Positions 1 through 41,788 of a stretch of DNA of 41,788 nt are shown here, in pieces. The translations under genes were made by a program, and so were the position numbers. Below the pieces are notes generated by a model that saw only the letters and a program-made list of their open reading frames with translations, had not been told where the DNA came from and ran no database searches. Every line of letters begins with the position of its first letter. Positions within the stretch are counted from its first letter, which is position 1. The stretch is from Bacteroidota bacterium (lineage in GTDB: Bacteria > Bacteroidota > Bacteroidia > Flavobacteriales_F > PHOS-HE28). Where the stretch lies: positions 1 to 41,788 of the forward strand of contig JAFDZG010000233.1 in assembly GCA_018267065.1 (NCBI GenBank), given 5' to 3'.

Positions 1-2046
1 CTTGGCGCGCAGTGCGAACAGTACCTCGGCACCGATGGCAACAACGACACCACGTACTACTGGCGTACCGACCAGCACCCGAAGCTCTTCGCCGACATGC
101 AAATGTGGGCGCCGTGGCTGTGCCGCGAAGGCGAACTGGAATTCCTCACCGCACTGTGCGCCAAGCCCGTCGGTGCGAGCCTGCGCGCGGCATGGACGAA
201 GCGCAAGTACAGCACGGGCGCAGGAAGCATCGAAGTGGTATCGGTCACGCCCGGTGCAGCGCCCATGCCCACCATCGATGGCGAGCCCGGCGTAGTGATG
301 GAGCAGCGCTTCCTGTGGAACAACAACAGCGGCATCGGCACCCTGCCCGCGTGGATGCGCGCGTACGTGAGCGACCTGAAGCCCGACACGCTGCCCGCGC
401 TCTTCACACCGACACCGGTGAAGCGCAACATCCCCGACAACCAATTCGTCGGCACGCTCACCGCGGAAACGCCTTCCATGGTGATCGGCCTGCCCGACAA
501 GAAAACAGGCCGCGATACCACGCACCGCCTCGCCAAGTACACCTACTGGGCCGATGCCCGCCGCGCGGTGCTGATCATGGACGATCCCGACGATGAAGGC
601 TACCTCTTCTACGCCGTGGACCTCGATGCCGACGTGGTGATGGCCACGCACAACGAGATGAGCGGGCACGTGATCCCGAAGCTGTACATCAGCACGCTGC
701 AGAACGTAGGCTTGAAGGAGTTCGGGCGCGGGCTGGACATGCCCATGACGGCCACCGAACACACCCGCAAGATGCTTGGCCGTACTTGCACCCTGTACAC
801 CACGAACGAACGTTTCCTCAGCCATTTCTGGATCCCGGAGAAAGAGGTGTTGAACCCGGTGTTCGACATGCGCCACTGGATGGTGCAGCGCATGGGCCAG
901 AAGATGAAGGACCTGCTGTTCTTCGGCGTGGCCGACAAGCCGATGCCCATGGCCGTGATGGGCACGCACCTCACTACCTACAAGCGCGGCAAGGCCAAGC
1001 CGCCCGTGGCCGACCTGCGCTACTACCGGGTGCGCGATGAACGTTTGGTGGAACGGCGCAGCCCGGAAGTGAAAGCCAAACCGGATGTGCGGATCCGTGA
1101 TGTGCGCGATATGGAGATGCCCAGCATGGAAGTGGATCCCGACCAACGTGGCACGGACAGGGTGCCCATCAGGGAAATACCCGTGGAGTCGCCGAGGGAC
1201 ATGACCCGCATGGTGGAGGCCACACCGGACATCGAGATGCGCATGCCTGCCGATGAGCCCAAGCCCGTGATGATCAACGTGGCCCCGGGCGATGCGGGTA
1301 TTCCGCCACCACCCACACCGGCGCCACCGCCCATGCAGGCAGGCATTACCGGCAGCCGGACCACCACAGGTATGGGCACCGGGCAACCACCTGAGATGGC
1401 CCTCTCGCCGTACTTGGATGAAACGATGGCCCTGCGAACCAACCGTTTCATCGGCACTGCGGTACTGGAATACACGAAAACGAATGCCCGAGGCCAAACA
1501 GAGCAATGGCAGGTACGCTACGCCAGCGACAGCACGCGCATGCTCGTACTTGGCATAAGCAAAACCGATGGCTTCATTACCTACGACCGGGCTTATCTGA
1601 TCGATCGGCAAGCGGGTACCGAGCAGTGGTTCAGGTTGAAGGCTGACAGCACCGTCACCACTCAGGATGCCACCATTCTGGATCGCCATCATCGCTTCTT
1701 CCATGCCCCGGCCCAACCGGACTCCGTGATCACCGGCACACGCAAGCTCTTGGGCCTCGATTGCGAAAAACGCCTTTACGAAATCCCCACCACGCGCCGC
1801 ATCAGCTGGGTGGACCCGAGCCTGCCATCACTTTTCCATGATGTGCTCGGCGCGCGCAAGAAATGGGGCGGCATCGAGATCCTGCTCCTCGGCAACATGG
1901 TCACCAGCACCACACCCGGCATGCCCTTGGAAGTGGACTACACCTACCACGGCGGCGACCATGTGGTGATGAAAGTACTGGAGTTGAAGCCCGGACCAGT
2001 GGATGAGGAAATGCTGAAGGTGAACCGGGATTCATGGAAACGGTAG
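1..2046 (+). CDS. Envelope protein with three tandem DUF4412-like units (5' truncated)
   Basis: The frame is open from the first base, so the N-terminus lies outside the window; 681 residues are visible. The protein appears to hold three copies of one fold. Each copy's second half shows LG-x-x-C, then a short strand, a conserved W, F-x-D-(M/V), another W and a P-containing strand. These halves lie at residues about 1-88, 259-345 and 584-681. The first halves of copies two and three start with F(V/I)GT near residues 149 and 483. A charged, Met-rich linker and a Pro-rich stretch near residues 434-448 separate copies two and three. The same pattern recurs in the single-unit protein at 3430-4218. 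DUF4412 proteins are periplasmic or outer-membrane-associated and of unknown function. The gene precedes two outer-membrane barrel genes, which suits an envelope role. The family call is by pattern only. Confidence 0.7.
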   Translation, partial: LGAQCEQYLGTDGNNDTTYYWRTDQHPKLFADMQMWAPWLCREGELEFLTALCAKPVGASLRAAWTKRKYSTGAGSIEVVSVTPGAAPMPTIDGEPGVVMEQRFLWNNNSGIGTLPAWMRAYVSDLKPDTLPALFTPTPVKRNIPDNQFVGTLTAETPSMVIGLPDKKTGRDTTHRLAKYTYWADARRAVLIMDDPDDEGYLFYAVDLDADVVMATHNEMSGHVIPKLYISTLQNVGLKEFGRGLDMPMTATEHTRKMLGRTCTLYTTNERFLSHFWIPEKEVLNPVFDMRHWMVQRMGQKMKDLLFFGVADKPMPMAVMGTHLTTYKRGKAKPPVADLRYYRVRDERLVERRSPEVKAKPDVRIRDVRDMEMPSMEVDPDQRGTDRVPIREIPVESPRDMTRMVEATPDIEMRMPADEPKPVMINVAPGDAGIPPPPTPAPPPMQAGITGSRTTTGMGTGQPPEMALSPYLDETMALRTNRFIGTAVLEYTKTNARGQTEQWQVRYASDSTRMLVLGISKTDGFITYDRAYLIDRQAGTEQWFRLKADSTVTTQDATILDRHHRFFHAPAQPDSVITGTRKLLGLDCEKRLYEIPTTRRISWVDPSLPSLFHDVLGARKKWGGIEILLLGNMVTSTTPGMPLEVDYTYHGGDHVVMKVLELKPGPVDEEMLKVNRDSWKR

Positions 2047-2110
2047 AACCGGATATCGCCCTTGTGGTTCCTTGCACGGACCATACGACATCCCGTCCGA
2101 TCCACGTTTC

Positions 2111-2731
2111 ATGTCCATGACCAAGGTGGTTTTGCTTGCTGCAAGCATCGTGCTCACCGCGACGGCCTACGCACAGAGCTGGCGTGACGGAGGCGTGGTG
2201 GGCGGGGGTGGCCGCACCTCCTTCAGCTTCTTCAATGATGGCGACGGCAAGGGCATGGGCAGCGGCGTGGGCGGGCAATTTCGCATCGCACTGGATGAGC
2301 GCGTGATCACCCAATGGTATTACGACTACCTCACTGCGCCAATCGGCAACTTCGCCCACCGGCAGGACCAGCACATCGGGTGGAGCGTGCTGTTTCATGT
2401 GTTGCCGCCGCGTGCCGGGCTTCCGTTGCTTCAACCCTACATACTGGCCGGCCATTGCTTCGACCACACCCTGCAATTGGCCAATGCCGATGCCACAAAC
2501 CGGGCAGAGCGCTGGAGCAGCGCGGTACAGGCCGGGGCAGGCACGCACATCAATCTCTCCGAGCGCTTCGATCTCTCCATGGAGGGCCAGTACATGATCC
2601 ACTTGGGCACCGACATTCATGCGGACAACCATGACGGGATCGCAGGGTTCCACCAAGCGAAAGGCGGTAGCCTTGAAGGGCACCTGCTGGCCCACCTCAG
2701 CTTCAACTACAAACTCTTCCACGCATGGTGA
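2111..2731 (+). CDS. Secreted outer-membrane beta-barrel protein
   Basis: About 206 residues. I prefer the ATG at 2111 (or 2117) because a clean signal peptide follows it, MTKVVLLAASIVLTATAYAQ, ending in A-Y-A-Q as many Bacteroidota exported proteins do. The upstream extension to 2072 would add a polar N-terminus. The mature part alternates hydrophobic and polar residues, has many aromatic strand ends and finishes with a strand ending in H-A-W, typical of small 8-10-strand barrels. The last strands resemble acyloxyacyl hydrolase/OmpW-like barrels, but I see no convincing catalytic motif. The end overlaps the start of the next gene by 7 bases, so the two are probably translated together. Confidence 0.75.
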   Translation: MSMTKVVLLAASIVLTATAYAQSWRDGGVVGGGGRTSFSFFNDGDGKGMGSGVGGQFRIALDERVITQWYYDYLTAPIGNFAHRQDQHIGWSVLFHVLPPRAGLPLLQPYILAGHCFDHTLQLANADATNRAERWSSAVQAGAGTHINLSERFDLSMEGQYMIHLGTDIHADNHDGIAGFHQAKGGSLEGHLLAHLSFNYKLFHAW

Positions 2732-3339
2732 AGGCATGGTGGATCATCGCAGTGTGGGCCATGCCCGTGGCTCTCACTGCCCAGAATGGCCTTCCGTTCA
2801 CCGGTGCCGGGCTCTTGCGTGCCTCAGGCGGCATCAGCCCGGGTTTTCTGCTGTATGGCGGCAGCACCAACATCTACTTGAACGGAAAGTTGGAATACTT
2901 CCTGGAGGACCGGATCAGCATGCGGGGCGAAGGCTTTTGGTACGTGAACAGCCGACAACATCCCGCTCCATTGGACCAAAACAGCCAACTGGCCTTCGGG
3001 CCGTTCCTGCACTGCATCAAAGGCCGCTTGGACCTTTCGGCCGGTGTGGAAGCAGGCCTCTCGTTCGTCCATCCGGCCAACAATTGGATGGCTCCCCTGT
3101 GGGCACCTCAAGATCCCCGCATGGATCCTGCGCCGATGCGCGCGGTGCCCACCGTGGCCCTGTGCGGCAGCCTCAACTATGCCGTGTGGGACTACCTGCA
3201 CTTCTTCCTGGACCTTCGCATGGTGCGCTCCCGCTATTACGGCTCACCTCTTGGCACGCTCAACCTGGATGAACTGGTCCCAAGCGCGGGTTTGGGCTGG
3301 CAGTTTCCCGTGAAACATGTTGGCCCTCCTTCGGACTAA
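2725..3339 (+). CDS. Secreted outer-membrane barrel-like protein
   Basis: 204 residues. A signal peptide is visible at residues 1-20 (hydrophobic core WIIAVWAMPVALTAQ). The rest consists of alternating hydrophobic/polar strands with short turns (for example SGGISPGFLLYGG, YLHFFLDLRMVRSRYY) and suggests a small outer-membrane barrel. I do not recognise a named family. The ATG overlaps the stop region of the upstream barrel gene by 7 bases, so the pair probably forms a two-gene operon, perhaps a complex or paralogous barrels. Nothing in the sequence indicates a substrate. Confidence 0.75.
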   Translation: MVKAWWIIAVWAMPVALTAQNGLPFTGAGLLRASGGISPGFLLYGGSTNIYLNGKLEYFLEDRISMRGEGFWYVNSRQHPAPLDQNSQLAFGPFLHCIKGRLDLSAGVEAGLSFVHPANNWMAPLWAPQDPRMDPAPMRAVPTVALCGSLNYAVWDYLHFFLDLRMVRSRYYGSPLGTLNLDELVPSAGLGWQFPVKHVGPPSD

Positions 3340-3429
3340 ACAACCACGGGTAAAGAAGTTTGAACCCCGATGTGCGCATCAGGCCAAAGGTGTGGTTACT
3401 TTGGCCGTTGTTTCCAAAAACCACAACCC

Positions 3430-4218
3430 ATGCGCTTCACGATCCCCTTTGCAGCGGCATTGCTGGCTCTGCCCGCAGCGGCGCAATCCGATGCCCTGCA
3501 ACACCAGCCCGACGGCATTACAACAAGCAACAACGTGGCCCCGGTGCGGGTGGAGGATGACAACGATCCGTTCAAGCCGAATGCGTTCACAGGCAGCTTC
3601 CGCATGGAAATGCACCGCTTTGCGGACGGCGTGGAAGATGCCAATGGACCGGTGAACATGCACTACTGGAGCAGCCCGGACATGACCTTGATGCAGATGG
3701 CCGCCCCCACCGCCAAGGGCGGTGCCCAAACCGACATGAAGATCCTCACGGACCTGAAGGGCAAGTGGACCTACTTCCTGATGACGGACCCCAGGGGCAA
3801 CAAAACGGCGATGAAGAGCCGGAAGAAAAAGGTGATCGTTGATGGGGAAGAGGCCGAAGGCCACCGCGAATTCACGGTGACCAAGGAAACCAAGATGATC
3901 GATGGCCATAAGTGCACCAAGGTTGTGGGCACCACGGAGGATGGCACATGGACGGGCTGGGTGGCCAAGGATATTGCAGTGCCCTTCGGCGATGTGGCGA
4001 ACAGCATGAGCCGCAGCACCATGCAGCGCGGCCATCAGGACTGGGAGGGTCTTTCCGGCTTCCCGTTGGAATTTGAAACAGCTGACAAGGACGGTAAACA
4101 GACCATGCAAGCCTTTGTAAAGGACCTGCAGGTAGGCGAAGTGGACCCGTCCGTTTTTTCCATCGCGGATTACAAAGTGATGGAAGTTCCGGGCATCCAG
4201 CGCACGGAGGAGAAATAG
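3430..4218 (+). CDS. DUF4412 domain-containing periplasmic protein
   Basis: 262 residues from the ATG at 3430. That start gives a signal peptide, MRFTIPFAAALLALPAAAQ; the in-frame upstream codons from 3370 lack one. The single domain starts with FTGSFRMEM near residue 50. It continues with the strand pair Y-F-L-M-T-D/K-T-A-M-K and a charged KSRKKK turn, then GHKCTKV-x-G-T, W-T-G-W-V and F-G-D-V, ending near residue 250. This order matches DUF4412, a Bacteroidota family with a LolA/lipocalin-like strand-rich layout and no known function. It is the single-unit relative of the three-unit protein at the window start. A candidate promoter-like TTACTTTG lies roughly 25 bases upstream. Confidence 0.8.
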   Translation: MRFTIPFAAALLALPAAAQSDALQHQPDGITTSNNVAPVRVEDDNDPFKPNAFTGSFRMEMHRFADGVEDANGPVNMHYWSSPDMTLMQMAAPTAKGGAQTDMKILTDLKGKWTYFLMTDPRGNKTAMKSRKKKVIVDGEEAEGHREFTVTKETKMIDGHKCTKVVGTTEDGTWTGWVAKDIAVPFGDVANSMSRSTMQRGHQDWEGLSGFPLEFETADKDGKQTMQAFVKDLQVGEVDPSVFSIADYKVMEVPGIQRTEEK

Positions 4219-4268
4219 GCTGGTACTTCGGGTAATTGGTTCCGTGTTGGGGTGAAGCGGGGAAACCC

Positions 4269-4276
4269 GACCTTTG
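4269..4276 (+). promoter_or_regulatory. Candidate -7 promoter element of the J/KTSC gene
   Basis: GACCTTTG matches five of the six fixed bases of the Bacteroidota -7 consensus TAnnTTTG. It sits 54 bases before the ATG at 4331 in the short gap after the preceding gene. A weak -33-like TTGG lies upstream. Confidence 0.45.
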
Positions 4277-4330
4277 CGCGCCTTTTTCGGACGGGTGGAG
4301 ACCTTTCCGGGGGCGAAAGCACACCTTTCC

Positions 4331-4774
4331 ATGAAGAAGATCAGCGACAGCCGCAAGCTCCTTGGGGCCACGGGCACCACCAGCCTGAAGGACCTTAGCA
4401 CCCTGTACAAGGGCCTGATGAAGAGCCATCATCCGGACCGCTTCCCCGATGACGAACAAAAGCGCAACGAGGCCGAGGAATTCAGCAAGCACCTGATCGA
4501 CGCGTACAAATTCCTGGAGAGCATCCATCCGGAGACGCACGCTAAAGACAGCGAATCATTTGAGCGCACGGTGGCCAGCAACATCTCCAACTGGCACTAC
4601 AAATCGCTCACGCTCCACATCACCTTCGGCGACGGCAGCAACTACGAATTCTACGGCGTGTCGCAAAAGGTGTACAACAAGTTCGTGGGCACGGACGGCA
4701 ATACCCGTTTTGCCCGGCGGCACATTTTCGAGGCACACACCTTCCGCAAGGCAAGCGGGCCTACGGCATTGTAA
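4331..4774 (+). CDS. J-domain plus KTSC-domain protein
   Basis: 147 residues from the ATG at 4331; the in-frame upstream extension to 4274 would place the candidate promoter inside the gene. Residues about 1-70 look like a short J-domain. They form a helix with DLSTLYKGLMKSHHPDRFP, containing the HPD tripeptide that stimulates Hsp70 ATPase, then a charged helix ending DAYKFLESIHP. Residues about 82-140 match KTSC (PF13619): SNISNWHYKSLTLHITF-x-D-G, then YEFYGVSQKVYNKF and a short tail. KTSC has no settled function. The fusion suggests an Hsp70 co-chaperone whose client or location is set by KTSC. No glycine/phenylalanine linker or zinc-finger region is present, so it is not a DnaJ orthologue. 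Confidence 0.8.
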   Translation: MKKISDSRKLLGATGTTSLKDLSTLYKGLMKSHHPDRFPDDEQKRNEAEEFSKHLIDAYKFLESIHPETHAKDSESFERTVASNISNWHYKSLTLHITFGDGSNYEFYGVSQKVYNKFVGTDGNTRFARRHIFEAHTFRKASGPTAL

Positions 4775-4836
4775 CATTAGCGCACCCGGCGTTCGGCCGG
4801 AGCCCGGCATGGATCTTCCTGCACTGCATGCGGGAA

Positions 4837-4869
4837 TGCCTGCCTGCCCCCATTATGGAATGGCAGGCA
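4837..4869 (+). terminator. Possible hairpin after the J/KTSC gene
   Basis: TGCCTGCC and GGCAGGCA form an 8-bp inverted repeat around a 17-base loop. There is no T-run, so a role in termination is only suggested by its place between two genes. Confidence 0.3.
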
Positions 4870-4933
4870 ACTGGGCCGCAGCCCATTTCGTCTACTTGGC
4901 ACTACATTGACCCGTATTTTTACTCTCCCAACC

Positions 4934-7900
4934 ATGAAGCATCACCAGAGGAGTTTGGCCTCTGTCGGCATTGGCCTCTTGTTTGCCGTGCTGTCCATGG
5001 CGCCTGTTCACGCGCAACAGTTCAGCATTTCCGCAGGCTCCGTGACCAGTTGCTCCGGTGTGATCGAGGACACCGGTGGCCCTACGGGCACCTACGGCAA
5101 CAACGAAAACTTTACCCTGACCATCTGCCCGGACGTACCCGGGGATGCGATCTCACTTACTTGGGTGGTATTTGACCTGAGCCAACAACTGCCCAACCCG
5201 CTGGACCGCATGCGCATATGGGACGGCAACAGCACCGCCGCCCCGTTCCTGGGGGAATACACCGGCACGCAATTGTCCGGCCTGGTCAGTTCAGCCACCA
5301 TTTACAACACCAGCGGCTGCCTCACCCTGCAGTTCACCTCCAACGGTGGTGGGGTGGGCAACTTCGCAGCGGGCATCACTTGCTATACGCCCTGTGAACG
5401 GCCCACCGCCGTGGCCACCATGTCCGACCCTGGCAATCCGGCACTGGTCTGCGTTGGGGAGCCGATCACCTTCGACGGAACCGCGTCCTATCCCGCCGCT
5501 GGCTTCAACATTGTGGATTACAACTGGATCTTCGACGACGGCGATACGGTGAATTCGCCCACGGCAGTCCATAGCTTCAGTGCTCCGGGGGAATACATGG
5601 TGCAGTTGAACCTGGTGGATGACAACGGCTGCGTGAACTCCAACGTAGTGGACCTGCAAGTGCTGGTAAGTACAACGCCATCCTTTGCCGGCACCATGGA
5701 AAGCGTGGAAACCTGCCTTGGGGCCACGGTGAACCTTACTGCCGTTGCGAACCCGGTTACATGGACCGGGATACCCGAAGCCAACTTCGGAAGCGGGGTG
5801 TACCTGCCCGATGACCTGGGGATACCCTTTACCAGTGATCTGGTGTTCACCCAATTTGATCCCGGCCAGGTGGTGAACACCACCGATGACCTCCTTTCAG
5901 TTTGCGTCAACATGGAACACAGTTTCATGGGCGACCTGGTCATCCAAGTGGCCTGCCCAAACGGCCAAACCATGATCATGCACCAGCAAAATGGGGGCGG
6001 CACGTACTTGGGTGGGGCAAATGATACCGACAATGGGAATAATCCGGTTCCCGGAGAGTGCTGGCAATACTGCTGGAGCCCCACGGCCACGTTGGGTACA
6101 TGGGCCAACTGTTCTTCCTTAGGCCCCACCCCGAACGTGATGATGGGCGGCACGCCACCAAGCAATTCCTTGATCCCGGGCACCTACACCCCCGTACAAC
6201 CGTTCACCAACCTGGTGGGTTGCCCGCTGAACGGCACTTGGACCCTGACGATCACGGACCTCTGGGGCGCGGACAATGGCTTCCTCTGTGATTGGTCGTT
6301 GAACTTTGACCCCAACATCATTCCCGATGCCACGCAGTTCACGCCCAACTTGGGCAGCACCATTGATTCCGCGTACTGGTCCGGGCCGTCCATCGCAATA
6401 GACCCCACCAATCCGCTCATAGCCCAAGCCACCCCCTCGGCCCCCGGCACATACGATTACACCTTCACAGTGACGGACAATTTCGGTTGCACCTATGACA
6501 CCACCGTCAACGTTACAATTGCGCCGCAGCTGGTGGTTGATGCGGGCCCGACGATCACGCTCTGCAACGATTCCGTGGCCATGGCCGGACTTCTTGTCGG
6601 GATTCCCCCTACTTGCAATTGGACGATCACGCTTTATGATTCTTGGGGAGACGGATGGAATGGAAACGGATCGGTAACGGTGACGGTGGATGGAACAAGC
6701 ACCACCTACAACCTTCCCACGGGATCCCAACAAACATTCCCGATCACTGTGACCAACGGCTCCACGGTGAGCATCACGTACAATCCGGGTACATTCAACA
6801 ATGAGAATTCATTCACTTTGTTCAATGACATGGGCACTGTGGCTTATGCGTCGCCCACCAACCCGGCTGCCGGAATAAACTGGACCGGAACCGCAAATTG
6901 CGCGGGCAGCACCCAAAACACCTTTTCGTGGTCGCCCACCTTGGGCCTGACAGACCCCTCGGATCCCCAAACCATGGTATGGAACACGGATTCCACCTGG
7001 TACTTCCTCTCCGCCTATCCGGCCGGCCACCCGGAATGCGCCGTGACGGACAGCGTGTTGGTTGCTCCGCCCGCCTTGCTGGACCCGGGCGGGGACGGTA
7101 CCGCCATCGCCTGCGAATCCTCCCCTGCCTTCCTGATGACGGATTCCTTGGGCGGCACGCCCAACTTGGGCGGTGCATGGACCTTGGCTGGAGGAACGGA
7201 ACCCGGCACCTTCACGCCCATGGGCCATTCACCGGGCACCTATTCGTTCACCTATACCGTTACCGGCCCGACAGGATGCATGCGGAGTTCCACCCTTGAT
7301 GTCACTGTGATCGCGGACACAAGCGCCATTTGCTGCGGAGTTCCGGATGCGGGGCCGGACAACTACTCGTGCACCCTCTCCATTGATCTGCATGCCACTC
7401 CGGGCAACACCGGCGTGGGGGAATGGAGCGGGCCTCCCGGTGCCGTGTTCGTGGACAACCAAAACCCGAACACCACGGTGACCATGCCTGTTGGCGGGGG
7501 CGGCTCCCATTGGTTCTATTGGCGGGAAAATGACGGCGTGTACTGCAACACGGTGGACAGCGTGCTGATGACCTTTACCGATGCCATCAACATCACCTTC
7601 ACCTCTTCTGATGCGGTGTGCTTCGGTTATTGCAATGGCGCTGCACAGGCCATGGTGACCGGAGGGAATGCCGCAAACGGCTTCAACTATGCATGGAGCG
7701 GCGGCACGGCCGGTGCCGCACCGGACAGCGTGGGCGGCCTGTGTGCAGGCCAATACACATTGACCGTTACCGACGACAACGGCTGCACGGCCACTGACAG
7801 CCTGACCATCACGGAACCGGTGCTGCTGGAAATTGATTCCACTTCCATGGTGCCGGTAACCTGCTCCGGTGATTGTGATGGGCAAATCGCGATCCACGAC

Positions 7901-8590
7901 GCGGAAGCCGTGGAATGGAGCTTTGACGGGGGAACCACATGGGTGGATTCCGCCGTGAAGGCGGATGCCTGCGAGGGCTTGTACCATGTGCGCATCCATG
8001 ACGCAGCGGGATGCCTGGGCGTGAGTTCGTTGATGGTAACCGGGCCTCCACCGGTTGTTGCCGACTTTACGTGGGCACCAATCCCGGCAAACGTGGACAA
8101 CCCGACCATTTACTTTCACAACACGAGCACAGGCGCGCAGCGGTATTTCTGGAATATCGACAGCACGGCATACAGTATCAGCACCGACACCGTGTATGTC
8201 TTCTCCGACCGGGAACCCGGGGTGTACACCGTGTGCCTAACGGCGTACAACTACAACAACTGCGTGGACACCATTTGCCATGACGTTACCATCGATGACG
8301 TACTGGAGCCCTATGTGCCCAACGCGTTCACGCCCAACGGGGACGGGCACAACGACGTATTCTTCATGAGCACCAACATCCGGGTGATCACGGACTTCGA
8401 GATGTTGATCTATGACCGTTGGGGCGGGCTGATCTTCCGTACCACAGACCCCTACCAACCTTGGCTGGGCAGCCGCGGCAACAGCGGACCCATTCTTCCT
8501 ACCGGAGTATACGCATACAGGATCCGCTATGAGATCGAGCGCACACAGACCAAACGGGAGCTAATGGGCCACGTGACCCTGCTGAAGTAA
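4934..8590 (+). CDS. Giant multidomain T9SS type B secreted protein (CUB, PKD, P-domain, SprB, CHU_C)
   Basis: 1218 residues from the ATG at 4934, chosen because a signal peptide follows (to about residue 27, ending V-H-A-Q-Q). Domains in order: CUB-like (28-145), PKD (159-230, with Y-x-W-x-F-D-D-G-D), a proprotein-convertase P domain (293-461, with HSFMGDLVIQVACP and GTWTLTITD), a DSWGDGWNG-type beta domain (562-650), an SprB repeat (about 894-966, GLCAGQYTLTVTDDNGC), a second PKD-like domain (about 1040-1120) and CHU_C (1126-1218, NAFTPNGDGHNDVF, YDRWG, GVYAYRIRY). The CHU_C end marks export through T9SS by the type B route, with anchoring often involving PorP/SprF-like partners. The role is inferred to be surface adhesion or gliding. 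Many paired cysteines suit an extracellular protein. No catalytic domain is visible. Confidence 0.92.
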   Translation: MKHHQRSLASVGIGLLFAVLSMAPVHAQQFSISAGSVTSCSGVIEDTGGPTGTYGNNENFTLTICPDVPGDAISLTWVVFDLSQQLPNPLDRMRIWDGNSTAAPFLGEYTGTQLSGLVSSATIYNTSGCLTLQFTSNGGGVGNFAAGITCYTPCERPTAVATMSDPGNPALVCVGEPITFDGTASYPAAGFNIVDYNWIFDDGDTVNSPTAVHSFSAPGEYMVQLNLVDDNGCVNSNVVDLQVLVSTTPSFAGTMESVETCLGATVNLTAVANPVTWTGIPEANFGSGVYLPDDLGIPFTSDLVFTQFDPGQVVNTTDDLLSVCVNMEHSFMGDLVIQVACPNGQTMIMHQQNGGGTYLGGANDTDNGNNPVPGECWQYCWSPTATLGTWANCSSLGPTPNVMMGGTPPSNSLIPGTYTPVQPFTNLVGCPLNGTWTLTITDLWGADNGFLCDWSLNFDPNIIPDATQFTPNLGSTIDSAYWSGPSIAIDPTNPLIAQATPSAPGTYDYTFTVTDNFGCTYDTTVNVTIAPQLVVDAGPTITLCNDSVAMAGLLVGIPPTCNWTITLYDSWGDGWNGNGSVTVTVDGTSTTYNLPTGSQQTFPITVTNGSTVSITYNPGTFNNENSFTLFNDMGTVAYASPTNPAAGINWTGTANCAGSTQNTFSWSPTLGLTDPSDPQTMVWNTDSTWYFLSAYPAGHPECAVTDSVLVAPPALLDPGGDGTAIACESSPAFLMTDSLGGTPNLGGAWTLAGGTEPGTFTPMGHSPGTYSFTYTVTGPTGCMRSSTLDVTVIADTSAICCGVPDAGPDNYSCTLSIDLHATPGNTGVGEWSGPPGAVFVDNQNPNTTVTMPVGGGGSHWFYWRENDGVYCNTVDSVLMTFTDAINITFTSSDAVCFGYCNGAAQAMVTGGNAANGFNYAWSGGTAGAAPDSVGGLCAGQYTLTVTDDNGCTATDSLTITEPVLLEIDSTSMVPVTCSGDCDGQIAIHDAEAVEWSFDGGTTWVDSAVKADACEGLYHVRIHDAAGCLGVSSLMVTGPPPVVADFTWAPIPANVDNPTIYFHNTSTGAQRYFWNIDSTAYSISTDTVYVFSDREPGVYTVCLTAYNYNNCVDTICHDVTIDDVLEPYVPNAFTPNGDGHNDVFFMSTNIRVITDFEMLIYDRWGGLIFRTTDPYQPWLGSRGNSGPILPTGVYAYRIRYEIERTQTKRELMGHVTLLK

Positions 8591-8607
8591 CACTTCATTC
8601 CCCTACC

Positions 8608-8643
8608 ATGCAGAACGGCCGCTTTCGGGCGGCCGTTCTGCAT
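8608..8643. terminator. Strong bidirectional hairpin terminator
   Basis: A perfect 14-bp inverted repeat (8608-8621 ATGCAGAACGGCCG, 8630-8643 its complement) surrounds the 8-base loop CTTTCGGG. It lies between the plus-strand T9SS cargo gene and the convergent minus-strand small gene, so it can end transcription from both sides. There is no long T-run on either side. Confidence 0.75.
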
Positions 8644-8659
8644 TTCGCTCAAAGGGAGT

Positions 8660-8791
8660 TCAGCCTTTCTTCGCGGCCTTTTTGGCAACCCTTTTGCCCT
8701 GGGGGGACTTTGCCCCCGCTTCACGCCATTCGGCGAGCTTTTTGGTGGCTTTGCGTTTACGGATCTGTTGGGTCCTTTGGTCCTGTGGCAT
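8660..8791 (-). CDS. 43-residue highly basic small protein
   Basis: Unrecognised. The minus-strand frame from the ATG at 8791 encodes MPQDQRTQQIRKRKATK followed by KLAEWREAGAKSP, a QGKR turn and a Lys/Ala-rich tail ending KKAAKKG. Roughly a third of residues are Lys or Arg, with a short amphipathic helix in the middle. This resembles small nucleic-acid- or ribosome-binding proteins. Two signals outside the coding frame support a real gene: a -7-like TACTTTTC 20 bases upstream and the bidirectional hairpin just beyond its stop. An in-frame ATG at 8896 would give 78 residues, but it would put the promoter element inside the gene. Function is unknown. Confidence 0.55.
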   Translation of the reverse strand: MPQDQRTQQIRKRKATKKLAEWREAGAKSPQGKRVAKKAAKKG

Positions 8792-8810
8792 CTTGGTTTG
8801 TTTTCGCGGC

Positions 8811-8818
8811 GAAAAGTA
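8811..8818 (-). promoter_or_regulatory. Candidate -7 element of the small basic protein gene
   Basis: On the minus strand this reads TACTTTTC, one base from TAnnTTTG. It lies 19 bases before the ATG at 8791, a distance that gives a short leader. Confidence 0.45.
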
Positions 8819-8904
8819 GGCTGATCCCCCGTAGCCACCTAATCCTCCGGTTGGCCGCGCATACCGATCTCGCAAGTAATTGCGTTGATCGCTCAAAGAA
8901 ATTC

Positions 8905-10407
8905 ATGCGTCATTCCACGAAGCTGTTCATCCTGTGCGTATCCATGGCCGGGCTATACACCTTCCTTTTCCATGGAGTGGGAATCGGCATCAACCTGTTG
9001 CTCTTTGAGGCGGCCGTGGTGGCAACTTGGTTAAGCCTGCGCCGCGTACCTGCTTCCCGCTTGTCCATCCTTTCCGTTGGTGGCATGTTGTTGACGGCGG
9101 CAATGGTGGCCTTGCACGGTTCCACCATGACCATCGTGGCCAACCTGATCTCCGTCGGGTTCACAGTGGGGGTCTTGCTGGCTCCTGGCATGAACGCACT
9201 GCATCGGGCGGCCGTAGCCAGTCTGGTGCACTTGTGGGCAGTACCCATGGCCTTGGTCCGTTCCAGCCCGTTCCTGAGGGGAAGAACTACAGGCGGCGGT
9301 TCATGGGCCACCGGGCTGCTCAAGGCCTCCGTTGTGCCCTTGTTCCTGCTCGCATTTGCCGGGATGTACCGCATGTCCAATCCCTACTTCGACGGATTCA
9401 TGGACCATGTGCTGGCGATATTCAACCGTCTTGACACCGCACTGATCGGCAGCTTCCTCGTCGGCCTGTTGGCCAGCGGTTACCTGCTCCTGTCCACGCG
9501 CAGTGCGGCACTTTCCCGTTGGACAGCACCACGCAGCGATCTGCTCCAGGCCTGGCCGGAAGTTGCGGACGGGCAATTCATCCGCAGCGAGATCCGCATG
9601 GCCACGGTGCTCTTGGCAGGATTGAACCTGTTGCTGCTAGCCGCCAACGTGCTGGACATCCGGTACGTATGGCTGGACTTCAAGTTCAACGGGCAATACC
9701 TTAAGCAATTCGTCCACGAAGGCACGTACATGCTGTTGCTGTCAATCGTGCTCGGTGCGGCCATCGTGCTCTACTTCTTCCGCGGAGACCTGAATTTTCA
9801 CAAGGGGAACCGGATGCTCAAGTTGCTTTGTTATGCTTGGCTGGGCCAGAACATGGTGTTGGCACTTTCAGTGGGCATGCGCAACTACTGGTACATCCAT
9901 TACTACGCGTTGGCCTACAAACGCATCGGCGTGGTGTTCTTCCTGCTGGCATTGCTCATCAGCTTGGTACTGGTGCTTGTGAAAGTGAAGCGGGGCCGCT
10001 CAGTCCACTTCCTGATGCGAACAAGTACTGCCGCCGCGTACTGCATGGTCCTGTTGATGTCCCTTTTCAACTGGGACGGCCTCATCGCCAAATACAACAT
10101 GGCCCAGGCAGGCCGGGCGTTTGTTCACTTGGATTTCCTTGCCACACTTTCGGACAAGGCATTGCCCTACCTGGTGCAACCCCATGGAAAGTTGGAGTTG
10201 ATCGCGACGGGCAACGCGCGGCTGATCAGCGGTGCCGAGGGCTATAGTTGGACCAAGTACATGACACCCGAAGAATTTGGGGCGATCATTGAAAACCGCT
10301 CAGACCGTTTCCTGCATGCATGGCCCCGGCGGTCCTGGAAGGAATGGAACTGGGCTGAGGCCCGGGCTTTCCAGCGGTTGGGCTTCATGGGCGGAAAGGG
10401 CCAATAA
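8905..10407 (+). CDS. DUF4173-type polytopic membrane protein
   Basis: 500 residues from the ATG at 8905, where a hydrophobic helix begins at once (KLFILCVSMAGLYTFLF). Starts further upstream would read through the convergent small gene. About ten to twelve membrane helices are visible across residues 5-400. The C-terminal motif NWDGLIAKYNM, followed by HLDFLATLSDKALPYL, is characteristic of the DUF4173/DUF4153 family, whose members are inner-membrane proteins of unknown function. The soluble end (about 400-500) contains YSWTKYMTPEEF and several aromatic residues. It stands alone, with the next gene 94 bases away inside an inverted-repeat unit, so context gives no hint of function. Confidence 0.8.
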   Translation: MRHSTKLFILCVSMAGLYTFLFHGVGIGINLLLFEAAVVATWLSLRRVPASRLSILSVGGMLLTAAMVALHGSTMTIVANLISVGFTVGVLLAPGMNALHRAAVASLVHLWAVPMALVRSSPFLRGRTTGGGSWATGLLKASVVPLFLLAFAGMYRMSNPYFDGFMDHVLAIFNRLDTALIGSFLVGLLASGYLLLSTRSAALSRWTAPRSDLLQAWPEVADGQFIRSEIRMATVLLAGLNLLLLAANVLDIRYVWLDFKFNGQYLKQFVHEGTYMLLLSIVLGAAIVLYFFRGDLNFHKGNRMLKLLCYAWLGQNMVLALSVGMRNYWYIHYYALAYKRIGVVFFLLALLISLVLVLVKVKRGRSVHFLMRTSTAAAYCMVLLMSLFNWDGLIAKYNMAQAGRAFVHLDFLATLSDKALPYLVQPHGKLELIATGNARLISGAEGYSWTKYMTPEEFGAIIENRSDRFLHAWPRRSWKEWNWAEARAFQRLGFMGGKGQ

Positions 10408-10465
10408 CCAAAAGCTTGGCGGGCATACAGGTCCATTACCCGGGATTGGGCGACTTGCTATATAT

Positions 10466-10494
10466 CTTTGGGAATTCTAAAGTTATACTTTAGA
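10466..10494 (+). repeat. Left terminal inverted repeat / hairpin of the ATPase unit
   Basis: Bases 10466-10483 (CTTTGGGAATTCTAAAGT) are the exact inverse complement of 11711-11728. The inner part is itself palindromic: TCTAAAGT (10476-10483), spacer TAT, ACTTTAGA (10487-10494). It ends 7 bases before the ATPase start codon, so it may also act as operator or leader hairpin. Confidence 0.85.
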
Positions 10495-10501
10495 TTCCTC
10501 A

Positions 10502-11680
10502 ATGCGCTACACTCCACGCGACATTAGCCCGATCCTCTTGAAGGCGGCACGCTCCTTCCCCGCCGTGGTGCTTACCGGGCCGCGCCGCGCCGGCAAGACC
10601 ATGTTGCTGCGCAAGCTGTTCCCCAAGGCATCCTACACCTTGATGGAAGACCCGGACGTGATCGCCCGTGTGCGGGCGGACCCCCACGGCTTTCTGGACG
10701 GGTTGAAGCTCCCGGCAGTGCTGGATGAAGTGCAGAACGTGCCCGAGATCTTCTCCTACGTGCGCTCGCGGATCGACAAGAACCCGCGCCGCACGGGGCA
10801 GTGGTTCCTCTCCGGCTCGCAGGATGCCCCGCTGATGCAAGGGGTCACCGAAAGCATGGCGGGCCGTGCGGCCATGCTGCAATTGTACCCGCTGTCCATC
10901 ACCGAATCGCCCAAGGTGGACCTCTTCCTGGGCGGCTATCCCGAAGCGGTGGCGCGGCCATCGGGTGCTTCCCTGTGGTTCTCCTCCTACGTGCAAACCT
11001 ACCTGGAGCGCGACGTACGGGCGGTGACCAACGTGCGGGACCTGGCCTCCTACCGCCGCTTCATGGCCATGCTGGCCACGCGGCACGGGCAGCTGCTCAA
11101 CCGCACCGACCTTGCCGCGCCGTTGGGGGTAAGCGTACCCACGATCAACCAGTGGCTCAATGTGCTGGAGACCACCCAGCAGATCCTGCTGGTGCCGCCC
11201 TTCCACGGCCATTTGGGCAAACGCCTGGTGAAGTCCCCGAAGGTGTACTTCATGGACAGCGGGCTGGCCTGCCACCTGCTGGGGATCGCTTCGCGCGCGG
11301 AGCTCGCGCGGTCACCGTTCCTGGGTGCGCTCTTCGAGGGCTTCGTCGCCTCGGAAGTGGTAAAGCGCCAGGTGAACAAGGGCATGCGCCGCGAGCTGTA
11401 CCACTACCGGGATGAACACGGGCTGGAGGTGGACTTCATCGTTCCCGGCAAGGGCGGCGGCCTCCTGCTGTTGGAATGCAAGGCCACCCGCACGCCTGTC
11501 CCTTCCATGGCATCGCCCTTGATGCGCGTTCGCGATGTACTCTCTGAAAAAAAGCACGAAATCAAGCGACCGACGGACCTTGCGATCGTGTACCGGCCTG
11601 CAGCTCCAAAACCTTCTGTAAGCCTTGGTAAATCAGTAAAAGCTATGGACCTGGCCACGTGGTTGAACAAAGCCAAGTAG
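10502..11680 (+). CDS. AAA_14/DUF4143 ATPase with PD-(D/E)XK-like C-terminus
   Basis: 392 residues; the ATG at 10502 directly follows the left repeat. The AAA_14 domain has a P-loop GPRRAGKT (26-33), Walker B VLDEVQ (73-78) and sensor FLSGSQ near residue 100. A winged-helix-like segment follows (about 190-235, LAAPLGVSVPTINQWLNVLE), then DUF4143 with K-V-Y-F-M-D-S-G-L-A near 245. The end carries E309-x-D311 and E325-C-K327, the spacing of a PD-(D/E)XK nuclease-like core. Members of this family (COG1373) occur in many copies in anaerobes, Bacteroidota and archaea; their role is unsettled, with suggestions including toxin-antitoxin-like or nucleic-acid functions. The gene stands alone and is bounded by inverted repeats. 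Length is normal for the family, and no frameshift is seen. Confidence 0.9.
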   Translation: MRYTPRDISPILLKAARSFPAVVLTGPRRAGKTMLLRKLFPKASYTLMEDPDVIARVRADPHGFLDGLKLPAVLDEVQNVPEIFSYVRSRIDKNPRRTGQWFLSGSQDAPLMQGVTESMAGRAAMLQLYPLSITESPKVDLFLGGYPEAVARPSGASLWFSSYVQTYLERDVRAVTNVRDLASYRRFMAMLATRHGQLLNRTDLAAPLGVSVPTINQWLNVLETTQQILLVPPFHGHLGKRLVKSPKVYFMDSGLACHLLGIASRAELARSPFLGALFEGFVASEVVKRQVNKGMRRELYHYRDEHGLEVDFIVPGKGGGLLLLECKATRTPVPSMASPLMRVRDVLSEKKHEIKRPTDLAIVYRPAAPKPSVSLGKSVKAMDLATWLNKAK

Positions 11681-11701
11681 TCATGTTGGTTTCGGGGATT
11701 T

Positions 11702-11728
11702 TAAAGTTGCACTTTAGAATTCCCAAAG
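11702..11728 (+). repeat. Right terminal inverted repeat / hairpin of the ATPase unit
   Basis: Bases 11711-11728 (ACTTTAGAATTCCCAAAG) are the exact inverse complement of 10466-10483. With TAAAGT at 11702-11707 and spacer TGC they form the same hairpin architecture as the left end. It lies between the convergent ATPase and ettA genes and could double as a terminator. Confidence 0.85.
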
Positions 11729-11761
11729 TTCAACATCCCAGTCCCGGGTTTTCGGCCCGCC

Positions 11762-13453
<1,692 letters not shown>

Positions 13454-13483
13454 GAGCAAACTTGTATTTCGTGGTTTCCCGGC

Positions 13484-13504
13484 ATCCGCCCCAGGCGGAT
13501 TTTT
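13484..13504. promoter_or_regulatory. Hairpin in the ettA leader
   Basis: ATCCGCC-CCA-GGCGGAT is a perfect 7-bp stem. On the plus strand it is followed by five T (13500-13504), like an intrinsic terminator against antisense transcription. On the minus strand it would lie at the 5' end of the ettA leader, just after the candidate -7 element. Confidence 0.5.
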
Positions 13505-13511
13505 CGGGCTG

Positions 13512-13519
13512 CAAAGGTC
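13512..13519 (-). promoter_or_regulatory. Candidate -7 element of ettA
   Basis: The minus strand reads GACCTTTG, identical to the element before the J/KTSC gene and one base from TAnnTTTG. It lies 58 bases before the ettA ATG. Confidence 0.45.
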
Positions 13520-13583
13520 CGTGATCTTTTTGGAATGCCGAATCACGGGTCTCGGGCAACGGGCTGGATCAGGCCGAACACCT

Positions 13584-15101
13584 TCAGCGGTTGCTGAACA
13601 TTTCCAGCCGCTTCCAGCCGGCCACTTGGTGCAATTTCACCGTATCCGATCCAGCAATCCCCGAATCCGCCATCACGCCTTCGGAAGTTTGGCCTTGCCC
13701 CGGCCCAACAACCACGTAAATGGATCCACTTCCACGGGGTCCATTCCCCAGCAGATCGGCATTGCCCCCTTGGCTTCGCAGCTCAAATTCCACCGGTGCA
13801 TCCCAAGGCATGGCCGTACAAACCCGGTCACCCGCACGGACATTGTGAATGATCCAATCGGCCGCTGGTGCTGCTTCCGGGTAGCGTTCCACCGTGTCCC
13901 CTTCCCCCTTTAGGCCGAACCATCCAAAGGTGAGCAGCACAAAAACACTGGCCACCAATGTGCGGTTGGCCTTGCTGAACCCCGGAACCACCTTGTCCCG
14001 GACCAGCTTCATCAGGTAAAACAAACCGATCGCCAAGCCCAAGTTCAGCACGAACAGCGAGTAGACCCACACCGCCGGGGGGGCAACCACACGCTTCAAC
14101 AATACAAGCGGGACGGCCGTAAACAGAAAGGCGAACACCAGCAGCCTGTATTTGAGACTGGTATATGCCGCATAGATCACGGCCACGGCTGCGGCAAACG
14201 CAAGGAAGGTGGATGCACTGTCGGTGAAATAGGCCCAGATGTCAAACACCCGGTCCTGGTGGGTGTTCATGAAATTGGCCCATGTGTTCTCCACGTCGGA
14301 GGGTGGATTGAGAAGTTGGTCCAAGCTGTGGCGGATGATCACCGGCAGGTAGAGCAAAAAGCAGAGCGCCAGTGCCATTGCAAAAGATGCCGCCAACTTC
14401 ATCAACCGCTGGCGCGCCGTGCTCTTGTACCGCATCGCCACCATCAGGGCGGCCCAGGCAAAACACATCAATGCGGGATAGATCATGTCCGGTGTGGCCA
14501 GCATGCCCAAGGAGCAGGCCAGGGCCAGCAGCACGGCGCTCCATGAATTGTTCGTTTTGACGAAATGCCTTGCGGCCAGTAGTCCGCACACAAGGAACAG
14601 CCATGCAAGGCTGTATCCGCGCGCCAATGCCGAATACTCCACGAAGGGCCCTCCCACCGCTACCAAGCACAGCACGATCACCGCGATGTGGCGGTTGAAC
14701 ACAGCCCTGGAAAAGGAGTAGAACAAGGGCAATACCAGCATGCCGGCCAGGAACGCAGGCAGCCGCAATGCCCAGGCATGCACTCCGAAAACAAGCGTGC
14801 ATGCGCGCGCCAGTGCAGTATAGAGGATATGGTTGCCGGTGAACCCAAGATCGCTGAAAACAAACCCGAAGGACCGGTTTGCGAAGTGCACGCACGTAAG
14901 TGCCTCGTCGTAGGTCACGGGATCGTTCATCCGCAAGATCCGAAGCACCGCTCCCACCGCGACCACGGCGATGACAAATCGCTTGTGGTCCACGCTTGTG
15001 CCTTGGCGGAACCTGCGGAGCGAGGAGGACAGGTCGCTGCGCAATCCGGCCCAACCGGGCTTTGGGGACTTCCTGTGGCGGTGCCGGGAACCTTCGGGCA
15101 T
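13584..15101 (-). CDS. GT39-like polytopic membrane glycosyltransferase
   Basis: 505 residues from the ATG at 15101. The longer frame to 15230 would overlap murQ and the promoter element. After a basic N-terminus, the first helix (FVIAVVAVGAVLRIL) is followed by the PMT/ArnT-type motif NDPVTYDEALT, with the Asp-Glu pair expected to bind metal/substrate in the first periplasmic loop. GFTGNHILYTAL comes next. About ten to twelve membrane helices follow to about residue 400, with a C-terminal periplasmic part of about 100 residues. The family transfers sugars from polyprenyl-phosphate donors to lipid or protein acceptors on the outer face of the inner membrane. The acceptor is unknown. It is divergent from murQ. 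Confidence 0.8.
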   Translation of the reverse strand: MPEGSRHRHRKSPKPGWAGLRSDLSSSLRRFRQGTSVDHKRFVIAVVAVGAVLRILRMNDPVTYDEALTCVHFANRSFGFVFSDLGFTGNHILYTALARACTLVFGVHAWALRLPAFLAGMLVLPLFYSFSRAVFNRHIAVIVLCLVAVGGPFVEYSALARGYSLAWLFLVCGLLAARHFVKTNNSWSAVLLALACSLGMLATPDMIYPALMCFAWAALMVAMRYKSTARQRLMKLAASFAMALALCFLLYLPVIIRHSLDQLLNPPSDVENTWANFMNTHQDRVFDIWAYFTDSASTFLAFAAAVAVIYAAYTSLKYRLLVFAFLFTAVPLVLLKRVVAPPAVWVYSLFVLNLGLAIGLFYLMKLVRDKVVPGFSKANRTLVASVFVLLTFGWFGLKGEGDTVERYPEAAPAADWIIHNVRAGDRVCTAMPWDAPVEFELRSQGGNADLLGNGPRGSGSIYVVVGPGQGQTSEGVMADSGIAGSDTVKLHQVAGWKRLEMFSNR

Positions 15102-15148
15102 TGTGGCGGGCAGCCCATCCGGGCAGAACCACCGGCTGGGAGCACCGC

Positions 15149-15156
15149 CAAAAGTA
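15149..15156 (-). promoter_or_regulatory. Candidate -7 element of the GT39-like gene
   Basis: The minus strand reads TACTTTTG, a full match to TAnnTTTG. It lies 47 bases before the ATG at 15101 and supports that start over 15230. Confidence 0.55.
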
Positions 15157-15216
15157 GCGGAGCGTTGCCAACGTACGGGCCGCGCTTCGCAACTTCGCGG
15201 CATTCCGCCCCACGGC

Positions 15217-16032
15217 ATGGCACGCATCACAGAATCCCCCTCGCATTACGATCATCTGGAACAAATGGGCACCGGCGAACTGTTGCGGGGCATCAATGCG
15301 GAAGACCGCACCGTTCCCGAAGCAGTGGCCCTGGCAATTCCGCAGATCGGGCAATTGGCGGATGCCGTTGCCTTGCGCCTTAAGGCCGGCGGACGCCTAT
15401 TTTACATTGGTGCGGGCACCAGCGGCAGGCTGGGCATCGTGGACGCCAGCGAATGCCCGCCCACTTTTGGCGTGCCCCATGGCATGGTGGTAGGCTTGAT
15501 AGCCGGTGGGGACGGCGCCATCCGGAAGGCCGTGGAATTCGCCGAAGACAACCCTGACCAGGGCTGGAAGGACTTGCAGGAACATGCCATCGGCAAGGAG
15601 GATGCCTTGGTGGGCATCGCCGCAAGCGGAAGCACCCCTTACGTGGTGGGGGCGTTGCAAAAAGCCCGGCAAGAAGGAATCCTCACCGGTTGCGTCACCT
15701 GCAATCCGGACAGTCCGGTCACAAAAGCCTGTGAGCACCCCATTGTGGCGGTGGTGGGCCCCGAGTTCGTTACGGGAAGCACCCGAATGAAGAGCGGCAC
15801 GGCGCAGAAGCTTATCCTGAACATGATCAGCACGGTGGTGATGATCAAGCTGGGGCGGGTGAAGGGCAACCGCATGGTGGACATGCAACTGAGCAACAAC
15901 AAGCTGGTGGACCGCGGCACGCGCATGGTGATGGACGGCCTGGGCATTGATTACGCCGCCGCAAATGCACTGCTCAAGCAGCATGGATCCGTGCGAAACG
16001 CCATTGCGCACGGACGCGGCAGGGAATTCTGA
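15217..16032 (+). CDS. murQ: N-acetylmuramic acid 6-phosphate etherase
   Basis: 271 residues from the ATG at 15217 (MARITESPSHYDHLEQM). MurQ cleaves the lactyl ether of MurNAc-6-phosphate, giving GlcNAc-6-phosphate and D-lactate, in cytosolic peptidoglycan recycling. Visible signatures: TESPSHYDHLEQMGTGELL at the N-terminus, the SIS-domain sugar-phosphate loop with YIGAGTSGRLGIVDASECPP around residues 65-85, GIAASGSTPYV near 130, and GSTRMKSGTAQKLILNMIS near 190. The length fits Bacteroidota enzymes (about 270), slightly shorter than E. coli (298) because the C-terminal UBA-like helix is cut short. The gene lies 9 bases before the next one, probably in one transcript. No PTS or MurK gene is visible nearby, so the source of MurNAc-6-phosphate is not shown. 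Confidence 0.95.
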   Translation: MARITESPSHYDHLEQMGTGELLRGINAEDRTVPEAVALAIPQIGQLADAVALRLKAGGRLFYIGAGTSGRLGIVDASECPPTFGVPHGMVVGLIAGGDGAIRKAVEFAEDNPDQGWKDLQEHAIGKEDALVGIAASGSTPYVVGALQKARQEGILTGCVTCNPDSPVTKACEHPIVAVVGPEFVTGSTRMKSGTAQKLILNMISTVVMIKLGRVKGNRMVDMQLSNNKLVDRGTRMVMDGLGIDYAAANALLKQHGSVRNAIAHGRGREF

Positions 16033-16041
16033 CAGTACGCC

Positions 16042-16614
16042 ATGCACGCCATCGAGCCCTTTTTCAATTGGCGCCACCTTTACATGGCGGAGGATGACGA
16101 GCGATCCCCGTTTCATGGCACGGAGCACAGCGAATTCGAATTCAGCCATGCGGTGTATGACCACGCCATCCATCCGCAGTGGGATGCGTTCGGGAGCAGC
16201 ACGCTTTACATGAAAGTGCTTTTTGCGGACTATGACGAAGGCTTTGCGGTCATTGAGTTGATCGGGGAATGGAACGACTTACTGCACAACGACATCATGT
16301 ACTTGAAGCGGGATGTGGCGGAACCGATGATGGCGGAAGGCATTTTCAAGTTCATCCTTATCGGGGAGAACGTCCTGAACTTCCATGCCGGGGAGGAGGA
16401 TTACTATGCCGAGTGGTTCGATGAGGTGATGGACAAGGGCGGCTGGATCACGCTCCTCAATTTCCTGCAGCATGTGCGCGAGGACCTTCAAGCCGCAAAC
16501 TTGGACCAATACCTGCTGTTCGGGGGCAAATTGGACAAGATGCCATGGCGCACCCTGGATCCCGGTGAACTTTACTCCCGCATTAACGCCATGGTGGTGA
16601 AGCGACTGGGCTAA
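16042..16614 (+). CDS. Conserved hypothetical cytosolic protein linked to murQ
   Basis: 190 residues, starting 9 bases after murQ, so the two are probably co-transcribed. There is no signal peptide or membrane helix. The protein is acidic and aromatic-rich (HPQWDAFGSSTLYMKVLF, then GEWNDLLHNDIMYLKRDV). I recognise no enzyme motif. The order of strands and helices (FAVIELIGEW, IFKFILIGENVLNFH, WITLLNFLQHVREDL) suggests a compact alpha/beta fold. Its link with murQ suggests a role in wall recycling or its regulation, but this is inference from position alone. Its last 4 bases overlap the end of the convergent glycosyltransferase gene. Confidence 0.75.
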   Translation: MHAIEPFFNWRHLYMAEDDERSPFHGTEHSEFEFSHAVYDHAIHPQWDAFGSSTLYMKVLFADYDEGFAVIELIGEWNDLLHNDIMYLKRDVAEPMMAEGIFKFILIGENVLNFHAGEEDYYAEWFDEVMDKGGWITLLNFLQHVREDLQAANLDQYLLFGGKLDKMPWRTLDPGELYSRINAMVVKRLG

Positions 16615-17780
16615 TCAAGACTTGATCCACCCTGTATTTGGGCCAGGTCCTTCAGGTATTGGTCCACGTAGTTGTCCCAGGACATGTCCTTGGTGGCCGC
16701 GTGCGCGGCCAAGGCTTTCCTTGTCCAAGTGTTGTTGTCCGTGACCAGCGCCTCAATGGCATCCGCCAGTTCATCCGGCAAGTTGGAGGCAAGGGCAGTG
16801 CCCACGGTGTTGACATCCCCGAACGTGCGCTGGAACTCACGGTAGGGAAAGATCACCACCGGGGTGCAGAGGTAGAGCGCCTCGCAGGAAGCTGAGAACG
16901 CGGCCCATTTGGGGTTCGGGTTCACATAAACGCGCGACCTTTCCAGCACTTGCTTGTACAAGCGGGCCTGTTCAGGTTTGCCCTTGTCCAAATAACCGTG
17001 AAAGTGCATATTGGGCGGCGCGTCGTGCAGGTCCCCATGGTCCATGCCGATCACGTTCACGGTAAGCCAGTCCATGCCGCGGCTGTTCAGGATCCGAACC
17101 GCTTGCCCCAATCTCTCCAGGCCTTCCTTGTATTTTCGGTTTCCGATGAACACGATCTCCCGCGCATTCAGCTTCCGTTCCAGCAGCTCTTGAGGGTCCA
17201 CGTTCATGGTTGCCGAGTTCACCACGTTGCCATAATACTTCACTTTACTGCCGTGGTATTTTTCCAAGCTTTCCGCCACCTCCGGAAACAGGGCAATGAT
17301 CGCTGATGAAGCTTTCATCACCTTGCGCTCAGCAAGGATGGTAGTCATCTCCAAGCGGTCCGGTTCGCGTTCGTCAAAATAGGCGATGTGCTGGGCGAAC
17401 GTTTGATCGCAGAACAAGGTATAGGGCCGTGAAGGACCGGCGCCGAAGGAAAATGTCATGAAGACGCAATGGCCCGTTGGGAATCGGTGCAACGCCCTGC
17501 GGATCTTGGCATTGGTGACCCGCCTGTTGTATCCGGTGCGCAAGAACGTGTACCGTGTGTGCCTGCCGGTCAATTTGCAATAGGCTTTCCAAGTTACATC
17601 AAACGCCAATTGCAGAATGCGCGCAGGCCCGATATCCACATGCTCCACCCGGTAACCACGCCGCTCCAAGTTGGCCGTGAAGAAGTACGGCACATTGGAC
17701 CAGGTACTTGGTTTGCGCGAATCACCGATGGAAAAAACGATGAAGTCGCGGTTTGCCCGGGTTTCCTGGCGGGAACTCAT
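16611..17780 (-). CDS. GT-B fold glycosyltransferase
   Basis: 389 residues from the ATG at 17780; a start at 17825 would add 15 residues. There is no signal or membrane helix. The N-terminal half contains F-I-V-F-S-I-G-D and a TWSNVPYFFTANLERRGY stretch, as in glycosyltransferases that act on surface polysaccharides. The C-terminal half has the GT4-like order: E-I-V-F-I-G-N then KEGLERLGQAVRIL, VIGMDHGDL, FHGYLD, and SRVYVNPNPKWAAFSASCEALYLCTPVVIF, where E in S-C-E-A matches the usual nucleotide-sugar-contacting Glu. The reaction is probably transfer of a sugar from an NDP donor to a lipid or glycan at the inner membrane. Donor and acceptor are unknown. It converges with the murQ operon with a 4-base overlap. 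Confidence 0.75.
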   Translation of the reverse strand: MSSRQETRANRDFIVFSIGDSRKPSTWSNVPYFFTANLERRGYRVEHVDIGPARILQLAFDVTWKAYCKLTGRHTRYTFLRTGYNRRVTNAKIRRALHRFPTGHCVFMTFSFGAGPSRPYTLFCDQTFAQHIAYFDEREPDRLEMTTILAERKVMKASSAIIALFPEVAESLEKYHGSKVKYYGNVVNSATMNVDPQELLERKLNAREIVFIGNRKYKEGLERLGQAVRILNSRGMDWLTVNVIGMDHGDLHDAPPNMHFHGYLDKGKPEQARLYKQVLERSRVYVNPNPKWAAFSASCEALYLCTPVVIFPYREFQRTFGDVNTVGTALASNLPDELADAIEALVTDNNTWTRKALAAHAATKDMSWDNYVDQYLKDLAQIQGGSSLD

Positions 17781-17898
17781 TTCTTGTCCTGTATGGAACA
17801 GCAAATTGGCGGGCCCAAAGTTCATTTACTGATCCACTTCTTCCAAGGTTTGCTGGATTTGGGGGGAACATGTGGGCATTTTATGCGGCAAGTTCCGA

Positions 17899-18390
17899 TC
17901 AATGATCAATTTCGCGATGGAATGCAGAGGACCCGCCCTTTAACTGGTTTTCCTTTGCTGTGAGGATCAACCGCATGACAACGCGGTCTATGGGCAGTTG
18001 TACGTCCGTTTCCTTCGCTGCGGCCAGTGAAAGCCACCGGAACCTCTGGCCAGCGGAGGCCTCCTTGCCGGCAGCCGGTGATCCGTCCTTCAAGGATGAC
18101 GGATCATCCACGGTGAATGTGTAGTAGATGCTCACCACTTGATCGGCTTTGCGGTAGGCGCTTTCCTGAAAGAAGTCGGTGGTGTAGAAATGCACCAGGT
18201 GCCTTGCCTCCAGGCCCATTTCTTCCATGACCTCCCGCTTGAGGCATTGAAGCGTTCCCTCCCCGGGCACCATGCCGCCGCCCGGGAACTTGGTGATCCT
18301 TTCACCGGCAACAAGTTCATCCGATACGAGTACACAGCCTTCATGGAACAGCAGGCCATAAACCCGGATATTGAACCTCTTGGCATTCAT
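17899..18390 (-). CDS. Nudix hydrolase
   Basis: 163 residues. The Nudix box GX5EX7REUXEEXGU is complete: G-GMVPG-E, seven residues, then REVMEEMGL at about residues 38-61. It supplies the glutamates that bind Mg2+ for hydrolysis of a nucleoside diphosphate linked to X. The N-terminus NIRVYGLLFHEGCVLVSDE and the extended middle (VSIYYTFTVDD) resemble Bacteroidota ADP-ribose/NUDIX hydrolases with wide substrate range; the true substrate is not visible. Its ATG overlaps the stop of mnmD in the arrangement TAATG, so translation is probably coupled. An unrelated-looking tail of about 20 residues (SSAFHREIDH) ends the protein. Confidence 0.88.
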   Translation of the reverse strand: MNAKRFNIRVYGLLFHEGCVLVSDELVAGERITKFPGGGMVPGEGTLQCLKREVMEEMGLEARHLVHFYTTDFFQESAYRKADQVVSIYYTFTVDDPSSLKDGSPAAGKEASAGQRFRWLSLAAAKETDVQLPIDRVVMRLILTAKENQLKGGSSAFHREIDH

Positions 18391-19094
18391 TACAATTTGA
18401 CCGCCCTCAACATTTCACGCTTTCCGGGGGGGCCGGGCAACCGTTCCACCCGGAATCCTGCATGGACCATGGTTCGGCGCACTTCACCTTTGGAACAATA
18501 GGTAACCAGCACACCACCGGCCCGCAACGCACGGAACAACTTCCGGAACACGTCCAAGTTCCACATTTCCGGCTGGACCCCTGGCGCAAATGCATCGTGG
18601 AACACCAGATCAAAGCTTTCAGTTGCATCCAAGCTCTGCACCCGCTGCGGCAGGAACTGGAAACTGTAATGGCCGGAAAGCGTGATTGGTTCACCGGGTG
18701 CGGCGCTCATTATCCGCCGGTAGCCCGGCTCCAATTCCCGGAGTCCCATGGCCCCAGGGTGGTCCAAGGAAGTCCAGAGGCTTTCCGGCACTGGGAATGG
18801 TTCCAATGCGCAGTACCTGACTTCCTTGCTTCCGGCTTCCGCCTCATGCCATGAAAGCAGTGCGTTCAAGCCGGTGCCCAATCCAACCTCCAAGATGTCG
18901 ATGCGCCTTTGCGGCAATGATCGCAAGCCGTGCCCCATGTACACATGCAGGCTTTCCGTCAGTGCACCGAAGGCTGAATGGTAATGCTCGCCCAGAGAAG
19001 CGCTGTCCAACGTAAAGGACCCGTCTGCCGTGCACACGGCACGCCAGTCATTGGCCGGGAAATCAAGTTCTGGTGATCCGGACCCTGCCATCAT
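18390..19094 (-). CDS. mnmD: MnmD-type tRNA wobble-uridine methyltransferase
   Basis: About 234 residues from the paired ATGs at 19094/19091; a longer frame begins at 19163. The family adds the last methyl group in mnm5s2U at tRNA position 34, using SAM. Features: DGSFTLDSASLGEHYHSAFGA near the N-terminus, the SAM loop ILEVGLGTGLNALL, the substrate motif FDLVFHDAFAPGVQPEMWN, LVTYCSKGEVRRTM and the closing GPPGKREMLRA. All are diagnostic of Methyltransf_30 (the MnmC N-terminal half). The FAD oxidoreductase half of E. coli MnmC is absent, as in many bacteria with stand-alone MnmD. It overlaps the downstream Nudix gene by one base. Confidence 0.9.
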   Translation of the reverse strand: MMAGSGSPELDFPANDWRAVCTADGSFTLDSASLGEHYHSAFGALTESLHVYMGHGLRSLPQRRIDILEVGLGTGLNALLSWHEAEAGSKEVRYCALEPFPVPESLWTSLDHPGAMGLRELEPGYRRIMSAAPGEPITLSGHYSFQFLPQRVQSLDATESFDLVFHDAFAPGVQPEMWNLDVFRKLFRALRAGGVLVTYCSKGEVRRTMVHAGFRVERLPGPPGKREMLRAVKL

Positions 19095-19235
19095 TGGGGA
19101 AATATGCACCTGCCCAACAAGAGAAAGCAATGGTGATCCCAAATCTACCCCGGAAAGCAGCAATCCCGGGTTCCATCATGCCCCCGTGCGGTCCCGCGGG
19201 AAACCGGGTCGGCGGTGCTGGTATCATGCAATGCG

Positions 19236-21257
19236 CTACAGCACACGGATCTCCGTACGCCGGTTCCGTGCTTTTCCCTCCTGGTCCGAATTCGGCGCCA
19301 ATGGCTTGCTGTCCCCATATCCCTTGGCCTCCAAACGCTCCGGCGCAATGCCATGTGCCACCAACCAATTGAGCACTACATACGCACGCGCCTCACTGAG
19401 CGGCTGGTTCGGAACCGGGCCCACATCGCTGTCGGTATGGCCGCCAACTTCTATTCTAAGCGCAGGGTGTTGCTTCAAGAAATCAGCCAGTTTGGCCAAT
19501 TCCATGGTGGAACTGGAATCCAACTGGTAACTGTCCCGGTGGAAGAACACATTGCGCAACACTTCGGTGCTGCCGGCGGTCATGGGCTTCATGTCCATAT
19601 CCATCCGGACTTCCCCGCCTCGATCGGTCACATGCTCCGAGTGCAGCAGAAACCCGTCCGCAGTAACATGCACGGCATATTCCTTGCCTGCGGGCACCAC
19701 GGCGGTATATTCCCCTGTGCCCGGTTCTGCACGGAAACTGGCCTTGAACGTGGGATCCTGCATGCTCATGAGCTCCACCACCGCTTCGGAAGGCGGCATC
19801 ATTTTCAAGCCTTTCACAAATCCGGCCAAGTTCATCCGGCCCTCATCGGTTCGCATCGGCACCGCATTTGCCGAACTTGCCAGCATGGCTGTTTCATCCA
19901 CTTGTGCTTTCGGCGTGAACTGCACGCGGTAGATGTCGTCCTCCCCCATTCCCCCGGCGCGAACGCTGTTGAAATAGCCGGTTGTGCCATCCGCGCTGAG
20001 CACCATGAACTGGTCGTCACCGGGTGAATTGATGGGCCAGCCCAAGTTCTCGGGCTTGGACCATTGGCTCCCGTTCAGCGTGGTCTTGAACAAGTCATAA
20101 CCGCCCATGGAGGTATGGCCCTGGCTTGCAAAATAGAGCGTCTTGCCATCGGGCGTCAGGTACACGCCTTCCTCATCATAAATAGTGTTGATCACCGGGC
20201 CCAAATTCTCCGCTGTTCCCCACGTATTGGCATTTGCCACCCAGGAGCTGCGGTAGATGTCGCTGCCGCCGATGCCGCCCTCCCGGCTGCTTACAAAATA
20301 CAACCATTGACCGTCCGCGGAACGCCACGCACTGCTCTCCTGGCCCGTACTGTTCACGGTGGGTGGCAGTGGCACGGGCGTAGTCCATCCCTCCCCGGAA
20401 CGCTGGCAGGAATAAAGATCGCCGCCATTGGTTTCGTCGCGGTAGATGATCATGTGCTGCCCATCTGCTGAAATTGCCACGGTGGCATCATTCCGCACGG
20501 TGTTCATCGGCTCGGGAAGCGGTTGGGGGACAGACCAACCATTCACACCCCATGAACACGCATAAATGTCCTCAAACCAGTTGTTGGTGACCTTGTTGAC
20601 CTTTCCTCCGGTGGTTTCCAGCCTGCGGCTGGTGAAATACATCTTTCCTTTTCCGTCCAGCACGGCACCGTACTCACTGGCCCGTGTGTTCACGGTAGGC
20701 CCAAGGTTGAATACCTCCGCAGTTGCTTTGGTAGCCATAAAGGCCTTGCCGTAGTTGCATTCGGAGATCCGTTTGTCCACCATGTTGAAGGTGCGGTCCG
20801 GATCGGGGTTCAGGCGGATCACCTCTGCATGGCGCTTGTACTCGGCGATGGCCTCATCCCACTTAGCGTTCAATTGAAGGGCATAGCCCGTGAGGTAATG
20901 GATCCGCGGCAGGTACTGATCCAGTTCCAAAGCATGTTGCAAGTAGGGTGTGGCCGAGGCCGGTTGGGCCCCGTTGAGCAGGCATACGCCCAGCTTCAAA
21001 TTCAGCTCGGCATTGTCCGGATTGATCTTAAGCGCTTCGGTATAAGCCTCAATGGCGGCTTTTTGGTCCAGCCCGCCTTTCGCAGCCAGGGCATCACCTT
21101 TCTTAATGGCTGACAAGGCCTGTTTCAGCAACCCCGGATCAGCAATATGAGCCCTGTCAAACGGGGTATTGGAACCACCGTGCGCCGATTGTGCCATTGC
21201 GCCAATGGCGGTGGTGGCGAGGCAGGTGGCGAGCAACATGCGGAAAGACCTGGTCAT
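19236..21257 (-). CDS. TPR / PD40 propeller / OmpA envelope protein
   Basis: 673 residues from the ATG at 21257, which begins a signal peptide (FRMLLATCLATTAIGAMAQ). Residues about 45-150 form TPR helices (IEAYTEALKINPDNAELNLKLGVCLL). About 180-440 are PD40/WD40-type propeller blades with repeated D-G-x-x-x-Y-F-x-S (for example DGKGKMYFTSRR, DGQWLYFVSSREGG, DGKTLYFASQGH). About 450-550 is a carboxypeptidase-regulatory-like beta domain. The last 115 residues are OmpA: VFFHRDSYQLD, GGHTDSD, LSEARAYVV and NRRTEIRVL, with the Asp and Arg that bind peptidoglycan diaminopimelate. The same architecture occurs in Bacteroidota T9SS/gliding accessory proteins such as PorE-like proteins, which link the outer-membrane ring to the cell wall. 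A T9SS role here is inference. Confidence 0.9.
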   Translation of the reverse strand: MTRSFRMLLATCLATTAIGAMAQSAHGGSNTPFDRAHIADPGLLKQALSAIKKGDALAAKGGLDQKAAIEAYTEALKINPDNAELNLKLGVCLLNGAQPASATPYLQHALELDQYLPRIHYLTGYALQLNAKWDEAIAEYKRHAEVIRLNPDPDRTFNMVDKRISECNYGKAFMATKATAEVFNLGPTVNTRASEYGAVLDGKGKMYFTSRRLETTGGKVNKVTNNWFEDIYACSWGVNGWSVPQPLPEPMNTVRNDATVAISADGQHMIIYRDETNGGDLYSCQRSGEGWTTPVPLPPTVNSTGQESSAWRSADGQWLYFVSSREGGIGGSDIYRSSWVANANTWGTAENLGPVINTIYDEEGVYLTPDGKTLYFASQGHTSMGGYDLFKTTLNGSQWSKPENLGWPINSPGDDQFMVLSADGTTGYFNSVRAGGMGEDDIYRVQFTPKAQVDETAMLASSANAVPMRTDEGRMNLAGFVKGLKMMPPSEAVVELMSMQDPTFKASFRAEPGTGEYTAVVPAGKEYAVHVTADGFLLHSEHVTDRGGEVRMDMDMKPMTAGSTEVLRNVFFHRDSYQLDSSSTMELAKLADFLKQHPALRIEVGGHTDSDVGPVPNQPLSEARAYVVLNWLVAHGIAPERLEAKGYGDSKPLAPNSDQEGKARNRRTEIRVL

Positions 21258-21334
21258 GGGGCCTGGATATTTTTTTGCGATCGGGCTGTTCATACGAAAT
21301 GCCGTCCCGGATGGTTCCGCCCCTGCAAGCCGGG

Positions 21335-21342
21335 TAGTTTAG
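21335..21342 (+). promoter_or_regulatory. Candidate -7 element of the M42 aminopeptidase gene
   Basis: TAGTTTAG matches five of the six fixed bases of TAnnTTTG. It lies 32 bases before the ATG at 21375 in the divergent gap to the OmpA-type gene. Confidence 0.4.
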
Positions 21343-21374
21343 CGCCGCCCAATAACCAGGAGCCAACAGTACAC

Positions 21375-22523
21375 ATGGCCAAAAAGCCCACTCCGAAAAA
21401 GCCTGCGGCGAAGAACCGCCCCAAGCTGCCTCCCGCCCAAGCCAAGATCAACCTTGGGGCATCTTCCATGGCCTTCATGGAGCGATACCTGAACAATGCC
21501 AGCCCCACCGGGTTCGAAACCAGCGGACAGAAGCTTTGGCTGGACTACATCCGCCCCTGGGTGGACAGCACCTTCACCGACCCGTACGGCACGGCAATTG
21601 GCGTGATCAACCCGGCAGCCGCATACAAGGTGGTGATAGAGGCCCATGCGGACGAGATCAGCTGGTTTGTCCACTACATCACCGGCGATGGTTTCATCTA
21701 CGTGCGCCGCAACGGGGGCAGCGACCACATGATCGCCCCCAGCAAACGGGTGAACATCCACACCGACAAAGGCATGGTAAAGGGCATCTTCGGCTGGCCT
21801 GCCATCCATGTGCGCAACGGCAAGAACGACCCCGTGCCTTCATTGGACAACATCTTTCTGGATTGCGGTTGCGCCAACAAGGAGGAAGTGGAGAAACTGG
21901 GGGTCCATGTAGGTTGCGTAGTGACCTACGAGGATGAATTCATGGTGCTGAACGGCAAGACGCTGGTGGGCCGGGCGCTGGACAACCGCATGGGCGGCTT
22001 CATGATCGCCGAAGTAGCACGCCTGTTGAAGGAGCAGAAGGTTAAGTTGCCCTTCGGGCTGTACATCACCAACAGTGTGCAGGAGGAAGTGGGCTTGCGC
22101 GGCGCGGAAATGATCGTGGAACGCATCCGGCCGGACCTGGCCTTGGTGACGGACGTGACGCATGACACCCAGTCGCCCATGATGAACAAGATCCAAAGCG
22201 GCGATGTGGCTTGTGGAAAAGGCCCCGTGCTTTCATACGGCCCGGCCGTGCACAACAACGTGCTCCGCAAGGTGATCGCGGCGGCGGAGCGCGAAAAGAT
22301 CCCGTTCCAACGCGCGGCGGTAAGCCGTGCCACCGGCACGGACACCGATGCTTTCGCATACGGGGCGGCAGGTGTTCCGAGTGCCTTGATCAGCTTGCCG
22401 CTGCGCTACATGCACACCACGGTGGAAAGCGTGAACAAGCAGGATGTGGAACATGTGATCCAGTTGATCCTTGCAACGATCTGCTCGCTGAAGGCGGGCG
22501 AAGACCTGCGCTACATCAAGTAA
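21375..22523 (+). CDS. M42 family metallo-aminopeptidase
   Basis: 382 residues. The ATG at 21375 was chosen because the upstream frame crosses the promoter and the divergent gene's leader. A Lys/Pro/Ala-rich basic tail (residues 1-22) precedes the catalytic fold. The dinuclear metal and catalytic residues appear in family order: EAHADEIS (His), GRALDNRMGG (bridging Asp), NSVQEEVGLRGA (catalytic Glu and metal Glu), LVTDVTHDT (Asp) and RYMHTTVES (His). M42 (TET/glutamyl aminopeptidase-like) enzymes form cytosolic dodecamers that trim short peptides to amino acids. This fits with peptide uptake by the POT transporters at 34409-39257, although they are not adjacent. It is the first gene of a probable four-gene unit. 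Confidence 0.93.
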   Translation: MAKKPTPKKPAAKNRPKLPPAQAKINLGASSMAFMERYLNNASPTGFETSGQKLWLDYIRPWVDSTFTDPYGTAIGVINPAAAYKVVIEAHADEISWFVHYITGDGFIYVRRNGGSDHMIAPSKRVNIHTDKGMVKGIFGWPAIHVRNGKNDPVPSLDNIFLDCGCANKEEVEKLGVHVGCVVTYEDEFMVLNGKTLVGRALDNRMGGFMIAEVARLLKEQKVKLPFGLYITNSVQEEVGLRGAEMIVERIRPDLALVTDVTHDTQSPMMNKIQSGDVACGKGPVLSYGPAVHNNVLRKVIAAAEREKIPFQRAAVSRATGTDTDAFAYGAAGVPSALISLPLRYMHTTVESVNKQDVEHVIQLILATICSLKAGEDLRYIK

Positions 22524-22538
22524 GCCCACCGGAGTTTC

Positions 22539-23237
22539 ATGCGCTTGCGGCTGGACGATAATGAACGGGGCGCCTTCAACTACCTGGCCGGCGGGGTGGT
22601 CATCGTATTGGCACTTCGCGGGCTGGCATGGGCAGCCGGTGCCATTGGGCCGGCCAGTTCCGAGGACGGTGCCATGCTGCAATCTTTCCAGTGCGGCTAT
22701 TTGGGCATGCACAACCAAATGGCCGTTGCCGATGCCTCCATGGGTTTGACCGGAAGGATCGTACTGGCCGTGGTGTTGGCCGTGGGCGCATCCTTCGCAA
22801 CAGCACTGTTGCTCACTTTCGCCGGGCGTTTGCGGGGAGGTCGCCCCTTCCGTGCGGGGAGCACGGTTACCCGCATGGTGCTCGTGGCATTTCTGGCCTG
22901 GGGGGTATTTGCCGCGTGCTACGTACCGGTCAGCGAAACACGCGTTACCGACGGCACCCTGGTGGTTTATACCCGAAGCCGCCTGGCAGGTGACATTCCG
23001 CTCCCATTCTCCACCCGTGAGGAGCGCTGGGGGCGCGAGGACATCGCGCAAGTATCCGCCGGGGAAACCCCGCCCTCAAAGGGTTGCAATGGCTCGGTGG
23101 CCCTTTGGGTCCACTTGAACAGGGTAGACCGGGCAAAACGGATCGCAGGGTTGGACGGCACCTGCCCGGAGCACCGCATGAAGCGGCTGCAACAAGCAAG
23201 CGGAGCGGCCGCCTTGATGGAACGGGAGTTGCGTTGA
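22539..23237 (+). CDS. Hypothetical inner-membrane protein
   Basis: 232 residues, starting 15 bases after the aminopeptidase gene. Three membrane helices are visible: about 14-36 (LAGGVVIVLALRGLAWAAGA), 70-93 (RIVLAVVLAVGASFATALLL) and 110-130 (VLVAFLAWGVFAACYVPV). A soluble C-terminal domain follows with a beta-rich start (TLVVYTRSRL), a Cys-x-Gly (KGCNGS) and an Arg-rich helix. No family is recognised. Position suggests co-transcription with the aminopeptidase and the GNAT gene, but it gives no function. Confidence 0.7.
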   Translation: MRLRLDDNERGAFNYLAGGVVIVLALRGLAWAAGAIGPASSEDGAMLQSFQCGYLGMHNQMAVADASMGLTGRIVLAVVLAVGASFATALLLTFAGRLRGGRPFRAGSTVTRMVLVAFLAWGVFAACYVPVSETRVTDGTLVVYTRSRLAGDIPLPFSTREERWGREDIAQVSAGETPPSKGCNGSVALWVHLNRVDRAKRIAGLDGTCPEHRMKRLQQASGAAALMERELR

Positions 23238-23254
23238 AGCGGCTTCCACACTGC

Positions 23255-23262
23255 TACTTTTA
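23255..23262 (+). promoter_or_regulatory. Candidate -7 element very close to a start codon
   Basis: TACTTTTA differs from TAnnTTTG only in its last base and ends 5 bases before the ATG at 23268. A transcript from here would be leaderless or start just inside the gene. Confidence 0.45.
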
Positions 23263-23267
23263 GCGCC

Positions 23268-23717
23268 ATGTCCGGGAGTAGCCTGAAGATCCGGCTCATC
23301 ATGCCGCGGGAAACGCACCTTCTGCGGCAGCAGGTCCTTCGGCCATTGCAAAGCGTTGAGGAAATGGATTGGCCCGGCGACCAAGCAGCCGGCAGCTTTC
23401 ATGTAGGCGTTGATCACGGGCCGGTGCTCGTTGGCGTGGGCACCTTCATTGCAGAAATGCATGCAGCCCTGAACGGAGCGAAGCAATACCGCCTTCGGGG
23501 AATGGCCGTTCACCCTGAACACAGGTCCAGGGGGATCGGAGGCATGATCCTCGGGTTCGGGATCGCCCAATTGCGCAATGGGAGCGCCGATCTGGTATGG
23601 TGCAACGCCCGTGGCACGGCATTGCCGTTCTATGAGAAGGCCGGTTTTTCCACGGTTGGCCTACCTTTCACCATTGAAGGAATCGGCATCCACCACCTTA
23701 TGTACAAGCGGATTTGA
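23268..23717 (+). CDS. GNAT family N-acetyltransferase
   Basis: 149 residues from the ATG at 23268; a second ATG at 23301 would give 138. The GNAT acetyl-CoA motif A is clear: YRLRGMAVHPEHRSRGIGGMIL (about residues 73-94, with R-x-x-G-x-G/A). Motif B then follows (L-V-W-C-N-A-R-G-T-A-L-P-F-Y-E-K-A-G-F). These bind the pyrophosphate of acetyl-CoA and the acceptor side. The acceptor is unknown; the short N-terminal domain resembles bacterial ElaA/YjcF-like small-molecule or amine acetylases. The stop overlaps the TTG start of the glycosyltransferase gene (TTGA), indicating coupling. A candidate promoter directly before the ATG suggests it can also be transcribed on its own. Confidence 0.88.
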   Translation: MSGSSLKIRLIMPRETHLLRQQVLRPLQSVEEMDWPGDQAAGSFHVGVDHGPVLVGVGTFIAEMHAALNGAKQYRLRGMAVHPEHRSRGIGGMILGFGIAQLRNGSADLVWCNARGTALPFYEKAGFSTVGLPFTIEGIGIHHLMYKRI

Positions 23718-25129
23718 ACTCCCCGCATCCAAGGATCCAATATGGGGCTGTAACAGTCCTGCTGGCGCTCAATTTGGCCTTGAAGCTGAACTGGTGCGGA
23801 GCGAACGAATTGGCCGGTGACGAGCCCTTCACCGTGTATTGGGCGCAGCGCCCGCTCGCCGACTTGTTCGGCATGCTGCGCACGGAAAATAACCCGCCCC
23901 TGTATTTCCTGCTGATGCACTATTGGAGCATGTTGGTGCCCTTGGAGGCGGCTTGGCTCCGCGTTCCGTCGGCGGTGTTCAGTGCCTTAACGGTTTGGCC
24001 CCTGTTTCTGCTTGGGAAGCGGATGGGGGGCAATGCCGCAGGGTTCACAGCTGCCCTGTTGTTCACTTTCAGTCAGCACAGCTTTCAGTTTGCCCACGAA
24101 ACAAGGGCTTATTCGCTGCTGGTGTTGGCCTGTACATGGGCGGTATGGCAACTGGTGCGGATGGCGGATTCCCCGCGTCACCCCTCCTTGAGGCCTGCTT
24201 CCATCATTTGGTTGGTGGCTGCCAACACGCTGGCCACTTGGGTGCACTACTTCGGATGGCTGATGGTAGGGCTGGAACTGGTAATGGCATTTGCGGTGGC
24301 CTCCCTCAGGCCGGCACGGGCCAAGATGCTCGCGGCGGCAGCGATCACCGTGGTGCTTAACATCCCCCTGCTCGGGATCCTGTCAGCACGTGCCGGAGCC
24401 AGCCTCGGCCATGGCACATGGCTGCCAGCACCCACGTGGGAGGAGCCTTACAACATGATCCTCCGCTGGAGCAATGCCCCGGTGGTGGCCGTGATCTTCC
24501 TGTGCGTGATCGCGTGGGCCTATGCCGCCCGCCGGTCCCGGGCCTTGGGCATGGCCGCGCTGTGGTGCGCGGTTCCCCTGGTGTCCATGTTCCTGGTCTC
24601 GTTTGTCTTTCCCATTTACCTGGACCGCTACCTGCTCTTCGCTTCCATCGGCTTCTATCTGCTGCTGGCACAGGCCTCCTTTGGCTGTATCCTTCCGCGT
24701 CTGCCAGTTTGGACCATCCCGGCCGGCTGCGTGATCGCCATGGCGGCCACATTTGCTCCATGGCGTGCAAATTCCCTGCATCCTTCCCGTGTGGCAGCCC
24801 AAGTGGGGGCATGGAGCACGAAAGGCACGGCCGTGATCATCCAGCCGGATTGGTACGGCCTCACATACGCCTGGGCCTTGTCTCCGCAGTACTTTGTCGG
24901 AGCAGCTCCGGTGGACATCGCCCTGAAGGAACACGGCATCTTTCCAGTGACCGGTACGGCCATGCCCAAAATGGACAGTTCCTGCACCAACGTAGTGCAT
25001 GTGGATGCCTGGGCAGCCCTGAGCGACCCGGAAAATGCCGTACTGAGGGAGCTCCGCGCCAGATACCAGCAAACAGATTCCGCCGAGGCGGATAAAAAGG
25101 TCCTTGTACGGCGCTTCCAAGCTCGATGA
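23714..25129 (+). CDS. GT39-like polytopic glycosyltransferase with TTG start
   Basis: 471 residues. The TTG at 23714, overlapping the GNAT stop as TTGA, is the only plausible start: the next in-frame Met falls after the essential motif. The first helix (YGAVTVLLALNLALKLNW) leads to the metal-binding loop AGDEPFTVYWAQ, where Asp-Glu matches the PMT/ArnT acidic pair, then NNPPLYFLLMHYW. About eleven membrane helices reach residue 350 (LLFTFSQHSFQFAHETRAYSLL is the classic second motif). A periplasmic C-terminal domain of about 110 residues follows. It is expected to transfer a sugar from a polyprenyl-phosphate donor. It belongs to the same broad family as the gene at 13584-15101 but is not a close copy. 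Confidence 0.83.
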   Translation: MNSPHPRIQYGAVTVLLALNLALKLNWCGANELAGDEPFTVYWAQRPLADLFGMLRTENNPPLYFLLMHYWSMLVPLEAAWLRVPSAVFSALTVWPLFLLGKRMGGNAAGFTAALLFTFSQHSFQFAHETRAYSLLVLACTWAVWQLVRMADSPRHPSLRPASIIWLVAANTLATWVHYFGWLMVGLELVMAFAVASLRPARAKMLAAAAITVVLNIPLLGILSARAGASLGHGTWLPAPTWEEPYNMILRWSNAPVVAVIFLCVIAWAYAARRSRALGMAALWCAVPLVSMFLVSFVFPIYLDRYLLFASIGFYLLLAQASFGCILPRLPVWTIPAGCVIAMAATFAPWRANSLHPSRVAAQVGAWSTKGTAVIIQPDWYGLTYAWALSPQYFVGAAPVDIALKEHGIFPVTGTAMPKMDSSCTNVVHVDAWAALSDPENAVLRELRARYQQTDSAEADKKVLVRRFQAR

Positions 25130-25187
25130 AAGGACGCTGTGCCCGTCGGCAATAAAATGATGCATGGCCGGGCACCGTGCATTCCCA

Positions 25188-25195
25188 TACTTTCG
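25188..25195 (+). promoter_or_regulatory. Candidate -7 element of the CotH-domain gene
   Basis: TACTTTCG matches five of the six fixed bases of TAnnTTTG and lies 60 bases before the ATG at 25256. Confidence 0.4.
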
Positions 25196-25255
25196 TCATA
25201 AGGCAACCGAAGCCCTACCCCCAAGAACCCGGCTAGTCGCAGTCCAACCAGTCCC

Positions 25256-27991
25256 ATGTGCAAACTACCCCTTCTGCTCACGGCATTGATCAGTCTTCCC
25301 GTGTACTCGCAAGTGGTGATCAACGAGGTGAACACCTCCAACATGAACGGCTTGGCGGACAGCTTTGGCGACCGTGAGGACTGGGTGGAGCTTTACAATA
25401 CCACCGCTGCCGCCATCGACCTGAGCGGCTGGTACCTGAGCAACAAGGTGAACAACCCCGCCAAATGGGCCTTTCCCACAGGCGCAACAATTCCTGCCAA
25501 TGGCCGGTTGGTGGTGTTTTGCAGCAAACGCAACACCGTGGCCGGGAGCGAATACCACACCAACTTCAAGCTCAACCAATCAGACAATGACCACGTGGTC
25601 CTCTCGGACCCCTCGGTGACCATCGTGGACGACTTGCTGTTGGACCCGCCCACAAAATTGGACAACAGCCGGGGGCGGACCACGGACGGTGCCAGCACAT
25701 GGTCGCTGTTCCTAAGCCCTACGCCCAATGCGCCCAATACGGGGGCCTCGCAGGAATATGCTTCCCGTCCGCAGCTTTCACCGAACGCCGGTTTTTACAG
25801 TGCCGCCGTGAACGTCACCATGTCCAACACGGACGGCAGCACCATTCGCTACACCTTGGACGGAACTGAGCCGACGGCCACCTCAACGATCTACTCGGGA
25901 CCGGTGACCATTAGCGCCACCACGGTGGTGCGCGCGGGATCATTCAGCGGAACATCCGGCGTGCCGCCCAGCTTCCTTGAAACAAACACCTACTTCATCA
26001 ATGCCACGCATTCCACCGCCGTCCTCAGCGTAGCTGGCGACCAAGTGGACGACCTCTTGAACGGCAACGGCAGCCTGGAGCCCTACGGCTCATTTGAATA
26101 CTTCGGGCCGGACCAGCAATTGCGCGATGAGGCAACCGGGGAGTTCAACGAACACGGAAATGATTCCTGGGCATACGGGCAACGCGGCTTCGACTACATC
26201 ACGCGGGACCAGACCGGCTACAACGATGCCATCCACTATCCCGTGTTCCATGCCACACCACGGAACAAGTTCCAGCGGTTGATCATCAAGGCTGCCGCCA
26301 ACGACAACTATCCGTTCGAGGACGGGGCGCACATCCGTGATGCCTATGTGCACAGCCTGGCCCAGGCCGGCCATTTGAAGTTGGACGTGAGGACCTACGA
26401 GCCCTGCGTGCTTTATGTGAACGGCCAATACTGGGGCGTGTATGAGATCCGTGAAAAGTGCGACGACCATGACTACACCAAGGAATACTACGACCAGGAC
26501 GAGTATGACCTGCAGTATTTGAAAACATGGGGGGCGACATGGAGCGAATACGGCGGGCCCCAGGCCCAAACCGACTGGGATGCGCTGCTGGCGTACATCA
26601 TGGGCAACAACATGGGCGATCCCACTGCATTTGCATACGTGGACGGCCAGTTCAATTGGAAAAGCTTGGTGGACTATGCCGTGCTGAGCAGCTACACCGT
26701 TTGCACCGACTGGTTGAACTGGAACACCGCTTGGTGGCGGGGATTCAACCCCAATGGTGAACATAAAAAATGGGGCTATGCGCTCTGGGATGACGATGCC
26801 ACCTTTGGCCACTACATCAATTACACGGGCGTGCCGCAAACCACTCCTGATGCTGACCCCTGCAACGCTGAAAACTTGCCGGATCCGGGTGGCCAGGGGC
26901 ATATCCCCATTCTGCTGAAGCTGATCAATGAGAACCCAACGGTGCATGACTATTACGTGAACCGCTACATCGACCTGGGCAACACCTTGTTCAGCTGTCA
27001 ATATATGCTTCCTTACTTGGACAGCTTGATCAACCTGATCACCCCGGAAATGCCTGCGCAGGTTGCCCGTTGGGGCGGCACCATGGCCCAATGGCAAGCC
27101 AATGTGCAACAGTTGCGGGACTTCATCACCGCCCGTTGCACCGACATCCAGCAGGGACTGGTGGACTGCTATGACTTGACCGGGCCCGACAGCGTAGTGT
27201 TCAAGGTGGCCCCCCCGCTTAGCGGCAACATCCAGATCAACTCCATCACTCCGGCAAGTTATCCCTTCAGCGGACTGTACTATGGCGGCATCACCACCAC
27301 GCTCCAGGCCGAGGCCGCGTCCGGCTGGGTGTTTGACCATTGGGAAACCATACATGCCAGCCCGGCCCCTTCGCTTACAGACAGCCTGGCAACCGTCAGC
27401 TTCACGGGTACCGACACTGTGATCGCACACTTTGCGCCTCCGGTGAAATATCCGGTGGTGCTGCTCACGGACCCGCCGAACACGGCATCCATCCTCTATA
27501 ATACGGATCTCTACACGGCATTCCCCACCACGGTGGAACGCATACCAGAGTCCATTGATACGCTCACTGTAATCCCCAACATGTACTACACCTTTCTGTA
27601 CTGGGAGTTCAAGTACAACACGCCCAACCAGAACGACACAACGATGAAGAAGATCCCGGTGACGATCTTCTTCCCGGACACCATCATTGCCCATTTGGAG
27701 CCCCAGGATTTTGCCTATTACGGCCCCAATGCGTTCACGCCAAACGGCGACGGAATAAATGATACGTGGCGGCCCATCAACAACGTGGTGGACATTGACC
27801 GTTATGAGCTGGAGATCTACGACCGCTGGGGGCGGGTTGTCTTTTCCTCCACCGATCCTTTTCAGGAATGGGATGGTACTGCCGGAGGAAGCTTGGTTCC
27901 GCTGGGGGTGTATGCCTACCGGGCACGGATGTACGATGCCATCAAAGGTGACAAGCACAACGTGAGCGGACATGTGACCGTAGTGCCTTGA
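25256..27991 (+). CDS. T9SS type B secreted protein with lamin-tail, CotH kinase-like and CHU_C domains
   Basis: 911 residues with signal peptide 1-18 (LLLTALISLPVYS). Domains in order: lamin-tail (19-140; VVINEVNTSN, DWVELYNTT), a chitobiase-C-like beta domain (about 175-235; TIRYTLDGTEPT), CotH kinase-like (about 338-590), an InlB-B-like repeat (about 665-725; GWVFDHWET) and CHU_C (823-911; NAFTPNGDGINDTW, YDRWGRVVF). In the CotH part, FQRLIIKAAAND, YVNGQYWGVYEIREKCD and YALWDDDATFG (near 511) match the conserved blocks of the family. CotH proteins of spores and pathogens are atypical protein kinases. Here the domain would act outside the cell after T9SS export. Activity is unproven. The same order is common in Bacteroidota secreted proteins of unknown role. 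Confidence 0.92.
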   Translation: MCKLPLLLTALISLPVYSQVVINEVNTSNMNGLADSFGDREDWVELYNTTAAAIDLSGWYLSNKVNNPAKWAFPTGATIPANGRLVVFCSKRNTVAGSEYHTNFKLNQSDNDHVVLSDPSVTIVDDLLLDPPTKLDNSRGRTTDGASTWSLFLSPTPNAPNTGASQEYASRPQLSPNAGFYSAAVNVTMSNTDGSTIRYTLDGTEPTATSTIYSGPVTISATTVVRAGSFSGTSGVPPSFLETNTYFINATHSTAVLSVAGDQVDDLLNGNGSLEPYGSFEYFGPDQQLRDEATGEFNEHGNDSWAYGQRGFDYITRDQTGYNDAIHYPVFHATPRNKFQRLIIKAAANDNYPFEDGAHIRDAYVHSLAQAGHLKLDVRTYEPCVLYVNGQYWGVYEIREKCDDHDYTKEYYDQDEYDLQYLKTWGATWSEYGGPQAQTDWDALLAYIMGNNMGDPTAFAYVDGQFNWKSLVDYAVLSSYTVCTDWLNWNTAWWRGFNPNGEHKKWGYALWDDDATFGHYINYTGVPQTTPDADPCNAENLPDPGGQGHIPILLKLINENPTVHDYYVNRYIDLGNTLFSCQYMLPYLDSLINLITPEMPAQVARWGGTMAQWQANVQQLRDFITARCTDIQQGLVDCYDLTGPDSVVFKVAPPLSGNIQINSITPASYPFSGLYYGGITTTLQAEAASGWVFDHWETIHASPAPSLTDSLATVSFTGTDTVIAHFAPPVKYPVVLLTDPPNTASILYNTDLYTAFPTTVERIPESIDTLTVIPNMYYTFLYWEFKYNTPNQNDTTMKKIPVTIFFPDTIIAHLEPQDFAYYGPNAFTPNGDGINDTWRPINNVVDIDRYELEIYDRWGRVVFSSTDPFQEWDGTAGGSLVPLGVYAYRARMYDAIKGDKHNVSGHVTVVP

Positions 27992-28115
27992 GCGGGATCG
28001 GGCCCCGATCGCTACATTCACGGCCGTGGAGTTCCGGGGATGAGCTTACGAATGTTAAAGGCACACAGTGCGAGCTGACCAAGGGGGGCTTGGTCCTGAA
28101 ACACATGCAGCTGGC

Positions 28116-28748
28116 ATGAAAGCGTGGTTTGCCTTGACCTTGCTGCTCGCGGGATGCAGAACAACACCGGAGGTCCAGTTTGTGAGGGACCGAACAGGAA
28201 CTGTACGTGCCAGAGTGACGCGCACCGCAGGGGAGAAGGACGGGCCTGTGCAGTTCTTTTCGGCTGACGGGACTCCCACCACATACGGCACCTATGTACA
28301 TGACAGCCGAAACGGCATTTGGACCACCGTGGACCGGGAAGGTGACACCTTGGCCATGGTACAGTTTGACCGTGGCCGGAAGAACGGACTGCAGGCCTAC
28401 TGGGCCCCCAATGGCCAACTGCTGCGAATTGAACGCTTCCGGGAAGGGGTGCCGGATGGTGAGCTCTACCGCTTCTTTGCCGATGGCTCACCACGGCAGA
28501 TCACTTGGTACCACCGTGGCACCCCGGAAGGACCCTATTTGGAATGGTACAAGGTGGACAGCACGTCCGTGGCACTTACCATGGGGCAATTCCACGAAGG
28601 TGAACGATCGGGGCAATGGACATGGCTCTATGGCAACGGCCGTGTGAACAAGCAAGGCCGGTACACGGCCGGGAAAGCAACCGGCACGTGGCGCTATTGG
28701 GATGCAAGCGGGCGGCTGGCCAACCGCGTGGAGCATGCCCGTGAGTGA
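28116..28748 (+). CDS. MORN-repeat-variant (YwqK-type) lipoprotein
   Basis: 210 residues from the ATG at 28116. Residues 1-14 form a lipoprotein signal (MKAWFALTLLLAGC, lipobox L-A-G-C14), so the mature protein is probably anchored by lipidated Cys14. The rest is a run of about 22-residue MORN-variant repeats: G-x-W/L-x-x-Y-x-x-x-G-x-x-x-x-x-x-x-F-x-x-G-x-x-x-G. Clear copies are NGLQAYWAPNGQLLRIERF, DGELYRFFADGSPRQITWY and TGTWRYWDASGRL. Such proteins are often labelled YwqK antitoxins, after the Bacillus YwqJK pair. No toxin gene is adjacent, so an antitoxin role is not supported here. It converges with the FAD oxidase gene with a 33-base gap. Confidence 0.85.
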   Translation: MKAWFALTLLLAGCRTTPEVQFVRDRTGTVRARVTRTAGEKDGPVQFFSADGTPTTYGTYVHDSRNGIWTTVDREGDTLAMVQFDRGRKNGLQAYWAPNGQLLRIERFREGVPDGELYRFFADGSPRQITWYHRGTPEGPYLEWYKVDSTSVALTMGQFHEGERSGQWTWLYGNGRVNKQGRYTAGKATGTWRYWDASGRLANRVEHARE

Positions 28749-28781
28749 TCGCACCCCGCCGGTTGAAAAGGGCCTTTGCCT

Positions 28782-30221
28782 TCAGGGCAGCACTTTTCCC
28801 GGATTCATGATCCCTTGCGGATCGAACACCTTCTTGATGCCGCGCATGATGGCCAACTGCACCGTATTGAAGGCAATGTCCATGTACGGCCGTTGCACCA
28901 GGCCAATGCCATGCTCCCCGCTCAAGGTGCCACCAACGGAAACGGTGTATTCAAAGATTTCCCGGATGGCCACGGGCAATTCGTCCCTCCACTTTGCATC
29001 GGGCATGTCACCCTTGATGATGTTCACGTGCAGGTTTCCATCGCCGGCATGGCCATAGCACACGCTTCGAAACCCGTACCGGCCGCCCACTTCCTTCACT
29101 TTCGCCAACAGGTCCGGCAAGGCATAACGCGGCACCACGGTATCCTCTTCCTTGTAAATGCTGTTGCTTTTCACCGCTTCGCCCACCCGGCGGCGCATCT
29201 TCCAAAGAGCATCCTTTTCAGCAGGTGTTTCGGCAAAAAGCACTTCCTGGCAATCGTAGCGCTCCATCACTTCCATGATGGCCTCGCAATCGCGCATCAA
29301 CGCATCGGGGTGGTTACCGTCCACCTCCACCAGCAGGTGTGCCCGTGTTTCATCCGCTATGGCAATGTTCACGCCTTCCACGTACCGCAGGGTCCAATCA
29401 ATGGCATCACGCTCCATGAACTCCATGGCACTGGGGGTGATGCCGGCGCGGAACACCGCGGCCACCGCCTCGCAGGCTTTATGTTCATCACGGAAGGGCA
29501 CCAGCATCAGGCGCGTTTCCTTGGGCAAAGGAACCAAGCGCAGCACGGCCTTCGTGATCACGCCCAGCGTGCCTTCACTGCCCACGACCAATCGCGTAAG
29601 GTCGTACCCGGTAGCATTCTTCAACGTGTTTGCCCCGGTCCAGATCACCTCTCCATTGGGCAGCACGACCTGCAAATTGAGGACAAAATCACGCGTTACG
29701 CCATACTTCACGGCCCTTGGCCCGCCGGCGTTTTCCGCCAGGTTCCCGCCAATGGTGCAACTGCCGCGGCTGCCGGGGTCCGGCGGATAGTACAGGCCTT
29801 TTGCGGCAACCGCCTCCTGAAGCACCTGGGTGATCACACCAGGCTCCACCGTAACCTGCAAATTGCGTTCATCGATCTCCACGATGGCGTTCATGCGGTC
29901 CAACGCCAGGCCCACTCCGCCCTTGACGCTCAAGGCCCCCCCGCTCAAACCCGTCCGCGCGCCGATGGGCGTTACCGGGATCGCATGGTTGAAGCACAGG
30001 CGTACGGTCCGCGCCACCTCGTCCGTGGTGCGCGGACGCACCGCAACTTGCGGAGGGAAGCTCAGGTTCTCGGTTTCGTCGCTTCCGTAGCGCAACAGGT
30101 CCTCTTCGCTGCTTAGCACGGCATCGCTTGGCAGCGTTTGTTGGAGTTCCCGCAGGAACTTTTCCGGAAGGGTGATGATGCCCGAGGTGTGGGATGCCGG
30201 CATGCGCACAAAGGTCGGCAT
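28782..30221 (-). CDS. FAD-linked 2-hydroxyacid oxidase/dehydrogenase (GlcD-like)
   Basis: 479 residues. The N-terminal PCMH-type FAD domain (about 45-225) has VAVRPRTTDEVA, IPVTPIGARTGLSGGAL, TVEPGVITQVLQEAV, PPDPGSRGSCTIGGNLAENAGG and YDLTRLVVGSEGTLGVIT. These are the flavin-binding blocks of GlcD/D-lactate dehydrogenases. The C-terminal FAD-oxidase domain contains YGHAGDGNLHVNI (about 400) and the closing SGEHGIGLVQRPYM, with the His residues used in substrate oxidation. The likely reaction is oxidation of glycolate or D-lactate to the 2-oxoacid. GlcE and GlcF are absent nearby. Because MurQ releases D-lactate, a D-lactate role is a tempting but unproven link. Start may be ATG 30221 or 30203. 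Confidence 0.9.
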   Translation of the reverse strand: MPTFVRMPASHTSGIITLPEKFLRELQQTLPSDAVLSSEEDLLRYGSDETENLSFPPQVAVRPRTTDEVARTVRLCFNHAIPVTPIGARTGLSGGALSVKGGVGLALDRMNAIVEIDERNLQVTVEPGVITQVLQEAVAAKGLYYPPDPGSRGSCTIGGNLAENAGGPRAVKYGVTRDFVLNLQVVLPNGEVIWTGANTLKNATGYDLTRLVVGSEGTLGVITKAVLRLVPLPKETRLMLVPFRDEHKACEAVAAVFRAGITPSAMEFMERDAIDWTLRYVEGVNIAIADETRAHLLVEVDGNHPDALMRDCEAIMEVMERYDCQEVLFAETPAEKDALWKMRRRVGEAVKSNSIYKEEDTVVPRYALPDLLAKVKEVGGRYGFRSVCYGHAGDGNLHVNIIKGDMPDAKWRDELPVAIREIFEYTVSVGGTLSGEHGIGLVQRPYMDIAFNTVQLAIMRGIKKVFDPQGIMNPGKVLP

Positions 30222-30344
30222 GGCACCGCTTCACCGGCATGTCCGGGCAATTGTTCATGGAAACTGATCGGCACGCATACTTCCATGGTCATTTCCCACT
30301 ACATTGCCATTGCTGGTGCATGGACATACCAATTTGTTCAAGCA

Positions 30345-32042
30345 ATGAAGATCCGGACCCTGCTTTCATTGGCCCTGACGACAGTGCTCTACCAAGGAGC
30401 TTCCGCCCAAAACATCGGCATCAATGTGAATGGTGCGGCGCCTGACGCCTCTGCGCTTTTGGACATTGATGCGGGCGCGCTTCCTGCGGCAGGCAAGCGC
30501 GGCCTGCTGATGCCGAGGATCGCCCTCACCGCACGCAACACTGCGGCTCCCGTGGTGGCCCCGGCCGCGTCGCTGGTTGTATACAACACGGCCACAGCGG
30601 GTACAGCACCCAACAACGTGCTGCCCGGCTTCTATTATTGGAGTGGCACGGAATGGTTGCGCATGTTCAACGGCAAGGATGCCTGGGCCACCTCGGGCAA
30701 CTATGGCACCACGCCTACTGCCAACTACATCGGCACCAACGACGCGAACGACTTCGTGGTGAAAACCGGGGGGACCGCTGCTTCCAATGAGCGCATGCGG
30801 GTACTGGCAGGCGGACCCGTGGTGCTGAACCATGCCACTGCCACCGCCGGCGATGTGTTCTCCGTTTACGGCACCGGAACCACCGGCGCCATCAACGGAA
30901 CGGGCGATTACGCAATCAATGGCTACGCGGGCTCAGGCGTAGGCGTGTATGGCGCTTCCACGTCCACCGGCACCACGGGCGATCTGACCGGCGTTTTGGG
31001 CGAAGCTGCCTCTTCCTTTGGCACCGGCGTGCTTGGGCAGGTAACCGGCGACTTGGCATACGGCGTTGTGGGCTCTTCATCCAGCACCACCACCGGCCAG
31101 CAGCCTATCGGGGTGTTCGGCATCGCGAACAACGCCACCGGCATCGGGGTGCGTGCCAGAAACCTGAGCACTTCGGGCACCGGCGCGATCCTGGCCGGAA
31201 ATAACCTTGCGGGCATGTACCTGTTGAACGGCAGTGGCGCTTCATTAACGGGTAACGGCGTTGGCGGCCTGGGGATCGCACAGACCGCCGCAAGCGGCTG
31301 CGGCTTGGTGGGCGCCGGCAACAACAGCGCAACCATATACACACCGGTCAGCGGCGCTGGCGTGGTGGGAACGGGGAAACAGTACGGGGTGGTGGGTTTT
31401 GCAACCTCCGTGGTAAACACCAATCCTGCGAACAACAGTGCCACGAACGGTGCCAATGGCTCGGCTGGCGGCTACTTCGAAGTGCAGAACGCCGCCGGCA
31501 TTGCCCAAACTTGGTCGTACGTCGCCGTGCGTGAAACGGGTGGAGCCGGTGGCCTTCGGAAGATCATTGGGCCGGGCACGGTAAATACGATCGTGCGGGA
31601 CATGGACGGCAACAGGGTGGCCCTTTCCTGCCCTGAAGCACCCGAGAATTTGTTCCAGGATTATGGTACCGGCCGGTTGGATCGCGGGCGCGCCCGGATA
31701 ACGCTGGACCCGGTCCTGGCGAAGAACATCATTGTGGACATGGACCATCCCCTGCGGGTGTTCATCCAAGTGGAAGGTGAATGCAATGGGGTGTACGTTA
31801 CCAATAAAACGGGGGAAGGTTTTGATGTGGTGGAACTCTCCGGGGGCACTTCCAATGTCCCGTTCACGTACACCGTTGCGGCCAACCGCGCGGATGAAGT
31901 GCTCCCGGACGGTTCCATGGCCCGCTATTCCGTGGAACGTTTCCCGCCTGCGCCAGGCCCCGTGGAGAAACAACGGCAGGACCTGCGGGAAGCCACCAAT
32001 CCCGGGCCTGCGTTGAAACAAGGCAGGCAAGCAGGAAAATAG
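30345..32042 (+). CDS. Secreted Gly/Ala/Thr-rich repeat surface protein
   Basis: 565 residues from the ATG at 30345, followed by a signal peptide (IRTLLSLALTTVLYQGASAQ). The mature N-terminus has NIGINVNGAAPDASALLDI, RGLLMPRIALTARNTAAPV and PGFYYWSGTEWLRM. These segments recur at the start of many Bacteroidota tail-fibre-like secreted proteins. The centre (about 190-380) is made of irregular repeats ending G-V-G-V-Y-G, TGVLG, YGVVG, IGVFG, VGGLG and AGVVG. These suggest a beta-solenoid or trimeric fibre. The C-terminal 150 residues form a compact beta domain (ARITLDPVLAKNIIVDMDHPLRVFIQVEGECNG). There is no S74 chaperone peptidase or CHU_C tail, so surface attachment is unclear. Function is unknown; a structural or adhesive role is inferred. 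Confidence 0.8.
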   Translation: MKIRTLLSLALTTVLYQGASAQNIGINVNGAAPDASALLDIDAGALPAAGKRGLLMPRIALTARNTAAPVVAPAASLVVYNTATAGTAPNNVLPGFYYWSGTEWLRMFNGKDAWATSGNYGTTPTANYIGTNDANDFVVKTGGTAASNERMRVLAGGPVVLNHATATAGDVFSVYGTGTTGAINGTGDYAINGYAGSGVGVYGASTSTGTTGDLTGVLGEAASSFGTGVLGQVTGDLAYGVVGSSSSTTTGQQPIGVFGIANNATGIGVRARNLSTSGTGAILAGNNLAGMYLLNGSGASLTGNGVGGLGIAQTAASGCGLVGAGNNSATIYTPVSGAGVVGTGKQYGVVGFATSVVNTNPANNSATNGANGSAGGYFEVQNAAGIAQTWSYVAVRETGGAGGLRKIIGPGTVNTIVRDMDGNRVALSCPEAPENLFQDYGTGRLDRGRARITLDPVLAKNIIVDMDHPLRVFIQVEGECNGVYVTNKTGEGFDVVELSGGTSNVPFTYTVAANRADEVLPDGSMARYSVERFPPAPGPVEKQRQDLREATNPGPALKQGRQAGK

Positions 32043-32080
32043 GGGCAATACCGCGCGGCCTGGATTGCCTGCGCTGCCCT

Positions 32081-32088
32081 TATTTTGG
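32081..32088 (+). promoter_or_regulatory. Candidate -7 element next to the DPP-IV start
   Basis: TATTTTGG is one base from TAnnTTTG and ends 5 bases before the ATG at 32094, which would give a leaderless transcript. Its first codon-like TTG explains an apparent longer reading frame. Confidence 0.4.
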
Positions 32089-32093
32089 CCCCA

Positions 32094-34292
32094 ATGGGAA
32101 AACTACTGCAAGCCGCCTTATTGGCGGGGCTGATCGCGCCCGCCCTCCACGCCCAAAAGCCCCTCACCAACGAGGCCATCTGGTACAGCAACACCTTCAG
32201 CAGTGACTACATGCAGGGCCTGCTCAGCATGCAGGACGGCCAGCATTACACCGCCGTGGACGACGATGGCGGCGACCTTGCCGTGAACGTTTACGAGTAC
32301 CGGACCGGCAAGCGCACGGGCACCATACTGAAGGCCGGCGACCTGGTACCGCCGGGCAGCAATGCCCCCGTGGAAATGGATGACTACGAGTTCAGCGGAG
32401 ATGAGCAAAAAGTGATGGTGCGTACCGCCACGGAACCGCTGTACCGCCACAGCTACTACGCATTCAACTATGTGTACGACCGGGCAACCAAGGCCGTAAA
32501 GCCGCTCAGCGATACAGGCAAAAGCAAGCAACGCGTGGCCACGTTCAGCCCGGACGGCACACATGCGGCCTTCATGCGCGACAACAACTTGTTCGTGGTG
32601 GACCTCGCCACGATGCAGGAAACCGCCGTCACCACGGACGGCGAATGGAACAAGGTGATCAACGGTGCCCCGGACTGGGTGTACGAGGAGGAATTTGAGT
32701 TCACGCAAGGCTATGCCTGGAGCCCTGATGGTCAAAAGATCCTGTACCTGCGCAGCGACGAAAGCGCAGTGAAGGAATACGACCTCACCTACTTCCGGGG
32801 CCAGCTGTACCCCAGCGAGTACAGCTTCAAATATCCCAAGGCGGGCGAAGCCAACAGCCAAGTAAGCCTGCACGTGTACAACCTCGCCAACCACGGCACT
32901 GCCACGGTGCCATTGGGAACCACCGACACGGACATCTACCTGCCCCGCTTCGGGTTCACGAACGCCAATACCGTATGGTTCATGCGCATGAACCGCCTGC
33001 AGAACGAAAAATTGATCTACACCTGCGACGCGACTTCGGCCGGTGCAGCCAGCCTGAAGCTGATCTACAAGGAAACCAGTCCCACGTACATCGAAGTAAC
33101 GGATGACCTGAACTTCCTCCGGGACGGAAGTTTCGTCCTCACCAACGAACAGGACGGGTGGAACCACATCGTATGGAACAGCGCGGACGGCAAGGTGCAG
33201 CACGTGCTCACGCCCGGCAATTTCGACGTGCTTGCAGTTAGCGGCGTGGACGGGAAATCCAGGCGCGTGTTCTTCACGGCAAGCAAACTGGACCCATCCC
33301 AACAGGAGGTGTGGTCGGTGGGCCTGGACGGAAAGGGGTTGAAACAGCTAAGCCCTGCCGGCGGGGTGAACGATGCGGACTTCAGCACGGGCTTCAAGTA
33401 CTTCATCAACACGCGCAGCACCGCCAACGATCCCGGGAGCACCACCCTTCATGACGGCAACGGCAAACTGGTAAAGACCCTGAAGGACAACAGCCGGCTG
33501 CGCACCACCCTGAAGGAATACGGCCTGCAACCCAAGGAATTCATCACCATTGCCACACCGGGCGGGCAAGTGCTCAATGCCTGGATGATCAAACCGCCAA
33601 GTTTTGACCCGTCCAAGAAGTACCCGGTGTTCATGACCCAGTACAGCGGCCCCAACAGCAACAGCGTGCTGGACCGCTGGGGCGGGCGCGACTTCCTCTG
33701 GCACCAGCTGCTGGCGCAAAAAGGTTATATCGTGGTGTGTGCCGACGGGCGCGGCACCGGCCACCGCGGGCGCGATTTCCGGCATGTTACGTACGGCCAA
33801 TTGGGCAAATACGAAACGGAGGACCAGATCGGTGCGGCGCAATGGTTGGCCCATTTGCCGTATGTGGACGGCAATCGCATCGGGATCCAGGGGTGGAGCT
33901 ACGGCGGCTACATGAGTTCGCTGTGCATCACCAAGGGCGCGGACACCTTCAAGGCTGCCATCGCCGTGGCACCGGTTACCAATTGGCGCTTCTATGACAG
34001 CATCTACACCGAGCGGTACATGGGCCTTCCGCAGGACAATGCAAAGGGTTACGATGACAACAGTCCCATCAACCACGTGGACCTGCTGAAGGGAAAATTC
34101 CTGCTGGTGCACGGCCTGGCGGATGACAACGTACACTTCCAGAACAGTGCCGAAATGACCACTGCCTTGGTGAATGCCAACAAGCAGTTCACCGAAATGG
34201 TATACCCTGACAAGAACCACGGCATCTACGGCGGCACCACGCGCCTGCACCTCTTCACCTTGATGACCGACTTTTTACTGGAGAAGCTCTGA
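32094..34292 (+). CDS. Secreted dipeptidyl-peptidase IV-type serine peptidase (S9)
   Basis: 732 residues. The signal peptide (1-20, LLQAALLAGLIAPALHAQ) indicates periplasmic or surface location. The N-terminal half is the eight-bladed propeller of S9B enzymes, including DWVYEEEFEF (about 194-203), whose Glu pair grips the free amino end of substrates. The C-terminal alpha/beta-hydrolase has Ser602 in GWSYGGYM, Asp678 in GLADDNVHF and His709 in DKNHGI, a complete triad with family spacing. S9B enzymes release X-Pro or X-Ala dipeptides. The three peptide transporters that follow would take these up, so the locus forms a logical chain. The ATG is chosen over an in-frame TTG at 32085. Confidence 0.94.
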   Translation: MGKLLQAALLAGLIAPALHAQKPLTNEAIWYSNTFSSDYMQGLLSMQDGQHYTAVDDDGGDLAVNVYEYRTGKRTGTILKAGDLVPPGSNAPVEMDDYEFSGDEQKVMVRTATEPLYRHSYYAFNYVYDRATKAVKPLSDTGKSKQRVATFSPDGTHAAFMRDNNLFVVDLATMQETAVTTDGEWNKVINGAPDWVYEEEFEFTQGYAWSPDGQKILYLRSDESAVKEYDLTYFRGQLYPSEYSFKYPKAGEANSQVSLHVYNLANHGTATVPLGTTDTDIYLPRFGFTNANTVWFMRMNRLQNEKLIYTCDATSAGAASLKLIYKETSPTYIEVTDDLNFLRDGSFVLTNEQDGWNHIVWNSADGKVQHVLTPGNFDVLAVSGVDGKSRRVFFTASKLDPSQQEVWSVGLDGKGLKQLSPAGGVNDADFSTGFKYFINTRSTANDPGSTTLHDGNGKLVKTLKDNSRLRTTLKEYGLQPKEFITIATPGGQVLNAWMIKPPSFDPSKKYPVFMTQYSGPNSNSVLDRWGGRDFLWHQLLAQKGYIVVCADGRGTGHRGRDFRHVTYGQLGKYETEDQIGAAQWLAHLPYVDGNRIGIQGWSYGGYMSSLCITKGADTFKAAIAVAPVTNWRFYDSIYTERYMGLPQDNAKGYDDNSPINHVDLLKGKFLLVHGLADDNVHFQNSAEMTTALVNANKQFTEMVYPDKNHGIYGGTTRLHLFTLMTDFLLEKL

Positions 34293-34299
34293 AGCTCAA

Positions 34300-34355
34300 T
34301 TTGCCAATTGGCGAATTGGCGAATTGGCGAATTGGCCAATTGGCGAATTGGCGAA
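34300..34355 (+). repeat. Octanucleotide tandem repeat, 7 x TTGGCGAA
   Basis: Seven consecutive 8-bp units: TTTGCCAA, three TTGGCGAA, TTGGCCAA, two TTGGCGAA. They start 7 bases after the peptidase stop and end 53 bases before the POT start. TTGGCCAA is palindromic, and two units pair as GCCAATTGGC, so hairpins can form. The repeat is open in frame with the POT gene (LANWRIGQ-type peptide), but this is a by-product. Octamer repeats can change copy number by slippage. Confidence 0.9.
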
Positions 34356-34408
34356 TCCTCTACCTTGCCGCGCCGAAAAAGCCACCGGTAACCACCAGCC
34401 AACCACCC

Positions 34409-35953
34409 ATGGAACCAGCCACTGCCTCCACCAAAGGCCACCCCAAAGGACTGTACCTGCTCTTCTTCACCGAGATGTGGGAGCGGTTCAGCTACTACGG
34501 CATGCGGGCCATCTTCATCCTGTTCATGACCAAGGCACTGCTGATGGACAGTGCACGGGCCTCCAACGTTTACGGCAGCTTTACGGGGCTGGTGTACCTC
34601 ACCCCCTTGCTGGGCGGCTACATCAGCGACCGGTTCTGGGGCAATAGAAGGAGCATTTTGGTGGGGGGCATCCTAATGGCCCTCGGCCAATTCATGCTCT
34701 TCTTCAGCGCAAGCTTCGTCACCGAAGGAATGCAGAGCACCTCCGCGATCAGCACCATGTGGGCCGGCCTCACATTGCTGATCATCGGCAACGGCTTCTT
34801 CAAGCCCAACATCAGCACCATGGTGGGCCAGCTCTACCCGGCAAACGACCGCCGCATCGACGGGGCCTTCACCATCTTTTACATGGGCATCAACCTCGGC
34901 GCCTTGTTCTCCCCGTTGATCTGCGGCGGCCTTGGCGATACCGGCGACATCTTCGATTTCAAATGGGGCTTCCTCGCGGCCGGCATCGGCATGGTAATGG
35001 GCACATTGACCTTTGAACTGCTCAAGGGCAAATACTTGGTGGACGCCCAAGGTGGCGCCATCGGCATGCCCAAGCAGAAGATGGACGGCAAGACCATCAT
35101 CTCCATCCTGGGAAGTGTAGCATTGATCTACGTTCTGATGAACTTCAGGACCTGGTTCAATTCAGAGCTGGACCTCATCGGTTACCTGATCTACGGTGCC
35201 ATGATCGCCATGCCCATCATCATCTTCAGCGACAAGAGCCTGGTGAAGGATGAAAAGCAACGGATCAGTGTGATCTTCATCCTGGCCTTCTTCGTGATCT
35301 TCTTCTGGTCCTGCTTCGAGCAGGCCGGAGCCTCCCTCACTCTCTTCGCCGACCAACAAACGGAGCGGCACATCGGCGGCTGGGAAATGCCCGCCTCCTA
35401 TTTCCAAAGCGTCAACCCCATCTTCATCATTCTCCTGGCACCGCTGTTCAGCATGCTGTGGGGGTGGCTGGGCAAACGCGGCTGGGAACCTTCCTCCCCG
35501 TTGAAAATGGCCATGGGCCTTGCCTTGTTGGCCATAGGCTACGTAGTGATCGCCTTTGGCGTGCACGGCGTGGCACCTTCGGCCAAGATCAGCATGTGGT
35601 GGTTGATCACCCTGTACGGCCTGCACACCATGGGCGAGCTCTGCCTTTCGCCCATCGGACTGAGCATGGTGAGCAAGCTTGCCCCCTTGCGCCTCTCCTC
35701 CCTGTTGATGGGAACGTGGTTCCTGGCCAATGCGGCTGCAAACAAATTTGCGGGCACGCTCAGCGCCTTGATCCCTCCCGGCGCGGGCGAGGCTGCCGCG
35801 GAACCTGCCAAGGCCTTCCCCACCTTCATGGGCTTCACCATCGATAACCTCTTCCATTTCTTCCTGGTGTTCATCGCCTTGAGCGGCGGTGCCGCCGTGC
35901 TCCTGGTGGCCATCCACAAATGGCTGCAGAAACGGATGCATGGCGTGAATTAG
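34409..35953 (+). CDS. POT family proton-coupled di/tripeptide transporter (first of three)
   Basis: 514 residues from the ATG at 34409; the open frame upstream only reads through the octamer repeat. The POT signature FFTEMWERFSYYGMRA (about 20-35) contains E-x-x-E-R, the proton-coupling motif of TM1. GNGFFKPNISTMVGQLY (about 125-145) is the second PTR2 signature. About fourteen membrane helices are expected, with F-E-Q-A-G-A-S-L near 315 and GELCLSPIGLSMVSKL near 410, both family motifs. It imports di- and tripeptides with protons across the inner membrane. It follows a secreted dipeptidyl peptidase, which probably supplies its substrate. Confidence 0.93.
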   Translation: MEPATASTKGHPKGLYLLFFTEMWERFSYYGMRAIFILFMTKALLMDSARASNVYGSFTGLVYLTPLLGGYISDRFWGNRRSILVGGILMALGQFMLFFSASFVTEGMQSTSAISTMWAGLTLLIIGNGFFKPNISTMVGQLYPANDRRIDGAFTIFYMGINLGALFSPLICGGLGDTGDIFDFKWGFLAAGIGMVMGTLTFELLKGKYLVDAQGGAIGMPKQKMDGKTIISILGSVALIYVLMNFRTWFNSELDLIGYLIYGAMIAMPIIIFSDKSLVKDEKQRISVIFILAFFVIFFWSCFEQAGASLTLFADQQTERHIGGWEMPASYFQSVNPIFIILLAPLFSMLWGWLGKRGWEPSSPLKMAMGLALLAIGYVVIAFGVHGVAPSAKISMWWLITLYGLHTMGELCLSPIGLSMVSKLAPLRLSSLLMGTWFLANAAANKFAGTLSALIPPGAGEAAAEPAKAFPTFMGFTIDNLFHFFLVFIALSGGAAVLLVAIHKWLQKRMHGVN

Positions 35954-36048
35954 AGCCTGGACAGGGGAAAGTTGGGAGTGGATAATAAACAGAAGCAGGG
36001 AAATTGAAGGCAACCCGTTGAACAGGATACATCAAAGCCCCGGTGACC

Positions 36049-37644
36049 ATGACAAACACTGCCACGGCCAAGCACCCCAAGGGCCTCTACGTCCTGTTTT
36101 TCACCGAGATGTGGGAACGCTTCGGCTACTACCTCATGCTCGGCATCTTCAGCCTGTACATGCTGGACGGCTGGGACAATGGCGGCATGGGCTTCAGCGC
36201 GCTGAAGAAAAGCGACATCTACGGCACCTACCTCGGCTTGGTGTACCTCACCCCATTCCTGGGCGGCCTGCTTGCCGACCGCGTGCTGGGCTTCCGCAAG
36301 AGCATCCTCATGGGCGGGCTGCTGATGGCTGCGGGCTACCTCACGTTGGCCGTGCATGATGTCACCGCATTTTATGCGGGCCTGTTGCTCATTATTCTCG
36401 GCAACGGCCTGTTCAAGCCGAACATCAGCACCCTGGTGGGCAACCTGTACAACGATGACAAGTACCGCGACAACAAGGATGCCGGATTCAACATCTTCTA
36501 CATGGGCATCAACATCGGCGCCTTCGTTTGCAACTTCGTGGCGGCCTACATGCAGATCAACTACGGCTGGGGCCATGCCTTTGCAGCGGCGGGCGTGGGC
36601 ATGCTGATCGGCGTGGTGATCTTTGCAAGCGGGAGTTCCTGGGTAAAGCACGCCGACGTGATCAAGCCGCTGCAGCCTGGCGACATACCCACCGGAAAAA
36701 TCCTGCTGAGCACGCTGGTGCCCATGTTCATCTTCGGTGTGCTGGGCTACCTGATCCCGGGCAACCTGCTGGGCACGGACACCAACGACGCCTTCATCTT
36801 CGGCTGCATCCCCGTGGTGGCCTTTTTCATCTACCTCTACATGAAGGCCAATGCCGAGGACAAGCGGCCCATCGGGGCCCTGCTCGCGGTGTTCGGCTGC
36901 TTGGTGATCTTTTGGGCCGTGTTCCACCAGAACGGTGACGCGCTCACGGTTTGGGCCAAGAACCACACCGACCGGGAAATGCCCGCCAGCATCTCCAAAC
37001 TTGCCGACAAGCTGAACATGGCCGAGACCGTGACCAACAGCGGCATGGGCACGGACGCCACCAGCGCGCAATACTTTGCCACGCTGCCTGCGGCGCAGAT
37101 ACCCCCTGAAGGGCAAAGCCTGAAACTGTATTCCACGCAGCTCTACCAGAGCATCAACCCGTTCTGGGTTGTGCTGCTCACGCCGATCGTGGTGGGCTTC
37201 TGGGGCTGGATGCGCACCAGGAGGAAAGAACCCGCCACCCCCACCAAGATCGCCATCGGCTTAGTGATCACCGCGCTTTCCGCATTGGTGATGGTGGGTG
37301 CGGTGATGGCCACGAACAACCTGGAGACCAAGGCCAGCAGCTGGTGGCTGATCGCCAGCTACGGCGTGATCACCGTGGGTGAGCTGTGCCTGAGCCCCAT
37401 GGGGCTTTCGTTGGTGAGCAAGCTGAGCCCGCCGCGCATCACGGCATTGATGATGGGCGGCTTCTTCCTGAGCACCTCCGTGGGCAACAAGCTCAGCGGC
37501 ATGCTCAGCGGCCTGTGGGAAACCTTCGGCAACAAATCCTGGTTCTTCCTGATGAACTTTGCATTGGCCTTGGCCGCTGCATTGATGCTGTTTTTCCTGT
37601 TGCGGTGGCTGAAGGCGGTGATGCGGGAGAAGAACATCCACTGA
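36049..37644 (+). CDS. POT family peptide transporter (second of three)
   Basis: 531 residues from the ATG at 36049; an in-frame GTG at 36043 is possible. The signatures are intact: FFTEMWERFGYYLM (about 14-27), GNGLFKPNISTLVGNLY, and GELCLSPMGLSLVSKLSPP. The usual F-E-Q-x-G block in the C-terminal half is replaced by FHQNGDALTVW, with His in place of the Glu, which often distinguishes paralogues with different substrate or proton coupling. A long polar loop (about 300-365, with TDREMPASISKLADKLN and GTDATSAQYF) separates two helices and is absent in the first and third copies. It probably lies in the periplasm. Its sequence divergence suggests specialisation rather than recent duplication. 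Confidence 0.92.
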   Translation: MTNTATAKHPKGLYVLFFTEMWERFGYYLMLGIFSLYMLDGWDNGGMGFSALKKSDIYGTYLGLVYLTPFLGGLLADRVLGFRKSILMGGLLMAAGYLTLAVHDVTAFYAGLLLIILGNGLFKPNISTLVGNLYNDDKYRDNKDAGFNIFYMGINIGAFVCNFVAAYMQINYGWGHAFAAAGVGMLIGVVIFASGSSWVKHADVIKPLQPGDIPTGKILLSTLVPMFIFGVLGYLIPGNLLGTDTNDAFIFGCIPVVAFFIYLYMKANAEDKRPIGALLAVFGCLVIFWAVFHQNGDALTVWAKNHTDREMPASISKLADKLNMAETVTNSGMGTDATSAQYFATLPAAQIPPEGQSLKLYSTQLYQSINPFWVVLLTPIVVGFWGWMRTRRKEPATPTKIAIGLVITALSALVMVGAVMATNNLETKASSWWLIASYGVITVGELCLSPMGLSLVSKLSPPRITALMMGGFFLSTSVGNKLSGMLSGLWETFGNKSWFFLMNFALALAAALMLFFLLRWLKAVMREKNIH

Positions 37645-37778
37645 ACGGGAATTTCCCGGAGGTTGGGTGCCAATGGTTAGACTTGCCCACCCGAATTCCA
37701 ACGCGGCATCGGCAGAATTCGGACTTACTTGCAAAACCCAAGTGCACCAAGCCTTTGGGCGGTAAACCTTCCAAAACC

Positions 37779-39257
37779 ATGGAAACACGGGCAGAGATCC
37801 AATCCTTTACCGGGAAATATCCGCGGCAGCTCTGGCATTTGGCCGGGAGTGAAATGTGGGAGCGTTTCTGCTTCTACGGCATGCGCGGCATGCTCACCGT
37901 GTTCATGGTCACCCAACTGAAGCTGGGCGACAAAGAAGCCAACCTCCAATACGGGGCTATCCAAGCCTTCGTGTACGCCTTCACCTTCATTGGCGGGGTG
38001 TTCGCCGACAAGATCCTGGGGTTCCGGAAGTCCTTGTTCTGGGGCGCCATCCTGATGATCGCCGGCGGCTTGGTGATCGCCATGTCCCCGGCCAAGCTGT
38101 TCTACATCGGCACGTGCTTCTTCATCATTGGCACCGGCTTCTTCAAGCCCAACATCAGCACCATGGTGGGGCAGTTGTACGCCGACGGTGACCCGCGCCG
38201 CGACGCGGGCTTCAGCCTGTTCTACTCGGCCATCAACCTGGGCGCCCTCTTCGGCGGCATCCTGATGATCTGGGTGGGCAAGTACCACAGCTGGCCGCTG
38301 GCGTTCGGCTTGGTGAGCATAGTGATGACGATCAGCTTGATCAACTTCATTTTCACGCAGCGGCACCTGGGGCCCATCGGCATATCACCGCTTCACCCGG
38401 ACATTCCGAACAAGAAGCGCCGCATGTACGAGGTGGCCGTGTACATCGGCTCCCTCATCGCCGTGCCGTTCATCCTGAAAATGGTGACCAACACGGACTA
38501 CACCGACCTGTTCATGTACATCATCGGCCCGACCACCCTGGTGTACCTGGCCTGGGAGATGCGCAAATTCAACACGGCAGAGAACAAGCGCCTGCTGGCG
38601 GCGATGGTGTTCATCCTCTTTTCCATCGTGTTCTGGGCCTTCTTTGAGCAGGCGGGCGGCTCCCTGAGCATCTTCGCCTTGAACAACCTGAAACACACGC
38701 TGCTGGGCTTCATCCCCATGGACCCCAACATTGTGAACAACAGCTCCAACTCCGTCTTCGTGATCATTTTCGCGCCCTTGGTAGGCTTGCTGTGGCTGTG
38801 GTTGGCCAAGCGGAAAATGGAGCCCAACTCCGTGGTCAAGTTCGGCATCGGCTTCTTGCTGCTGGCCGGCGCCTTCTTTGCCTTCTACGCCACCGTATTC
38901 TTCGCCGACGCGGACGGTATCACTTCCCTGGACATCTTCACCCTGGGCTACTTCATCATCACCTTCGGTGAGCTGAGCCTCTCCCCCATAGGTCTCTCAC
39001 TGATGACCAAGCTTTCGCCGCAGCCCATACAAGGCTTGATGATGGGCATGTGGTTCCTGGCCAGTGCCTACGGCCAATACGTGGCCGGGCTGCTTGGCGC
39101 GGGCATGAGCACCGCCGACCCCAATGCCTCCAACTACGACAAGTTGATCTCCTACACCAACGGCTACCAACAACTGGCGATCTATGCGTTGATCGCCGGG
39201 GTGGTGCTCATTGCCATTTCACCACTTGTCCGCAAGCTGATGAAGGGCGTTCATTGA
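37779..39257 (+). CDS. POT family peptide transporter (third of three)
   Basis: 492 residues from the ATG at 37779; a longer open frame would start inside the preceding gene. Motifs: AGSEMWERFCFYGMRGML (about 24-41), FFKPNISTMVGQLY, FFEQAGGSLSIF and GELSLSPIGLSLMTKLSP. The membrane helices continue to the end, closing with QQLAIYALIAGVVLIAI. It is closer to the first copy than to the second in the FKPNISTMVGQLY region and in the F-E-Q-A-G block. The 134-base gap before it allows an independent promoter, but I see no strong consensus there. Together the three POT genes and the S9 peptidase form a dipeptide-scavenging locus. Confidence 0.92.
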   Translation: METRAEIQSFTGKYPRQLWHLAGSEMWERFCFYGMRGMLTVFMVTQLKLGDKEANLQYGAIQAFVYAFTFIGGVFADKILGFRKSLFWGAILMIAGGLVIAMSPAKLFYIGTCFFIIGTGFFKPNISTMVGQLYADGDPRRDAGFSLFYSAINLGALFGGILMIWVGKYHSWPLAFGLVSIVMTISLINFIFTQRHLGPIGISPLHPDIPNKKRRMYEVAVYIGSLIAVPFILKMVTNTDYTDLFMYIIGPTTLVYLAWEMRKFNTAENKRLLAAMVFILFSIVFWAFFEQAGGSLSIFALNNLKHTLLGFIPMDPNIVNNSSNSVFVIIFAPLVGLLWLWLAKRKMEPNSVVKFGIGFLLLAGAFFAFYATVFFADADGITSLDIFTLGYFIITFGELSLSPIGLSLMTKLSPQPIQGLMMGMWFLASAYGQYVAGLLGAGMSTADPNASNYDKLISYTNGYQQLAIYALIAGVVLIAISPLVRKLMKGVH

Positions 39258-39309
39258 TCCCTTGTGAAACGGCACGATATTCGCGTACCCCCGCATACAA
39301 CCCATTTCC

Positions 39310-39861
39310 ATGCGCACCCTGCTTTTTGCACTCTGCCTGGCACCGATTGCCCTTTTCGCACAAGACCACAGCGACGCATTGGTGAAATGGACCGACGTGG
39401 CAACTGCCCAGAAAGCCGCCAAGAAGGACGGCAAACCGCTGATCATTGACGTACATACCAGCTGGTGCGGCCCGTGCCGCATGCTGGACAAGAACACCTT
39501 CCACGACCCGCAAACGGCCGCGTACATCAACAGTGCGTTCCATCCCGTGAATTTCGACGCCGAAGGCCCGGACACCGTGGTCTTCAACGGGCGCACCTTC
39601 ACCAACCCGAACTACAAGCCGGAATTGAAGGGCATGCGCAACGGCACGCACGAGCTCACCATGGCCATTGCCCCGGTGAACGGGCGCGTGGCCTATCCCA
39701 CCATCGTGTACATCGACAGCGAGGGACAGGTGCTTACGCCGGTGCAGGGCTACATGACCCCGGAGCAGATCGAGCCCATCCTGCACTACTTCGGCGACGG
39801 CGCCTACAAGAAGCAGGAGTTCGCGGATTTCCAAAAAAGCTTCGTGAGCAAGCGCAAGTAA
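39310..39861 (+). CDS. Secreted thioredoxin-fold protein
   Basis: 183 residues with signal peptide 1-18 (MRTLLFALCLAPIALFAQ). The thioredoxin-like domain contains PLIIDVHTSWCGPCRMLDK, with the redox pair C-G-P-C near residues 54-57, and the cis-proline loop R-V-A-Y-P-T-I-V-Y-I-D near 137. The insertion between them (about 75-125) is typical of thioredoxin_7/DUF255-like Bacteroidota proteins. Its location is the periplasm. It probably reduces or isomerises disulfides of exported proteins; many neighbours are cysteine-rich secreted proteins. No DsbD partner is visible in the window. Its stop codon merges with the following inverted-repeat element. Confidence 0.9.
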   Translation: MRTLLFALCLAPIALFAQDHSDALVKWTDVATAQKAAKKDGKPLIIDVHTSWCGPCRMLDKNTFHDPQTAAYINSAFHPVNFDAEGPDTVVFNGRTFTNPNYKPELKGMRNGTHELTMAIAPVNGRVAYPTIVYIDSEGQVLTPVQGYMTPEQIEPILHYFGDGAYKKQEFADFQKSFVSKRK

Positions 39862-39991
39862 TACCAATTTGACATTCAGATCAGTCCAAAGGACAATCTG
39901 AATGTCTACAGTGGTATATGCCGTGTGTACAAACAAATGGTCGGATAAGGCGAAGCCGAGATCGGACCATATTGTTTGTCACAACGGTATA
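39862..39991. repeat. Double-hairpin, MITE-like palindromic element
   Basis: First hairpin 39862-39916: 26-base arms with a perfect 11-bp core GACATTCAGAT/ATCTGAATGTC and loop AAA. Second hairpin 39915-39991: arms of about 31 bases sharing ACAAACAA, ATGGTC and CCGT blocks, with an inner GGC-GAA-GCC mini-hairpin. The outer edges TACC and GGTA are also inverse copies. The element fills the gap between two convergent genes, so it may be a mobile repeat used as a terminator. Confidence 0.65.
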
Positions 39992-40006
39992 ACTGTCAGG
40001 GCTTGG

Positions 40007-41302
40007 TCAGCGCACCAATTTCCACGTGCGTGGGCCTATGGGCGATTCCGCGCGCACCAACAACAAGCCGCTTCCGAGTTCATCCGGCACACGGAGGTCG
40101 AGCGTTCCGGTACCGTCCGCGCCCGCGAGCAGCAGCAAGCGCCCGTCCATGGCGTACAAGGAAACATCCGAAGCAAGCTTCAATCCGGCAACCCTCAGCA
40201 TGCCGGTGGCGGCATTCCACCGGAACACCGGTCCGTTCTGTTCCTCTTCCGTGACAGCCATGGTTCCACACGGTGGAGCCTCGCCCGGCACCGCAGAAAA
40301 TGCACCCGTAGTGGCGCTCCAATTCTCCCATGCCCCACCCTGCCCGGTCTGGTGGTCATTCAGGTCGAACCAATTGGCGCCGGCCGGGGTTCCCGGCACC
40401 TTGTAGGCTTTCACGGCCATGCCCTGCCTGTTCCAGGTGAGGGGGCTTCCCGCTTGGCAAATTTCCGGCCCCACCGGTGAAACACAGTTGGCGCGCAGGA
40501 AGTAGGCATATTCCTCATAATCCGGCCATTCGCCATACACGTGCGCAATGCCTTGCGGATCAACGCACACGGCCACGTACTCATTGCACGCAATGCCATA
40601 CGCTGTACTGTCCCCGTTCTGCACCATGCGCGCCAGAAAGGTGAAATGCCTGCCGCGCCGGTCCGGGTTGTCATAATGCGTATCGGTGATGGCTCCCGCC
40701 ATGTACGGCACATTCAGGAAGGGCGTGCAGTCCACGGCCACATCCGCATCCATGGGATTGGTCAGCGCTTCGGAAGCGGAAATGCTCCCGTACTGCGCAC
40801 TGAAATAACACCCGCCCAGAATGGCCATGCCCGCGCTGGTGCCGCCGATGGCGATGTGGCGGTCGGCGATGGCGGCGTTCACAAGGTCCATCACGGGCGT
40901 GTTCCGCCAATAACTCACGTAGTTCCATTGGTCGCCGCCGGCAAACCAAATGGCCTCCGCCCGTTGGATGCGTTGGGCCACATACGGCTCATTTGCGGCA
41001 GTGCCATTGTTGAACACGATGGTCTCCACGGAATTCACCCCGCCCAGGTCGGTGTACATGTAATCGTTGTAGCCGTCCGATCCGGAAGCGCGCAACACCA
41101 GCACATCGCCGCCGTTGGCGCGGTCCAGGAACCACTGCATAGCGGGATCGAACTCACTGGCCCCGCCCATCATGCAAACCCCGCCCAGTGGGGTTGTCAG
41201 CGCATCAGCCGTGTCGCCGGTGAAATAGCTCGTGTAGTTCTGGGCAACCGCTGAAGATGCACGGAACAACAGGGCCGAACAGCAAAAGAGCATGACCTTC
41301 AT
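40007..41302 (-). CDS. Secreted cyanophycinase-like S51 family protein with probable T9SS tail
   Basis: 431 residues. A signal peptide is visible at 1-21 (FCCSALLFRASSAVAQ). The catalytic-type core (about 35-250) has GGVCMMGGASEFDPAMQWFLDRA, DVLVLRASGSDGYNDY, IWFAGGDQWNYV and the nucleophile loop GGTSAGMAILG near 155, where Ser is the S51 nucleophile. D-T-H-Y-D-N-P-D-R-R-G-R near 210 matches the conserved cyanophycinase His/Arg block. The last 75 residues (VSLYAMDGRLLL, LLVRAESPIGPRTWKLV) look like a T9SS type A sorting tail. Cyanophycinases hydrolyse the Arg-Asp polymer; true substrate here could be another isoaspartyl peptide. It is divergent from the deiodinase-like gene, with a 31-base gap. 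Confidence 0.85.
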   Translation of the reverse strand: MKVMLFCCSALLFRASSAVAQNYTSYFTGDTADALTTPLGGVCMMGGASEFDPAMQWFLDRANGGDVLVLRASGSDGYNDYMYTDLGGVNSVETIVFNNGTAANEPYVAQRIQRAEAIWFAGGDQWNYVSYWRNTPVMDLVNAAIADRHIAIGGTSAGMAILGGCYFSAQYGSISASEALTNPMDADVAVDCTPFLNVPYMAGAITDTHYDNPDRRGRHFTFLARMVQNGDSTAYGIACNEYVAVCVDPQGIAHVYGEWPDYEEYAYFLRANCVSPVGPEICQAGSPLTWNRQGMAVKAYKVPGTPAGANWFDLNDHQTGQGGAWENWSATTGAFSAVPGEAPPCGTMAVTEEEQNGPVFRWNAATGMLRVAGLKLASDVSLYAMDGRLLLLAGADGTGTLDLRVPDELGSGLLLVRAESPIGPRTWKLVR

Positions 41303-41321
41303 GGCCCGAATATCGGCGATC

Positions 41322-41329
41322 TACTTTTG
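41322..41329 (+). promoter_or_regulatory. Candidate -7 element directly before a start codon
   Basis: TACTTTTG is a full match to TAnnTTTG. It ends 4 bases before the ATG at 41334, so the transcript should begin at or near that ATG and lack a leader. Confidence 0.55.
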
Positions 41330-41333
41330 CCCT

Positions 41334-41788
41334 ATGCGCATGCTCCTTCCGTTCCTGCTTCTTTTCACCCTGCAAGCCACTGCCCAAGTGCAGGACTGGA
41401 ACCCTGAGCCTTACCCGGAAAAGGGCGGCATCCGCTTCCATGACGACCTGGACTTCTTCCTGAACGGCTATACCAAGGACGAGATCAAGGCGATGCGGCG
41501 CGAGGTGAACATCTGGCGGATGAACTTCGACAAGATGATCCGCGCCACCATCGCGGACATCCAGGCCTACAGCGAGGGCGGGAACATGGTACCCACCACG
41601 CATGATTTCACCCTGCCGGAAGCGCGCACCGGAAAGCCATACCACTTGGCCGCCCACAAGGGCAAGCTGCGCGCGTTCATGTTCGGCAGCATGAGCAATC
41701 CCCCTGCCCGCGCCCAGTTGCCGTTCTGGGATGTGCTGCTGGCGAAGTACGACACCTCCAAGGTTGAGCTGTTCGTGATCTACGGCAA
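41334..41788 (+). CDS. Secreted deiodinase-like thioredoxin-fold protein (3' truncated)
   Basis: 151 codons are visible before the window ends. The start is ATG 41334 (or 41340), followed by a signal peptide (MLLPFLLLFTLQATAQ). After a charged helical segment (about 45-80), the sequence T-H-D-F-T-L-P-E-A-R-T-G begins a redoxin-type strand. GKLRAFMFGSMSNPP (about 111-124) then resembles the iodothyronine-deiodinase block N-F-G-S-C-T-(U/C)-P-P. The selenocysteine/cysteine position is Asn122 here, and the preceding Cys is Met120, so the usual redox residue is missing. The fold call is by pattern only. Other thioredoxin-like families are possible, and the rest of the protein is needed to judge. 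Confidence 0.6.
   Translation, partial: MRMLLPFLLLFTLQATAQVQDWNPEPYPEKGGIRFHDDLDFFLNGYTKDEIKAMRREVNIWRMNFDKMIRATIADIQAYSEGGNMVPTTHDFTLPEARTGKPYHLAAHKGKLRAFMFGSMSNPPARAQLPFWDVLLAKYDTSKVELFVIYG

Follow-up and report, generated by a model that had tools for sequence, protein, structure and literature searches.

In restriction-modification systems the C proteins control the nuclease by binding to their own operator, a palindrome placed over the promoter near or at the start of an often leaderless message. The unit studied here lies in a stretch of 41,788 nucleotides of Bacteroidota DNA (hereafter the window) and resembles these circuits in that a palindrome appears to overlap the promoter at the message start of a putative nuclease gene, but it has no methyltransferase, and regulator and nuclease would be a single polypeptide that also carries an AAA+ motor. 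With insertion sequences and MITEs it shares a short length, inverted ends and presence or absence at a locus; unlike them, it has no transposase family match and no target-site duplication, its 5' end doubles as a promoter, and most of its relatives are devoid of the 3' end. The nearest solved folds for the AAA+ and winged-helix part of its product are RuvB and the archaeal ATPase 2qen, from which it differs by the PD-(D/E)XK domain joined on. By protein family the gene is a PDC-S01, a phage-defence candidate of PADLOC in which an ATPase is joined to PD-(D/E)XK (PMC12988326). PDC-S01 is reported as the fourth most common prokaryotic defence system, with nearly 40,000 cases, lacks a mechanism and is a candidate awaiting validation (PMC12988326). 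The literature searched yielded no description of a palindromic promoter-operator or of flanking palindromes for PDC-S01, and no paper linking DUF4143 with palindromes.

The gene (10502-11680, plus strand; ATG at 10502, stop at 11680) encodes a protein of 392 amino acids and is the only one between the two palindromes of the window. As the original prediction had it, the product joins AAA_14 (residues 20-135, E 3.7e-21) to DUF4143 (residues 169-328, E 1.6e-46); Pfam gives these two alone, with no transposase or recombinase domain. The PADLOC model for PDC-S01, PDLC04790, covers most of the protein (E 1.5e-96), while NCBIfam gave no match and PHROGs nothing relevant. The AlphaFold2 model (mean pLDDT 94.4) contains an AAA+ domain (residues 1-135; 10502-10906, plus strand), with Walker A residues G26 and GK31-32 and Walker B residues D75-E76; a winged-helix-like part at about residues 181-250 (11042-11251, plus strand), assigned by inspection from its helix-helix-helix-strand-strand order and a candidate DNA reader of the palindrome; and an intact PD-(D/E)XK nuclease-like domain (11258-11593, plus strand) with E279, D311 and E325-x-K327, its fold order being taken from the model. 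Among 53 relatives G26, G31, K32, D75, E76 and E279 are invariant, and conservation reaches at least 90% at D311, E325 and K327, in agreement with the E-x-D...E-C-K core of PD-(D/E)XK type first recognized by its motifs. Structural matches of the model included the archaeal Walker ATPase (PDB 2qen), RuvB, Cdc6/Orc1 and, weakly, the Card1 nuclease. TM-scores were modest (0.27-0.44), and a sequence search found no solved relative. The architecture and the conserved Walker A/B and PD-(D/E)XK residues make the gene a member of COG1373/PDC-S01. The protein is predicted to be ATP-driven and probably cuts DNA; the nuclease activity is predicted from the conserved residues, and it is the PADLOC candidate label that suggests a role in defence.

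The sequence CTTTGGGAATTCTAAAGT at 10466-10483 is the exact reverse complement of 11711-11728, so that the perfect 18-bp inverted repeat initially described is accurate to the base, and it belongs to longer arms of 33 nt (10466-10498 and 11696-11728) that are 85% complementary. Each end is also a dyad in itself, as had been noted at the outset for the local hairpin, with the core TAAAGT-NNN-ACTTTA. The 5' palindrome (10466-10502, no strand), the proposed promoter-operator, reads TTGGGAATTCTAAAGT-TAT-ACTTTAGATTCCTCAA at 10468-10502 and abuts the start codon, the last base of the dyad being the A of the ATG. The 3' palindrome (11692-11728, no strand) reads TCGGGGATTTTAAAGT-TGC-ACTTTAGAATTCCCAA at 11692-11726 and is located 11 bp past the stop codon. 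Allowing up to three mismatches, CTTTGGGAATTCTAAAGT occurs in the 41.8-kb window at these two sites only, against 0.01 expected from dinucleotide shuffles, and allowing up to two mismatches the same two sites are the only ones in the whole 3.34-Mb assembly. Other kinds of repeat are common in the genus, which could suggest that the palindromes arose by chance or belong to some dispersed repeat that has nothing to do with the gene; yet there are only two copies in the genome, and in the 13 of 45 congeners that have the pattern it almost always accompanies the gene, be it intact or decayed. Copy number, congener distribution and the fixed position in orthologs refute this reading, whose probability we regard as practically nil.

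Both palindromes of the window contain promoter-like sequences. A scan over 1.4 kb returned two sigma70-like matches against 0.1 expected, both inside the palindromes and both on the minus strand: TTGAGG-N17-TAGAAT in the 5' palindrome (10474-10502), directed away from the gene, and TTGGGA-N17-TAAAAT in the 3' palindrome (11698-11726), directed into the gene and hence antisense. On the plus strand the 5' palindrome of the window carries TTGGGA-N17-TAGATT (8/12), which from its sequence is weaker than the promoter of the relatives. All four congeners checked have a promoter of the Bacteroidota type, CTTG-N20-TACTTTAG, across the dyad and ending 11 nt before the ATG.

The upstream site is conserved far beyond the genus. 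Of 42 orthologs in the subfamily of the window, which come from eight or more phyla, 39 have the 35-bp site, at 35-38 bp before the ATG in 38/42, and this site contains a promoter, TTGASA-N17-TAKAAT, in which the -35 box matches in at least 4/6 positions in 39/39 sites and the -10 box in at least 4/6 positions in 37/39, the spacer being invariably 17. The ortholog sites were found as the best consensus match within 122 nt, so that their match scores are biased upward, but this bias leaves the tight clustering at one distance unexplained; the three orthologs without the site score 14-18 of 32. From the position of the -10 box the transcript would start at or just before the ATG. Over the whole family, and searching from -120 to +30 at a threshold of p<0.01, a dyad was detected at 95/154 COG1373 genes (62%) versus 25/250 neighbouring genes (10%), and a dyad score of at least 12 was reached by 44% versus 5%; about a third of the sampled COG1373 genes have no clear dyad at p<0.01. 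The right edge of the palindrome precedes the start codon by a median of 3 bp (116 family members). The sequence of the palindrome differs between subfamilies, each having its own. The dyad thus lies over the core promoter and keeps a set distance to the start codon, an arrangement that would be expected of an autoregulated promoter-operator, and the upstream palindrome is most likely the gene's own on/off switch. A palindrome over the promoter is also found on a plasmid of Moraxella bovis (L236, 2926-2970), where a COG1373 gene adjoins a recombinase gene. This palindrome is perfect, with 21-bp arms, and takes in the -10 box of the gene's promoter, a good sigma70 one (TTGACT-N17-TAAGAT). The alphaproteobacterial relatives carry direct repeats, TTTAAATNRGACGG, in place of the palindrome, and these could likewise serve as operator.

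Since both palindromes of the window form hairpins at the two ends of the gene, they might instead work in the RNA, as a translation-blocking leader and a transcription terminator. The mismatches in the dyads, however, are G-T in 39 cases and A-C in 35, without the wobble bias expected of an RNA hairpin, and from this we infer that selection on the palindrome acts at the level of duplex DNA. Moreover, the stems are A/T-rich and a scan found no terminator there, both copies have the same sequence, and the -10 box lies inside the 5' stem. The hairpin or terminator reading was thus rejected on the mismatch test and the terminator scan, and we consider it very improbable. The two halves of the dyad co-vary, with 36 double changes versus 24.0 after shuffling (0/500 shuffles as high) and far fewer when the halves are slid, although these counts are inflated by shared ancestry.

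The 3' palindrome has a much narrower distribution. A matching downstream copy accompanies 18/116 COG1373 genes with a 5' dyad, versus 2/115 for a control stretch, and most of these 18 copies are no more than 18 bp away from the stop codon; 84% of the palindrome-bearing genes have none, so that inverted repeats at both ends are not a trait of the family throughout. In the subfamily of the window the 3' copy is limited to this genus and to Acidobacteriota. A palindrome found only upstream, as a conserved operator, had been named as the observation that would speak against mobility; this is what the family at large displays, but not this clade, in which 7/7 intact members have both copies. The 5' and 3' copies within one gene stay alike, and several unrelated subfamilies have a second copy at the stop codon, which the promoter-operator reading leaves unexplained. 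A second COG1373 subfamily of the genus, with the palindrome core TTCGCCACG-N-CGTGGCGAA, keeps both ends while its gene stays at one locus in six species (L168, L169, L170, L171, L172 and L033; in the window's own genome, C249). The 3' copy is thus kept by selection in several lineages.

The mobility proposed for the unit could be followed within the genus. The neighbours annotated around the gene by Pfam are DUF4153, ABC-F and PKD/CHU_C genes, and no integrase gene stands beside the window copy. The stop of the DUF4153 gene (8608-10407, plus strand) forms the left side of the empty site and that of the ABC-F ATPase gene (11762-13546, minus strand) its right side. In the search for empty sites that had been suggested, G002 and G018 proved to have these two genes side by side, 19-28 bp apart, with neither a COG1373 gene nor a palindrome between them. 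G004 (92% protein identity) has the unit at the site of the window, G032 (84%) next to that ABC-F gene but with no DUF4153 gene to its left, and G020 a decayed remnant at the site of the window. The orthologs of G010/G062 and of G024/G027 occupy other loci, and this dyad flanks each of them at both ends; the expectation that the ends travel with the gene holds for these four genomes, though most of the family has the upstream copy only. In the tree the genus forms one clade (support 99) that is nested among Verrucomicrobiota, Nitrospirota, Myxococcota and Pseudomonadota sequences and separate from the remaining Bacteroidota homologs sampled, and this placement, together with the differing loci, indicates that the gene probably entered the genus from outside Bacteroidota and then changed place. 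The absence in G002 and G018, the other loci and the plasmid moves described below refute a gene held always at the same place: the unit is gained, moved and lost as one gene. Hence the gene moves alone between genomes while the upstream palindrome keeps its position across many phyla.

Such behaviour could be that of a minimal self-moving element, whose protein would recognize the two palindromes as ends and whose AAA+ and nuclease parts would excise and insert the unit in the manner of a one-gene transposon. Presence or absence at one locus with both palindromes included (G002, G018) and the units at other congener loci with both palindromes fit this idea, as do the decayed copies and gene-less palindromes that remain and the compact palindrome-gene-palindrome arrangement produced where the 3' copy touches the stop codon, as it often does. 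Copies 78-92% alike at different loci have in common little beyond palindrome and gene, but at about 80% identity neutral flanks are lost anyway, so that the pairs at 88-92% weigh most. Against it stand the predominance of genes without a 3' copy, the promoter held by the 5' copy at a fixed distance from the start codon, the subfamily that keeps both sites with an immobile gene in six species, and the lack of a target-site duplication or a base-exact empty site. Inspection by eye of locus A and of the other junctions displayed gave no target-site duplication, and no base-exact empty site was found at locus A, locus C, G060, G058 or the plasmids, the flanks within the genus being too diverged or rearranged; the absence of the gene is clear at the empty loci examined. 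Palindromes standing alone in G058 and G018 were considered as clean excision scars and ruled out, as they are decayed copies in which the 3' end of the gene survives. In G065 (L218, 1501-1716) a pair of such palindromes, separated by 181 bp and enclosing no gene, stands upstream of a CaiB/CoA-transferase-like gene, and a single one (L212, 1501-1535) upstream of the same gene in G060; other congeners have none there.

Plasmids provided the strain-level cases of movement. In Sinorhizobium meliloti a 1.38-kb insert with the COG1373 gene only has split traH near its end; the plasmids of R. etli and A. pusense have no insert at this site, and about 217 bp of the target are missing at the insert. 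In Agrobacterium pAt plasmids a 95-99% identical unit occupies four loci, always with GTTCGATTCCCATCAAGGCGA or a close variant as left border. This border is a tRNA-T-arm-like sequence unrelated to the palindrome, also present in element-free plasmids and apparently an attachment site, and the Agrobacterium subfamily has the upstream direct repeats TTTAAATNRGACGG and no palindrome. The Agrobacterium gene thus looks like cargo of site-specific recombination and not like a self-mover. GTTCGATTCCCATCAAGGCGA was noted in Agrobacterium and Rhizobium plasmids at L301 (about 1748-1768), L302, L304, L309, L305, L310 and L308, and Agrobacterium sp. 13-2099-1-2 (L307, 801-870) has the first 70 bp of the Agrobacterium unit alone, without the gene. 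Since the palindrome in most of the family is upstream only, tied to the start codon and promoter-bearing, and with the Agrobacterium border and no target-site duplication besides, the part of the original prediction that saw the palindromic termini as mobile ends found no support, whereas the mobility of the one-gene unit did. A self-moving element of the kind outlined above is unlikely, and self-mobility through the palindromes is equally doubtful.

The unit may alternatively be passive cargo, spread by integrases, conjugative plasmids and illegitimate recombination, with palindromes that are regulatory only and a 3' copy that acts as second operator or roadblock. The common left border at the four pAt loci, the replacement of target sequence in the Sinorhizobium plasmid and the stable residence of the sister subfamily support this account, while against it units of one gene (1.26-1.6 kb) recur with hardly any additional flank, which hints at some defined unit, and the window copy lacks an adjoining integrase gene. 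We give this account slightly less than an even chance. In any case, a promoter-operator accounts better for the palindromes than the ends of a transposon would.

The explanation we favour, and hold to be fairly probable, is a portable single-gene self-regulated nuclease module in which promoter and operator are one palindrome. The 35-bp palindrome would be the core promoter and at the same time the operator for the gene's own product, a dimer of which, bound through its winged helix, would limit expression by covering the -35, the -10 and the point at which a leaderless or nearly leaderless mRNA begins. Once the protein is drawn off, as it might be by foreign or broken DNA, the gene would be derepressed, and its AAA+/nuclease product would build up and act on DNA. 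The same protein would also bind to the 3' palindrome, which might thereby dampen transcription, antisense or outward, from its own promoter, and the module would spread by horizontal transfer, being gained, moved and lost as one gene. Binding by the own product, autorepression and the role of the 3' site are predictions from sequence, and the regulator acting at the palindrome could be another protein. A hint that fits release by foreign DNA comes from Thermus thermophilus HB27, in which TT_P0211 (AAA_14, DUF4143, HTH) is 6.6-fold up with plasmid, and only in the presence of Argonaute (PMC4406477).

A subfamily-specific palindrome on the own promoter, as a rule, gives a first handle on how COG1373/PDC-S01 genes switch on. 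It predicts a DNA target for the protein and provides a signature in the sequence by which start codons can be placed and units delimited. The clades with two palindromes, the window included, raise the question of a second operator versus an element end. That COG1373/PDC-S01 is a one-gene mobile element, its palindrome being promoter, operator and element end together and its protein excising and inserting the palindrome-gene-palindrome unit in two-palindrome clades, seems improbable; if it were true, one of the commonest 'defence systems' would be, or would have begun as, a selfish element.

Two other repeats of the genus were observed. One is a MITE-like element of about 165 bp, dispersed with up to eight matches per genome and bounded by perfect inverted ends (AGAGCCTGTTTGGGATCTC and GAGATCCCAAACAGGCTCT), which is present in G027 (L071, 7252-7416) and absent at the same site in G024 (L072, 7110-7115), with copies in L183-L189. 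The other, at about 7859-7920 of L070 (G010), is also dispersed but short, about 35-60 bp, and genomes throughout the genus have several matches to it.
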